From positions 1 through 42,063 of the forward strand of contig JAICLU010000004.1 of the NCBI GenBank assembly GCA_025925195.1: DNA of 42,063 bases, in the 5' to 3' direction. Positions within the stretch are counted from its first letter, which is position 1. Each line of letters starts with the position of its first letter. Shown one piece after another: positions 1-42,063 of the stretch. Source of the stretch: Thermoleophilia bacterium (GTDB lineage: Bacteria; Actinomycetota; Thermoleophilia; Gaiellales; Gaiellaceae). A program made the position numbers and the translations under genes. The notes under the pieces are model-generated. The model was not told where the DNA came from. It worked only from the letters and a program-made list of their open reading frames with translations, and searched no databases.

Positions 1-36
1 GGGCGCGCGCTACGTCGCGCACGCCTTCGCGAGGCG

Positions 37-1218
37 ATGTCGTACACGCTGAGAGGACGGTTCGAGTCGCGGCTCGCGGCGCTGTGCGGGCCGGTGCTCG
101 TCGCGTGCGTCGTCGCGGCGGCGCTGCGCGAGTGGTGGCCGCTCGAGCTCGCCGGCGTCATGGCCGGCGCCGGGCTCGCGCTCGACGCGCTCTATCACCG
201 TCCGCTGGCGTACCAGCCCGGCTGGGCGGCGGCACCGCTCGGGCTGCTCGAGCTCGGCATCGTCATGGCGGTCGTGCGGCTGCTCGACGTGCCCGCGCCG
301 CTCGGCTGGGCGCTGCTCTTCTTCGCCGGCGCGTGGCTCTGGGCCCAGGTGCTGGCGCACGCCTTGTTGCCGCTCACGCGGATGTCGTGGGCGGAAGACG
401 GCGGCGAGCTCGGCGGGCGCACGGCGAGTGCGGCCGTGCTGCTGCTGACGCTCCCCTTCGCGGGGGCGGGCGCCGTCTATCGCCACAACCTGCCGCCGGT
501 CGTCCATCTCTCCGCCGGCATCCACCGCGGGCCGCTCGTCGTCGACCGGCGCGAGCATCTCGTCGGCGACCCCGGTGCGATCGTGACGGGCGGCATCGTC
601 GTCCGCCATTCAGACGTCACGATCAGCAACGTGCGTGTGGTCGGAGGCCAGTACGGCATCGCCGTCCTCGGCGTCCGCCGGGTCGTCCTCGACCACGTCT
701 CGGTCGCGCGGGCACGACTCGACGGCGTGCACATCCGCCACTCCTCGGTGCGCGTGCGGAACTGCGACGTCGACATGCTCGGCGTCCCGCAGGGCCAGGG
801 GATCGACATCTCGTACGGGCTGATCCAGGGCGAGAACGTCGTCGAGCACTGCACGGTGGTCGGTGGGCGCGACGGCATCGTCATGCACGGCTCGATGGGG
901 ATGCTCGAGCACAATCACGTGGAGCGCACGACGATGACGGGCATCTCGATGACGGAGATGTCGATGGGCGCCGTCTCCCACAACACGGTCTCGCATGCGC
1001 TCGGCATCGGCATCCTCTGCGGTGACCACTCGATGTGCGACGTCGACCGCAACACGGTGCTCGCCACGCGGCGGGACGACGCGGGCGGCAACTCGATGCG
1101 CGCCGGCTTCGGGCTCGAGGTCGAGTTCCAGTCCGAGGCGCAGCTCTCGCGCAACGACTTCGCCGCCAACCCGAAGGCGCTCGGCGTCTTCCTCGGCTCG
1201 GTCGTTCGCTGGCACTGA
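37..1218 (+). CDS. Membrane-anchored right-handed beta-helix protein (NosD-like)
   Basis: The first ~155 residues are hydrophobic, with about four predicted membrane segments (around residues 13-50, 65-85, 88-110 and 132-150). From about residue 160 the protein has short degenerate repeats rich in Val, Ile, His and Asn (for example DVTISNVRVVGGQYGIAVLG, HIRHSSVRVRNCDVD), typical of pectate-lyase/NosD parallel beta-helix coils that bind carbohydrate or act as surface scaffolds. The helix probably lies outside the membrane. ATG 37 follows a GAGGCG that could be a ribosome site. The stop overlaps the next gene by 4 nt, so the two are probably co-translated. No catalytic residue set is recognisable, so whether it is an enzyme or a structural protein is open. 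Confidence 0.8.
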   Translation: MSYTLRGRFESRLAALCGPVLVACVVAAALREWWPLELAGVMAGAGLALDALYHRPLAYQPGWAAAPLGLLELGIVMAVVRLLDVPAPLGWALLFFAGAWLWAQVLAHALLPLTRMSWAEDGGELGGRTASAAVLLLTLPFAGAGAVYRHNLPPVVHLSAGIHRGPLVVDRREHLVGDPGAIVTGGIVVRHSDVTISNVRVVGGQYGIAVLGVRRVVLDHVSVARARLDGVHIRHSSVRVRNCDVDMLGVPQGQGIDISYGLIQGENVVEHCTVVGGRDGIVMHGSMGMLEHNHVERTTMTGISMTEMSMGAVSHNTVSHALGIGILCGDHSMCDVDRNTVLATRRDDAGGNSMRAGFGLEVEFQSEAQLSRNDFAANPKALGVFLGSVVRWH

Positions 1219-2414
1219 CGCCGGAGTTCCGGCTCGTCGCCCGCAGCGCGCAGGGGCCGCTGCTCGCACTGCCGTGGTCGTTGCCGCTGGAGGAGTGGCC
1301 GCGGGAGCAGTTCGTCGACCTCGAGCGCGGCATCGGCCGCCACGTGGTGCGGTTCGTGCGGCTCGCCGGGGGCCTCTTCGCGCTGAAAGAGCTGCCGCCG
1401 CGCCTCGCGTGGCGCGAGTACCGGCTGCTCATCGGGCTGGAGAGCGACGACGTCCCGTCCGTCGAGGTGGTGGGCGTGGTGGCCGACCGCGGCGAGCTGC
1501 CGGCGGTGCTCGTCACGCGTTACCTCGAGTTCTCGCTCCCGTACCGGCTGATCCTCGCGCGCAGCTGGCTGCCGGCGCCCGAGCAGTCGATCCGCGCGGC
1601 GCTTTCGGAGCTGCTCGTCCGGCTCCATCTCGCCGGGGTCTTCTGGGGCGACTGCTCGCTCTCGAACGCGCTCTTCCGCCGTGACGCCGGCGCCCTGTCG
1701 GCCTATCTCGTCGACATCGAGACCGGCGAGCGTCACGACACGCTGACCGACGGCCAGCGCGAGTTCGACGTCGCGATCGCCTGGGACAACATCGTCGGCG
1801 AGCTGTACGACCTCGAGGCCGAGCTCGACCGTCCCGTCGTCGACGACCCGGGCGAGTTCGCCGACGGGGTCTGCGAGGGCTATCGACGGCTCTGGGCCGA
1901 CCTGACCCGCGAAGAGGTCTTCGCGACCCACGAGGGTCACCGCCTGGAGGAGCGCCTGCGCCGCCTCAACGAGCTCGGTTTCGACGTCGACGAGGTGGAG
2001 GTCGTCTCGTCGGGCGGCGAAGCGCGGCTGCTGCTGCACTCGAAGGTCGTCGAGCCGGGCCACCATCGCCGCCGCTTGCTGCGGCTGACCGGTCTCGACG
2101 CGCAGGAGAACCAGGCGCGGCGGCTGCTGAACGACGTGACCCGCTACCAGGCGTACCTGCAACGGCGCGGGCAGGCGCCGGTCTCGGACGCCGCCGCAGC
2201 GGGCCGCTGGCTCGCCGAGGTCTTCGAGCCTGCGATCGCCGCGATCCCCGCCGAGCTGCGCGGGCGACGCGCGGCCGCCGAGCTGTTCCACGAGCTGCTC
2301 GAGCACCGCTGGTTCCTGTCGGAGCGCGCCGGCAAGGACGTCGGGCTCGACGCGACGATCCCGTCGTACGTCGACACCGTGCTGCGACCGGCGCCCGACG
2401 AGCGCGTGCGTTGA
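1215..2414 (+). CDS. DUF4032 domain protein, lipopolysaccharide-kinase-like fold
   Basis: The sequence matches the actinobacterial DUF4032 family. The N-terminal part opens with FRLVARS and LPWSLPLEEWP. A kinase-like core follows: ALKELPPR with a candidate ATP-contacting Lys, a catalytic-loop-like GVFWGDCSLSNALF, and VDIETGE in the place of the DFG loop. The C-terminal half is the family's own domain. Start choice: family homology begins at about 1218. The only upstream GTG in frame (1035) would overlap the preceding gene by 184 nt, and the next accepted start, TTG 1281, would cut off the conserved N-terminus. CTG 1215 forms a CTGA overlap with the preceding stop, like the ATGA/GTGA overlaps elsewhere here, so I favour it. 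Function is unproven: a small-molecule or envelope-sugar kinase is possible. Confidence 0.82.
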   Translation: MTPEFRLVARSAQGPLLALPWSLPLEEWPREQFVDLERGIGRHVVRFVRLAGGLFALKELPPRLAWREYRLLIGLESDDVPSVEVVGVVADRGELPAVLVTRYLEFSLPYRLILARSWLPAPEQSIRAALSELLVRLHLAGVFWGDCSLSNALFRRDAGALSAYLVDIETGERHDTLTDGQREFDVAIAWDNIVGELYDLEAELDRPVVDDPGEFADGVCEGYRRLWADLTREEVFATHEGHRLEERLRRLNELGFDVDEVEVVSSGGEARLLLHSKVVEPGHHRRRLLRLTGLDAQENQARRLLNDVTRYQAYLQRRGQAPVSDAAAAGRWLAEVFEPAIAAIPAELRGRRAAAELFHELLEHRWFLSERAGKDVGLDATIPSYVDTVLRPAPDERVR

Positions 2415-2422
2415 GAGACGCT

Positions 2423-2788
2423 CTACGCGGCTGCCGCGAGCGCCTGCGCCTCGACCCAGTCGGCGAGCGGCTCGAGCTCGCCCTTCGAGAACAGGGGCAC
2501 CGCGAGGCCCTGCGCCCGCGCGCGCAGCCCCGCCGGTTCGGAGCTGTGCAGGGCGATCCGCAGCGCAGGGTGCGCGGCCCGCAGGGCCAACGCGGTCTCC
2601 ACGCCGTCGAGGCGGGGCATGTGCAGGTCGAGGATCGCGACGTCGACCGGCAGCTCCGACGCGACGCGCTGCGCCTCGAGTCCGTCGGCGGCCAGCACGA
2701 TCGAGTCGATGCCCGGAACCCGCTCGAACAGGCACGCATAGAGGGTCCGTTGCGAGAGGTCGTCGTCGACGACGAGCACACGCATCAC
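2423..2788 (-). CDS. Single-domain CheY-like response regulator
   Basis: This is a stand-alone receiver domain of 121 residues. The acidic pocket is D8-D9-D10, the phosphoacceptor is D54 in AILDLHMPRLDG, the switch Ser is S82/S83 and the conserved Lys is K102 in LFSKGE. There is no output domain, so it must signal by protein contact. Its ATG overlaps the stop of the upstream Gre-family gene (ATGA), so the two proteins are made together, which suggests that the Gre-like protein or RNA polymerase could be a partner (inference). No cognate kinase is adjacent. The gene ends 8 nt from the convergent DUF4032 gene. Confidence 0.88.
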   Translation of the reverse strand: MMRVLVVDDDLSQRTLYACLFERVPGIDSIVLAADGLEAQRVASELPVDVAILDLHMPRLDGVETALALRAAHPALRIALHSSEPAGLRARAQGLAVPLFSKGELEPLADWVEAQALAAAA

Positions 2789-3276
2789 GCGGCCGCCTGC
2801 TGCACGCTCAGGATCTCGAGCGCGAGGAGGCCGCGGGGCACGGACACTTCGATGCGGGCGCCTGCGCGACGGCCGGCGAGTGCGCGTCCGACGGGCGCGG
2901 CGACCGATACCCGGCCGTCTCCGATGCCCGGGTCGCTGACGCCGACGAGCTCGTACTCGGCGACCTCGTCGTTGTGAAGGTGACGGACGCGCACCGAGCT
3001 GCCGACGCCTGCGCTTCCGTCGCGAGTCGGCCGCGCGACGCGGGCGACGGCGAGCTGCGCCTCGAGGGCGGCAATCCGCGTCTCGAGCTGCTCCTGCTCC
3101 TCGAGCACGGCGGCGAGCGCCGGGTTGTCGCCGAGCGGGCCGTCGTGCCGCGCGTCGAGCAGCCGCGCTCCGACGTCGCGACGGCCGTCGGTCTGCAGCC
3201 GCTCGAGCTCCGCCCGGAGCAGCTCGTAGCCCTGCGCGGTGATCAGCGATTCGTCGACCGGTGCCGACGATGACAT
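2785..3276 (-). CDS. GreA/GreB-family elongation factor homologue
   Basis: It has the two-part layout of Gre factors: an N-terminal alpha-helical hairpin (residues ~10-90, coiled coil) and a C-terminal FKBP-like beta domain (~95-160) with SSVRVRHLHNDEVAEYELVG and the ending VSVPRGLLALEIL. Canonical Gre factors enter the RNA polymerase secondary channel and use acidic residues at the hairpin tip (GDLSENAEY type) to stimulate transcript cleavage. Here the tip reads GPLGDNPAL: Pro47 replaces the first acidic residue and Asp50 replaces Glu. Cleavage stimulation may be lost, as in Gfh1- or Rnk-type regulators. A strong AAGGAGG precedes ATG 3276. The gene is coupled by ATGA to the downstream receiver gene. 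Confidence 0.85.
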   Translation of the reverse strand: MSSSAPVDESLITAQGYELLRAELERLQTDGRRDVGARLLDARHDGPLGDNPALAAVLEEQEQLETRIAALEAQLAVARVARPTRDGSAGVGSSVRVRHLHNDEVAEYELVGVSDPGIGDGRVSVAAPVGRALAGRRAGARIEVSVPRGLLALEILSVQQAAA

Positions 3277-3277
3277 G

Positions 3278-3421
3278 TCAGGCCTCCTTCGCGTGCCGGC
3301 GCTCGAAGGCCGGATCGGGGTCGACGCCGTGCCAGCTGCGTGCGGCGAGGAAGCCTGCGCCGGCGGCGGTGAGGACGGCGTAGGACACGAACACGATCGT
3401 GATGATGAGGTTGGCGTTCAT
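3278..3421 (-). CDS. Small single-pass membrane protein
   Basis: This 47-residue protein begins MNANLIITIVFVSYAVLTAA. One transmembrane helix (residues ~4-27) is followed by a short charged tail ending FERRHAKEA. The start is ATG 3421. A weak -10-like CAATCT lies 6 nt upstream, so it may be leaderless. The stop is 1 nt before the Gre-family start, so it probably leads a three-gene unit (membrane peptide, Gre-like factor, receiver). I do not recognise a named family. Confidence 0.6.
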   Translation of the reverse strand: MNANLIITIVFVSYAVLTAAGAGFLAARSWHGVDPDPAFERRHAKEA

Positions 3422-3608
3422 GGTGTGAGATTGCCGCCTGCGGCACGGACGAACCATCGGGCCGTCTCTCCATTTGCATCTGGTGTCCCGACCCTCACGC
3501 CGGGCGGCATGGGGCCGGCCCGCCCCGCGAATCGGGCCTCCTCCCGATGGCCGCGACGGCCGGGGTCGGCGACGGTGTGGCCACGTCCACGAACCAAGAG
3601 GAGGGAAC

Positions 3609-4079
3609 ATGCGCGGAACGATGGTGTGCGGGGTCTCCGACAGCGACGACGGCCGCCGTGCGGTCGAGCTCGGCATCGAGCTGAGCGAGCGCCTGGGGCT
3701 GCGGCTCGTGCTCGCGCACGTCGCCGACGGCTTCTACTCGCGCGAGGCCGTCGAGGACGGCGTCGAGAGCGTCGTCATGAAGGGCGACCGGATCCAGGCC
3801 GAGCGGCTGCTCGAGAGGCTCGCAGACGAGTACGGGATCGCGAACACCGCGGAGTGCCGGTCGGCTGTCGGCGACCGGGCCGCGCTGCTCGGCCAGATCG
3901 CCGCCGAGGAGGCGGCCGACCTGATCGTCGTCGGCTCGCGCAGCCGCGGCTGGCGTGGCCGCGGGCTGCAGAGCGGTCTCGCGGACGAGCTCAAGACGGC
4001 GACGCCGGTGCCGGTCCTGATCGCGCCGCCCGGCGGCGGACGGCGGCGGACGATGGTCGCCGCGGAGGCAGCGCGCTAA
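3609..4079 (+). CDS. Universal stress protein (UspA family)
   Basis: This is a 156-residue single Usp domain. It starts with a hydrophobic strand (MVCGVSDSDDGRRAV) that has the usual Asp-Ser nucleotide contact. The C-terminal half carries LIVVGSRSRGWRGRGLQSGL, close to the ATP-binding G-x2-G-x9-G(S/T) motif but with a Gln-Ser at the end. It probably binds ATP or another nucleotide in the cytoplasm and acts in stress persistence. ATG 3609 follows AGAGGAGGGA, a strong ribosome site. It lies directly upstream of a two-component pair. Confidence 0.88.
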   Translation: MRGTMVCGVSDSDDGRRAVELGIELSERLGLRLVLAHVADGFYSREAVEDGVESVVMKGDRIQAERLLERLADEYGIANTAECRSAVGDRAALLGQIAAEEAADLIVVGSRSRGWRGRGLQSGLADELKTATPVPVLIAPPGGGRRRTMVAAEAAR

Positions 4080-4090
4080 CGTCGTGACAT
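4077..4090 (+). promoter_or_regulatory. Putative -10 for a leaderless histidine kinase mRNA
   Basis: TAACGT at 4077-4082 overlaps the stop codon of the stress-protein gene and sits 8 nt before ATG 4091, which has no ribosome site. The spacing fits transcription starting at or next to the ATG. Confidence 0.4.
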
Positions 4091-5050
4091 ATGGCGGGCC
4101 GCTCTCTGTCGATCTACTGGCGCGCGTTCGCCGTCAACGTCGGTCTCCTCGCAGCGATCGCGATCCTGCTCGTCGTCACGCCCGTGACGATTCACGCGTC
4201 GATCCGGCTGGAGCAGACGCTGATCGTCGGCGTCGGTCTCGTGGTGACGCTGATCGCCAACGCGGTGCTGCTGCGGCGGGCGGTCGCGCCGCTCCATCAT
4301 CTGGCGCAGCGGATGGAGGCCGTCGACCTGTTGCGCCGCGGCCAGCGACTCGAGGTGCAGCGCAGCGACGAGATCGGGCGCGTCGTCGCCGCGTTCAACC
4401 GGATGCTCGACCGGCTCGAGAACGAGCGCGAGACGAGCGCCCGTCGCGTGCTCGCCGCGCAGGAGGCGGAGCGGGTCGGGATCGCCCGTGACCTGCACGA
4501 CGAGGTCGGCCAGGTTCTGACCGGCGTGCTCCTGCACCTCGACTCGATCGCCGGCACCGACGAGGCGAAGCGCGCGGTTCGCGGCGCGCTCGACGAGGTA
4601 CGGCGCATCTCGCGTGAGCTCCGCCCGGAGATGCTCGAGCATCTCGGCCTGGTGAGCGCGCTGACCGAGCTCTCGACGTCCTTCGAGCGCGCGTCGGGCA
4701 TCCGGGTCGAGCGCCGCTTCGAGTCGACGCTGCCGCCGCTTCCCGCCGAGACCGAGCTCGCGGTCTACCGCGTCGCGCAGGAGAGCCTGACGAACGTCGC
4801 GCGCCACGCCCACGCGCGGCACGTCACGATCGGGCTCGAGCCCGGGCCCGGGCGCGTCGTCCTGCGTGTCGTCGACGACGGGCGCGGCTTCGACGCCCTC
4901 CCCGAGGAGAACGGCGGCCTGCGGAGCATGCGCGAGCGGTCGCTGCTCGTGGGCGGGGCGCTTGCGATCAAGCCGGGCCCGCGGGGCGGGGTCGAGGTGC
5001 GGCTCGAGGTGCCGGCGGCGGCGGTCGCGGAGCCGGTGGCGGCGACCTGA
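4091..5050 (+). CDS. NarL-type sensor histidine kinase (HisKA_3)
   Basis: This 319-residue inner-membrane kinase has two membrane segments (residues ~12-30 and ~43-62) separated by a very short loop, so there is almost no external sensor domain. A HAMP linker (~62-115) follows. The dimerisation and phosphoacceptor helix has H136 in IARDLHDEVGQ, and the ATPase domain has the N-box ESLTNVARHAHA and the G-box VVDDGRGFD. It phosphorylates the response regulator encoded immediately downstream, whose ATG overlaps this stop (TGATG). The signal is unknown; the small periplasmic loop suggests sensing within or at the membrane. Confidence 0.9.
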   Translation: MAGRSLSIYWRAFAVNVGLLAAIAILLVVTPVTIHASIRLEQTLIVGVGLVVTLIANAVLLRRAVAPLHHLAQRMEAVDLLRRGQRLEVQRSDEIGRVVAAFNRMLDRLENERETSARRVLAAQEAERVGIARDLHDEVGQVLTGVLLHLDSIAGTDEAKRAVRGALDEVRRISRELRPEMLEHLGLVSALTELSTSFERASGIRVERRFESTLPPLPAETELAVYRVAQESLTNVARHAHARHVTIGLEPGPGRVVLRVVDDGRGFDALPEENGGLRSMRERSLLVGGALAIKPGPRGGVEVRLEVPAAAVAEPVAAT

Positions 5051-5706
5051 TGGGGATCCCGCTCGTGACGCGGATCCTGATCGCCGACGATCATCCGCTC
5101 GTCCGCTCCGGCCTGCGGAAGGTGCTCGACGCGCAGCCCGACCTGGAGGTGGCGGCCGAGGCGGAGAACGGCGCCGAGGCGGTCGACAAGGCGTTGAAGG
5201 AGGACGTCCATCTGGCGATCCTCGACGTCTCGATGCCGCGCATGACCGGCATCCAGGCGACCGCCGAGCTGCACCGGCGCAAGCCGGAGCTGAAGACGCT
5301 GATCCTCTCGATGCACGACAGCGAGCAGTTCCTGTTCGAGGCGCTGAAGGCAGGCGCGTCGGGCTACGTGCTGAAGTCGGGTGCCGACACAGACATCGTC
5401 GACGCCTGCCGGGCGGCGATGCGCGGCGACTCGTTCCTCTATCCGTCGGCGATTGCGACCCTCGTGCGCGATTACGTCGATCGCGGCGGCCGCGGGGAGG
5501 AGCAGTTCGACGTCCTGACGCCGCGCGAGCTCGAGGTGTTGAAGCTGATCGCCGAGGCGCAGACGTCGAAGCAGATCTCGGAGCTGCTGTTCATCAGCGT
5601 CAAGACGGTCGAGCGCCACCGTCAGAACATCCTCGACAAGCTCGGCATGCGCGACCGCGTCGAGCTGACGCGCTACGCGATCCGCCGCGGCCTCATCCAG
5701 CCCTAG
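5050..5706 (+). CDS. NarL/FixJ-family response regulator (LuxR HTH)
   Basis: The receiver domain (residues ~8-125) has D13/D14 and phosphoacceptor D59 in LAILDVSMPRMTG. The C-terminal LuxR helix-turn-helix (~155-215) includes LTPRELEVLKLIAEAQTSKQ and SVKTVERHRQNILDKL. It binds DNA as a phospho-dimer. ATG 5050 overlaps the kinase stop by one base; GTG 5065 is an alternative giving a start nearer the receiver core. The gene ends at a hairpin shared with the convergent cupin gene. Target genes are not evident; the adjacent stress-protein genes are candidates by position only. Confidence 0.92.
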   Translation: MGIPLVTRILIADDHPLVRSGLRKVLDAQPDLEVAAEAENGAEAVDKALKEDVHLAILDVSMPRMTGIQATAELHRRKPELKTLILSMHDSEQFLFEALKAGASGYVLKSGADTDIVDACRAAMRGDSFLYPSAIATLVRDYVDRGGRGEEQFDVLTPRELEVLKLIAEAQTSKQISELLFISVKTVERHRQNILDKLGMRDRVELTRYAIRRGLIQP

Positions 5707-5728
5707 GCGCCCGCTTTCAAGCAGGCGC
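5707..5728. terminator. Hairpin shared by convergent genes
   Basis: GCGCCCGC and GCAGGCGC pair (7 of 8) around the loop TTTCAA. The hairpin starts right after the response regulator stop and overlaps the last codons of the opposing cupin gene. There is no U-tract, as is common in high-GC genomes. Confidence 0.45.
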
Positions 5729-6034
5729 GACCGGAGATGCCGGGCGGATCTGCAGCGGCTCGCGCCGGCGGTGCACCGAGAGGTAGCGCGCGCCGTCGGG
5801 CCCGGCGGTGATCGACCGGCGTCGTCCCCTCCCGATGATCGTCGCGTCCTCGACGCCCAGTTCGTGCGTCTCGTCGTCGACGCGAACCGTCGCGGAGCCG
5901 GCCAGGACGACGACGAGCACGTCGCGCTCCGTGTTCACATGCTCGGGCGAGCCCTCTCCGGCGGGCCACGCGAGCAGCGTCGCGTTCAGCTCCTCCGACG
6001 CCATGCCCCAGACCGGGCCGCTTGCTCCACTCAC
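5717..6034 (-). CDS. Small cupin-domain protein
   Basis: This 105-residue single cupin barrel contains GEGSPEHVNTERDVLVVVLAG (metal motif 1 region with one His, partly degenerate) and GRRRSITAGPDGARYLSVHR. The usual second metal His pair is weak, so metal binding is uncertain. The N-terminal MSGASGPVWG and C-terminal proline-rich tail are short. GTG 6034 is chosen because TACGCT lies 6 nt upstream with no ribosome site, the leaderless pattern seen elsewhere here. ATG 6004 inside the reading frame is an alternative. Similar small cupins often bind small organic acids or act as sensors; no substrate can be named. Confidence 0.75.
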   Translation of the reverse strand: MSGASGPVWGMASEELNATLLAWPAGEGSPEHVNTERDVLVVVLAGSATVRVDDETHELGVEDATIIGRGRRRSITAGPDGARYLSVHRRREPLQIRPASPVAPA

Positions 6035-6046
6035 GTGACGAGCGTA
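6035..6046 (-). promoter_or_regulatory. Putative -10 for leaderless cupin mRNA
   Basis: On the minus strand TACGCT (6046-6041) is followed by 6 nt and then the GTG start at 6034. It lies in the short gap after the DUF488 stop, so the cupin could be transcribed on its own as well as by read-through. Confidence 0.4.
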
Positions 6047-6056
6047 GCGGCGTCGG

Positions 6057-6407
6057 TCACGCGCCGTCCCGCAGCACGTCGGCGAGCACGACCGCGTCGT
6101 TGTGCTCGGTGTCGCGTGCCGAGTAGACGAGCGTGAGCGGGCCCTTCTTCGCCGTGCGACGGAGGTCGTCGAGCGCCGTGTTCCGGTCTGTGAGCTCCGC
6201 CGCGTACCGGCGACGGAACTCGTCGAAGCGCGCGGGATCGTGCGAGAACCAGCGCCGCAACTCCGTGCTGGGGGAGAGGTCACGGAGCCAGTCGTCGATC
6301 GCGGCCCGCTCGCGGCTGACGCCGCGCGGCCAGAGGCGGTCGACGAGGATCCGCGTGCCGTCGGCCGGGTCGGGCGGGTCGTACACCCGCTTGATCCGCA
6401 CGTCCAT
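6057..6407 (-). CDS. DUF488 family protein
   Basis: This 116-residue cytoplasmic protein matches the DUF488 (YeaO-like) family throughout: KRVYDPPDPADGTRILVDRLWPRG split over the N-terminus, then RWFSHDPARFDEFRRRY, and the closing strand LVYSARDTEHNDAVVL. The length is normal for the family. ATG 6407 overlaps the stop of the upstream stress-protein gene by one base (TGATG), so translation is coupled. The biochemical role of DUF488 is not settled. The run of stress proteins and a dehydrogenase subunit upstream suggests a stress or redox setting. Confidence 0.88.
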   Translation of the reverse strand: MDVRIKRVYDPPDPADGTRILVDRLWPRGVSRERAAIDDWLRDLSPSTELRRWFSHDPARFDEFRRRYAAELTDRNTALDDLRRTAKKGPLTLVYSARDTEHNDAVVLADVLRDGA

Positions 6408-6856
6408 CAGTCCGTGCTCGACGGCGGTCGCACGATCACGACCGGGCACGACGCGTGCTGGGCGCACTGCTGGCTCACCGAACCGAGGAGGAGCTGTGCG
6501 AAGCCGCCGTGCCCGCGTGACCCGACGACGAGCATGGCCGCGTCGCGGGATTCGTCGATCAGGACGCCGGCGGCGGGCCCCTCGACGATGCGCTCCTCGA
6601 CCTCGACGTCGCCCGGGCTCGGGAGTGCGCGCGCGACAGTCGCTTCGAGCGTCGCCGTCGCCGCGTCGCGGAGCGCCGAGATGTCGACGCCCACGGCCGG
6701 CACGCTGCCCTCGAAGCCGCTGTAACCGAGATAGGCGGCCTGCCACGCATGCACCGCGCAGAGCTTCGCGTTGCGCAGCCGGGCCTCCTCGTGCGCGAAG
6801 ACGAGCGCCGCCTTTGCTCCGTCGGAGTGGTCGACACCGACGACGATCGTGTTCAT
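6407..6856 (-). CDS. Universal stress protein (UspA family, ATP-binding type)
   Basis: This is a 149-residue Usp domain. It starts MNTIVVGVDHSDGAKAAL with the nucleotide-contacting Asp. Near the C-terminus VVGSRGHGGFAQLLLGSVSQ fits the G-x2-G-x9-G-S ATP motif exactly, so it should bind ATP. The ATG has GGAGGAGAGAGC upstream and overlaps the stop of the E1-alpha gene (ATGA). It sits between an oxoacid dehydrogenase subunit and DUF488. Its role is probably cytoplasmic stress protection or regulation of its neighbours; that link is inference. Confidence 0.9.
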   Translation of the reverse strand: MNTIVVGVDHSDGAKAALVFAHEEARLRNAKLCAVHAWQAAYLGYSGFEGSVPAVGVDISALRDAATATLEATVARALPSPGDVEVEERIVEGPAAGVLIDESRDAAMLVVGSRGHGGFAQLLLGSVSQQCAQHASCPVVIVRPPSSTD

Positions 6857-7827
6857 GCTCTCTCCTCCGCGTAGATGAACTTCAGGGCGTCGGACGGCTC
6901 GTGGTCGGCGCCTGCGAGCGCGAACGCCAGGCTCTCGTCGACCAGTCGCTGCGCCTCGGCGTCGAGCTCCGCCCACCGCTCGTCGTCGAGTGCAAGCCGC
7001 TTGCGCAGCAGGGTGACCGGGTCGCGCGTCTCTCGCAGCATCCGCAGCTCGTCCTTGTCGCGGTACACCTGGGCGTCGCCCATGTAGTGCCCGGTCAGGC
7101 GCTCCGTCTCACATACGAGCAGCACCGGTCCCCGGCCCGACCGCGCGTGCTCGAGCGCCTCGACCGCGGCGAAGTGGACGGCCTCGACGTCCTGGCCGTC
7201 GACGTGCGCCGCGTGCATGCCGAAGGCGACGGCGCGCTGGGTCAGGTCGCGGATCGGCTGGTGCTGCGACTGCGGCGTCGACTCCGACCAGCGGTTGTTC
7301 TCGCAGACGAAGACGACCGGCAGGCGCCAGAGCTGGGCCATGTTCATCGACTCGTGGAAGGTGCCGATGTTCGTCGCGCCGTCGCCGAAGAACGCGACCG
7401 CGACGTGCGGCTGGCGGCGCAGCTGGAACGCGAGCGCGGTGCCCACGGCGGAGGGCAGGCCGCCGCCGACGACGGCGTTCGCGCCGAGGACTCCGCGCGC
7501 CACGTCGTACAGGTGCATGGAGCCGCCGTAGCCGTGCGAGCAGCCCTCGACCTTTCCGTAGAGCTCGGCCATCACCTCGCCGGGAGGCGTGCCCATCGCG
7601 ATCACGTGTCCGTGCGCGCGGTGCGTGGACGCGATCGTGTCGCCGTCCTCGAGCGCGCGGCAGACGCCGACCGCGACCGCCTCCTGGCCGATGTCGGCGT
7701 GCAGGAAGCCGGCGAGGTCGCCGGCGCGGAATCGCTCTTCGACCTTCTCCTCGAAGCGCCGGATCAGGAGCATCTCGGCGAGGAACTCCTCGAGCCGTGT
7801 TCGCGGCAGGGTCGCCGCGGCGGTCAC
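6853..7827 (-). CDS. Thiamine-diphosphate E1-alpha subunit (pyruvate/acetoin dehydrogenase type)
   Basis: This 324-residue protein matches the alpha subunit of 2-oxoacid or acetoin dehydrogenase E1 (PdhA/AcoA). It has an N-terminal helix MLLIRRFEEKVEERF, GFLHADIGQEAVAVG, the THRAHGH segment, GYGGSMHL, and the ThDP/Mg motif starting GDGATNIGTFHESMNM and closing with CENN about 28 residues later. It decarboxylates a 2-oxoacid and passes the acyl group to an E2 lipoamide. An E1-beta partner is always needed in this family, but no beta, E2 or E3 gene is in the window. GTG 7827 overlaps the stop of the zinc-ribbon gene (GTGA); upstream in-frame codons read into low-complexity Arg-rich sequence and were excluded. 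The substrate is uncertain. Confidence 0.9.
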   Translation of the reverse strand: MTAAATLPRTRLEEFLAEMLLIRRFEEKVEERFRAGDLAGFLHADIGQEAVAVGVCRALEDGDTIASTHRAHGHVIAMGTPPGEVMAELYGKVEGCSHGYGGSMHLYDVARGVLGANAVVGGGLPSAVGTALAFQLRRQPHVAVAFFGDGATNIGTFHESMNMAQLWRLPVVFVCENNRWSESTPQSQHQPIRDLTQRAVAFGMHAAHVDGQDVEAVHFAAVEALEHARSGRGPVLLVCETERLTGHYMGDAQVYRDKDELRMLRETRDPVTLLRKRLALDDERWAELDAEAQRLVDESLAFALAGADHEPSDALKFIYAEERA

Positions 7828-7985
7828 CGCTGGGCCAGCCAGCCCGCGCCGCCGCACATCGGGCAGCGCTTCGGCAGCCGCGTGACGACGGCGCCGTACC
7901 CGCAGGCGGCGCACCTGACCTCGACGCGGCCGTCGGCACGCCGGACGGGCCGTACCGGAGGCGCGGTCGGGGCGGGCGCGATCAC
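7824..7985 (-). CDS. Mini zinc-ribbon protein
   Basis: This 53-residue protein has a Pro-rich N-terminus (APAPTAPPVRPVRR) followed by a four-cysteine ribbon: C25-x2-C28 and C41-x2-C44 in VRCAACGYGAVV and KRCPMCGGAGW. It should bind one zinc. It starts GTG 7985, overlapping the stop of the 96-residue gene (GTGA), and its own TGA overlaps the GTG of the E1-alpha gene. The double overlap and the clean CxxC pairs support it as a real gene despite its size. A role as an adaptor or RNA/protein-binding ribbon is possible; none is shown. Confidence 0.7.
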   Translation of the reverse strand: MIAPAPTAPPVRPVRRADGRVEVRCAACGYGAVVTRLPKRCPMCGGAGWLAQR

Positions 7986-8272
7986 CGGAGCTCCGTTCCG
8001 TCGACGCGCAGGGGGACGCGGTCGAGCTCGTGCTGTGCGGCCCAGTCGTCGACCGCGCGGAGCGCGTCGTCGAGCGCCTCGCCGCGGCAGCCCGGCGTGC
8101 GAGCGTGGACGACCCAGCGTCCCGCGTGGTGCTCGACGAGGAACGAGTGGTAGGAGCTGAGCTGCTTCGAGAGGGCGAGCGCGTCCCAGCGCCCCTCGAC
8201 CTCGACCGCGATCGATCGTGCCCGGGGCTCGGCTCTCGACGTCGCGGCTCTCGATGGTGCGTATCCGTTCAT
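7982..8272 (-). CDS. Conserved hypothetical protein, 96 aa
   Basis: I do not recognise the family. The first ~20 residues (MNGYAPSRAATSRAEPRARS) look disordered. The rest is a compact alpha/beta domain: AVEVEGRWDALALSKQLSSY, FLVEHHAGRWVVHARTPGCR, then a helix with ALRAVDDWAAQH and a final strand. It has no signal peptide or membrane helix, so it is cytoplasmic. ATG 8272 follows GGAAGGAGCCGC, a clear ribosome site. It heads the overlapping chain zinc ribbon, E1-alpha, stress protein and DUF488, so it is the first gene of that operon. The 60-nt region upstream after the sigma operon terminator should hold the promoter. Confidence 0.75.
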   Translation of the reverse strand: MNGYAPSRAATSRAEPRARSIAVEVEGRWDALALSKQLSSYHSFLVEHHAGRWVVHARTPGCRGEALDDALRAVDDWAAQHELDRVPLRVDGTELR

Positions 8273-8332
8273 CTGCGGCTCCTTCCGTTCGCGTACCTCA
8301 ACGCTGCCACCGCGTCGGGGAGCCTGCCATCG

Positions 8333-8364
8333 GGTCGTCCCCCCATCGTGGGGCGGACGCGACC
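8333..8364 (-). terminator. Terminator of the sigma/anti-sigma operon
   Basis: A hairpin lies immediately after the anti-sigma stop: outer arms GGTCG/CGACC, then TCC/GGA and CCCCA/TGGGG around a TCG loop, with small bulges. It separates the nine-gene run from the next minus-strand operon. Confidence 0.5.
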
Positions 8365-8589
8365 TCAGGCGCTGAGCAACGCGTACAGGCTGTCGTGCTC
8401 CTCGCGGCAGGCAGGGCAGCCGGCGAGGTGGGCGCGGAGCCCCGGGATCTCGGCGTCGACGTCGCGGCCGGCGAGCTCGAGCTCGACGTAGCGGTCGAGC
8501 TCGTCGAAGCACACGTCGCAGCCGACTTCGGGCTCGGCCGGCCCCAGCAGGCGGCCGAGCGCCTGCCCGATCTCGGATCTGTCGGTCAC
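8365..8589 (-). CDS. Zinc-finger anti-sigma factor (ZAS type)
   Basis: This 74-residue soluble protein carries H54-x3-C58-x2-C61 (HLAGCPAC), the core of zinc anti-sigma domains, plus a second pair C24-x2-C27 (CDVC). No membrane helix follows, so it resembles cytoplasmic redox-responsive anti-sigmas such as RsrA rather than membrane-tethered ones. The predicted role is to bind and silence the sigma factor encoded just upstream, releasing it when the thiols are oxidised or the metal is lost (inference from the family). GTG 8589 overlaps the sigma stop (GTGA), which favours equimolar synthesis. Confidence 0.85.
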   Translation of the reverse strand: MTDRSEIGQALGRLLGPAEPEVGCDVCFDELDRYVELELAGRDVDAEIPGLRAHLAGCPACREEHDSLYALLSA

Positions 8590-9284
8590 TCTGCCTCCAG
8601 CCGGTCTGCGAGCGCGAAGCCGCGCTCGACGAGGTGGGCGCGCAGCTTCCGCCGCGCGTCGTGCAAGGTCTTGTAGAGCGCGCCCCGGTTCGTGCTCAGC
8701 CGCTCGGCGAGCACGTCGATCGGGACGCCGTTGACGGCCAGGGCGACGAGGACGCTGCGCTGATGCGGGGTGAGCGCCTCGGCGACCGCCGTCTGCACCG
8801 CGGCGAGCAGCTCGCGCTGCTCGCTCGCCGCATCGGGCCCGAGCGCCGTGCTCGAGAAGATGTCCCAGTCGTCGGGCTCGAGCGGAACCTCGCGGCCCTG
8901 CCAGGCGCGCTTGCGGAGCTTGACCGCCGCCTCGAGCAGGGCGAACTTGTACGCCCACGTCGTGAAGCGGCTCGCGCCGCGGAAGTCGTCGAGCCGGCGG
9001 AGGACGCTGAGCGTCGCGTCGGCCGCGGCCTCGGCTGCGATGTCCTCGAGCTCGTTGCCGCGCAGGTGGCGCATTGTGTGCCGCCGGCGCGAGATCTCGA
9101 ACCGTGCCGCGCCGAGCAGAAGCGTGTGCAGGCGGGCGATCGCCGCGTCGCGCGTCGCACCGTCCGCCCGAAGCGTCCGCAGCCACTCGTGCGACTCGAG
9201 GTCGAACGGCGGCGGCGGCGGGGCTGCGACCAGCGGGACGGCGGGCTCCACGGCCTTCACCGTACCGACCTCGAGAATGCTCAT
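8586..9284 (-). CDS. ECF-type RNA polymerase sigma factor
   Basis: This 232-residue protein has sigma region 2 (residues ~75-135) with the core-binding and -10 recognition stretch FRGASRFTTWAYKFALLEA, and region 4 (~170-225) with LTPHQRSVLVALAVNGVPID and STNRGALYKTLHDARRKL as the -35 recognition helix-turn-helix. A Pro-rich ~30-residue leader precedes region 2. Start ATG 9284 overlaps the 78-residue gene (ATGA). It is followed by its anti-sigma gene. Because it is the penultimate gene of a run containing a cupredoxin and membrane heme-like protein, it may autoregulate that run; no shared -35/-10 pair could be confirmed by eye. Confidence 0.88.
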   Translation of the reverse strand: MSILEVGTVKAVEPAVPLVAAPPPPPFDLESHEWLRTLRADGATRDAAIARLHTLLLGAARFEISRRRHTMRHLRGNELEDIAAEAAADATLSVLRRLDDFRGASRFTTWAYKFALLEAAVKLRKRAWQGREVPLEPDDWDIFSSTALGPDAASEQRELLAAVQTAVAEALTPHQRSVLVALAVNGVPIDVLAERLSTNRGALYKTLHDARRKLRAHLVERGFALADRLEAE

Positions 9285-9517
9285 GGGACGCGCCTCGGGT
9301 CGAGCGGGGCCAGGATTCGCACCGCGAGGGGAGGCGGGCAGCCCCGCTCGACGAGCCCGATCAGCGCGTGCAGGTCGAAGCGGTCGTCGTCGGAGATCTC
9401 GGCGGCGAGCCGGGCCGGGAACCCGGCCGCCGTCAGCTGTTCGCGCCGCCATGCTCCGACCTCGTCGACGTCCATTCCCGGTGTCGTCTTCGTCTGCACG
9501 TGAGGTTGGTGTCGCAT
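9281..9517 (-). CDS. Small conserved hypothetical protein, 78 aa
   Basis: I recognise no family. It has an N-terminal His/Thr segment, then a helical domain EVGAWRREQLTAAGFPARLA and a patch HALIGLVERGCPPPLAVRIL. It is soluble with a single Cys. ATG 9517 has AAGGA about 10 nt upstream; ATG 9475 is an internal alternative that removes the first 14 residues. Its stop overlaps the sigma ATG (ATGA), and the gene starts 12 nt after the secreted helical protein. Position suggests a small partner or regulator of the sigma/anti-sigma pair, but nothing in the sequence shows it. Confidence 0.7.
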   Translation of the reverse strand: MRHQPHVQTKTTPGMDVDEVGAWRREQLTAAGFPARLAAEISDDDRFDLHALIGLVERGCPPPLAVRILAPLDPRRVP

Positions 9518-9529
9518 CCCGGCCGGTCC

Positions 9530-10264
9530 TTACCTGAAGCGCGCCGGGAACTGGTCGACGATTCCGGCGGCGAGCAGGTCGGACATGTGGAGGATGTGGT
9601 CGTGCACGCGGTCGTAGGCGGCGACGTCCGCCGCCCACTTTCCCTGGATCCGCGCCACGGCCTCGGCCGCTGTCAGCTTCAGGTGCATGTGCATCTCGGC
9701 CTTCATCGTCGCGAGCGGCCAGAAGCGCGGGTTGACGCTGTGGAGCGTCGCGGCGATCTGGTCGGCGTTCGCCGTCCAGCGGGCCTGCGCGGCGGCGAGC
9801 TTCGCCTGGTCGCCCGCCTTGGCGGCCGCGACGACGTCGGCGGCGATCAGGATGTGCGCCCGCAGCAGCTTCGTCAGCGCGCTGCCCGCCGCCGCGCCGT
9901 AGTACGGCTTGATCGCGTTGCCGATGTCGGTCTGGTTCCGCAGGAGCCTGGCGAGGGTGGCGCTCGTGTCGGGCGTCCCCGCGACGAGGCTGATGATCGC
10001 GAGCCGTGTCCACGTGATGTGGTCCTCCCACAGCTTGCGCATGTCCGTGCGGAGTGTGACCGCCTTCGCGGTGAGCGCCGGGGCCGACTCGACAGAGACG
10101 GTCATCGGCATGTTCATCGCCGCCGGCGCGACGGGCGCCGGGTTGCCGTGCGCCTGCGCCATGTTCATGCCGTTCGACACGGCGAGCGCGGCGAGGGCGG
10201 CGAAGAACGCGACGATCGCGGTCAGCGACAGCGGGATCGGCTTCGCCGCTCGGGTGCGGTTCAT
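9530..10264 (-). CDS. Secreted or membrane-anchored helical protein with conserved His/Trp motifs
   Basis: This 244-residue protein has an N-terminal hydrophobic signal or anchor (residues ~11-31) ending near QAHG, then a Met/Pro-rich linker. The mature part is all-helical: MRKLWEDHITWTRLAIISL, LLRNQTDIGNAIKPYYG, a long Ala-rich helix, a MHMHLKL segment and VHDHILHMSDLLAAGI. The regularly spaced His, Asp and Met residues on predicted helices could bind metal or heme, as in four-helix-bundle proteins. Related proteins are usually annotated only as hypothetical. ATG 10264 overlaps the preceding stop (ATGA). It lies beside a cupredoxin, which supports an extracytoplasmic redox or metal role (inference). 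Confidence 0.78.
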   Translation of the reverse strand: MNRTRAAKPIPLSLTAIVAFFAALAALAVSNGMNMAQAHGNPAPVAPAAMNMPMTVSVESAPALTAKAVTLRTDMRKLWEDHITWTRLAIISLVAGTPDTSATLARLLRNQTDIGNAIKPYYGAAAGSALTKLLRAHILIAADVVAAAKAGDQAKLAAAQARWTANADQIAATLHSVNPRFWPLATMKAEMHMHLKLTAAEAVARIQGKWAADVAAYDRVHDHILHMSDLLAAGIVDQFPARFR

Positions 10265-10662
10265 GACAGGGTTCCTTTCGGTTGCGGGAAGGCGAGCAGC
10301 GACGGCCGGCGGACGAGACCCCAGGCGGCGGCGATTCCGGCCACCTCGACCGCCTTCGTGAAGAGCGCGAGCCCGTCGACCGCCTCGACGTCCGGGTGGA
10401 GGACGGGAACGCCGGTCGTCACGACGAGTGCGTAGGCCACGATCAGCCCGGCGAAGATCGCGATCGCCGAGACGAGCGCGGCCTGCGAGGGCGTCTTCGT
10501 CAGGACGACCGCGAGCACGGCGAGCAGCACGGCCGAGACGACGAACCCGATCCCGGCCGCGGTGCCCTCCTCGAAATGGTCGGGAGCGAGCGCCGCATGG
10601 ACGCCGGCGCTGATCGCACAGGCGAGGATGACGACGTCGCCTCGCAGCTCGGCGAGCGTCAC
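10261..10662 (-). CDS. Small four-helix membrane protein
   Basis: This 133-residue protein has about four membrane helices (residues ~8-26, 35-54, 62-83 and ~98-115). Helix 1 carries SAGVHAALAPDHFEEG, with two His near the membrane face; a further His lies in the loop VPVLHPDVEAVDG. I know no characterised family. It is overlapped on both sides (GTGA with the cupredoxin, ATGA with the secreted helical protein), so it is strictly an operon member. A role as a small subunit of a membrane redox or copper-handling complex is plausible from context only. Confidence 0.75.
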   Translation of the reverse strand: MTLAELRGDVVILACAISAGVHAALAPDHFEEGTAAGIGFVVSAVLLAVLAVVLTKTPSQAALVSAIAIFAGLIVAYALVVTTGVPVLHPDVEAVDGLALFTKAVEVAGIAAAWGLVRRPSLLAFPQPKGTLS

Positions 10663-11003
10663 CGGACGATCACCGTCCCGTGCATGTCCTTGCTGTGCAG
10701 CGTGCAGACGTAGTGATACGTGCCGGGCTTGTCGAACCGGATCGACACGCTGTGGCCGCGGTCGACCTTGTGGTCGTCCTGGCCCTCGAACTTCACGGTG
10801 TGCGTGAAGTTGTCGTTGTTCGTCCACGTCACGGTCTGGCCCGCCTTGATCACGATCGCGGTCGGCGAGAAGCGGTAGCTCTTCGCCATCGAGACCGCGG
10901 TGGTCTTGACCGGGGCGCTGTTGCGCGCGCCGCCGCAGCCTGCCGCGACGAGCGTCACGGCGACGACTGCGACGGCGGGCGCGAGAAGTCTTGCGCGCCT
11001 CAC
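10659..11003 (-). CDS. Cupredoxin lipoprotein (plastocyanin/azurin-like)
   Basis: This 114-residue protein has a lipoprotein signal peptide with lipobox VAAGC (Cys23), so it is anchored outside the membrane. The cupredoxin domain (~residues 40-114) has FSPTAIVIKAGQTVTWTNND and the type-1 copper ligands H68 (FTHTV), C100, H103 and M107 in YHYVCTLHSKDMHGT. The spacing C-x2-H-x3-M is that of blue copper electron carriers. It should shuttle single electrons or bind copper on the outer face of the membrane. GTG 11003 overlaps the preceding membrane-protein stop (GTGA). The COX1-like protein two genes upstream is a candidate redox partner. Confidence 0.9.
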   Translation of the reverse strand: MRRARLLAPAVAVVAVTLVAAGCGGARNSAPVKTTAVSMAKSYRFSPTAIVIKAGQTVTWTNNDNFTHTVKFEGQDDHKVDRGHSVSIRFDKPGTYHYVCTLHSKDMHGTVIVR

Positions 11004-11308
11004 GACCGTGTCACCTCGAGCGCCGGCCTGCGCACGGTCGAGTAGACGGCGGCCGCGAACACGAGCACGAATGCGGTGAGGTCGAGCACCTCGGCAATCG
11101 TGTGCGCGAACAGGAAGACCGTCCAGTCGAGGTGGTACGTCATGTAGACGAGCTCGGCGACGGCGAAGAGCGAGAACGCGACGCCGAGCAGCGACAGCTC
11201 GCGCTTGTACGCGAGCCATGCGAAGCCCGCGCCGAGCGCGAACGCGGTGATGTGCACGACGAGAAAGAACGTCGTCGGCAGGTCGTTGATCCAACTCCCG
11301 TAGGGCAT
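11000..11308 (-). CDS. Small three-helix membrane protein with membrane histidines
   Basis: This 102-residue protein has three predicted helices (~12-33, 38-60 and 66-88). Each carries a His close to the bilayer: FFLVVHITAF, YMTYHLDWTV and FLFAHTIAEVLD. That pattern is compatible with heme or metal binding but matches no family I can name. ATG 11308 has a perfect CAAGGAGGAC site. A 55-nt gap upstream separates it from the COX1-like gene, so a secondary promoter is possible there. Its stop overlaps the cupredoxin start. Confidence 0.78.
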   Translation of the reverse strand: MPYGSWINDLPTTFFLVVHITAFALGAGFAWLAYKRELSLLGVAFSLFAVAELVYMTYHLDWTVFLFAHTIAEVLDLTAFVLVFAAAVYSTVRRPALEVTRS

Positions 11309-11363
11309 GTGTCCTCCTTGAGCTTTCGGGTGTGGATCGTTGGTGCCGGTGCGGCGGCCGTCC

Positions 11364-12644
11364 TTACGTCGAACGACGGGACCAGGTGAGCGCCGCGCCG
11401 GCGACCGTGAGGACGGCCGAGACGACGAGTGCGGCCGCGCCGGCGCGCGCGGCGACGGCGCTGCCGGCGAGGACGCCGATCGCGAGCGTCTCGATGCCGG
11501 CGGCAAACGCCGCCGCTTCGAGCAGTGTCAGTCCGCGCGGGTAGAGGACGGCCTGCTTCGGCCGAGGCCCCGGCGGCCACCACACCCAGAGCGAGAGTGA
11601 GAGCAGCTTGCCCAGGTGGCCGACGACGACGCCGGCCGCCCAGCCGCCGAGCAGGAAGACGACGTACGCGATGACGACCCGGGTGCCGCCCGCGCCCGCG
11701 GCAGCGACGAATCCGAGGACGGCGGCCTGCGCGAGGAAGACGCCGCCGGCGAGCAGGTGTGCGAGCGGCGCCTCGATCGAGCTGCGTCGCGCGCGCGCCG
11801 TGCGCAGCGTCAGCGTCACGAAGCGGGCGAGCGCGAGCACGACGACCGCGCCGCCGGCCAGGGTCAGCGGCCGGTCGCGGGTGCCGATCCCGGCGAGCAG
11901 CAGCCAGAGCCCGCCGGCCAGCGCGAGCTCCTCGTACGGTCGCGATCGCTGCGGAGCGGTCGGCGCCTGCGCGAGCATCGGCCCGAGGCTCCGTCCCACC
12001 GCGACGATCAGCAGCGCGATCCAGCCGAGCAGGGCGACGTGCAGGTGGATGAGCAGCCAGCGTCCGTATGCCAGGCCGCCGAACGGGCGGTCGTAGTCGT
12101 AGATCAGGGCGCCGAGGCAGAGCGCGACGACGGCGTGCGCGCACGAGAGTGCGACGCCGGTGCGGCTTGCGATCAGCATCCGGCCGCCCGGCGCGCGCCC
12201 GACGAGCGTGAGGATCTCGGCGAGCACGATCGCGAGCCCGCACGCCAGCGCGGCCGCGCCGATCCAGACCAGCGGGCCGGACTCGCGGCCGAGTCCCGCC
12301 GCGATCAGGAAGCTGCCCCACAGCAGCGGCAGCGCGACCCAGAGCGCGCGCTGCGACGGCAAGTCGTTGCGGAGCATCACGGGCAGCAGGTGGAAGCACG
12401 CGCCGGCGACTGCGAACGGGAGCACGCCGAGCGCGACGAGGTGCACTGCGAGCACGGGGCCGGCCGCGAGCGGGTTCCCGGCGGCGAGGTCGCCCGCCGC
12501 TGCCACCGCGGCGATCGTCGCCGCGAGCCAGCCGCCGAGCGCCGTCGCGAAGTAGGCGGCGAGCAGCCGGCGCGACACGGGCCCGCCGACGGCACGGCCG
12601 CCGCCGGCGAGGGCGAGGGGACGGGAGGTGCTCTGCCCGCTCAC
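11364..12644 (-). CDS. Polytopic heme-copper-oxidase-subunit-I-like (or NnrS-like) membrane protein
   Basis: This 426-residue protein has about twelve membrane helices. Two stretches resemble each other and the low-spin heme helices of COX1/NnrS-type proteins: VHLVALGVLPFAVAGACFHL (then LPVML) and IHLHVALLGWIALLIVAVGR. A further His occurs in GHLGKLLSLSLWVWW. The full heme-copper ligand set (six His including a His-His pair) is not visible, so it is probably not a terminal oxidase; a heme-binding, nitric-oxide or copper-related role is possible. GTG 12644 overlaps the flippase-like stop (GTGA). In-frame sequence upstream of that GTG is Arg-rich shadow reading. Confidence 0.8.
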   Translation of the reverse strand: MSGQSTSRPLALAGGGRAVGGPVSRRLLAAYFATALGGWLAATIAAVAAAGDLAAGNPLAAGPVLAVHLVALGVLPFAVAGACFHLLPVMLRNDLPSQRALWVALPLLWGSFLIAAGLGRESGPLVWIGAAALACGLAIVLAEILTLVGRAPGGRMLIASRTGVALSCAHAVVALCLGALIYDYDRPFGGLAYGRWLLIHLHVALLGWIALLIVAVGRSLGPMLAQAPTAPQRSRPYEELALAGGLWLLLAGIGTRDRPLTLAGGAVVVLALARFVTLTLRTARARRSSIEAPLAHLLAGGVFLAQAAVLGFVAAAGAGGTRVVIAYVVFLLGGWAAGVVVGHLGKLLSLSLWVWWPPGPRPKQAVLYPRGLTLLEAAAFAAGIETLAIGVLAGSAVAARAGAAALVVSAVLTVAGAALTWSRRST

Positions 12645-13585
12645 GGTTCCGCGAGTCTCTCGGATCGCCGGTCGATGAAGCGCTTCCAGCGGAACGTCCG
12701 CAGCATCAGCCCGATCGCCGCGAAGCCGACGACGAGGTTGACCGTCATCAGCGTGATCTTCATCCCGACGCTGAAGCTCAGCACCGCGGCTGCGGCCGCG
12801 GTGCCGGAGAAGACGTAGACGATCAGCCCCTGCTCGGTCCCGATGCCGCCGGGAGTCAGCGGCACGAGCGTCGAGAGGCTCTGCGTCGCCTGCACGAGCA
12901 GCGCGTTGTGCACGGTCGCGGGCAGGCCGAAGGCGCGCAGGAGGAAGTAGATCGTCCCGATCCGCAGCGCCCAGTCGATCGCCTGCAGGCTCGCGACCGA
13001 GCGGAGGTAGCGCGGCGGGTCGCGGAGGATCGCGCCGCCGGCGCGCAGTTGCTGGGCGAAGTTCTGCACGCGCCGGCGCGTCCACAGCCCCACGACGATC
13101 GCGACGGCGAGCACAACGAGCCCGACGACGATCGCGAGGCGGGGATAACGGTCGGCCCACGACCAGTCGACGGAACGCAGCCGGGGCAGGACGTCGAGGC
13201 CGGGAAGCACGCCGAGCTGCAGCACCCAGACGAACAGGATCGTCGAGGCGACGAAGTCGAAGAGCGTGTCGACCGCGAGCGTCGCGACGAGCGTCGGGTA
13301 GCGCGAGCCGGGGATCCGCTGCCTGATCAGGAAGAGCTTGAGCGCGTCGCCGGCGCGCGCCGGGACGACGGCGTTGACCGCAGCGCCGGCGACGTAGGCG
13401 CCGAAGGCCCCGCGCCAGCGCACGTTCGTGTCGGGATGCGCGGCGGCGAGCACGTTGCGCCAGGCTCGTGTCCGCACGACGAGCTTGCAGAGGTGCAGCG
13501 CGACGGCGATCGCCAGTGCATGCCACCCGATCGACCGGAGGTGGTCGGCGAACACGTCGAACGCATGGAACAGCTGATTCAGCAT
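12641..13585 (-). CDS. Flippase-like / lysylphosphatidylglycerol-synthase transmembrane family protein
   Basis: This 314-residue inner-membrane protein matches the UPF0104/LPG_synthase_TM family: about eight helices, an early GAYVAGAAVNAVVPARAGDA segment (the family's conserved N-x3-P-x-R-x-G), and late TPGGIGTEQG. Members are proposed lipid or glycan-lipid transporters. ATG 13585 has GAGG 6 nt upstream. It is the first gene of the nine-gene minus-strand run and is divergent from the TDT transporter, only 44 bp away. Whether it belongs functionally to the cupredoxin group or merely leads the transcript is unclear. Confidence 0.88.
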   Translation of the reverse strand: MLNQLFHAFDVFADHLRSIGWHALAIAVALHLCKLVVRTRAWRNVLAAAHPDTNVRWRGAFGAYVAGAAVNAVVPARAGDALKLFLIRQRIPGSRYPTLVATLAVDTLFDFVASTILFVWVLQLGVLPGLDVLPRLRSVDWSWADRYPRLAIVVGLVVLAVAIVVGLWTRRRVQNFAQQLRAGGAILRDPPRYLRSVASLQAIDWALRIGTIYFLLRAFGLPATVHNALLVQATQSLSTLVPLTPGGIGTEQGLIVYVFSGTAAAAAVLSFSVGMKITLMTVNLVVGFAAIGLMLRTFRWKRFIDRRSERLAEP

Positions 13586-13617
13586 CGCCTCGTTGCCATC
13601 ATCGCCGCTGCGCTCGT

Positions 13618-13629
13618 TATCGTCCGACG
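13618..13629 (+). promoter_or_regulatory. Putative -10 for leaderless TDT transporter mRNA
   Basis: TATCGT (13618-13623) lies 6 nt before GTG 13630, with no ribosome site between. It lies in the 44-bp divergent gap with the flippase-like gene. Confidence 0.45.
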
Positions 13630-14631
13630 GTGACCGCAGAGCGGGCCGTGGCCGGATTCGTCGCGCGCGTCCTGTCGGCCGTACCGCCCGCGTCGGGTGC
13701 GGTCGTGATGGGCACCGGCATCGTCTCGATCGGGCTCTCGATCGACGGGCAGGAGACGCTCTCGCGCGTGCTGCTCGTGCTCGCGGCAGCCGTGTGGGCG
13801 GTGCTCGGGCTGCTGCTCGCCGGCCGCGTGCTCCTCGACCGGACGCGCGCGCGTCGCGAAGCGGGTGTGCCGGGCGCGCTGACGGGCGTCGCCGGCACGT
13901 GCGTCCTCGGAGCGCGGGTCTCGCTGCTCGGCTGGCACCACGAGGCGGCCGCACTGCTTGCGCTCGCCGTCTGCGTGTGGGTGGTGCTCGTGCCGCACAT
14001 TCTCCGGAGCTGGACGACGCCGACGGTCGGCGTCTCGTTCATGCTCGCCGTCTCGACCGAGTCGCTCGCGGTGCTGGCGGCCGTGATCGGCACCCGAGAC
14101 CGCGTCCGCTGGCTCGCGCTCGCGTCGTATGTCGTCCTCGCAGCGGGCGTGGCGGCGTACGCGTTCGTCTTCGCTCGCTTCGATCTTCGTCAGCTGCTCG
14201 TCGGCGGCGGCGATCACTGGGTGGCCGGCGGTGCGCTCGCGATCGCGACGCTCGCATGTGGACGTGCCGCGCAGGCTGCGCAGTCGTTCGACACGCTGCA
14301 TGGGCTCGCTGCCGCGTTCGCGCACGCATCGCTCGTCCTCTGGATCGCGGCGGCGCTGTGGCTGCCCGCACTGATCGCCGGCGAGCTCGTGTCGCGGAGG
14401 CTGAACTACGACCTGCGTCGGTGGTCGACCGTGTTTCCGTTCGGCATGTACGCCGCGTGCAGCTTCGTCGTCGGCGACGTCGAGCGCATCGGCGGCCTCG
14501 TCGATTTCGCACGTGTGTGGGTCTGGGTCGCGTTCGCGGTGTGGCTCGCCGCGGTCACCGGACTGCTCCGGCACACGGCATCGCTCTGGCGCGAGCACGT
14601 CTTGCGGGCGGCGACCGTCCGGACCCGTTAG
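13630..14631 (+). CDS. Tellurite-resistance/dicarboxylate transporter (TDT/SLAC1-like)
   Basis: This 333-residue protein has about ten membrane helices. It contains VPPASGAVVMGTGIVSIGLS at the N-terminus, typical of the TDT (TehA/SLAC1/C4-dicarboxylate) fold, and TVFPFGMYAACSF near the C-terminus, where the family has its W/F-P-x-G signature. Members are anion channels or export organic acids and sulfite. GTG 13630 is chosen from the family start and the leaderless -10. The C-terminal stop overlaps the -10 of the cupin gene that follows. The substrate is not determinable. Confidence 0.85.
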   Translation: MTAERAVAGFVARVLSAVPPASGAVVMGTGIVSIGLSIDGQETLSRVLLVLAAAVWAVLGLLLAGRVLLDRTRARREAGVPGALTGVAGTCVLGARVSLLGWHHEAAALLALAVCVWVVLVPHILRSWTTPTVGVSFMLAVSTESLAVLAAVIGTRDRVRWLALASYVVLAAGVAAYAFVFARFDLRQLLVGGGDHWVAGGALAIATLACGRAAQAAQSFDTLHGLAAAFAHASLVLWIAAALWLPALIAGELVSRRLNYDLRRWSTVFPFGMYAACSFVVGDVERIGGLVDFARVWVWVAFAVWLAAVTGLLRHTASLWREHVLRAATVRTR

Positions 14632-14641
14632 CGTTCGTCAG
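14629..14641 (+). promoter_or_regulatory. Putative -10 for leaderless cupin mRNA
   Basis: TAGCGT (14629-14634) contains the stop codon of the transporter gene and sits 7 nt before GTG 14642. No ribosome site is present. Confidence 0.4.
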
Positions 14642-15103
14642 GTGAAGCGATGGAACCTCACGTCGCTGCCGCCGTCCACGCAGAAGGAGCAGCCGCGCGA
14701 GCCCGGGGCCGACGCTCCCCGTGTGCCGCGGCGCGACGAGCAGATCCCGCGCGTCCTCTTCAGCTCACCGGAATGCCGGGCGGTCGTCGTCGAGCTCGAA
14801 GCGGGACAGTCCATGGGCGAGCATCACGTCCGCGAGCGCGCCATGGTGCAGGTGGTCGGCGGCCGCGTCACGATCGACGCGGGTGGCGAGTCCGTCGAGT
14901 GTGAGGCCGGCACGCTCGTCACGTTCGATCCGCACGAGCGCCACAGCCTGCACGCGCTCGAGGACGCGACGCTGCTGCTCGTCCTCGCGCCCTGGCCGGC
15001 GTCGGAGCACTACACCGACGCCGAGAGCGCGCACGCCCGGGAGCTTCCGCGCAACGCTCAGGTCGAGGGTGCGTCGGACCCGTCAGAAGCCTCGTCCGGC
15101 TGA
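14642..15103 (+). CDS. Cupin-domain protein
   Basis: This 153-residue protein has a flexible N-terminus (to residue ~35), then a single cupin barrel with motif 1 GQSMGEHHVRERAMVQVVGG (His-His and Glu ligands) and motif 2 LVTFDPHERHSLHALED (His). That is a complete metal-site set, so it should hold Fe, Mn or Zn. GTG 14642 starts MKRWNLTSL. The last 46 nt overlap the 3' end of the convergent YihY-family gene. Small cupins of this type often act as sensors or isomerases; no substrate is shown. Confidence 0.8.
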   Translation: MKRWNLTSLPPSTQKEQPREPGADAPRVPRRDEQIPRVLFSSPECRAVVVELEAGQSMGEHHVRERAMVQVVGGRVTIDAGGESVECEAGTLVTFDPHERHSLHALEDATLLLVLAPWPASEHYTDAESAHARELPRNAQVEGASDPSEASSG

Positions 15104-16062
15104 GTCGGGGGGAAGTCGATGGTCACCGTCTGGTCCTGCCGGCGCTCCTCGACCATGCCGCGCTGGGTCAGCGCTCGCTTGTCGGCCGCCGTCGCCGGTT
15201 GCTCGAACACGAGGGAGAAGCTCCGCGGCCAGAGCCGCCGGGTCGCGACAACGTTCCCTTCCGCCGCGAGCAGCGTGATGTGCGCCGCAAGGTAGATCCA
15301 CGACAGCAGCCCGATCACGAGTCCAAATGTGCCGTAGAGGTTGCTCGCGTGCTTGAGCGTGTGCCCGACGTAGTACCCGCCGAGGGTCTGCAGCAGCTCG
15401 TAGAGCACGCCCGCTGCCACGGCGCCGCCGCGTAGCTGCCGCCAGCTCACCTCTCGTGCCGTGAGCACGCGGAATGCGACCCAGAAGAGGCCGATGTTCA
15501 CGATCGTGGACAGCGCGAGCGAGACGACCGTCCAGAAGGCGCCGAACTGCGCGCCCACCGTCGCGAGCGCGGCGAGAATCGTGGTCGCGATCGCGCCGCC
15601 TCCCAGCAGGAGGAGCAAAACGAGCGCTCGCCCTCGCGCGTGCAACGGGTCCGGGCGGCGCTTGAACGGGACGCCCCACAGATGGTTCATCGCGTTCTCG
15701 CCGGCGAGGAAGAAGCCCATGCCCGACCAGAGCGCCGCGACGAGGCCGACCACGAGCGCAAGCGTGTTCCCGTGCAGCGAGCCGTGGACGAGCTGTGGTC
15801 CGATCACCGGGAACTGGCCGAGCGCCGAGTTGACGATTCGGTCCTCCAGATGCCGGTGGCCTTGCAGGACGAAGCCCAGCACCGTCGAGAGCACGAGCAG
15901 CAGCGGAAAGATCGCGAAGAAGCCGTAGTACGTGATCGTCGCGGCCAGGTATGAGGCCTGGTCGTCGGCGTACTTCTGCCGCACCGCCAGTGCGAAGCCG
16001 AGCCAGCGGTGCCTCTGCTGGAACCGGTCGAACGCGCGGTATCTCTCGCCGAATCCGCCCAC
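15058..16062 (-). CDS. YihY/virulence factor BrkB family membrane protein
   Basis: This 334-residue protein has about six helices and the hallmarks of the family: an N-terminal YLAATITYYGFFAIFPLLLV, later GYYVGHTLKHASNLYGTFGL and LSWIYLAAHITLLAAEGN. Early annotation as ribonuclease BN was wrong for this family; an envelope transport role is assumed. The tail after residue ~295 is hydrophilic. GTG 16062 has AGGGAG 3-8 nt upstream. It follows the DUF1003 gene by 17 nt, so the two form an operon. The 3' end overlaps the opposing cupin gene by 46 nt. Confidence 0.9.
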   Translation of the reverse strand: MGGFGERYRAFDRFQQRHRWLGFALAVRQKYADDQASYLAATITYYGFFAIFPLLLVLSTVLGFVLQGHRHLEDRIVNSALGQFPVIGPQLVHGSLHGNTLALVVGLVAALWSGMGFFLAGENAMNHLWGVPFKRRPDPLHARGRALVLLLLLGGGAIATTILAALATVGAQFGAFWTVVSLALSTIVNIGLFWVAFRVLTAREVSWRQLRGGAVAAGVLYELLQTLGGYYVGHTLKHASNLYGTFGLVIGLLSWIYLAAHITLLAAEGNVVATRRLWPRSFSLVFEQPATAADKRALTQRGMVEERRQDQTVTIDFPPTQPDEASDGSDAPST

Positions 16063-16079
16063 GTCTCCCTGACGAGACG

Positions 16080-16541
16080 TTACGTGGCCGCGAGCCGCGC
16101 GTGGATCTCGCGGGTCAGCGCCTCGACCCTCTCCGTCAGCGCCTTGTCCTCCTGGGTCAGCGCCGTGTTCGCCTGGATCAGCTCCTTCAGCGCGCCCGTC
16201 TCCCGCTTGATCGCCGCCTCGCGCTCCTGCATGTGGCGCATGATCTCCTCGCGATGCGCCTCGAGGTGGTCGAGCGCGTCCTTGTCCCGCTCGGACTGCC
16301 GGGTCTGCGCGAGCAGGATCAGCGGCGCCGCGTAGGCGGCCTGCGTCGAGAAGGCGAGGTTCAGCAGGATGAACGGATAGGGATCCCAGCGAAAGCCGAT
16401 CGCGAGGGCGTTCAGCACGATCCAGGCGATCACGACGAGGGTCTGGCCGGCGATGTAGGCCGGCGTGCCGAAGAACCGCGCCGCGGCCTCGGCCCGCCGG
16501 CCGAAGGCGTCCTCGCCAAACGTGCTCGGCACGTGCGGCAT
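16080..16541 (-). CDS. DUF1003 membrane protein
   Basis: This 153-residue protein matches DUF1003: FGEDAFGRRAEAAARFFGTP, two membrane helices with LVVIAWIVLNALAIGFRWDP and PFILLNLAFSTQAAYAAPLI, then QTRQSERDKDALDHLEAHRE, a long charged coiled coil to the end (residues ~95-153). The coiled coil should lie in the cytoplasm. ATG 16541 is directly preceded by a 12-bp palindrome. It leads the operon with YihY. The biochemical function of DUF1003 is not established. Confidence 0.9.
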   Translation of the reverse strand: MPHVPSTFGEDAFGRRAEAAARFFGTPAYIAGQTLVVIAWIVLNALAIGFRWDPYPFILLNLAFSTQAAYAAPLILLAQTRQSERDKDALDHLEAHREEIMRHMQEREAAIKRETGALKELIQANTALTQEDKALTERVEALTREIHARLAAT

Positions 16542-16553
16542 GAACCGCGGTTC
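16542..16553. promoter_or_regulatory. 12-bp palindrome at the DUF1003 start
   Basis: GAACCGCGGTTC is a perfect palindrome touching the DUF1003 ATG, in the 55-bp gap to the divergent lyase. It could be an operator or chance in GC-rich DNA. Confidence 0.3.
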
Positions 16554-16583
16554 GGTACGTCCCGCGCTGCTCCTCCTCTTCTC

Positions 16584-16596
16584 TAGGCTCCGTCCG
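16584..16596 (+). promoter_or_regulatory. Putative -10 for leaderless lyase mRNA
   Basis: TAGGCT (16584-16589) lies 7 nt before ATG 16597. No ribosome site is visible. Confidence 0.4.
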
Positions 16597-18096
16597 ATGA
16601 CCGACACCGACGAGCTGGGCCGCGGCGGGCGGCTGCGCGGCGGCGCGGCCGGCGAGCTCGTCGCCGCCGCGTACGCCGCCGAGAGCGCGCACGGCCCGCG
16701 GCTCGCCCACGGTCTGTCGCTCGCCGATCTCGCGCATGCGGTCGCGCTCGTCGAGGGTGGGGATCTCGCAGGCGACGACGCGCGCGCGCTGCTGCGCGGG
16801 CTGCTGGAGCTGCACGCAATCCCCGGAGCCGAGTTCCCTTGGGACCCGACGCTCGGCGACGCGTTCAACGCGCGCGAGGCCGAGCTGGAGCGGCGCGTCG
16901 GCCGCTCGGCGGCCGGGTGGCTGAGCGCGGGACGGCCGCGTCGCGAGGCGTTTCGCGTCGGCCTCCGGCTCACCGCGCGGAGGGCAGTGCGCGAGCTGCA
17001 CGACGCGCTCGTCGACCAGGCGGCGGCGCTCGCCGGGCACGCGCGCGCCACGCGCCAGGCGCTCGCGACCGACTACACGTATCTCCAGCCGGCACAGCCG
17101 ACGACGGTCGGCCATCTGCTGCTCGCCTACGCGTATCCGGCGCTGCGCGACGCCGAGCGCGCGCGGGCCTCGCACGCAGCGCTCGGCGCGAGCGTCGCCG
17201 GTGCGGGCGGCAGCGCCGGGTCGCGCTGGGCGCTCGACCGGATGCGCCTCGCCGAGCTGCTCGGCTGCGAGGGACTCGTCGAGCACACGAAGGACGCCGC
17301 CTGGCAGGCCGATGTGTACGTCGAGCTGCTCGCGGCGCTCGCGATCGCGGCGACGCATCAGAGTCAGCTGGGACAGGACTTCGAGATCTACGCGAGCCAG
17401 GAGTTCGGCCTGCTCGAGCTCGCCGACGCGCACAGCCGGGCGAGCGCGCTGATGCCGCAGAAGAAGAACCCGTACGCGCTCGCCGCGATCCGCACGCAGG
17501 CGGGGCAGGCAGCCGGCGACCTGGCCGCAGCGGTGGCGACGCTGCACACCGGCTCCGCCCGCACCGATCACTTCCATCTCCTGAACGGCACTGTGCCGCG
17601 CGCGCTCGACGAGGCCGTGGCGATCGCGCGGTTGACGGCATCCGTGCTCGAGGGTGTCGAGCTCCGGCCGGCGCGGTTCGAGCAGATCGCACGGGAAAGC
17701 TTCGTCACGGCGGCCGACGTCGCCGACGTCCTCGCGCTCGTCGGGGGGCTCGACTACCGCAGCGCGCACAAGGTCGTCGGCCGCGCCGTTCGTGACCTCG
17801 TCGACACAGGCGAGCCGCCGTCGGCGCTCACGCCGACGCGGCTGGCGGCGGCTGCCGAAGCGGTAGTCGGATCGCCGGTCAAGCTGGACGACGCGACGCT
17901 GCGTGCCGCGCTCGATCCGGCTGCGTGCGCCGCGGCCCGCCTGCAGGTCGGTTCGTCGGCGGCCGCAGCGATCGACGCGATGCTCGACGGACTTGCCGCG
18001 ACCCTGGCCGACCGCGAGGCGTGGAGCGCGGCCGCGCGCGAGCGCGAAGCGGACGCTGAGACGGCGCTGCTCGCGCGCGCCCGCGAGCTCGCCTGA
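16597..18096 (+). CDS. Argininosuccinate-lyase-like member of the fumarase/aspartase superfamily
   Basis: This 499-residue protein is co-linear with ArgH. It opens with GGRLRGG like ArgH's WGGRF, has DYTYLQPAQPTTVGHLLLAY, and the superfamily signature SALMPQKKNPYALAAI (ArgH: GSSIMPQKKNPD). The candidate catalytic Ser precedes ALMPQKKN. Two substrate-binding segments differ from true ArgH: the usual HTGRSRNDQ is SAGRPRREA, and the THLQ catalytic His is Tyr in TYLQ. It is therefore probably an eliminase acting on another amino- or carboxy-succinyl compound. No other arg genes are near. The C-terminal ~60 residues form an Ala/Arg-rich helical tail. Confidence 0.82.
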   Translation: MTDTDELGRGGRLRGGAAGELVAAAYAAESAHGPRLAHGLSLADLAHAVALVEGGDLAGDDARALLRGLLELHAIPGAEFPWDPTLGDAFNAREAELERRVGRSAAGWLSAGRPRREAFRVGLRLTARRAVRELHDALVDQAAALAGHARATRQALATDYTYLQPAQPTTVGHLLLAYAYPALRDAERARASHAALGASVAGAGGSAGSRWALDRMRLAELLGCEGLVEHTKDAAWQADVYVELLAALAIAATHQSQLGQDFEIYASQEFGLLELADAHSRASALMPQKKNPYALAAIRTQAGQAAGDLAAAVATLHTGSARTDHFHLLNGTVPRALDEAVAIARLTASVLEGVELRPARFEQIARESFVTAADVADVLALVGGLDYRSAHKVVGRAVRDLVDTGEPPSALTPTRLAAAAEAVVGSPVKLDDATLRAALDPAACAAARLQVGSSAAAAIDAMLDGLAATLADREAWSAAAREREADAETALLARARELA

Positions 18097-18112
18097 GCGT
18101 GCACAATGCGTC

Positions 18113-18391
18113 ATGGGCGATTTCTGCTCGCATCTGGACCAGGTGGAGATCCTCGACCCGCCCGCGCAGATCGCCGGTTGCGAGGAGTGCCTGAAGACCG
18201 GCAGCGAGTGGATGCACCTCCGGATGTGCCAGATCTGCGGCAAGATCGGCTGCTGCGACTCGTCGCCGAACCACCACGCGAGCCGCCACGCCGCCGAGTC
18301 GGGGCATCCGATCGCTCGCTCGGTCGAGCGGGGTGAGAACTGGAGCTGGTGCTTCGTCGACGAGCTGATGTTCGTCCTGCGGCCGGCGTGA
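18113..18391 (+). CDS. UBP-type zinc-finger protein
   Basis: This 92-residue stand-alone ZnF-UBP domain is of the kind seen in many actinobacteria. The zinc ligands are C and H residues in FCSHLDQ, GCEECLKTGSEWMHLRMCQI, CGKIGCCDSSPNHHASRHA and SGHPIARS. In eukaryotes this fold binds the C-terminus of free ubiquitin; the bacterial partner is unknown. ATG 18113 has CACAAT 5 nt upstream, a weak -10-like match, so it may be leaderless. Its stop overlaps the DUF5996 GTG (GTGA), so the two are co-translated. Confidence 0.9.
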   Translation: MGDFCSHLDQVEILDPPAQIAGCEECLKTGSEWMHLRMCQICGKIGCCDSSPNHHASRHAAESGHPIARSVERGENWSWCFVDELMFVLRPA

Positions 18392-19320
18392 CGGGGGGCA
18401 GCGTGACCGCGTGGCCCGCGCTGCCGTACGACGCGTGGCGCGACACCTGCGACACGCTGCACGCGCATACGCAGGTGCTCGGCAAGCTGGCGTCAGCGCT
18501 CGCCCCGCCGGAGCCGCAGCTCCAGCACGCGGCGCTCCGTTTGGGCGCGCGCGGCTGGGAGACTCAGCCGCTGCCTGCGCCGGACGGCTCGGGCGCGATC
18601 GTCGTCGGGCTCGACCTCTGCGACCATGAGGCCGTCGTCCAGCACAGCGACGGCAGGATCGCGCGCGTACCGCTCGCGCCCGATCGTTCGGTCGGCACGG
18701 TGACGCGCGAAGTCGTGGCGGCGGTGAGGTCGCTCGCCGGCCCCGTCGAGATCGATCCGACGCCGCAGGAGACGCCGTGGCAGACGCCGCTCGACGAAGA
18801 CGACGCGCACGCGACGTACGACCCGGCCCAAGTCACCGCGTACTTCGCCGCGGCAACGCGCGCGGCGCTCGTGCTCGCCGAGCTGCGCGCGCCCTATCGG
18901 GGCCGCTCGACGCCGGTCAACGCCTGGTGGGGGTCGTTCGATCTCGCGGTCAGCCTCTTCTCCGGCCTGCCGGCCGACCCGCCCGCGGCGGACTTCATCA
19001 CCCGCAACGCGATGAACGCACAGGAGGTGGCGGTCGGTTGGTGGCCCGGCGATGCGCGTTACCCGAAGGCGGCCTTCTACGCCTACGCCTTTCCGGCGCC
19101 CGCCGGCTTCGAGCTCGCGACGCTCTCGCCCGCCGAGGCGCGCTGGGACGCGACGCTCGGCGAGTACCTCCTCGACTGGGAGGATGTGCGGGCCGCCGAC
19201 GACCCGCACGAAACGGCGCTCGCGTTCGCGCTGTCCGCCGTGCAGCACGCCTGCGCCGTCTGCAACTGGGATCCCGCGCTCGCGGCGAGCGCCGAGGGCC
19301 GTCCGCCGCCCGTCGCCTGA
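18388..19320 (+). CDS. DUF5996 family protein
   Basis: This 310-residue cytoplasmic protein matches DUF5996 along its length: LPYDAWRDTCDTLHAHTQVL at the start, then a beta-rich core, TPVNAWWGSFDLAVSLFSGL, the AMNAQEVAVGWWPGD block and FYAYAFPAPAGFE. GTG 18388 overlaps the zinc-finger stop (GTGA). GTG 18403, preceded by GGGGGG, is an equally good start that would drop five residues. No catalytic role is known for the family. Conserved Trp, His and aromatic residues suggest a ligand pocket. It ends 23 nt from a convergent reductase gene. Confidence 0.85.
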   Translation: MTGGSVTAWPALPYDAWRDTCDTLHAHTQVLGKLASALAPPEPQLQHAALRLGARGWETQPLPAPDGSGAIVVGLDLCDHEAVVQHSDGRIARVPLAPDRSVGTVTREVVAAVRSLAGPVEIDPTPQETPWQTPLDEDDAHATYDPAQVTAYFAAATRAALVLAELRAPYRGRSTPVNAWWGSFDLAVSLFSGLPADPPAADFITRNAMNAQEVAVGWWPGDARYPKAAFYAYAFPAPAGFELATLSPAEARWDATLGEYLLDWEDVRAADDPHETALAFALSAVQHACAVCNWDPALAASAEGRPPPVA

Positions 19321-19343
19321 CGGACAGGCGGAAGACACGGAGC

Positions 19344-20267
19344 CTAGGGGAGGAGCACGAGGCGGCCGACGACGCGGCCGGCCCGAAGGTCGGCGAGCGC
19401 CGATGTGAGCTCGCTCAAGGGTCGGCGGTCGATCGGCAGCCGGAGCTCGCCCGTCTGGAGCAGGCGCAGGAGATCCGGTGCGAGATGTGCGACGCGGGGC
19501 CCCCACTCGAGCATGCTCAGCGGCAGCAGCCGGACGGCGGACGCGAGCAGGAGGGGGAGGTGGAACGTCACGTCGACGCCCGCGGTGTACCCGACGAGCA
19601 CGGCACGACCGCCCGGGCGTACGCGTGGGATCAGCTCGGCGAGCCGCGCGCCGCCGACCGTGTCGACGAGCAGGTCGACCTCGTCCGGTAATTCCGCAGG
19701 ACCGAGCGCGCGTGCGCCCGGTGCGACGGAGTCGAGCTTCGCAGCACGTCCGACGAGCGCCTGGACGTCCGCAGCGCCGTGATGCAGCGCGAGCTGCACG
19801 ACGAGCGAGCCGACCGCCCCGGTCGCTCCGGTGACGGCAACACGCTCACCGCGTGCGAGAGCGCCGAGCTCGTGCAGGGCGACGTGAGCGGTCGTCGCAG
19901 GCGAGAAGAACGCGGCGGCGAGCGCAGCGTCGACGTCGTCCTCGACGGGGTGTAGGGCGTCGTCCGGCACCGACGCGCGCTGCGCCCATGTGCCGTCACG
20001 CCCGATGCCGACGCCGCCGCCGCGGATCCGGACGCGCGTCCCGGACGCGTGCACCACCGATTCGAGGACCACGCCCGCGCCGTCCGTGCCCGGTACGTAC
20101 GGCAGCGGCGGTCGGGCGACAAACGAGCCGGTGAGCACCGTGAGGTCGAGGTGCGTTGCCGTCGCCGCCTCGATCGCGACGAGGGACTCGCCCGGCAGGG
20201 GCTGCGGCTCCGCGACCTCCTCGAGCACCGGTTCACTTCCGAATTCGTGAACGCGCGCCGAGAGCAC
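19344..20267 (-). CDS. Medium-chain reductase, quinone-oxidoreductase-like
   Basis: This 307-residue member of the MDR superfamily lacks the catalytic zinc Cys/His set. It has a GroES-like N-terminal domain (LPYVPGTDGAGVVLES), then a Rossmann domain with VAVTGATGAVGSLVVQLALH (the AxxGxxG nucleotide motif) and DLLVDTVGGARL. It should reduce enones or quinones with NADPH. GTG 20267 has TATGCT 6 nt upstream, so it is probably leaderless. It is divergent from the 2-hydroxyacid oxidase gene, with overlapping -10 elements, which suggests joint control at the border of the catabolic island. Confidence 0.88.
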   Translation of the reverse strand: MLSARVHEFGSEPVLEEVAEPQPLPGESLVAIEAATATHLDLTVLTGSFVARPPLPYVPGTDGAGVVLESVVHASGTRVRIRGGGVGIGRDGTWAQRASVPDDALHPVEDDVDAALAAAFFSPATTAHVALHELGALARGERVAVTGATGAVGSLVVQLALHHGAADVQALVGRAAKLDSVAPGARALGPAELPDEVDLLVDTVGGARLAELIPRVRPGGRAVLVGYTAGVDVTFHLPLLLASAVRLLPLSMLEWGPRVAHLAPDLLRLLQTGELRLPIDRRPLSELTSALADLRAGRVVGRLVLLP

Positions 20268-20289
20268 GGGGCGAGCATACGATCAATGC
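20268..20289. promoter_or_regulatory. Divergent overlapping -10 elements
   Basis: Plus-strand TACGAT (20278-20283) lies 6 nt before GTG 20290. Minus-strand TATGCT (20279-20274) lies 6 nt before GTG 20267. The two hexamers share 2 bp, so both genes appear leaderless and their open complexes would compete. Confidence 0.5.
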
Positions 20290-21354
20290 GTGCTCGATGC
20301 CCGGCAGCGAGCGTTGAATCTCGCCGACTACGAGGCGTTTGCGCGCGAGCATCTCGACGCCCCGCTGTTCGCGCATCTCGACGGCGGCGCGGGTGACGAG
20401 CGGACGCTGCGCGCGAACCGCGCAGCCTGGGAAGCGCTCACGCTTCGGCCGCGCGTTCTCGTCGGCGTCGACGACGTCACGACCGCGACGACCGTGCTCG
20501 GCCGCACGGTGAAGGCGCCGATCCTCGCTGCACCGCTCGGGTTCCAGGAGCTGGTCGCCCGCGGCGGCGCCGCGGCAACGATGCGCGGCGCGGCGCGGGC
20601 GGGCGTCGGCGCCGTCGCGCCCACCATCTCGCGTGCGACGCCCGCCGAGCTCGCGGCCGCGGCCGGCGGGCTGCACTGGTTCCAGCTCTATTGCTTCCGC
20701 GACCGCGGAATCACGAACGAGCTCGTAGCGCAGGCGGCAGCGGCGCGGTACGACGCGCTCGTCGTCACCGTCGACGGGCCGGTGCTCGGCCGTCGCGAGC
20801 GCGCGCTGCGGGCCGGCTGGGAGGCCCCGACAGATCTCGTCGTCACGGCGACCGGGCTCACGGTCGACGAGTTGAATCGACTCGTCGACCCCGGGCTCTC
20901 GTGGCGGGATCTCGAATGGCTCGCGTCCTTCGGGCTGCCCCTCGTCCTCAAGGGTGTCCTGACCCGCGAGGACGCCCGGCTCGCCGCCGACCACGGCGTC
21001 GGCGCGGTGATCGTGTCGAACCACGGCGGCCGCCAGCTCGACGGGGTCGCGGCCTCCGCGGAGGCGCTGCCCGAAGTCGTCGACGCCGTTGCCGGCCGGC
21101 TCGAAGTGCTCGTCGACGGCGGCGTACGCCGCGGTATCGACATTGCTGCAGCGCTCGCGCTCGGCGCGCGCGCCGTCCTCGTCGGCCGGCCGGTGCTGTG
21201 GGCGCTCGCCGCCGCCGGGGAGGACGGGGTCGCCGCAGCTCTGACGCTCCTGCGCGAGGAGCTCGCGACCGCGCTCGCGCTCCTCGGCTGCCGGTCCCCG
21301 GAAGACGTCACGCCGGCGCATGTCGCGTGGCGGCCGCGCCCGGATACCCCGTAG
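20290..21354 (+). CDS. FMN-dependent alpha-hydroxy-acid oxidase
   Basis: This 354-residue TIM-barrel flavoprotein is of the glycolate/lactate/mandelate oxidase family. Visible landmarks: an N-terminal helix NLADYEAFAREHL, APILAAPLGFQELVARGG, LHWFQLYCFRD (FMN and substrate contacts), LVLKGVLTREDA with the FMN-binding Lys, VSNHGGRQLDG with the catalytic His and substrate Arg, and VDGGVRRGIDIAAALALGARAVLVG at the phosphate site. It oxidises an L-2-hydroxyacid to the 2-oxoacid. GTG 20290 is probably leaderless. Its own stop is part of a TAGGAT upstream of the solute-binding protein. The substrate chain length cannot be read. Confidence 0.92.
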   Translation: MLDARQRALNLADYEAFAREHLDAPLFAHLDGGAGDERTLRANRAAWEALTLRPRVLVGVDDVTTATTVLGRTVKAPILAAPLGFQELVARGGAAATMRGAARAGVGAVAPTISRATPAELAAAAGGLHWFQLYCFRDRGITNELVAQAAAARYDALVVTVDGPVLGRRERALRAGWEAPTDLVVTATGLTVDELNRLVDPGLSWRDLEWLASFGLPLVLKGVLTREDARLAADHGVGAVIVSNHGGRQLDGVAASAEALPEVVDAVAGRLEVLVDGGVRRGIDIAAALALGARAVLVGRPVLWALAAAGEDGVAAALTLLREELATALALLGCRSPEDVTPAHVAWRPRPDTP

Positions 21355-21365
21355 GATCGCGGTCC

Positions 21366-21389
21366 TACGTTCGAGCTCGAACAGGAGGG
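21366..21389 (+). promoter_or_regulatory. Operator-like palindrome and ribosome site before the solute-binding protein
   Basis: GTTCGAGCTCGAAC (21369-21382) is a perfect 14-bp palindrome. It overlaps a -10-like TACGTT (21366-21371) and ends just before AGGAGGG (21383-21389), the ribosome site for ATG 21394. A dimeric repressor bound here would block transcription and translation of the binding-protein gene. Confidence 0.45.
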
Positions 21390-21393
21390 TCAC

Positions 21394-22536
21394 ATGCGCT
21401 TCAAGAAGATCGCGATCGGTGTAGTCGCTGTGGGACCGGCTGCTCTCGCCGCCACGGCCGCCGCTGCGACCGCCAAAGTTCCGGCCGCATGCAACGGCCT
21501 CACCTACGCACAGATGGGCCCGATGACGGGTGCCGCGGCCGTGCTCGGGCAGGAGCAGGTCTCTTGGGGACGGTTTGCGCTCAAGCAGTTCAACCAGCGA
21601 CACCACACGAACTTCAAGCTGCTCGAGGCAGACGACCAGCTGAACGCCGCGCAGGGATCGACGGTGGCACAGAGCCTCGTCAGCAATCGCTCGGTGCTTG
21701 CAGTCGTCGGTCCGGCCGGTAGCCAGGTCGTCAAGGTCGCAGGCCCCATCTTCACGCCCGCGCACCTCGCGATGGTGAGCTCCTCGGCGACCGACGGTCG
21801 CCTGTCCGACGGCCAGCTTCCGACCTTCTTCCGTGTCAACGCGAACAACGACGCGCAGGCGCCGCTTCTCTACCTGCTCATCGCCCGCAAGCTCAACCCG
21901 AAGAAGGTGATGATCGTCGACGATCAGACGCCGGACAAGACCGAGCTCGCGAACGAGGTCGCGCAGAAGCTGCAGAAGAAGGGGATCGCCGTCGAGCGCG
22001 AGTCGGTCAGCCAGTCCGACACCGACTTCTCGTCGCTGGTCGGCAAGATCGACGCGAGCACCGGCGTCGTGCTTCTCTCGTGGCAGATCGCGTCGCAGGG
22101 GCAACTCTTCGCGCAACAGCTCGCGGCGCAGGGGAAGCATGCGACGATCGTCGCCGCGAACGGCCTTTACTCACCGACACAGTTCACGCCGGAGGGCGGG
22201 TACGTGGCATCGTTCGCGCCCGACGTCAGGTTCATCAAGGCTGCGCAGTCGACGATCAAGGCGTACGAGGCGGCGAACGGCAACCAGGCGTTCGGCACGT
22301 ACGGCCCGCCGTCGTACGTCGCGACGCAGGTCGTTCTGAACGCGCTCTGGACCACGTGCTCGAAGGGTCACAAGCCGACGCGTGCGAGCGTCCTCGCCGC
22401 GATCCGGAAGACCCGGTTCAAGAGCACGATTCTCGGGACGCCGCTCGCATTCGCGCGCAACGGCAACAACCGGTACGCACTGTTCTTCCTGTTCCAGGTG
22501 AAGAACGGCAAGTACGTCCCCGCAACGACGAAGTAG
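21394..22536 (+). CDS. ABC-type solute-binding protein, Leu/Ile/Val-receptor type
   Basis: This 380-residue secreted protein has a Sec signal peptide (residues 1-~26, Lys-Lys then an Ala-rich core) with no lipobox Cys. The mature protein is a Peripla_BP_6 receptor: GPMTGAAAVLGQEQVSWGRF at the ligand cleft, AVVGPAGSQVVKVAGPIFTP, PTFFRVNANNDAQAPLLYLL and a hinge segment KKVMIVDDQTPDKTELANEV. Relatives bind branched amino acids, aromatic acids or other organic acids. No permease or ATPase gene is in the window, so it is an orphan receptor. The neighbouring oxidase, ligase and aldolase suggest an organic-acid ligand (inference). Confidence 0.92.
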   Translation: MRFKKIAIGVVAVGPAALAATAAAATAKVPAACNGLTYAQMGPMTGAAAVLGQEQVSWGRFALKQFNQRHHTNFKLLEADDQLNAAQGSTVAQSLVSNRSVLAVVGPAGSQVVKVAGPIFTPAHLAMVSSSATDGRLSDGQLPTFFRVNANNDAQAPLLYLLIARKLNPKKVMIVDDQTPDKTELANEVAQKLQKKGIAVERESVSQSDTDFSSLVGKIDASTGVVLLSWQIASQGQLFAQQLAAQGKHATIVAANGLYSPTQFTPEGGYVASFAPDVRFIKAAQSTIKAYEAANGNQAFGTYGPPSYVATQVVLNALWTTCSKGHKPTRASVLAAIRKTRFKSTILGTPLAFARNGNNRYALFFLFQVKNGKYVPATTK

Positions 22537-22543
22537 ACGCGAC

Positions 22544-22574
22544 GTGCGGGCGGGCGCGCCGCGCCCGCCCGCAC
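22544..22574 (+). terminator. Strong intercistronic hairpin after the binding-protein gene
   Basis: A perfect 14-bp GC stem (GTGCGGGCGGGCGC with GCGCCCGCCCGCAC) closes a 3-nt loop. There is no U-tract. It lies 7 nt after the stop and 17 nt before the next start, so it may reduce read-through or protect the 3' end of the abundant binding-protein mRNA. Confidence 0.6.
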
Positions 22575-22591
22575 GCACCGAAAGGAGCGAG

Positions 22592-23383
22592 GTGCCCCAG
22601 ATCGTCTGGCAGGGCTTCACCGACCCGATCGCAAACAAGCCGTACGTCGACCGGCTCGTCGCATACCTGAACGAGATCGCCGACCCCGGCTATGAGTTCG
22701 GGTTCTCCGGCATCACGCCGCCGGACTACTACGTGCACCGGCTGACCGAGCTGCGGTGCTCCGTGCAGGCACTCGCGGGAGCGATCGAGCTCGAGCGCTC
22801 GGGCGTCGACGGCATCATCCTCGGGCACTTCCAGGACGCGGGGTTGTGGGACCTGCGGAGCACACTGTCGATCCCGATCGTCGGCCTCGGCGAGTCGTCG
22901 ATCCTGTGGGCCTGCCAGCTCGGCTACCGCTTCGGCCTGATCACGATCCACCCGAACTTCAAGGAGTGGCACGAGCAGCAGATCCGTGGCTATTCGCTCG
23001 ACGGCCGCTGCGCAGGCGTCCGTGCGATGAGCACGAGCGTCGACCTCTTCATGAAGGCGTTCGAAGGCGACGACGACGCGGCGGGCGACGTCGAGTCGCA
23101 GTTCGAGACGCTCGGCCGCGAGCTCGTCGCCGCCGGCGCCGAGGTGTTGATCCCCGCGGGCGGATTGCCGGCGCTCCTGCTCGGGACCCGCAACGCGTAC
23201 ACCGTCGACGGCGCCGTCGTGCTGAATGCGAACGGCATCGCCGCGAAGCAGGCGGAAGTCGCGGTGAAGATGCGCGCGATCAGCGGCTCCGCCCCGTCCC
23301 GGATCGGCACGTTCAGGCAGGCGTCCGCCGAAGCGATCGAGGAGTTCGTGACGCGGGCGCGTCTGCTGTCGACGGAAGCGTGA
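22592..23383 (+). CDS. Asp/Glu/hydantoin racemase-fold protein lacking the catalytic cysteines
   Basis: This 263-residue protein aligns with the hydantoin/allantoin racemase branch of the Asp/Glu racemase superfamily: GVDGIILGHFQDAGLWDLRS, STLSIPIVGLGESSILWACQ and LVAAGAEVLIPAGGLPALLL. True racemases carry one Cys in each half (near residues 79 and 184 in characterised allantoin/hydantoin racemases). Here those sites read His79 (GHF) and Ala189 (PAGG). It is therefore unlikely to be a two-base racemase; an isomerase, decarboxylase or binding role is possible. GTG 22592 has AAAGGAGCGAG upstream. It follows the binding-protein gene in the same direction. Confidence 0.82.
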   Translation: MPQIVWQGFTDPIANKPYVDRLVAYLNEIADPGYEFGFSGITPPDYYVHRLTELRCSVQALAGAIELERSGVDGIILGHFQDAGLWDLRSTLSIPIVGLGESSILWACQLGYRFGLITIHPNFKEWHEQQIRGYSLDGRCAGVRAMSTSVDLFMKAFEGDDDAAGDVESQFETLGRELVAAGAEVLIPAGGLPALLLGTRNAYTVDGAVVLNANGIAAKQAEVAVKMRAISGSAPSRIGTFRQASAEAIEEFVTRARLLSTEA

Positions 23384-23410
23384 CGGCGCGGCCGGGCGCG
23401 ACGCGGCTGC

Positions 23411-23683
23411 TCAGTCCCGTGTGCCGACGGGAACGCCGCCGTCGGCGTCGAGCCTGACCATGTCGCCCGGCGCCGTGGCCTCCGCCACGCGCGCGACGAC
23501 GACCGGGCCGAGATCGGTACGGACGGAGGCGATGTGGACGCCGGCACGCTCCGTTACCTCCTCGACGCGCCCTGCCTCCGCGGCGGCGTCGGCCCACGAG
23601 CGGTCCCCGCAGGACGGGCACAGCGCCCGCGGCGGGAATGCCGCGCGACCGCACGCCGTGCAGACCGGAATCGGAAAGCTCAC
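23411..23683 (-). CDS. DUF35 OB-fold protein with rubredoxin-like zinc ribbon
   Basis: This 90-residue protein has an N-terminal zinc ribbon with two CxxC pairs (PVCTACGRAAFPPRALCPSC) and an OB-fold (VEEVTERAGVHIASVRTDLG). Such proteins pair with thiolase-like or MaoC-like enzymes and are needed for their activity, as ChsH2/Ltp2 partners in sterol side-chain degradation. GTG 23683 overlaps the stop of the thiolase gene (GTGA), which supports a heteromeric complex with it. It ends 27 nt from the convergent racemase-fold gene. Confidence 0.88.
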   Translation of the reverse strand: MSFPIPVCTACGRAAFPPRALCPSCGDRSWADAAAEAGRVEEVTERAGVHIASVRTDLGPVVVARVAEATAPGDMVRLDADGGVPVGTRD

Positions 23684-24780
23684 GTGGCCTCGAGGACGGC
23701 TGCGTTTGCGCACGCCCCGTACCGGTAGGCGACCATCCCGTACCCGCTGACGACCGCGCGCCGCGCGCGGACCCGGTCGCCGTCGACAAGCTGCCGAACG
23801 GCCTCGACGAGCCCGTGCATCCCGCCGGCGGCGCCGGCCTGCCCGGCCGAGAGTTGCCCGCCCGAGGTGTTCACCGGCAGCGCGCTCTCGCGGACGAAGC
23901 GCGCGATGTCGCTGTCGGGGACGAGCCCGAGCTCGTCGAGCTGGATGAGCGCCATGGCCGGGTAGTCGTCGTAGACGTAGGCGGCGTCCACGTCGGCGGG
24001 GCCGAAGCCGGCGGCATCCCAGAGCTCGTGCGCGACCTCGGCAAGCCCCGTGCGCAGCCCGTCTCCCTCGTGGAGATCGGCGTTGTGGAGAGCGCGCACC
24101 GCGCGCACGATGACACCGTCCTGCGAATCGGCGACGAGGACGGCGTCTGCGCCGCTGACGACCGGAACGCAGTCGTAACGGTGGAGCGGCGGCGCGACGG
24201 GCGGGGCCGCGAGGTACTCCTCGAGGCTCAGCGGCTGCCGGTAGACGGCGCCCGGGTTCTGCTCGGCCCACTGCCGCTGCCTGACGACGAGGCGTCCATA
24301 GTCCTCGCGCTCGAGCCCGTGCCGCGTCATGTGGCGTGACGTCAGGTGGGCGAACAGCGCGTTCGGACCGCCCGTCGGGATCGGCGCGAGGTGGTCTGCA
24401 GTGGCGCGGTTGTATCGGTCGACGAGCCGTCGGAAGTCGTCCGCCTCGAAGTGGTCGCCGGACAGCAGGACGATCGCGCGTGCGTCTCCCGCATCGACGG
24501 CGCGCACCGCGTGCTGGAGCATGTTGATCGCCGATGCGCCGCCGTTCGCATCGTCCATCAGCCATCGAACGCGCAGGCCCAGCCGGAACGCGAGATCCGC
24601 GACGTGGTCCGGTGCAAGCGTGAACGACGAAACGCCGATGCCGTCTACGTCGTGCCGGTCGATGCCGCTGCGCGCAAGCACCCGAAGGAACGCGTCGGCG
24701 AGCAACTGCTCCGTCGTCGTTCCCTCACGCGGATGCCGCGAGTACGGCGACTCGGCGACGGCGACGATGCGAGCGCCCAT
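23680..24780 (-). CDS. Thiolase-family protein (SCP-x/Ltp2-like)
   Basis: This 366-residue member of the thiolase superfamily resembles the lipid-transfer-type thiolases that work with DUF35 proteins. Visible blocks: VAESPYSRHPREGTTTEQLL, DDANGGASAINMLQHAVRAV (the position where classical thiolases have the acyl-Cys, here without Cys), LPVNTSGGQLSAGQAGAAGG (the C-terminal GGxxxxGHPxGATG-like segment without the His) and AVVSGYGMVAYRYG. Loss of the classical nucleophile is shared by Ltp2-type aldolases, so it may be a retro-aldolase acting on a 3-hydroxyacyl-CoA. ATG 24780 is probably leaderless. It is divergent from the acyl-CoA ligase gene. Confidence 0.85.
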   Translation of the reverse strand: MGARIVAVAESPYSRHPREGTTTEQLLADAFLRVLARSGIDRHDVDGIGVSSFTLAPDHVADLAFRLGLRVRWLMDDANGGASAINMLQHAVRAVDAGDARAIVLLSGDHFEADDFRRLVDRYNRATADHLAPIPTGGPNALFAHLTSRHMTRHGLEREDYGRLVVRQRQWAEQNPGAVYRQPLSLEEYLAAPPVAPPLHRYDCVPVVSGADAVLVADSQDGVIVRAVRALHNADLHEGDGLRTGLAEVAHELWDAAGFGPADVDAAYVYDDYPAMALIQLDELGLVPDSDIARFVRESALPVNTSGGQLSAGQAGAAGGMHGLVEAVRQLVDGDRVRARRAVVSGYGMVAYRYGACANAAVLEAT

Positions 24781-24800
24781 CGATCCGTACGATACGCGCG
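24781..24800. promoter_or_regulatory. Symmetric bidirectional -10 in a 20-bp divergent gap
   Basis: Plus-strand TACGAT (24788-24793) is 7 nt before GTG 24801. Minus-strand TATCGT (24794-24789) is 8 nt before ATG 24780. The two -10 hexamers share five base pairs, so one site could fire in either direction and both mRNAs would be leaderless. Confidence 0.5.
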
Positions 24801-26363
24801 GTGGCCGGGTCGTCGAGACTGCCGTCTGAAGAGCGCACGCTGCCGGCTCTACTCGCCCGCGCGGCGGCACGGGACCCCGACCGCGTGCTCGCCCGCGACG
24901 AGCACGCCGCGCTCACGTGCGCCGAGGCGCTCGACGTCACGCGGCGTTGCGCCGGTGCGCTCGCGGCCGCCGGCGTCGTTCGGGGCGACCGCGTCGCAGT
25001 CCTCAGCGAAAACCGTCTCGAGGTCGTCGAGCTCTGGCTCGCGTGCGCCTGGCTCGGTGCGGTCCTGGTCCCGATCAACACGGCGCTGCGCGGACCACAG
25101 CTCGAGCACGTCTTCGCCGACGCGGAGCCGGTGCTGCTTGCGCTCGAACCGGAGCTCGCAGATCGCCTCGACCACGTCGCGAACGCACCCTCGCGGCGGT
25201 GGCTGCTCGGCGAGGACCCCCTACCGTGCGGCGAGCCCGCGGTCCGCGCCGCCGTCGGCCCCGGCGACCCCTGCGTCATCCTCTACACGTCCGGGACGAC
25301 CGGTCCGTCGAAGGGCGTCCTCTGCCCGCATGCGCAGTGGTACTGGTGGGCGGTCAGGACGGGCGGGATTCTCGGCGTCGTCCCCGGCGATGTGCTCTAC
25401 ACGAATCTCCCGCTGTTCCACACGAATGCGTTGAACACGTTCGTCCAGGCGCTCGTCCACGACGCGACCTTCTTCGCCGGTCCGCGCTTCTCCGCATCGC
25501 GCTTCTGGCGGCGGCTCGTCGCCGCCGACGCGACGGTCACGTATCTGCTCGGAACGATGGTGCACATCCTCGCGAAACGCGAGGCGGACCCTGACGAGCG
25601 ACGACATCGTGTGCGGATCGCGCTCGCACCGGCCACGCCTGCCGCGCTGCACCGACCGGTGCGCGAGCGGTTCGGAATCGAGCTCGTCGACGCGTGGGGG
25701 TCGACGGAGACCAACGCAGTCCTCTCGACCGCGCTCGAAGGTGCACCGCCCGGATCGATGGGCGGCATCACTCCCGGCTTCGACGCGCGCGTCGTCGACG
25801 GCGGCGACGAGGAGGTCCCTCCGCAAACGCCGGGCGAGCTTGTCGTCCGCTGCGACGACCCGTTTGCGTTCGCGCTCGGCTACAACCGCCTGCCCGAGAA
25901 GACGGTGGAGGCGTGGCGGAATCTCTGGTTCCACACCGGAGACCGTGTCGTGCGTGACGCCGAAGGCTGGTTCTGGTTCGTCGACCGGCTCAACGACGCG
26001 ATCCGCCGGCGCGGAGAGAACATCTCTTCGTACGAGGTGGAGACGGTCATTGCCGCTCACCCGGACATCGCCGCGGTCGCGGTCGTGCCGGTCCCGGCAG
26101 AGGAGGGGGAGGACGAGGTTCTGGCGTGCGTTGTCGTGCGCGAGGGCGCGCAGGTCACTCCCGAAGCGCTGACGGCGTTCTGCGAGCCGCGGCTCGCGTA
26201 CTTCGCGATCCCCCGCTACATCCAGTTCGACGACGCTCTGCCGCTGACGCCCAACGGGAAGATCGAGAAGTACCGGCTGCGGGAGCGGGGCATCACCGAG
26301 TCGACCTGGGACCGGGACCGCGAGGGATACCGGCTCCCGCGGGTCCTGCCGCGGCAGGGATGA
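24801..26363 (+). CDS. Acyl-CoA ligase (CaiC-like, ANL superfamily)
   Basis: This 520-residue adenylate-forming enzyme activates a carboxylic acid with ATP, then makes the CoA thioester. Motifs in order: GDRVAVLSENRLEVVELWLA, P-loop ILYTSGTTGPSKGVLCPHAQ, the central VDAWGSTETNAV, the hinge-region LWFHTGDRVVRDAEGWFWFV, DRLNDAIRRRGENISSYEVE, and the C-terminal catalytic Lys in LTPNGKIEKYRLR. Closest in type to crotonobetaine/carnitine CoA ligase and small aromatic- or aliphatic-acid ligases. GTG 24801 is probably leaderless. It supplies CoA esters that the divergent thiolase/DUF35 pair could use. Its stop abuts the convergent aldolase stop, forming TGATCA. Confidence 0.9.
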   Translation: MAGSSRLPSEERTLPALLARAAARDPDRVLARDEHAALTCAEALDVTRRCAGALAAAGVVRGDRVAVLSENRLEVVELWLACAWLGAVLVPINTALRGPQLEHVFADAEPVLLALEPELADRLDHVANAPSRRWLLGEDPLPCGEPAVRAAVGPGDPCVILYTSGTTGPSKGVLCPHAQWYWWAVRTGGILGVVPGDVLYTNLPLFHTNALNTFVQALVHDATFFAGPRFSASRFWRRLVAADATVTYLLGTMVHILAKREADPDERRHRVRIALAPATPAALHRPVRERFGIELVDAWGSTETNAVLSTALEGAPPGSMGGITPGFDARVVDGGDEEVPPQTPGELVVRCDDPFAFALGYNRLPEKTVEAWRNLWFHTGDRVVRDAEGWFWFVDRLNDAIRRRGENISSYEVETVIAAHPDIAAVAVVPVPAEEGEDEVLACVVVREGAQVTPEALTAFCEPRLAYFAIPRYIQFDDALPLTPNGKIEKYRLRERGITESTWDRDREGYRLPRVLPRQG

Positions 26364-27110
26364 TCACGTTGGCTTCCGGAGCGACAGCCAGGCCGCCTCG
26401 ACGCCGGCGGAGAGGAAGCCCAGGTCGCTGCCGAAGAGGATGAGCTCGACTCCACGCCGACCCCAGTGCGCAGCAGCGTCCGCGTCCGCGGCGTAGATGC
26501 CGGCTGCCTTGCCGGCGGCGTGCGTTCGCGTGACGACGTCGTCGAGGATGTCTCGAAGTGCGCCGCCGCCGAGGCCCGTCGAGGCGGCGAGGTCTCCCGG
26601 GCCGACGAAGACGAGGTCGATCTCGCCGACCGTGAGGATCTCGTCGAGCGCTTCGACGCCGCGACGCGTCTCCACCTGGACGGCAACGAGCGTCTCGTCG
26701 GCGGCACGAGCGACCGCGGCCGCGATGTCGCGGCCGTAGCCGGTGCTCCGCGCGGGGCCGAGGCCGCGCGATCCAACCGGTGGGTAACGCGCAAACGCGG
26801 CGGCCGCGGCAGCCTCGCCTGCCGACTCGACGCGTGGCACGACCACGCCCGCGGCGCCGGCGTCGAGCGCGGCGGCGATGTGGTGCGCCGTGTTCGCGGG
26901 GACCCGGACGAGGGCGGGCACGCCCGCGAGCGCCGCACCTCCCACCACGGCGTGGACGGCGGCGATGTCGAACGGCGCGTGCTCCTGGTCCAGGCACAGA
27001 ACGTCGGGACCGAGTCGACCGGCGACCTCGGCGACGACCGGGTGCGGCGTCTGAACGAACAGCCCGACCGCGCGGTCCCCGCCCAGCAGCCGTGCGCGCA
27101 ACGACGTCAC
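26364..27110 (-). CDS. HpcH/HpaI-type class II aldolase
   Basis: This 248-residue TIM-barrel enzyme cleaves a 4-hydroxy-2-oxoacid (or similar) to pyruvate plus an aldehyde. Visible catalytic features: LCLDQEHAPFD with the base His, PALVRVPANTAHHIAAALDA with the conserved Arg, the metal ligands Glu in AVQVETRRGVEALDEI and Asp in VFVGPGDLAAS, and AGVVVPRVESAGEA. It is of normal length. GTG 27110 overlaps the stop of the FAD oxidase gene (GTGA), so the two enzymes are co-expressed, consistent with consecutive steps on hydroxy/oxo acids. Confidence 0.9.
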   Translation of the reverse strand: MTSLRARLLGGDRAVGLFVQTPHPVVAEVAGRLGPDVLCLDQEHAPFDIAAVHAVVGGAALAGVPALVRVPANTAHHIAAALDAGAAGVVVPRVESAGEAAAAAAFARYPPVGSRGLGPARSTGYGRDIAAAVARAADETLVAVQVETRRGVEALDEILTVGEIDLVFVGPGDLAASTGLGGGALRDILDDVVTRTHAAGKAAGIYAADADAAAHWGRRGVELILFGSDLGFLSAGVEAAWLSLRKPT

Positions 27111-28483
27111 GGCAGCACCTTGCCCGGATTGAGGATGCCGTGCGGATCGAAGACGCCCTTGAGCTTCCGGTACAGCGGGATCAGGTCCGGGTGCTCGCGA
27201 GCGAGATACGCCCGCTTACCGATTCCGATGCCGTGCTCGCCGCTGCACGTGCCGCCGCGCGCGAGCGCATCGTCGACGAGCAGCCCGTCGAGCTTCCGCG
27301 CGCGGTCGACCTCGCCCTCGTCGCCGGGATCCAGCATGAACGCGACGTGGAAGTTGCCGTCAGCTACGTGCCCGCCGATGCCGGCGTCGAGCCCGAGCGC
27401 GTCGACCGCTTCGCGCGCGGCCGTGATTGCGGCCGGCAGCTCCGACACCGGAACGCAGATGTCGGTGCTCCGCGGCTTCTTGCCCGGCGCGGTTGCCATC
27501 ACCGCGTACGCCGCGTCGTGCCTCGTCCGCCACAGGGCGCGCCTCGTCGCGTCGTCGCGTTCCAGAACGACGTCCGCGGCGCCGTGGTCTCCGACGATAT
27601 CGGCGACTGCCGCGAGATTTTCGTCGACGGCCGCGGGCGCGCCGGTGATGTCGATGAGCAGCAGCGGCCGCTCGGGCAGCGCTGCGCCGGAGTAGCTGTT
27701 GACCGCGGCGACATTCCATGCGTCGAGCAGCTCCAGGCGTGTCACGAGGACGCCGCCCGCGACGACGTCGACAGCGGCCGCACACGCAGCCGCGATGTCC
27801 GGAAACGCCGCTCGAACGGTCGCGCCCGACTCCTCGACGGGGTGGAGGCGGACCGTCAGTTCGGTGATTACGGCGAGCGTCCCTTCCGAGCCCACGAGGA
27901 GCGAGGTGATGTCGTAGCCGGCGGATGATTTGGCCGCGCGGCTGCCGGTGCGGACGACCTGCGCGTCGCCGAGCACCGCTTCCAACGCGAGAACCTGCCG
28001 CCGCATCCCGCCGTACCGGACGGTCGTGGTGCCGCTCGCGTTCGTCGCGGCCATGCCGCCGAGCGTCGCGTCGGCCCCGGGGTCGACCGGGAACTGGAGG
28101 CCGTGCCGGCGCGCCGCCGCGTCGAGCTGCCGTCGCGTCACGCCGGCCTGAACCGTCGCCGTGAGGTCGCTCGGGCGGAGCTCGAGAATCCGGTCGAGTC
28201 GGGTGAGGTCGAGGCTGATCCCGCCGGCGACGGGGATCACGTGGCCCTCGAGGCTCGTCCCCGCACCGAAGGGCACGACCGGCACTCCTTCGCGCGCCGC
28301 CAGGGCGATCACGGCAGCCACCTCGCGCGTGCTCGCCGGCAGCACGACGGCGTCCGGTCGCCGCGCGGGATGGATGCTGAAGTCTTCACCGTGGCGGACG
28401 AGCTCCGACTCTGCGACCACGACGCTGCCGCCGTCGACGAGCAGCGACTCGAGGTCCGCGAGCGCAGATGCTGCGAAGGTCAC
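27107..28483 (-). CDS. FAD-linked 2-hydroxyacid oxidase/dehydrogenase (GlcD/D-lactate type)
   Basis: This 458-residue protein is of the vanillyl-alcohol-oxidase flavoprotein fold. The FAD domain has VVPFGAGTSLEGHVIPVAGG, FPVDPGADATLGGMAATNAS and GSEGTLAVITELTVRLHP. The cap/C-terminal domain has HVADGNFHVAFMLDP and GTCSGEHGIGIGKRAYLA, typical of GlcD and D-lactate dehydrogenases. It oxidises a D-2-hydroxyacid to the oxoacid, complementing the L-type FMN oxidase upstream. GTG 28483 is chosen; TTG 28540 is in frame but overlaps the RecQ gene end and has no ribosome site. It leads the two-gene unit with the aldolase. Confidence 0.9.
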   Translation of the reverse strand: MTFAASALADLESLLVDGGSVVVAESELVRHGEDFSIHPARRPDAVVLPASTREVAAVIALAAREGVPVVPFGAGTSLEGHVIPVAGGISLDLTRLDRILELRPSDLTATVQAGVTRRQLDAAARRHGLQFPVDPGADATLGGMAATNASGTTTVRYGGMRRQVLALEAVLGDAQVVRTGSRAAKSSAGYDITSLLVGSEGTLAVITELTVRLHPVEESGATVRAAFPDIAAACAAAVDVVAGGVLVTRLELLDAWNVAAVNSYSGAALPERPLLLIDITGAPAAVDENLAAVADIVGDHGAADVVLERDDATRRALWRTRHDAAYAVMATAPGKKPRSTDICVPVSELPAAITAAREAVDALGLDAGIGGHVADGNFHVAFMLDPGDEGEVDRARKLDGLLVDDALARGGTCSGEHGIGIGKRAYLAREHPDLIPLYRKLKGVFDPHGILNPGKVLP

Positions 28484-28529
28484 GGCGATATCCAGATCTG
28501 TCCCCGCAAAGTGAGCAGAGCGCGAAGCT

Positions 28530-30440
28530 TTACACGCCAACCGCGGCGAGGACGGTTGCGAAGCGCTGTTCGGCCAGCGCGCCGAACAGGGGGTGGCGGG
28601 TGAGCTTCGCCTTCGTCGTGGCGGGGCTCGAGAGGCCGCAGAGAAAGCGCGCTCGCTGGCGCGGCGTTCCGAGCGCGGTCGGATGCTCGGCCGCCAGTTC
28701 GTCGAGGACGGCTCGGTCGAGGTCGAACCGCGGGGTCGGGGTCGGTTCCGGGAGGCGTTGGGCCGATCCGGTCAGACAGTACGAGCAGTGGCCGCACGGA
28801 TCGGCACGCGTCTCGCCGAAGTAGCCGACGAGCGACTGCACCTGGCAGCCCTCGTGCTCGACGAGAGCGACGACGCGATCGATCCGCTCCGCCTCCGACT
28901 GCTCGCGGCGCTGGAAGCGCGCGGTGAGCCGTTCGCGCAGCTCGTCGAGCGACGGCGGCCGCTGCACCAGCGTGAAGCGCTGGCGCACGTCTGCGACCTT
29001 CAGCTCGACGAGGCCCTGCTGCTCGAGGTAGCCGAGCGCCTTGACGACCCGCTCGCGTTCCTCGCCGGGCACGGCGTCGGGGTCGATGCTCGTCCAGACG
29101 CGTCCTTCCTTGCCGCTCGCCAGCACACGTCGCAGGAACTCGGCGCGGTCGGGGTCGAAGGTCTCATAGACGTCGTCCCACTCGCCGTTCGACGGGCGCA
29201 GCCTGTAGCCGGCATAGAACGGTGTGCCTTGCTCGAGGAAGCCGTCGAGCTCGAGGTAGGTCAGGATCGTCTTCAGCACGAGCGGCCGTACGTCGTGGCG
29301 TGACGAGAGCTCGTATTCCGAGACGGCGAACTGCTCGCCCTGCCGGTGCGCGAACACGTCGTCGAGGAGACCGGCGATCGCCTCAGGCGTCGGCGTGTCG
29401 CCGAAGGCGAAGTTCTCGAGCGTCGGCACGTCGTCACGGCACGCGAACAGCTCGCAGATCGACGGCTCGCCGTCGCGTCCGGCGCGGCCGATCTCCTGCG
29501 AGTACGACTCGAGCCCTTTCGGCAGGTTGAGGTGGTAGACGTAGCGCACGTCGGCCTTGTCGATCCCCATGCCGAACGCGATCGTCGCGACGACGATGTT
29601 CGCCGTCGACTCCGTCCACCACTCCTGCACTTCGACGCGATCATCGGCGTTCATGCCCGCGTGGTACGCACGCGCGGGCAGGCCGGCGGCCGCCAGGAGC
29701 GCAGCCACATGCTCGGCCGTGCGTTGCAAGGTGACGTAGACGATCGTCGGGCCGGGCGGGCGCTCGCGCAGGCGGTTGATCAGCGCCTGGTCGCGCTCAG
29801 GTGCGCGGACCGGGGTGGTGAGCAGCGTCAGGTTCGGTCGGTAGAAACCGGTGACGACGGAATCGCGTTCCTCGATGCCGAACCCCGCGCGGATGTCGGC
29901 GACGACCGCGGGAGTCGCGGTCGCGGTGAGTGCGAGGACGCGTTCGGCGCCGAGCTCGCACGCGCGCGCTGCGAGCTTCAGATAGTCGGGGCGGAAATTG
30001 TGGCCCCACTCCGAGATGCAGTGCGCCTCGTCCACCGCGAAGAGCGCAATCTTCGTCTGGCCGAGCTGCGCGAGGAAGCGCTCGTTGTTGAACCGTTCCG
30101 GCGCGACGTACAGCAGCTTCAGGCTCCCGTCGCGTAGGCGGTCGGACACTGCTCGCACCTCATTCGCATCGAGGCTCGAGTCGAGTCGCGCGGCATCCAC
30201 GCCCCGGCGCGCGAGCAGGTCGATCTGGTCCTTCATCAGTGCGATCAGCGGCGACACGACGACGGTCACGCCTTCGAGCATCAGGGCGGGCAGCTGGTAG
30301 CAGAGGCTCTTCCCCGCGCCGGTCGGGAAGACGGCGAGCGCAGAGCGGCCGGCGAGCAGCGACTCGACGACTTCTTGCTGGCCGGGGCGGAAGTCTGTGT
30401 ACCCGAAGCGGGAGGTGAGCAGCTCGGCGGCCGTGGTCAC
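28530..30440 (-). CDS. recQ: ATP-dependent DNA helicase RecQ
   Basis: This 636-residue superfamily-2 helicase has RFGYTDFRPGQQEVV (Q-motif region), Walker A FPTGAGKSLCY (K44), the DEAH box in FAVDEAHCISEWGHNFRPDY with the RecQ aromatic-rich loop, and motif VI IGRAGRDGEPS. The RecQ-Ct zinc site includes CELFACRDD and DPCGHCSYC. The family winged helix follows, and an ~80-residue C-terminal helical segment resembles a partial HRDC-like domain (RFDLDRAVLDELAAEHPTAL). It unwinds 3'-5' in recombination and fork repair. GTG 30440 has TACCGT 6 nt upstream, so it is probably leaderless. Confidence 0.94.
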   Translation of the reverse strand: MTTAAELLTSRFGYTDFRPGQQEVVESLLAGRSALAVFPTGAGKSLCYQLPALMLEGVTVVVSPLIALMKDQIDLLARRGVDAARLDSSLDANEVRAVSDRLRDGSLKLLYVAPERFNNERFLAQLGQTKIALFAVDEAHCISEWGHNFRPDYLKLAARACELGAERVLALTATATPAVVADIRAGFGIEERDSVVTGFYRPNLTLLTTPVRAPERDQALINRLRERPPGPTIVYVTLQRTAEHVAALLAAAGLPARAYHAGMNADDRVEVQEWWTESTANIVVATIAFGMGIDKADVRYVYHLNLPKGLESYSQEIGRAGRDGEPSICELFACRDDVPTLENFAFGDTPTPEAIAGLLDDVFAHRQGEQFAVSEYELSSRHDVRPLVLKTILTYLELDGFLEQGTPFYAGYRLRPSNGEWDDVYETFDPDRAEFLRRVLASGKEGRVWTSIDPDAVPGEERERVVKALGYLEQQGLVELKVADVRQRFTLVQRPPSLDELRERLTARFQRREQSEAERIDRVVALVEHEGCQVQSLVGYFGETRADPCGHCSYCLTGSAQRLPEPTPTPRFDLDRAVLDELAAEHPTALGTPRQRARFLCGLSSPATTKAKLTRHPLFGALAEQRFATVLAAVGV

Positions 30441-30452
30441 GCGCCGACGGTA
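30441..30452 (-). promoter_or_regulatory. Putative -10 for leaderless recQ mRNA
   Basis: Minus-strand TACCGT (30452-30447) lies 6 nt before GTG 30440, with no ribosome site between them. Confidence 0.42.
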
Positions 30453-30521
30453 CCGCCGACCGACGCAACGCGGCATCGGCCGAACGGTTGACGCCGCCTC
30501 CGAGTACGAGGGTTTCCGACA

Positions 30522-30555
30522 GCACGGGGGCCCGGCGTTTGCCGAGCCCCCGTGC
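30522..30555 (-). terminator. Hairpin after the collagen-like gene
   Basis: A 15-bp stem with one mismatch (GCACGGGGGCCCGGC with GCCGAGCCCCCGTGC) closes a GTTT loop 7 nt after the stop. It probably terminates the collagen-like transcript before the recQ promoter. Confidence 0.65.
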
Positions 30556-30562
30556 ACGGTCG

Positions 30563-31393
30563 TCAGGGGTAGACCGTCACCACCGCGCGGTCCCACGAGT
30601 CATGCCCGGTGATCACCCGATCCCCGATGGTGCACGACGGCCGGTCGTCCGACACGAACCCGACGTTGCCGACGCCGCCGCAGTTCGGCTTCTGCACGAC
30701 CATGCTCGCGCTCGCGTAGCCGGTCCACGAGACGATCTTCCATGAGTCGACGCCGAGCGTCCCTCCGACCAGGTCGATGTTCCCGCTCGGCTGCCTGAGG
30801 GTCACCGAGCAGTCCTTCCGCCCCGAGGAGTACTGGGTGAATGTCTCGCCGGGCCACTGATCCCATGAATGGAGGAACGAGTTGGCGTTCGTGCTCGTGA
30901 TGTCGAAGTTGAACGTGTCCGACGGGCAGGCCGTGCCCGCGGGCGAAGTGACCGTGCCGCAGACGATGTTGCCGCTCGAGTCGAATCCGCTCACGTACTG
31001 GCCGGGATCGCACACCTGACCGATGGCCTGGCTATTCCCGGGAGGCCCCTGCGGCCCCTGCGGCCCGGCCTCGCCCTTTTCGCCCTGCGGGCCGGCACCG
31101 CCCTGAGGACCGGTGGCGCCCTGGGCCCCGGTGTCGCCCTTGTCGCCCTTCAGGCCTTGCGGTCCCTGCGGGCCCGTGTGGCTCCAGCTGATCGCGACCT
31201 CCGGCGGCCGGCAGGAGTCGCCGGCGGCCGGGTCGATCACGCGCAGGTTGCCGACGTTCTTCTGGTAGCAGCCGTGGACGACACCTCCGGAGTCCGGGAT
31301 CGCCGCATAGCCGACGGCCCCCGCCGCCAGAGCGGCGCCTGCGACCCCGCCGAGGAGAAACCACCGCGCCCGCGGCATCGTGAATCTGCCCAT
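30563..31393 (-). CDS. Secreted collagen-like surface protein
   Basis: This 276-residue protein has an N-terminal signal/anchor helix (residues ~11-31, FLLGGVAGAALAAGAVGYAA). A Cys-containing ~40-residue stalk base follows (GCYQKNVGNLRVID, a segment common in actinobacterial collagen-like proteins). Then come fifteen uninterrupted Gly-X-Y triplets (residues 74-118) with charged GDKGDTG and GEKGEAG, which should trimerise. The C-terminal ~155 residues form a beta-rich globular domain with several Cys that could be disulfide-linked. It is probably displayed on the cell surface. ATG 31393 has AGGGAGGG upstream. It is divergent from a regulator that may control it. Confidence 0.85.
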   Translation of the reverse strand: MGRFTMPRARWFLLGGVAGAALAAGAVGYAAIPDSGGVVHGCYQKNVGNLRVIDPAAGDSCRPPEVAISWSHTGPQGPQGLKGDKGDTGAQGATGPQGGAGPQGEKGEAGPQGPQGPPGNSQAIGQVCDPGQYVSGFDSSGNIVCGTVTSPAGTACPSDTFNFDITSTNANSFLHSWDQWPGETFTQYSSGRKDCSVTLRQPSGNIDLVGGTLGVDSWKIVSWTGYASASMVVQKPNCGGVGNVGFVSDDRPSCTIGDRVITGHDSWDRAVVTVYP

Positions 31394-31501
31394 CGTGCCC
31401 TCCCTGATCGTGAAAGCGGCCGCCTTGTCAGCGCTCGCCGCGTTCGGTTGGAACGGCCATTTTCCGATGCTTCCGAATTGGTCGCAAGGGCGAAAGCGGC
31501 C

Positions 31502-31535
31502 TGTCCTGAAGCGGACAATCCGGCTACGATGTGGC
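31502..31535 (+). promoter_or_regulatory. Leaderless promoter and inverted repeat before the regulator gene
   Basis: TACGAT (31525-31530) lies 5 nt before GTG 31536. Upstream, TGTCC-TGAAGC-GGACA (31502-31517) is a 5-6-5 inverted repeat over the expected -35 region, a possible autoregulatory operator. Confidence 0.42.
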
Positions 31536-32480
31536 GTGCTCAGCCGCGACGATCTCCTCCTCTTGCAGGCCGTGCTGCGGTCGCGCAGCCGCGACGCGGC
31601 GCAGCTGGCTCATTCGCTGGGACGCACGGTCGACGACGTCGTGCCGGCGCTCGCCCGCCTCGCCGACGCCGGTTTTCTCTCGAGGGGTCATGGCGGATCC
31701 GTCCTACGTCCGCCGCAGGAAGCGCTCATCGGAGTGGCGGTCGACGAGCTCACCGCCCAGTCGGAAGCGGCCGCGGCGCTGGGTCGCACGCTGGCTGAGT
31801 TGCCTGCGCTCATCCGGGACTGGGAGTGGGGACGGCCGGAGGACGAGAGCTCGATCCCCGCGGAGGTGATCGAGGGACCGACGGCCATCGTCGATGCCTG
31901 GTGGCGTTACGTGGACCGCAGCCGCCCACTGTCCACCGTCGGTGTGGTTCCAGATGCTCACGGCTTCACCCTCGTCCCCGAGGAGGACGCGGCCCGGTTG
32001 ACCGAGTTCGTCGATCCGCACGGTGGCGGTATCCGGCTCATCATCAACCCGGACAGCCTCGACGAGGCGAGCCGACCCACCGTCGACGCGCTGAGGTCTA
32101 TCGGCCTGAGGTTTCGAACGCTGTCAGATGCGCCGGGCTGGTTCTTCGTCGACGGCGATCGGGTTGCGGCATTGCCGGCGCAGTGGGGCGACCCTTGGCC
32201 GCAGCGGGTGCTGCTTGCACGGAACGCCGTCATCGCGGACGCCCTCCGCGGCTACTTCGAGCTGCTCTGGCGGGAAGCGACCGAGATCGAGGCGGCCCCT
32301 CCCCCGTGGGAACCCATCCTGCGCCTCCTCGACGAGGGGATGACCGAGGAAGAGATCGCCCGCGAACTGCACGTGTCGGCTCGCACGGTGCGCCGACGTG
32401 TCGTCGACGCGATGGAGGCCTTCGGTGTCACGAACCGCTTCACCCTCGGTCGAGCCTGGTCGCGCCGCGGCGGGAGCTAA
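31536..32480 (+). CDS. TrmB-like/LuxR-type transcriptional regulator
   Basis: This 314-residue protein has an N-terminal winged helix (residues ~1-60: LLLLQAVLRSRSRDAAQLAH, ALARLADAGFLSRG), a coiled segment, a middle alpha/beta sensor domain resembling the phospholipase-D-like fold of TrmB regulators (WWRYVDRSRPLSTVGVVPDA, LIINPDSLDEASRPTVDALR), and a C-terminal LuxR-type helix-turn-helix (EEEIARELHVSARTVRRRVV). Two DNA-binding ends in one chain are unusual but seen in this actinobacterial family. It is divergent from the collagen-like gene, with 142 bp between starts, and may regulate it. The ligand is unknown. Confidence 0.82.
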   Translation: MLSRDDLLLLQAVLRSRSRDAAQLAHSLGRTVDDVVPALARLADAGFLSRGHGGSVLRPPQEALIGVAVDELTAQSEAAAALGRTLAELPALIRDWEWGRPEDESSIPAEVIEGPTAIVDAWWRYVDRSRPLSTVGVVPDAHGFTLVPEEDAARLTEFVDPHGGGIRLIINPDSLDEASRPTVDALRSIGLRFRTLSDAPGWFFVDGDRVAALPAQWGDPWPQRVLLARNAVIADALRGYFELLWREATEIEAAPPPWEPILRLLDEGMTEEEIARELHVSARTVRRRVVDAMEAFGVTNRFTLGRAWSRRGGS

Positions 32481-32539
32481 AGGTTGGAAGCTGGCAAGAT
32501 CTGCGGAGGAACGAGTCCAGCAGGCGCAAGGAGCGGTGT

Positions 32540-33274
32540 GTGTTAGCGGTACGGCTGCACGATGACGGCTTGAAGGTCGAGGAGATCGCGACGCCCTCGC
32601 CGGGGCCGGGTGAGGTGCTGGTGCGCGTGCATGCCGCGGCGATTACACGTGACGAGCTGGAGTGGCCGGTCGATCGCTTGCCGGCGATTCCGTCCTACGA
32701 GCTTTCGGGCGTTGCCGTCGATAGCGGGGACGAGGTATATGCGCTCACGCCTTTCGATCGCGACGGCGTGGCTGCGGAATACGCCGTCGTCCCAGCCGCC
32801 GTGCTTGCCCCCAAGCCCTCGCGGCTGAGCCACGTCGAGGCGGCAGCTCTGCCGATGGGCGGGCTGACCGCCTGGCAAGCACTGTTTGTGCACGGGGGAC
32901 TCGCCCGAGGCGAGCGGGTGCTGATCACGGGCGCTTCGGGCGGGGTCGGGCACATCGCAGTTCAGCTTGCGCGACAGGCCGGCGCAATGGTCGTGGAGAG
33001 CGGTCCGGTCGATCTCGTCTTCGATACGCGTGGCGGTGATGTCCCCGCCGGCGACCGCGTGGTCACGGTCGCAGAGGAGACGCCGGGAGCGATCTACTTC
33101 ATCGTCGAGCCCGACCGCGAGCAACTCCTGGAGTTGACAGCGCTCGTCGACGCGCGCGAGCTTGGCGTGGAGGTCGACTCGGTCTTTCCGCTCACGGATG
33201 CCCAGGCGGCGTTCGAGCGAGTCGCGGCCCGCGGTAAGCGTGGCAAGGTCGTGCTCGGGGTCGCCAACGACTAG
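32540..33274 (+). CDS. Compact medium-chain reductase (zinc-free MDR)
   Basis: This 244-residue MDR protein is about 60-70 residues shorter than usual. The GroES-like domain is trimmed (ITRDELEWPVDRLPAIPSYE joins directly to LSGVAVDSGDEVYAL). The Rossmann domain keeps VLITGASGGVGHIAVQLARQ but jumps from GAMVV to ESGPVDLVFDTRGGD, losing about 27 residues that normally form the second NADPH-binding strand and ribose/2'-phosphate contacts. The C-terminus is normal (FPLTDAQAAFERVAARGKRG). GTG 32540 has AAGGAG 6 nt upstream. Cofactor preference is probably altered. It follows the regulator gene by 59 nt and may be its target. Confidence 0.8.
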   Translation: MLAVRLHDDGLKVEEIATPSPGPGEVLVRVHAAAITRDELEWPVDRLPAIPSYELSGVAVDSGDEVYALTPFDRDGVAAEYAVVPAAVLAPKPSRLSHVEAAALPMGGLTAWQALFVHGGLARGERVLITGASGGVGHIAVQLARQAGAMVVESGPVDLVFDTRGGDVPAGDRVVTVAEETPGAIYFIVEPDREQLLELTALVDARELGVEVDSVFPLTDAQAAFERVAARGKRGKVVLGVAND

Positions 33275-33276
33275 CC

Positions 33277-33310
33277 GGCCGACGGGCGCGGCCGTGGCTT
33301 CCGGTCGGCC
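33277..33310. terminator. Hairpin between two convergent reductase genes
   Basis: GGCCGAC (33277-33283) pairs with GTCGGCC (33304-33310), filling the gap between the two stop codons. It could terminate both transcripts. Confidence 0.4.
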
Positions 33311-34267
33311 TCATTCCGCGTGCTCTCGATCCAGGGTGAGCACACTTGCGCCCGTGGAGCGGCCGGCGACCGCGTCCCGGAGCGCCGTGGCTGCTTCTGC
33401 GAGCGGGAGTGGTGGTGCGACGTGGAGCGAGAGCGTCTCGTCTGCGAGTGCTGCGACCAGTTCGGCGAGGCGTCTGCCGTCGCTTCGGACATAGACGTCT
33501 GCGACCGTGACGCCTCGTTCGGCCGCCGGCGGATCGCCGGTGATCGTCGCGAGGCGGCCGTCGCGTGCGACTGCCTGAAGCGCGGTCGTGGCGCCGCCGC
33601 GCACGGCGTTCACGCCGGCTGCGACGCCGCGCCCGCCCGGAGATGCGTCGCGTACGCGGGCCGGCCAGTCGGGATCGTGATAGTCGAGGACGAGATGCGC
33701 GCCGTAGCCGCGGACGCGCGCCGCACTCGAGGGGCCCGCGGTCGCGATGACGGTCGCTCCTCGCGCGGCCGCGAGTTGCACGGCGAGTCCGCCGGTCGCA
33801 CCGCCGGCGCCGTGCACGAGGATCCACTCCCCTGCCGCGACCGGTGCGGCCTCCTGGAGGGCCTGGTCGGCGGTGAGCGCGGGCACCGGAAAGGCGGCGG
33901 CCGTCTCCCAGGAGATGACGGTCGGCTTGCGGGCAACAAGTGCGGCCGGAGCGACGAGCCACTCCGCCCATGCGCCCTGGTATCGCAACGGAACTGGGTG
34001 GGTGAGCACGTCGTCGCCCGGTGCGAGGTCTGACACGTCTTCGCCGACGGCGTCGACGACCCCCGCCGCCTCGACGCCGAGGGCCAGCGGTGGCCGGCGA
34101 CCGACGTCCCAGTCGCCGACCCGGACGATTTCGTCCCAGTTGCCGACACCTGCGGCGCGCACGGAGATCACGACCTCGTCGGGCGCAGGAGCCGACGGCG
34201 CTGCGAGTTCGAGCATCCGCACCGCGTCGCCGAACGCGTCGATGCCCGCGGCTCGCATCTGTCGCAT
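33311..34267 (-). CDS. Quinone-oxidoreductase-like medium-chain reductase
   Basis: This 318-residue full-length MDR enzyme lacks structural and catalytic zinc ligands. The GroES-like domain has VISVRAAGVGNWDEIVRVGD and PPLALGVEAAGVVDAVGEDV. The Rossmann domain has ILVHGAGGATGGLAVQLAAA and the second strand ATVIATAGPSSAARVRGYGA, so NADPH binding looks intact, in contrast to its compact neighbour. Predicted to reduce quinones or enones in the cytoplasm. ATG 34267 has TAGCAT 6 nt upstream (leaderless). The promoter is overlaid by a 20-bp tandem repeat array. Confidence 0.9.
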   Translation of the reverse strand: MRQMRAAGIDAFGDAVRMLELAAPSAPAPDEVVISVRAAGVGNWDEIVRVGDWDVGRRPPLALGVEAAGVVDAVGEDVSDLAPGDDVLTHPVPLRYQGAWAEWLVAPAALVARKPTVISWETAAAFPVPALTADQALQEAAPVAAGEWILVHGAGGATGGLAVQLAAARGATVIATAGPSSAARVRGYGAHLVLDYHDPDWPARVRDASPGGRGVAAGVNAVRGGATTALQAVARDGRLATITGDPPAAERGVTVADVYVRSDGRRLAELVAALADETLSLHVAPPLPLAEAATALRDAVAGRSTGASVLTLDREHAE

Positions 34268-34279
34268 GTCGGGATGCTA
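34268..34279 (-). promoter_or_regulatory. Putative -10 for leaderless reductase mRNA
   Basis: Minus-strand TAGCAT (34279-34274) lies 6 nt before ATG 34267. The expected -35 region falls inside the first unit of the adjacent repeat array. Confidence 0.45.
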
Positions 34280-34290
34280 GAGCCGGCGAT

Positions 34291-34350
34291 TGAGCGATGG
34301 CCGGCGCAGTTGAGCGGCGGCCGGCGCAGTGGAGCGGCGGCCGATGCCGC
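34291..34350. repeat. Three 20-bp tandem repeats over the reductase promoter
   Basis: Units 34291-34310, 34311-34330 and 34331-34350 share the core GAGCGGCGGCCGGCGCAGT. The first two differ at two positions and the third diverges at its end. The exact 20-bp period (about two helical turns) places each copy on the same DNA face, upstream of the -10 of the minus-strand reductase gene, as expected for cooperative binding of a regulator. Confidence 0.7.
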
Positions 34351-34353
34351 TTC

Positions 34354-34375
34354 CGCCCCGCTGGCTCGAGGGGCG
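34354..34375 (-). terminator. Weak hairpin after the second two-component operon
   Basis: CGCCCC pairs with GGGGCG around a 10-nt loop, 26 nt after the response regulator stop. It is a short stem, so the call is tentative. Confidence 0.3.
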
Positions 34376-34400
34376 TAGAAATGCTCTCGCCTCTCTGCGA

Positions 34401-35057
34401 TCAACGCCTGCGCGGGCGTACGAGCCCCGTCTCGTAGGCGAAGACGACTGCCTGCACGCGGTCCCGCAGCTCGAGTTTCGACAGCACCCGGGTGACGTGC
34501 GTCTTCACGGTCGTCTCGCCGAGGATCAGCTGCTTCGCGATCTCCGCGTTCGTCAGCCCACCGGCGATCAGGCCGAGGACTTCCCGCTCGCGCTCGGTCA
34601 GCGCCTCGACCGACTGCGGCGCCGCGCCCGGTTGCGGGCCCGACGCGAACTCCTCGATCAGCCGCCGGGTGATCGAGGGCGCGAGCAGTGCGTCGCCGCG
34701 GTGGACTGTACGGACGGCTCCGACGAGATCCTCGGGCGGGACGTCCTTGAGCAGGAAGCCGCTCGCGCCCGCATTCATCGCCAGCCAGACGAAGTCGTCC
34801 TCGCCGAAGGTCGTCAGCATCAGCACGCGCGTCGACGGCGACCCGATCACGACCCGCCGCGTCGCCTCGAGCCCGTCGAGCACCGGCATTCGGATGTCCA
34901 TCAGGACGATGTCCGGCGTGGTACCCCGGCACAGATCGACAGCCGCCCGACCGTCGGCCGCCTCGCCGACCACTTCGAAGTCCGGCTGTGCAGCGAGAAT
35001 CATCCGGAAGCCGCCACGCACGAGCGCTTGGTCGTCCGCAATCGCGATTCGGATCAT
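34401..35057 (-). CDS. NarL/DesR-type response regulator
   Basis: This 218-residue regulator has a receiver domain (acidic D8-D9, phosphoacceptor D54 in IVLMDIRMPVLDG, Thr in LMLTTFGEDD, Lys in LLKDVPPED) and a C-terminal LuxR helix-turn-helix with LTEREREVLGLIAGGLTNAE and GETTVKTHVTRVLSKL. It is activated by the kinase encoded immediately upstream, whose stop overlaps this ATG (ATGA). It could bind the 20-bp repeats located just beyond its 3' end at the reductase promoter, but this is only a positional guess. Confidence 0.93.
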   Translation of the reverse strand: MIRIAIADDQALVRGGFRMILAAQPDFEVVGEAADGRAAVDLCRGTTPDIVLMDIRMPVLDGLEATRRVVIGSPSTRVLMLTTFGEDDFVWLAMNAGASGFLLKDVPPEDLVGAVRTVHRGDALLAPSITRRLIEEFASGPQPGAAPQSVEALTEREREVLGLIAGGLTNAEIAKQLILGETTVKTHVTRVLSKLELRDRVQAVVFAYETGLVRPRRR

Positions 35058-36193
35058 TCCGCCTCCAGCGGCAGCCGCGCGCGGACGCGAAACCCACCGC
35101 CTTCCCGCGGTCCCGTCTCGATCTCGCCGCCGTACAGCTCGACGCGCTCGCGCATTCCGATCAGGCCGTGCCCGCCGTTGACCTTCGCTGTTCGACCGCG
35201 CCCGTCGTCCTCGACCTCGACCTCGACCGCCGTCGGGCTGAACCGGAGCCGCACGCTCGCCGACGACGCATTCGCATGCTTGACGGTGTTCGTCAGCGCC
35301 TCCTGAAGAATTCGGTACGCGGACAGGTCGACGCCGGGCGACAGCGGCTGCCGCGACCCCTCGACGTCGAGAGCTACAGGGAGGCCCGTCGCCCTCACCT
35401 GGTCTATGAGGATGTGCGCGGCGTCGAGGCTCGGCTGCGGCAGCAACTCGGCTTCGCGCTGATCGCGGCGCAACATGCCCAGCAGGCGCCGCATCTCCTC
35501 GAGCGCTTGCCTCCCCGACCGCTCGACGGCGAACAACGCAGCTCGTGCGGCCTCGGTGTCGTCGGTGAGCAGCGTCCGCGCGGCGCCGGCCTGTACCACC
35601 ATGACGGAGACGGAGTGCGCGATCACATCGTGCAGTTCGCGTGCAATCCGCGCTCGTTCCTCTTCGAGCACGCGCGTGCTTGCCGCAGCGAGCGTCGCTG
35701 CTTGCGCCTCGGCCGTGTGTGTGCGCTGGTCGCGTGCGCGCAAGTAGCGGCCGAGCGCCCACGCGAGGACGACGATCGGGCCGCTGAAGGGCAGCTCGTT
35801 CGTCATCTTCAGGTCGGGCGCGATCGCGATGATCGCGATCAGCCCGCCGAGCGCCCACAGCATGGCGGCGAGTGACCAGCGGCGTGGGGCGCGCATCGCC
35901 GCCGAGCACACGAGCAGAACCACCGGGACGAAACCGCTGAAGAACGCACTCGCTCCGGCATGTGCGGTCTCCGCGATCCCGATCGGCAGCATGAGCGCGA
36001 GGGCGACGAGCGGCGCCCGGCGGCGGAGGACGATGAGGCCGTCGAAGAGCACGGCGAGCGCCGCATTCACGGGATGACTCCCCTGGAACCTCGTGCCACC
36101 GTCTGCGATGACGCCCCACGCTGTCAGCTGCCCCACGACGAGGAAGGGGAACGCGACGAGCACGTCGAGCAGCACTCCGCGGATCCGTCTCAT
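35054..36193 (-). CDS. Sensor histidine kinase, HisKA_3 type with polytopic membrane sensor
   Basis: This 379-residue kinase has five or six N-terminal membrane helices (residues ~5-150) and no periplasmic domain, like DesK-type kinases. The coiled dimerisation helix carries H188 in IARELHDVIAHSVSVMVVQA; the ATPase domain has ILQEALTNTVKHANASSASV (N-box), VEVEDDGRGR and GHGLIGMRERVELYGGEIET. Membrane state or a hydrophobic signal is a likely input (family inference). ATG 36193 is preferred because TACGTT lies 7 nt upstream; GTG 36217 would add eight residues. It is co-translated with its regulator. Confidence 0.92.
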   Translation of the reverse strand: MRRIRGVLLDVLVAFPFLVVGQLTAWGVIADGGTRFQGSHPVNAALAVLFDGLIVLRRRAPLVALALMLPIGIAETAHAGASAFFSGFVPVVLLVCSAAMRAPRRWSLAAMLWALGGLIAIIAIAPDLKMTNELPFSGPIVVLAWALGRYLRARDQRTHTAEAQAATLAAASTRVLEEERARIARELHDVIAHSVSVMVVQAGAARTLLTDDTEAARAALFAVERSGRQALEEMRRLLGMLRRDQREAELLPQPSLDAAHILIDQVRATGLPVALDVEGSRQPLSPGVDLSAYRILQEALTNTVKHANASSASVRLRFSPTAVEVEVEDDGRGRTAKVNGGHGLIGMRERVELYGGEIETGPREGGGFRVRARLPLEAE

Positions 36194-36206
36194 CGCGGTG
36201 AACGTA
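36194..36206 (-). promoter_or_regulatory. Putative -10 for leaderless kinase mRNA
   Basis: Minus-strand TACGTT (36206-36201) lies 7 nt before ATG 36193, with no ribosome site. Confidence 0.42.
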
Positions 36207-36345
36207 GCGTGCGCCACGACGATTCGTCGTCATCCCGTGGTCTCGACACGATCATCCTCCAGGGGGACACACGACTGACAGCCGCACGATGTGCGCGCGG
36301 CGCCGGATTCCTACGGTCGCAGGGTCATCCACTGAAGGGAGCGAG

Positions 36346-36786
36346 ATGTTCAAGCCAACCGTTGCCGCCGCTGTGGTGCTCGCCGTCGGCTGCGTCGCCT
36401 ACGGCGCCCAGGCAGCCACGAGCACGCACCGGACGATGCGTATCGTCGCGACGCAGCACGACTTCCACGAGATCGGGGCGGGTAAGAAGGGGCCGGTGCC
36501 TGGGTCGCTGTTCGTCTTCTCTGAGCGGCTCGCGCAGAGCGGCAAGGCGACCGGCAGCGACCACATCGTCTGTACGTTCACCGGCAGCTGGCCGGTCGAG
36601 ACCGACTTCTGCCGCGCAATGTTCACGTTGCCCGGCGGCACGATCGTCGCCGAGGGCGCGAGCGCGCGCGGCCCGTTCACGGTCGCGATCACGGGCGGCA
36701 CCGGCCGCTACGCCGGCGCCCGCGGCGTCGTGCACGCGACCCCGACGAAGAACGGCGAGACGCTCGACTTCGTCATCGACGCCTAG
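36346..36786 (+). CDS. Secreted allene-oxide-cyclase/dirigent-like barrel protein
   Basis: This 146-residue protein has a Sec signal peptide (residues 1-~25: FKPTVAAAVVLAVGCVAYGA then QAATS). The mature part is a predicted beta-barrel with GSLFVFSERLAQSGKATGSD, two Cys (IVCTFTG and DFCRAMF) that may form a disulfide, LPGGTIVAEGASA, and ITGGTGRYAGARGVVHA, the signature segment shared with plant dirigent and allene oxide cyclase-like barrels. Bacterial members are uncharacterised; a ligand-binding extracellular role is likely. ATG 36346 follows AAGGGAGCGAG. A strong terminator follows. Confidence 0.8.
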   Translation: MFKPTVAAAVVLAVGCVAYGAQAATSTHRTMRIVATQHDFHEIGAGKKGPVPGSLFVFSERLAQSGKATGSDHIVCTFTGSWPVETDFCRAMFTLPGGTIVAEGASARGPFTVAITGGTGRYAGARGVVHATPTKNGETLDFVIDA

Positions 36787-36792
36787 AGGTGC

Positions 36793-36832
36793 TCGGCCGG
36801 GGAGGGACATCAACGCGTTCCTCCCCGGCCGA
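36793..36832 (+). terminator. Rho-independent-like hairpin
   Basis: A perfect 13-bp stem (TCGGCCGGGGAGG with CCTCCCCGGCCGA) encloses a 14-nt loop, 6 nt after the barrel-protein stop. No U-tract follows. Confidence 0.65.
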
Positions 36833-37101
36833 CGCCGCCCGCGACGCGGCGACGCCGTGTAAGCGCACCGTAAACCGTGACGGTTCGAGCGGGCAGCACC
36901 CCTTTCGGGGGGATGCCCGTGATGCTTTCGACTCATAAGCTCGGAACAGGCGGCGCCGGTCCAGGGGGTGTTGATCGACTCAACGGCGGCCGCTCACACA
37001 CCCGCGCAGAGGTGAGTCCTCGAGCAATCGAGTGCACGACCATTCGAGCCCTTTGCTCTGCGGCAATCGGCAACGCGCGGCAATCCGAGGAGAATTTCTA
37101 G
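36833..37101 (+). other. Gene-free leader of the FG-GAP surface protein
   Basis: I find no credible ORF here. Notable signals are AACCGT-G-ACGGTT (36873-36885), a 6-1-6 inverted repeat, and a nested hairpin CGGGCA/TGCCCG (36890-36895 with 36914-36919) enclosing CCCC-TTTC-GGGG. A GAGGAGA ribosome site lies near 37087-37093. The region probably holds the promoter and a structured 5' UTR; it matches no riboswitch class I can recognise by eye. Confidence 0.45.
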
Positions 37102-40100
37102 ATGGCAATGCCCATGGCAGTTCGCCTGCCCGTGGTCCGGGTGACCACGGGTCGGCCCTTGTTCGTGGCAGGAGCGCTCGTCGCGGCTGTCCTGCTCGCG
37201 AGTGCGGGGAGCTCGCTCGTGCGCTCCGCGCACGCATCTTCGACGAAGCCGGGTGCGCACGCCGCCGCGCTCGTCTCGGCGCCCTCTCTGCGCGTCGCGG
37301 CCGCCTCTGCGATCGCGGCGCAGGCGACGCGCTTCGCCGCGGTGCAGCGCGCCGGCGAGCTCGTCACGAACGGCGGCGGGCTCTCCACCAGCTACACCCG
37401 CTCGGGCCCACTCGTGCACATCCGGGGCAACGAGCTCGGGCTTGCGTTCGCCGGCATCGGCTACGGCACCGCTCTCGCGATGCCGAGCCTTGCTCGTCCG
37501 ATGGCGGCGCACAACCAAGTTTCCTATCGCCGCAACGGCGTGACGGAGTGGTACCGCAACGGCCCGCTCGGCCTCGAGCAGGGCTTCACGCTGCAGGCTC
37601 GTCCGTCCGGCAGCGCCACGAGCGGTCCGCTGACGGTCGCGCTTCGTACGTCGGGTTCCGCCACCCTTTCGCAGCATGGGTCGACGATCGGCATCGCCGG
37701 CGGCGCCACCTACAGCGGGCTGACGGCGTTCGACGCCGCGGGACGCAAGCTCGCGAGCGCCCTCGTGCTCAGGCACGGGACGATCCTCCTCCACGTCGAG
37801 GATGGCGGTGCTCGCTACCCGCTGACGATCGACCCGATCATCGGCTATGGCCGCATGGATGCCATGAGCTACAACGGCAGCACCGGCCCGGTGGGAGCCG
37901 GCGCCGAAGGCATGAGCGTCTCGCTCTCGGCCGACGGCACGGAAGCGCTCGTCGGCGCTCCGGCCGACGACGGCAACGTCGGCGCGGCCTGGGTCTTCCT
38001 CAAGACCGACAACGGCGCGTGGAACTACGGCTACAAGCTGACCGCGGTCGGTGAGACCGGGGCCGGCGCGTTCGGCTCGAGCGTCTCGCTGTCCTCGGAC
38101 GGCACCAAGGCACTTGTCGGCGCGCCGAACGACGCAAATGTCGGCGCAGCGTGGGTCTTCACGATCTCGGTGGACAACACCGACCCGGCGTACCCGCTCG
38201 CCTCGGCCACCCAGGACCACATGTTCACGGGCACGGGCCAGGACAACACGAACACCACGTCCAGCACGCCGGCCGGCGCGCGGTACGGCGCGGCGGTGGC
38301 CCTCTCGGGCGACGGCCAGACGGCGATGGTCGGGGCCTCCAAGGACTACGTGCTCCCGATCAACAGCGGGTCGGTCTGGGCGTACGCATACGCCAACGGC
38401 GCGTGGACGCAGCAGGGCTCGAAGTTCACGGGCACCGGCGGCACGGCAGCGTTCCTCTCCTTCGGCGCCGCGATTGCGCTCTCGAACGACGGCAACACTG
38501 CGCTCGTCGGGGGACACTCGGATGGGAACGGCCCCGGCTCGGCGTGGGTCTTCACCCGCTCCGGCTCGACCTGGACGCAGCAGGGCTCGAAGCTCACTGC
38601 GAACGACGAGACGGGTAGCAGTCACTTCGGCAGGAGCGTCGCGCTCTCGGACGACGGGAGCACGGCCCTGATCGGCGGCCCCAACGACGACAGCAACGTC
38701 GGTGCCGCGTGGGTCTTCGCACGCTCGGGCTCGACGTGGTCGCAGCAGGGCTCGAAGCTCCTCGGTGTCGACGAGGACGGCGCCGCCCAGTTCGGAACCG
38801 GCGTCGCTCTCTCCGGTACCGGGGACGCTGCGCTCGTCGGCGGCCCGCAGGATGCGAGCGCCGCAGGTGCCGCATGGCTCTACGTCCGCGCGAACGGCGC
38901 GTGGACCGAGCAGGGCGCGAAGCTGTCCGGCTCCGGTTTCGGTGTCGGTTCGCAGAGCACCACGCAGAGCATGGGCACGTCCGTCGGGCTGTCCGACGAC
39001 GGACTCACGACGGTGCTCGGGAGCCCGACCGACGCTGACGGCAGCGGGTCGACCTATGGCTTCCAGGTCGTCGCGCCGGGCAGCCCCGACGCTCCCATCG
39101 CCGACGCGTTCGACGGCGGTGCCGAGGTGCAGATCGACTCGAGCGACTCGGTGTTCACGTCGTACACCGTCACGGCCTCGCCGGGCGGCGCCACCGTGAC
39201 CGGCGGCGCAGCCTCGAACAACTCGACCTGGCTCGACGTGATGGGCCTGACGAACGGCGTCGAGTACACGTTCACGGTCACCGCGACGAACCAGCTCGGT
39301 ACGAGCATTGCGTCTGGACCGTCGAACGCGGTCACACCGATGGCAGCGCCGGTCGTCCAGCCGAATCCGGAGCCCGATCCTGCTCCGGCCACGACGACGA
39401 CGACCACTGCCGCTCCGGAGCCAGGCCCCGCTCCGGCTTCGACGACGACAACTGCCGCTGCCGCACCGGTCGACCCGACGCCGGACACGCAGACGGTCTC
39501 CCCCTCGGTTGCCGGGATCGTGACGAGCGACGGCGGCACGACGTTGAGCTGGTCGTCCGACTCGTTCGTCCTTCCCGTGACGGTCAGTGCAACGACCCTC
39601 GAAGCGGTGGAGCTCCCGACCACGTCACTCGCACCCGGTACGTCTCCGATCGAGCTGCTCGTCAAGGACGCGGCAGGGAACCTCGTGACCAGCTTCAGCG
39701 CACCGCTCGACATCGCGTTCGCCAACGTGCCCGCCGATGCGCTGCCGGCGTTCTCGCACGACAACGGCAAGCACTGGACCGAGATCCCGCAACTGAGCGG
39801 AAAGACCCTTCCGACGGGTTACCCCGACGGGTGGTTCCTCGACGGCACTGGGAAGCTGCACATGCTGACGCTGCACGCGACGGCATTCGCGACGCTCGCC
39901 GTCGGCAGCACGCTCACGCCGGCCCTGCAGGTGCACGTCGGGTCGTCGAGCACGCTGAACCTGAAATACACGAAGACGCTGCGCGTCGCGGTGCGCACCA
40001 CGCTTCCGGGCACGGCGACGATCACCGTCGCGGCCGCCGGCAAGCGGATCGTGAAGGTCGCCCGCACGATCGCTGTCGGAACCCGCACAGTGAGCATCGT

Positions 40101-40218
40101 GCTCCCGAAGAGCGCGCGGCACGTCGGAGCGGCAACGGTGACGCTGAACGTCACGGCCGGCTTCGACCATGCGAGCTCCACGCTCGGCTTCAAGCGCGTC
40201 TCGCGCCGGATGAAGTAA
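37102..40218 (+). CDS. Large secreted FG-GAP beta-propeller surface protein with FN3 domain
   Basis: This 1038-residue protein has an N-terminal signal/anchor helix (residues ~20-37). Residues ~50-248 form the N-terminal domain usual before such propellers, ending YPLTIDPIIGYG. Residues ~249-655 hold about seven FG-GAP-like blades, each with a variant of FGxSVxLSxDGxxALVGxP then GAAWVF. An FN3 domain follows (~661-747), then a Pro/Thr/Glu linker (~755-800, TTTTTTAAPEPGPAP). Next is a beta domain (~807-937) with FSHDNGKHWTEIP and a basic C-terminal domain ending FKRVSRRMK. There is no LPXTG sorting signal. It probably acts in adhesion or envelope organisation. A terminator hairpin follows the stop. 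Confidence 0.88.
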   Translation: MAMPMAVRLPVVRVTTGRPLFVAGALVAAVLLASAGSSLVRSAHASSTKPGAHAAALVSAPSLRVAAASAIAAQATRFAAVQRAGELVTNGGGLSTSYTRSGPLVHIRGNELGLAFAGIGYGTALAMPSLARPMAAHNQVSYRRNGVTEWYRNGPLGLEQGFTLQARPSGSATSGPLTVALRTSGSATLSQHGSTIGIAGGATYSGLTAFDAAGRKLASALVLRHGTILLHVEDGGARYPLTIDPIIGYGRMDAMSYNGSTGPVGAGAEGMSVSLSADGTEALVGAPADDGNVGAAWVFLKTDNGAWNYGYKLTAVGETGAGAFGSSVSLSSDGTKALVGAPNDANVGAAWVFTISVDNTDPAYPLASATQDHMFTGTGQDNTNTTSSTPAGARYGAAVALSGDGQTAMVGASKDYVLPINSGSVWAYAYANGAWTQQGSKFTGTGGTAAFLSFGAAIALSNDGNTALVGGHSDGNGPGSAWVFTRSGSTWTQQGSKLTANDETGSSHFGRSVALSDDGSTALIGGPNDDSNVGAAWVFARSGSTWSQQGSKLLGVDEDGAAQFGTGVALSGTGDAALVGGPQDASAAGAAWLYVRANGAWTEQGAKLSGSGFGVGSQSTTQSMGTSVGLSDDGLTTVLGSPTDADGSGSTYGFQVVAPGSPDAPIADAFDGGAEVQIDSSDSVFTSYTVTASPGGATVTGGAASNNSTWLDVMGLTNGVEYTFTVTATNQLGTSIASGPSNAVTPMAAPVVQPNPEPDPAPATTTTTTAAPEPGPAPASTTTTAAAAPVDPTPDTQTVSPSVAGIVTSDGGTTLSWSSDSFVLPVTVSATTLEAVELPTTSLAPGTSPIELLVKDAAGNLVTSFSAPLDIAFANVPADALPAFSHDNGKHWTEIPQLSGKTLPTGYPDGWFLDGTGKLHMLTLHATAFATLAVGSTLTPALQVHVGSSSTLNLKYTKTLRVAVRTTLPGTATITVAAAGKRIVKVARTIAVGTRTVSIVLPKSARHVGAATVTLNVTAGFDHASSTLGFKRVSRRMK

Positions 40219-40234
40219 GGCGGTAAGGACGTCA

Positions 40235-40263
40235 AGGGGTGGGCCGCTCGACGGCCCACCCCT
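40235..40263 (+). terminator. Terminator of the FG-GAP gene
   Basis: A perfect 12-bp stem (AGGGGTGGGCCG with CGGCCCACCCCT) closes a CTCGA loop, 16 nt after the stop. Confidence 0.7.
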
Positions 40264-40309
40264 CGACGACGGATGCTTGAGTAGCCCGCAGGCTGGGAAA
40301 GGACCGTGC

Positions 40310-41167
40310 GTGGAGCCGGTCGCACGGGAATCGCTGGCAGAGAGGATCGAGGGGCTCGGGCCGCTCGATGCGGTCGCCGAGCCGCTCCAACAGCTGGCGA
40401 AGGCCGCCATCCCCGAGGGTTCCACGCTGAAGGACGCTCTCAGCGGGACGTGGCTCGGGCACCCGCTGCACCCGCCGCTGACCGACGTGGTCATCGGCGC
40501 CTGGACGAGCGCGCTGCTGCTCGACCTGCTCGGCGACGAAAGCTCCGAACCGGCGGCGGACACACTCGTCGCAGCCGGTGTCGCCGCCGCCGTGCCCACC
40601 GCACTGTCCGGCCTTTCCGACTGGGCCGACACGCGCGGCGGCAGCCGTCGCGTCGGCACCGTACACGCGCTCGGCAACACGACGGCACTCGTCCTGCACG
40701 TTCTCTCCTGGTTCGCGCGACGCGGCGGCGATCGCGGCCGCGGCAGGCTGCTGTCGGGAGCGGGCTTCGCGATCGCGAGCTTCTCGGCGTGGCTCGGCGG
40801 CCATCTCTCTTTCGGGAAGGGGATCGGCGTCAACCAGACCGCCTTCGACAGCGCGCCCGAGGAATGGACGGCGGTGCTCGATGCAGAGCAGCTCAGCGAG
40901 GGAGCGCTCACCGCCGCCACGGCGGACACGACACCGGTGCTGCTGCTTCGCCGGGGCGACCAGGTGCACGCGCTCGACGACCGCTGCTCGCACCGCGGCT
41001 GTGCCCTCCACGAAGGCAGGCTCGAGAACGACACGATCGTCTGCCCCTGCCATGGCAGCACGTTTCGCCTCGACGGCTCGATCGTTCGCGGTCCTGCCAC
41101 AGCGCCACAGCCGCGGTTCGACGCCCGCATCGTGGACGGCAAGCTCGAGATCCGCGCCGCGTCTTAG
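40310..41167 (+). CDS. DUF2231 membrane domain fused to a Rieske [2Fe-2S] domain
   Basis: This 285-residue protein has a DUF2231-type N-terminal part (residues ~30-170) with WLGHPLHPPLTDVVIGAWTS, four predicted membrane helices and several His (H51, H54, H119, H130, H165). A C-terminal Rieske domain (~185-285) follows, with cluster ligands C226 and H228 (CSHRGC) and C245 and H248 (CPCHGS), and C231/C247 placed for the usual disulfide. It is a membrane electron-transfer protein of unknown partner. GTG 40310 follows AAAGGA; TTG 40277 is a weaker upstream start. It follows the FG-GAP terminator, so it has its own promoter. Confidence 0.9.
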   Translation: MEPVARESLAERIEGLGPLDAVAEPLQQLAKAAIPEGSTLKDALSGTWLGHPLHPPLTDVVIGAWTSALLLDLLGDESSEPAADTLVAAGVAAAVPTALSGLSDWADTRGGSRRVGTVHALGNTTALVLHVLSWFARRGGDRGRGRLLSGAGFAIASFSAWLGGHLSFGKGIGVNQTAFDSAPEEWTAVLDAEQLSEGALTAATADTTPVLLLRRGDQVHALDDRCSHRGCALHEGRLENDTIVCPCHGSTFRLDGSIVRGPATAPQPRFDARIVDGKLEIRAAS

Positions 41168-41457
41168 CGCAAGCCGATCCGGTGTGTAGCACGTCTTCCT
41201 GGCATGGCCAGCAACGGCTGCGCGTCGTTTCGGTTGTGGACGATGGTCGGCGTCTTCATCGTCAGGTAGCGGTCGCGGGAGGCCGCTCGCACGTTGGGCG
41301 GCAGCCCCCTCCTCGCCACGATTGTGCACGCAACTAACGACAACCAACGGCAACGGCTTTGCTTGTTCGAGTCGTTCCGACGCTGTCCCATTCAACACCG
41401 GTTGCCCCGTTCGCGACCATTCATGCTCCATCCTCGGGGCGGGATCGGTGATGTGAC
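41168..41457. other. 290-bp convergent intergenic region
   Basis: I see no credible gene, tRNA, repeat or strong terminator here. Base composition is less GC-rich in the middle (around 41325-41365). A short minus-strand frame across it lacks any coding feature. It separates the Rieske-fusion gene from the convergent MarR gene. Confidence 0.4.
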
Positions 41458-41967
41458 CTACGGAACGAGCTCGTCCTGCCGGGCCGCCGGCTCACGAGTC
41501 GTCGTGAGCTGGTTGAGCGTGAGGAGGAGTGTTTTCAACTGTGCGAAATGGTCGGAGCCGAGTTGTTCCGCCCAGGCCGTCTCGATCTCGTCGACGGCTT
41601 CGCGGATGGTGCGAATCGCGGTTCGGCCTCGTTTGGTGACCGCGATCCGCTTGCCGCGCTGGTCGTGCGGGTCCGGCCGTCGCTCGAGGTAGCCGAGCTG
41701 CTCGAGCTGGCCGAGGAGGTAGTTGAGAGCCTGCTTGCTGATCTGCAGCCGGGCCGCCAGCTCCGAGGGCCTGGTGTCGTCAGGCCCCGGCCACTGGAAG
41801 ACGATCAGGTGGGCGGGGTCGATGTCGGTGAAGCCGCGTTCCTGGAGGCGCTCGAACATACGTCGGTGGACGGCGTCGACCGGCATCCGCAGGAGCGCGC
41901 CGATCATCGGCGGCCCGTGCGGGCTCTCGAGTGATGTAAAGCGTCTTGACTTCCCGGAGCGGTCCAT
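41458..41967 (-). CDS. MarR-family transcriptional regulator
   Basis: This 169-residue dimeric winged-helix regulator has an N-terminal dimerisation helix (MIGALLRMPVDAVHRRMFER), recognition helix and wing region (RPSELAARLQISKQALNYLL, LERRPDPHDQRGKRIAVTKR) and a C-terminal dimerisation helix pair (TIREAVDEIETAWAEQLGSD). It probably represses itself and the divergent gene through the two palindromic sites between them, with release by a small phenolic or similar ligand (family inference). ATG 41967 is chosen because the RRFTSLE extension resembles relatives; ATG 41907 is possible. Confidence 0.9.
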   Translation of the reverse strand: MDRSGKSRRFTSLESPHGPPMIGALLRMPVDAVHRRMFERLQERGFTDIDPAHLIVFQWPGPDDTRPSELAARLQISKQALNYLLGQLEQLGYLERRPDPHDQRGKRIAVTKRGRTAIRTIREAVDEIETAWAEQLGSDHFAQLKTLLLTLNQLTTTREPAARQDELVP

Positions 41968-41987
41968 ATATCGTCAAGTAACTTTAC
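41936..41987. promoter_or_regulatory. Two copies of a 15-bp MarR-type operator with the divergent promoter
   Basis: GTAAAGCGTCTTGAC (41936-41950) and GTCAAGTAACTTTAC (41973-41987) both fit the palindrome GT(A/C)AAG-N3-CTT(G/T)AC and are also inverted copies of each other, 37 bp apart centre to centre. The first contains the -35 TTGACT (41946-41951) of the rightward gene; a -10 lies near 41967-41974 (TATATC or TATCGT). The second overlaps TAAAGT, a possible -10 for the leftward MarR gene. Confidence 0.7.
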
Positions 41988-42005
41988 CAGACCGAGGAGG
42001 CGTCA

Positions 42006-42063
42006 ATGCCGGCGAGCACGCAGGAAGAGATCCGGATCGGTGACCTGACCATTCGCCCGCGGA
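42006..42063 (+). CDS. N-terminus of an unidentified protein, cut by the window end
   Basis: ATG 42006 follows GAGGAGG (41994-42000), a strong ribosome site, and starts MPASTQEEIRIGDLTIRPR. The reading frame runs off the window at residue 19, so no family can be assigned. It is divergent from the MarR gene and downstream of the double operator, so it is probably the gene that regulator controls. Confidence 0.65.
   Translation, partial: MPASTQEEIRIGDLTIRPR

Follow-up and report, generated by a model that had tools for sequence, protein, structure and literature searches.

The run of nine minus-strand genes (g1-g9) at positions 8365-13585 of the window, i.e. the whole stretch of 42,063 nucleotides analysed here, is composed of three units: the neighbouring genes g1 and g2; g3-g4-g5-g6, behind promoter P1; and g7 with a sigma and an anti-sigma gene, behind promoter P2. 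The favoured reading, to which we assign a probability of about 0.55, is that of an oxidant-triggered, autoregulated and self-amplifying ECF stress regulon, whose products would form a cupredoxin-linked module outside the cytoplasm. The elements of the locus are the following:

12641..13585, minus: g1, flippase-like protein (LPG_synthase_TM), 314 aa, Pfam E=7.5e-27
11364..12644, minus: g2, 12-helix membrane protein, 426 aa, no Pfam or PDB match
11340..11367, minus: promoter P1, GTAAGGACGGCCGCCGCACCGGCACCAA, with GTAAGG at 11362-11367 and CACCAA at 11340-11345, reading into g3-g4-g5-g6
11000..11308, minus: g3, protein with 3 predicted TM helices, 102 aa, histidines within or close to each helix
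10659..11003, minus: g4, cupredoxin lipoprotein, 114 aa, lipobox-like AAGC
10261..10662, minus: g5, four-TM protein, 133 aa, invariant GxHxA...H..E (alignment A4)
9530..10264, minus: g6, exported all-helical protein, 244 aa, no Pfam family
9506..9533, minus: promoter P2, GTAAGGACCGGCCGGGATGCGACACCAA, with GTAAGG at 9528-9533 and CACCAA at 9506-9511, reading into g7-g8-g9
9281..9499, minus: g7, small conserved protein, 72 aa after start correction, GTG at 9497-9499
8586..9284, minus: g8, ECF sigma factor, 232 aa, TIGR02937 50.3 bits against a cut-off of 42.9
8365..8589, minus: g9, soluble zinc-type anti-sigma, 74 aa, C24xxC27...H54xxxC58xxC61

An ORF check of the window found all nine ORFs in this interval, in agreement with the earlier note. 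The spacing given there, with seven of eight junctions overlapping or within 12 nt and one 55-nt gap, holds for the ATG start of g7, but not for the start indicated by its relatives, which begin with MQTKTTP, corresponding to the GTG in the window. Since the ATG at 9517 moreover falls within the P2 spacer, the start was revised to GTG 9499, and g7 is shortened from the 78 residues originally proposed. With this start, 4-bp overlaps, including that of g1 and g2, are found at six of the eight junctions, and the only two gaps of the run measure 55 and 30 nt.

Both gaps contain the same promoter motif, located by the motif search for sigma-dependent promoters that the earlier note had proposed. 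The shared exact motif, GTAAGGA-N15-CACCAA, occurs twice in the window, where shuffling of the window predicts 0 occurrences, and P1 and P2 are its only exact matches in the 2.6-Mb genome of the organism. As judged from sequence, the P2 transcript is apparently leaderless. A site of the P1 type also precedes g3 in four related loci (L015, L027, L079 and L080). The strict motif, derived from the same sigma loci in which it was counted, was found within 2.5 kb at 33 of 43 such loci, for a total of 52 sites (0 for the reversed control), with a spacer of 16 or 17 nt.

Comparison of neighbourhoods, also proposed earlier, revealed a conserved g3-g9 block in L015, L027 and L079; L080 keeps the block without detectable g5 and g7. 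The first two genes are not linked to it: no g1 is found upstream of g3 in L015, L027 and L079, and the relatives of g2 are located away from the sigma cassette. Both are therefore neighbours, outside the module to which they had been assigned. The family call for g1 was confirmed by Pfam; the COX1/NnrS-like label of g2 was not. No Pfam match at E<=1 was obtained for g2 itself, neither NnrS nor COX1 was hit by Pfam searches with 13 members of its family, a search against the PDB gave no match, and the hhalign comparison with true NnrS reached only E=0.86. Homology to either family was thus not found; a single-sequence AF2 model (pLDDT 48.5) was too poor for judging the fold.

The sigma call for g8 proved correct. 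Besides the TIGR02937 score, Sigma70_r4_2 is found at the Pfam cut-off and Sigma70_r2 below it; g8 contains sigma regions 2 and 4 only, with an ECF-type profile, as expected for the ECF group (group IV). The nearest solved structure is M. tuberculosis SigH (E=2.5e-6), whose relatives are oxidative-stress responders. For g9, the description as a soluble zinc anti-sigma stands insofar as no TM segment is predicted and the Cys/His motif is conserved, with C24, H54, C58 and C61 present in 39 of 39 relatives and C27 in 38; the zf-HC2-like match, at 18.8 bits, is below the cut-off of 22.2. The protein displays the sequence features of ZAS proteins, namely HxxxCxxC, a putative N-terminal zinc ligand and a sigma-adjacent gene, but does not belong to the RsrA family as defined by TIGR03988 (16.2 against 62.5 bits), and no RsrA-type chain was among the PDB matches of its profile. 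According to work on RsrA, such proteins owe the release of sigma upon oxidation to an N-terminal zinc-binding cysteine (PMC4960319); the conserved CxxC...HxxxCxxC of g9, a CHCC arrangement, agrees with this rule for redox-responsive ZAS. The presence of a dedicated sigma/anti-sigma switch was borne out, and thiol-type sensing by g9 is plausible in view of its motif. The partner g7 shows an invariant D-L/V-H and C in an alignment of 19 relatives, and no Pfam match at E<=1.

Among the products of the P1 operon, g4 was rightly described as a blue-copper lipoprotein: Cupredoxin_1 is matched with 50.4 bits (cut-off 27, E=2.5e-13) and Copper-bind with 46.6 (cut-off 21.2), and the type-1 ligand pattern H, C, H, M is found in FTH...YVCTLHSKDM. 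No described function was found for g3, g5 and g6. No Pfam match at E<=1 was obtained for g3, which is rare (3 of 239 genomes of the class, 4 of 396 of the phylum) and has a cupredoxin neighbour in L038, L044, L046 and L177 as well. Matches of g5 are at chance level, both in Pfam (E 0.07) and, by profile, in the PDB; its use as a specific marker was rejected, as a wider 4-TM family, present in 58 of 396 genomes of the phylum, includes it. In L140, g5 and g6 share one reading frame.

The g6 family, for which Pfam has no model (chance-level match, E 0.26), is widespread, with members in records labelled as Chloroflexi, Gemmatimonadaceae, Acidobacteria, Bacillus/Neobacillus, Proteobacteria and Actinobacteria. 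Its 29-row alignment contains 24 invariant columns, none of the conserved positions being Met or Cys. Among the alignments used, row L174 of A3 was out of frame and was disregarded. AF2 predicts residues 71-244 with a pLDDT above about 95, and no structural relatives were found in the PDB (best Foldseek E 0.12, low TM-scores). Genes of this family adjoin a cupredoxin in L038, L224, L227, L228 and L230, and g5 in L049, L054, L180 and L188; the sigma is missing from all but three of these loci. The copper link suggested earlier is upheld by the cupredoxin of the operon and by those beside g6 relatives in unrelated loci.

Of the 239 genomes of the class, 33 encode close relatives of g8. The cassette is also carried, in the same arrangement, by a plasmid of Nocardioides sp. 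JS614, an isolate. The cargo of the sigma loci is variable, and includes g6, a ferredoxin-reductase-type flavoprotein, FolE, a DoxX-like protein and cupredoxin. Cupredoxin (8 of 43 loci) and g3 (7 of 43) are found at only a minority of them, so that the regulon as a whole is not united by copper. No paper joining this sigma with FolE, flavoprotein and cupredoxin cargo was found within an incomplete coverage of the literature.

In the mechanism proposed, g9 would keep g8 inactive. Oxidation of the g9 cysteines would expel zinc and free the sigma; both this trigger and the zinc release are inferred. Freed g8 would then drive transcription from essentially two local promoters: from P2, g7-g8-g9, providing self-amplification and feedback; from P1, g3-g4-g5-g6, whose products are predicted at or beyond the membrane. 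The regulatory half of this reading is well supported at the sequence level, where the gene block, the two promoters and their restriction to the locus, the cysteine motif and the recurrent association of the parts can be directly seen. The lipid-anchored type-1 copper protein would, together with the two small membrane proteins, whose histidines lie in or near the membrane, and the secreted helical protein, most likely form a cupredoxin-linked redox or copper-handling unit, protecting the envelope against oxidants; we infer this chemistry, i.e. copper binding and a protective reaction.

The cupredoxin of the P1 operon and those beside g6 relatives in unrelated loci, together with a multicopper oxidase gene adjoining a related sigma in Methylocystis rosea, would also suit a module responding to excess copper, in which Cu(I) displaces zinc from the anti-sigma cysteines, and extracellular copper is bound or oxidised by the cupredoxin, g3, g5 and g6. 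This is unlikely: copper genes are absent from the surroundings of most of the sigma loci, where FolE, flavoprotein and DoxX-like cargo is more frequent, and the locus in the window showed neither a copper exporter nor a copper chaperone. Still less probable is a nitrosative-stress island, where g2 and the P1 operon would use heme and copper in a defence against NO or nitrite: several g2 relatives do lie within DUF2249 / FeS_assembly_P / hemerythrin islands, and NnrS is found near g6 on a Methylocystis plasmid, but g2 lies outside both promoters, is unlinked to the cassette in relatives and has no homology to NnrS or COX1.

The single nine-gene operon of the earlier note appears very improbable. 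The common strand, the overlap of g1 with g2 and the mere 55 nt between g2 and g3 would make read-through possible; the conserved block, however, begins at g3 in four relatives, g1 and g2 are unlinked to it, and sigma-type promoters occupy both gaps. Against the oxidant-triggered regulon itself speak the 10 of 43 loci missing the strict motif, the derivation of this motif from the very loci scored, the distance of g9 from the RsrA cut-off, the minority share of cupredoxin and g3 among the sigma loci and the lack of conserved Met or Cys in g6; the flavoprotein and DoxX-like cargo of the sigma elsewhere speaks for it.

The locus resembles SigR-RsrA of Streptomyces and SigH-RshA of Mycobacterium and Corynebacterium in pairing an ECF sigma, of which SigH is the nearest solved relative, with a small soluble anti-sigma carrying Cys...HxxxCxxC, encoded directly after it. 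It differs by the extra conserved Cys (CxxC) of g9 and its score far below the RsrA family cut-off, by the partner g7, by a regulon that is very small and local, with cargo for the envelope, and by its promoter, GTAAGR/CRCNAA, where SigR/SigH have promoters of the GGAAT/GTT type. SigE-ChrR (ECF11, Rhodobacter), an autoregulated oxidant response (PMC6852236), shares the zinc anti-sigma domain with HxxxCxxC; ChrR has HHCC and a C-terminal cupin domain, and g9 neither. The combination proposed here of autoregulation, oxidant response and envelope targets recurs in EcfF-OsrA (ECF16, Bradyrhizobium) and in further ECF systems associated with DoxX (PMC3420878), but OsrA is a six-TM membrane protein, while g9 is soluble and of the zinc type. 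By Pfam, g4 is an ordinary cupredoxin (plastocyanin/azurin), distinguished by its coupling to g3, g5 and g6.

Tentatively, and at somewhat less than even odds, the system may represent an undescribed ECF group that has a promoter code of its own, GTAAGR-N16/17-CRCNAA, is autoregulated in leaderless fashion, has spread through Actinomycetota and onto plasmids, and drives interchangeable oxidant-defence cargo; its central new part would be the secreted g6 family, a cupredoxin partner in many bacterial phyla. A list of hypothetical proteins is turned by these results into a testable regulon with defined promoters, for which Nocardioides sp. JS614 is available as a cultured carrier, and the recurrence of g6 beside cupredoxins and ECF sigma factors provides a first hypothesis on its function.

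All nine minus-strand open reading frames (g1 to g9) claimed in the earlier note were found in the sequence. The window, from an actinobacterial genome, has a GC content of 71% over 42 kb, and the third-codon-position GC of the nine frames ranges between 0.85 and 0.97, where computed in frame. The genes and two promoters are listed below.

12641..13585, minus: g1, flippase-like protein
11364..12644, minus: g2, 12-helix membrane protein
11340-11367, minus: promoter P1, GTAAGGA-N15-CACCAA
11000..11308, minus: g3, three-TM protein
10659..11003, minus: g4, cupredoxin lipoprotein
10261..10662, minus: g5, four-TM protein
9530..10264, minus: g6, exported helical protein
9506-9533, minus: promoter P2, GTAAGGA-N15-CACCAA
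9281..9499, minus: g7, small protein
8586..9284, minus: g8, ECF sigma
8365..8589, minus: g9, zinc-type anti-sigma

The family assignments proposed earlier were backed by Pfam/NCBIfam for the flippase-like protein, the cupredoxin and the ECF sigma, and only below cut-off for the zinc anti-sigma; in the same libraries g2, g3 and g7 had no family, and g5 and g6 chance-level matches only. The start of g7 initially placed at ATG 9517 was rejected, as this codon lies within the promoter spacer; relatives, which begin MQTKTTP or similar directly behind a promoter, use the start equivalent to GTG 9497-9499. After this correction, the junctions g1/g2, g3/g4, g4/g5, g5/g6, g7/g8 and g8/g9 are all at -4, and the only gaps of the run (g2/g3, +55; g6/g7, +30) coincide exactly with the two promoters. 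The nine-gene observation is real but misdivided.

The motif search suggested in the earlier note gave two sites in the window, before g3 and g7, versus none expected from shuffled windows; in each, the gene before it has its stop codon (TAA) inside GTAAGG, as read directly from the sequence. The motif was first spotted by eye, in a list of the regions that lie upstream of the relatives' sigma units or of the units next to these; GTAAGR is present in 48 of the 85 regions versus 2.8 expected from shuffles. At least one strict site (GTAAGR-N15/17-CRCNAA) was found within 2.5 kb in 33 of the 43 loci with close g8 relatives ("sigma loci"), a presence partly by construction, the motif being derived from these same loci. 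Spacing, a reversed control and whole-genome scans are more independent tests. The strict pattern has 52 sites across the 43 loci and the reversed one 0; with up to 40 nt allowed, spacers are of 16 nt in 42 cases and 17 nt in 10, with one outlier at 34. P1 and P2 are the sole exact matches to GTAAGR-N15/17-CRCYAA in the genome they come from (2.6 Mb, at about 82% completeness), and there the fixed-spacing pattern with one mismatch adds one further site. In most of seven relatives' genomes matches lie mainly at the cassette g7-sigma-anti-sigma; G139 has a single match, away from it. The motif is absent from 24 of 26 loci having g6 but no close relative of this sigma. The promoter code is unusual, and the predicted regulon very small and local. 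In one relative (G023), further sites precede a large membrane protein (L158, C50:2663-2690) and a glucoamylase-like protein (L164, C54:12686-12713).

The anti-sigma g9 is soluble (74 aa), with C24, H54, C58 and C61 conserved in 39/39 relatives and C27 in 38/39. In RsrA the zinc ligands are Cys11, His37, Cys41 and Cys44, and oxidation frees sigma only with an N-terminal zinc-binding cysteine (PMC4960319); the zinc motif is found in the majority of soluble class I anti-sigmas, which fits redox sensing inside the cell (PMC7406223). Because g9 is soluble with conserved Cys/His, and given the RsrA rule and the class I pattern, the best guess for the signal sensed is a redox one. The g8/g9 pair is a putative redox-type ECF/ZAS switch, a known kind, set apart by its promoter code, tiny regulon and cargo.

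A close g8 relative (E<=1e-30) occurs in 33 of 239 genomes of the class. The linkage expected in the earlier note held for g3 to g9, which form one block of unchanged gene order in L015, L027 and L079 and partly in L080 (g5 and g7 not detected), and failed for g2. In the 43 sigma loci, over fetched stretches of up to about 20 kb and hence beyond direct neighbours, the commonest families were the anti-sigma, counted in 39, the group holding g6 and g5 in 22, a flavoprotein in 20, g7 in 19, FolE-type GTP cyclohydrolase I in 10, a DoxX-like protein in 9, cupredoxin in 8 and g3 in 7. On these counts, g7-sigma-anti-sigma is a regulatory cassette with varying cargo. Directly behind the promoter, L123 and L126 have g5-g6, full g3-g4 being missing; L123 retains a remnant resembling the beginning of g3. 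Also close to the locus (window 3621-6856) are genes for two universal-stress-like (Usp-like) proteins, a cupin, DUF488 and a histidine kinase paired with a response regulator. Genes of the Usp and DUF488 types turn up again near further loci with this sigma, and the families of the kinase and the regulator do so close to a distant g6 relative (L026).

Cassette and cargo are also present, arranged divergently, on plasmid pNOCA01 of the cultured Nocardioides sp. JS614. One promoter site precedes g5 (L180:5440-5850, missing from the record's gene table) and g6 (NOCA_RS00760), the other g7, sigma (RS00755) and anti-sigma (RS00750); close by are a DoxX-like protein (RS00735), folE (RS00730) and an FAD-dependent oxidoreductase (RS00725). 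On a mobilizable Methylocystis rosea plasmid (NZ_CP044330.1; L183/L239), the stretch at 38-54 kb brings close together a related sigma, a small gene downstream of it, multicopper oxidase, folE, NnrS, DUF488 and encapsulin shell genes, and a second sigma that adjoins a g6 relative. In L048 and L053, g6 relatives adjoin a different ECF sigma and FolE-type GTP cyclohydrolase (L053 also has genes for a Rieske-FAD oxidoreductase and an AhpD-like protein), so that a similar set of cargo recurs under an unrelated sigma.

Thirteen relatives of g2 have conserved histidines in predicted membrane helices, and none matched NnrS or COX1 in Pfam, PDB or profile comparison, the likeness originally proposed. 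Relatives of g2 lie on other contigs or far from the cassette, several of them in islands where genes for DUF2249, FeS_assembly_P, an ArsR-type regulator or hemerythrin are found. As g2 is covered by neither promoter and is not linked to the cassette in relatives, it no longer counts as a module member. DUF2249 and FeS_assembly_P genes followed by a g2 relative, in overlapping order, form a recurring uncharacterised set (L087, L089, L090, L092).

A hydrophobic N-terminal segment predicts export of g6, and its mature part was confidently modelled as an all-helical bundle, as anticipated; structure comparison of this part found no PDB relative. The family is kept across phyla, with invariant W79, H82, R106, N110, Q111, D113, Y122, H137 and H194. 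A cupredoxin gene adjoins g6 in L038, and stands beside a tandem double-domain g6 in L224, L227, L228 and L230, this sigma being absent from the stretches examined; g5 pairs with g6 in L049, L054, L180 and L188, the two sharing a single reading frame in L140, and g3 with cupredoxin in L038, L044, L046 and L177. These recurring pairings argue that g3-g6 may act together, near copper and outside the cytoplasm. Tandem g6 pairs in one frame were seen in L219-L221, L224, L227 and L228. The role that fits best would be oxidant-protective electron transfer or copper handling. The cargo of this switch includes, in g6, a widespread secreted family, so far uncharacterised.

Follow-up and report, generated by a model that had tools for sequence, protein, structure and literature searches.

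Can one promoter element serve two genes at once? The question is raised by a 20 bp gap between two divergent genes in the window, the whole 42,063 nucleotide stretch of DNA analysed here. The sequence-only reading of this stretch proposed that a thiolase gene and an acyl-CoA ligase gene, both leaderless, are driven by one symmetric -10 element, and that the two enzymes of one pathway are thereby held in a fixed or competitive ratio. The features of the locus are as follows.

23411 to 23683, minus strand: ChsH2-type zinc-ribbon protein (PF12172), with a 4 bp overlap with the thiolase-like gene
23680 to 24780, minus strand: thiolase-superfamily (lipid-transfer/SCP2-thiolase-like) protein, proposed leaderless, ATG start (PF22691; best solved relative the lipid-transfer protein 6ok1_A)
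24781 to 24800, no strand: whole intergenic region of 20 bp, the proposed bidirectional promoter core, on the basis of sequence and position statistics
24786 to 24796, no strand: 11 bp perfect inverted repeat CGTA-CGA-TACG enclosing both -10 elements, present letter-for-letter in the related genome G029 upstream of its ligase
24788 to 24793, plus strand: proposed -10 element TACGAT of the ligase, 7 nt before the GTG at 24801, identical in the orthologue (L016/L022)
24789 to 24794, minus strand: proposed -10 element TATCGT of the thiolase-like gene, 8 nt before the ATG at 24780, a spacing inside the leaderless range of this genome
24801 to 26363, plus strand: AMP-binding acyl-CoA ligase, proposed leaderless, GTG start (NF004808, 726 bits against a cut-off of 722; PF00501, PF13193)

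We consider it likely, on sequence grounds, that the gap is a minimal bidirectional promoter with reciprocally overlapping -10 elements, of a type already published, and that this genome has many more promoters of the kind, most likely as a result of compaction.

The two genes and their start codons

The GTG start of the ligase at 24801 is backed by an orthologue with approximately 80% amino acid identity, which aligns from residue 1. The DNA similarity to this orthologue opens at window position 24785 and continues through the gene. The codon-only gene caller gave 24885 for this start and was overridden on homology, so the start used here rests on homology. The start of the thiolase-like gene was picked by the caller and agrees with its relatives; at all seven other loci of the family with at least 57% identity and a complete N-terminus, the matches open at query residues 2 to 5.

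The 'thiolase' is probably not a classical one, but instead half of a thiolase-fold/zinc-ribbon pair, because its Pfam match is to a thiolase C-terminal-like model only, its other matches are to lipid-transfer/SCP2-thiolase proteins, and its gene overlaps that of the ChsH2-type zinc-ribbon protein by 4 bp. Given this overlap, the zinc-ribbon gene is likely to be the second gene of the leftward transcript. By eye, the protein encoded at 23680-24780 reads GQA at the place of the usual GHP-type motif.

The proposed shared -10 element

The gap between the ATG at 24780 (minus strand) and the GTG at 24801 (plus strand) reads CGATCCGTACGATACGCGCG. Its length and letters are as the earlier reading gave them, including TACGAT rightward and TATCGT leftward with five base pairs in common. 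Both lie within TACGATA at 24788-24794, one per strand, and the gap thus carries the reciprocally overlapping -10 core on both strands that defines the symmetric -10 class. Within 300 bp upstream of the ligase and thiolase-like starts, the shared element is the sole TAnnnT. A consensus scan found no sigma-70 -35/-10 pair in 23000-27000. Both starts have the features of TA-led leaderless genes. A TANNNT lies about 12 bp ahead of each start codon, with spacers of 7 and 8 nt that fit the spacing usual in this genome, and neither the ligase nor the thiolase-like start is preceded by a Shine-Dalgarno match.

The 7 nt spacer of the ligase side is commoner genome-wide than the 8 nt spacer of TATCGT, which is also less favoured than 6 nt (37 versus 80 genes). 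On both sides of the gap the base at -6 is A, off the leaderless consensus of the genome.

Of 100,000 shuffles of the gap, 286 had a TAnnnT placed 6 to 10 nt from both ends, as did 845 of 400,000 random 20-mers matched to the composition of the genome and 113 of the 947,798 real 20-mers of the sampled genome. Chance symmetry of the gap is rejected in view of the shuffles, the genomic 20-mers and the enrichment at tight divergent pairs described below.

In the proposed mechanism, the A at -11 and the T at -7 of one -10 element would coincide with the T at -7 and the A at -11 of the other. The shared element would be bound either way round by RNA polymerase carrying the housekeeping sigma factor, and the same short stretch would be melted. 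In both directions RNA would begin at the first base of the start codon or up to 2 nt ahead of it, such that both mRNAs would be essentially leaderless and translated as such. From the positions of the -10 elements and start codons, the opposite transcription starts are predicted to be 18 to 21 bp apart, against 7-25 bp for the symmetric -10 class, and any -35 contacts would fall inside the first codons of the partner gene. Each direction is expected to be active, with initiation in one excluding initiation in the other. Where genes dispense with a 5' leader and depend chiefly on the -10 signal, as in a lineage rich in leaderless genes, sharing one -10 may be the shortest arrangement that expresses both.

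Predicted leaderless genes in the genome

The genome assembly has 2.62 Mb in 211 contigs, is 81.7% complete and has approximately 71% GC. The sample used for genome-wide counts was 949,418 bp, about a third of the genome, made up of 80 stretches of up to 20 kb (contigs 1 to 81 except 56) and the window, which is contig 56. Gene starts were taken from a simple purpose-built caller using codon usage. With these codon-model starts, 214 of 956 complete genes carry TAnnnT 6 to 10 nt upstream, where about 11 are expected, and leaderless starts therefore appear to be common in this genome. Spacers of 6, 7, 8, 9 and 10 nt occur in 80, 56, 37, 24 and 17 genes, compared with about 2 per position elsewhere. 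The pattern fits the TA-led leaderless genes published for Actinobacteria (PMC3160421, PMC3898074). At position -6, the base directly after the -10, C makes up 57% and A 7% across the 214 leaderless promoters. G044, a genome of the same family, likewise has C most often after the -10 at leaderless starts (33 of 68).

A variant of the caller with unfiltered training gave 141 leaderless genes of 893, and 13 pairs with both genes leaderless (8 at 20-29 bp, 1 at 10-19 bp). A training filter was then added; the discarded unfiltered counts are weaker and point in the same direction. Motif-based refinement shifted 34 starts, which by estimate is about chance level, and for this reason the codon-only starts were used for the main counts and the refined starts are secondary.

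Putative shared -10 elements at divergent pairs

Codon-model gaps of 12-30 bp separate 23 of the 134 divergent pairs. A shared -10 core is present in 18 of these 23 tight pairs, where the shuffle mean is 0.41. Seven of the 18 have the form AnnnTAnnnT, five have TAnnnTA, and six have one outer T missing. The thiolase-ligase pair is outside the 23, its ligase start having been misplaced by the caller, and the 18 of 23 is thus independent of it. With the refined starts, 24 of 31 tight divergent pairs share, the thiolase-ligase pair included. Tight gaps go with leaderless genes: gaps of 12-30 bp are found in 13 of 19 pairs in which both genes are leaderless, in 9 of 58 with one leaderless gene, and in 1 of 57 with neither (both versus neither, Fisher 2.3e-9). 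Two leaderless starts with one shared symmetric -10, as first proposed for this gap, are therefore backed by sequence statistics, both in their usual leaderless distances and in the enrichment of sharing at tight pairs. The locus described as a tight example has many counterparts in this genome.

A probable second case lies within the window itself.

20268 to 20289, no strand: probable second shared-promoter gap of 22 bp, between GTG at 20267 (minus strand) and GTG at 20290 (plus strand), reading AGCATACGAT, with a shared central TA

The left start of this gap was picked by motif, which makes it the weaker case. The genes at 20267 and 20290, encoding a zinc-type alcohol dehydrogenase-like protein and an FMN-dependent dehydrogenase, both have Pfam matches.

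In 400 kb of G044, 4 of 52 divergent pairs are tight and all four of these share; the lineage claim outside this genome consists of these four tight pairs in one relative. A shared -10 was found at none of the 104 divergent pairs in samples of four other actinobacterial genomes, G150, G164, G142 and G176 (two tight pairs, neither sharing), compared with 18 of 134 in this genome (Fisher p 2.3e-5). The control samples are small, at 92-200 kb with 13-37 divergent pairs each. They are also less compact (coding fraction 0.80-0.86 versus 0.93), so that compactness and sharing are not separable in this comparison.

The conflict at the base after the -10

In the TAnnnTA geometry, one base pair serves as -6 of one promoter and as -12 of the other, and the latter position requires T (A on the other strand). 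Of the 179 leaderless promoters outside tight divergent pairs, 5 have the form TAnnnTA, compared with 10 of the 35 inside such pairs (Fisher 6.8e-6); counted by pair, this is 5 of 22 (p 0.0018). As A at -6 is rare elsewhere, yet is the base needed at the opposite -12, the symmetric form seems to be retained for use in both directions, to the partial detriment of each promoter. In the half-sharing pairs it is one outer T that is missing. The AnnnTAnnnT form has no -6/-12 conflict, and its -6 base is C at 13 of 20 positions with refined starts and at 8 of 14 with codon-only starts.

On balance we lean towards regarding shared -10 leaderless promoters as a regular architecture in this actinobacterial family. 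About one in six to seven of the divergent pairs of this genome would then have no intergenic DNA beyond a two-way core of 17-28 bp, in two geometries. TAnnnTA would trade off -6 against -12, since C suits one promoter and A serves both, and AnnnTAnnnT would avoid the conflict.

Relatives of the pair

Of the 129 genomes of the order, this genome counted, 8 carry the thiolase-like gene (E up to 1e-100) and 7 carry the ligase (E up to 1e-140). The divergent pair is absent from the other 128. Conservation of the 20 bp gap in relatives, put forward earlier as a check, was thus found in 0 of 128 genomes, and the locus differs in this from a conserved regulatory divergon, in which pair and gap are kept. 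In G017, the thiolase-like gene and the ligase gene lie side by side in the same direction, the stop codon of one overlapping the start codon of the other, and the two are therefore probably linked.

TACGATA also precedes the ligase of G029, where TACGAT stands 6 nt ahead of the GTG as part of a shared 12-mer, CCGTACGATACG. The DNA further upstream in G029 is unrelated to the window and contains a transposase-like remnant (by eye, L016:1760-2723) and no thiolase gene. Since similarity to the window starts at the -10 element itself, the boundary of the rearrangement in G029 is the edge of the putative promoter. It follows from the retention of the symmetric element without the thiolase gene that the symmetry needs no left-hand partner. 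This fits either an element predating its thiolase neighbour or a relic of a neighbour since lost. In G075, TAGCGT is found 7 nt before the ATG of the ligase and is followed by A (TAGCGTA); the other open frame there, identified by eye, points away at 50 bp from the ligase. The one close relative, G029, thus retains the putative ligase-side element, and the evidence from relatives concerns the ligase side of the gap.

Alternative explanations

It is possible that the symmetry is a by-product, with TACGAT driving the ligase only and transcription of the thiolase-like gene depending on an alternative sigma factor or on a promoter within the ligase gene. This is what the 12-mer kept in G029 without a thiolase-like gene would suggest, where similarity opens at 24785, right at the element, and the left spacing of 8 is the rarer of the two. 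We nevertheless regard a one-sided promoter as unlikely, given that the thiolase start has no TAnnnT but the shared one in the 300 bp upstream and that the A at -6 on which TATCGT depends is seldom found in other leaderless promoters and is commoner in tight divergent pairs. The 11 bp inverted repeat, perfect and conserved in G029, might instead bind a dimeric regulator repressing both genes. Such an operator is highly improbable: CGTACGATACG occurs only once in the 949 kb of this genome, and the extension to 11 bp is not special, being present by eye in two of the five other full TAnnnTA gaps (L059; L064 at 8054).

The sequence-only reading has the two pathway enzymes linked in a fixed or competitive ratio; that selection favoured the shared -10 in order to impose such a ratio is a purpose for which we find little room. 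The probable link between the two genes in G017 speaks for such coupling, as does the inability of polymerase to occupy both orientations at once (PMC12825309). The rest of the evidence goes the other way. A Pfam scan of 15 other sharing pairs gave matches for 29 of the 30 proteins, which indicates that their genes are mostly real. In only one of these pairs do the domain names suggest a link, a TPP enzyme with a KduI/IolB-family protein, probably for inositol catabolism. The other 14 have no evident functional link by domain names, for example thioesterase with SmpB, or an RlmN-like protein with the ribonucleotide reductase small chain. Since most sharing pairs look functionally unrelated, sharing points to compaction rather than pathway coupling. 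The divergent arrangement is in no other genome of the order, and the tested bidirectional promoters of E. coli compete little at basal activity (PMC12825309). Coupling as the purpose is thus unsupported, and we think it quite improbable. From coordinates only, the thioesterase and SmpB genes are also in opposite orientation in other genomes, at an inferred 27-38 bp in six and 577 bp in one, and the 23 bp gap of this genome is therefore not fixed.

Known systems and significance

The geometry of a minimal bidirectional promoter, the preferred explanation for the gap, has published precedent. Two-way promoters with reciprocal -11A/-7T overlap have been described in many bacteria, with starts mostly 18 bp apart and also 10 and 23 bp apart (PMC12825309, PMC10268837). 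The earlier statement that divergent transcription from symmetric -10 elements is known in bacteria is borne out by these papers, and the published geometry matches. Like the promoters described by Warman and colleagues, the gap has the reciprocal overlap of the 18 bp class and lies between divergent genes, with the orientation of polymerase expected to set the direction. The AnnnTAnnnT form, with its shared TA, is equated here with their 23 bp class. If fully leaderless, the two starts of the gap would be 21 bp apart, a distance predicted from the sequence that is within the variation these papers allow. Unlike in the promoters as those papers describe them, both RNAs are here predicted to be leaderless, such that the core is the whole 20 bp intergenic region, and the host is a 71% GC actinobacterium.

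The five tested E. coli bidirectional promoters had basal activity too low for competition, and in E. coli examples one direction was repressed when the other was activated (PMC12825309). By analogy, both genes of the pair are expected to be weakly and mostly independently expressed, except under strong activation of one direction.

Leaderless TANNNT genes of Actinobacteria are common and likewise have TANNNT about 10-12 bp before the start and no Shine-Dalgarno signal (PMC3160421, PMC3898074), but the element here would serve two genes at once. The divergent leaderless genes prpD/Rv1129c of M. tuberculosis have starts 120 bp apart and thus do not share a -10 (PMC3898074). The divergent core promoters of the EcoRV restriction-modification system are similar in that polymerase cannot bind both at once, and differ in their control by a C protein and in their type of gene (PMC5333194). 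The leaderless transcript in that paper is that of the convergent AhdI system. No report of shared -10 promoters between two leaderless genes was recognised in searches of an open-licence library. The combination of two leaderless starts with a shared -10 therefore appears to be new, as does its frequency in one genome.

Should the predicted starts hold, this lineage would mark the limit of promoter compaction, repeated genome-wide, in which one -10 is the entire region between two genes. They would provide a natural library for the study of when two-way promoters compete, of the constraint that leaderless starts place on start-site choice, and of selection on the -6/-12 conflict base. The thiolase-ligase pair by itself is of modest interest.

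Among divergent pairs with refined starts, nine have a gap of exactly 23 bp and only one has a gap of 22 bp. Six of the nine 23 bp gaps (L082, L089, L037, L055, L031, L054) have the form AnnnTAnnnT with spacers of 6 and 7 nt, and among divergent gaps spacers of 6 and 7 nt are preferred to two of 6 nt.
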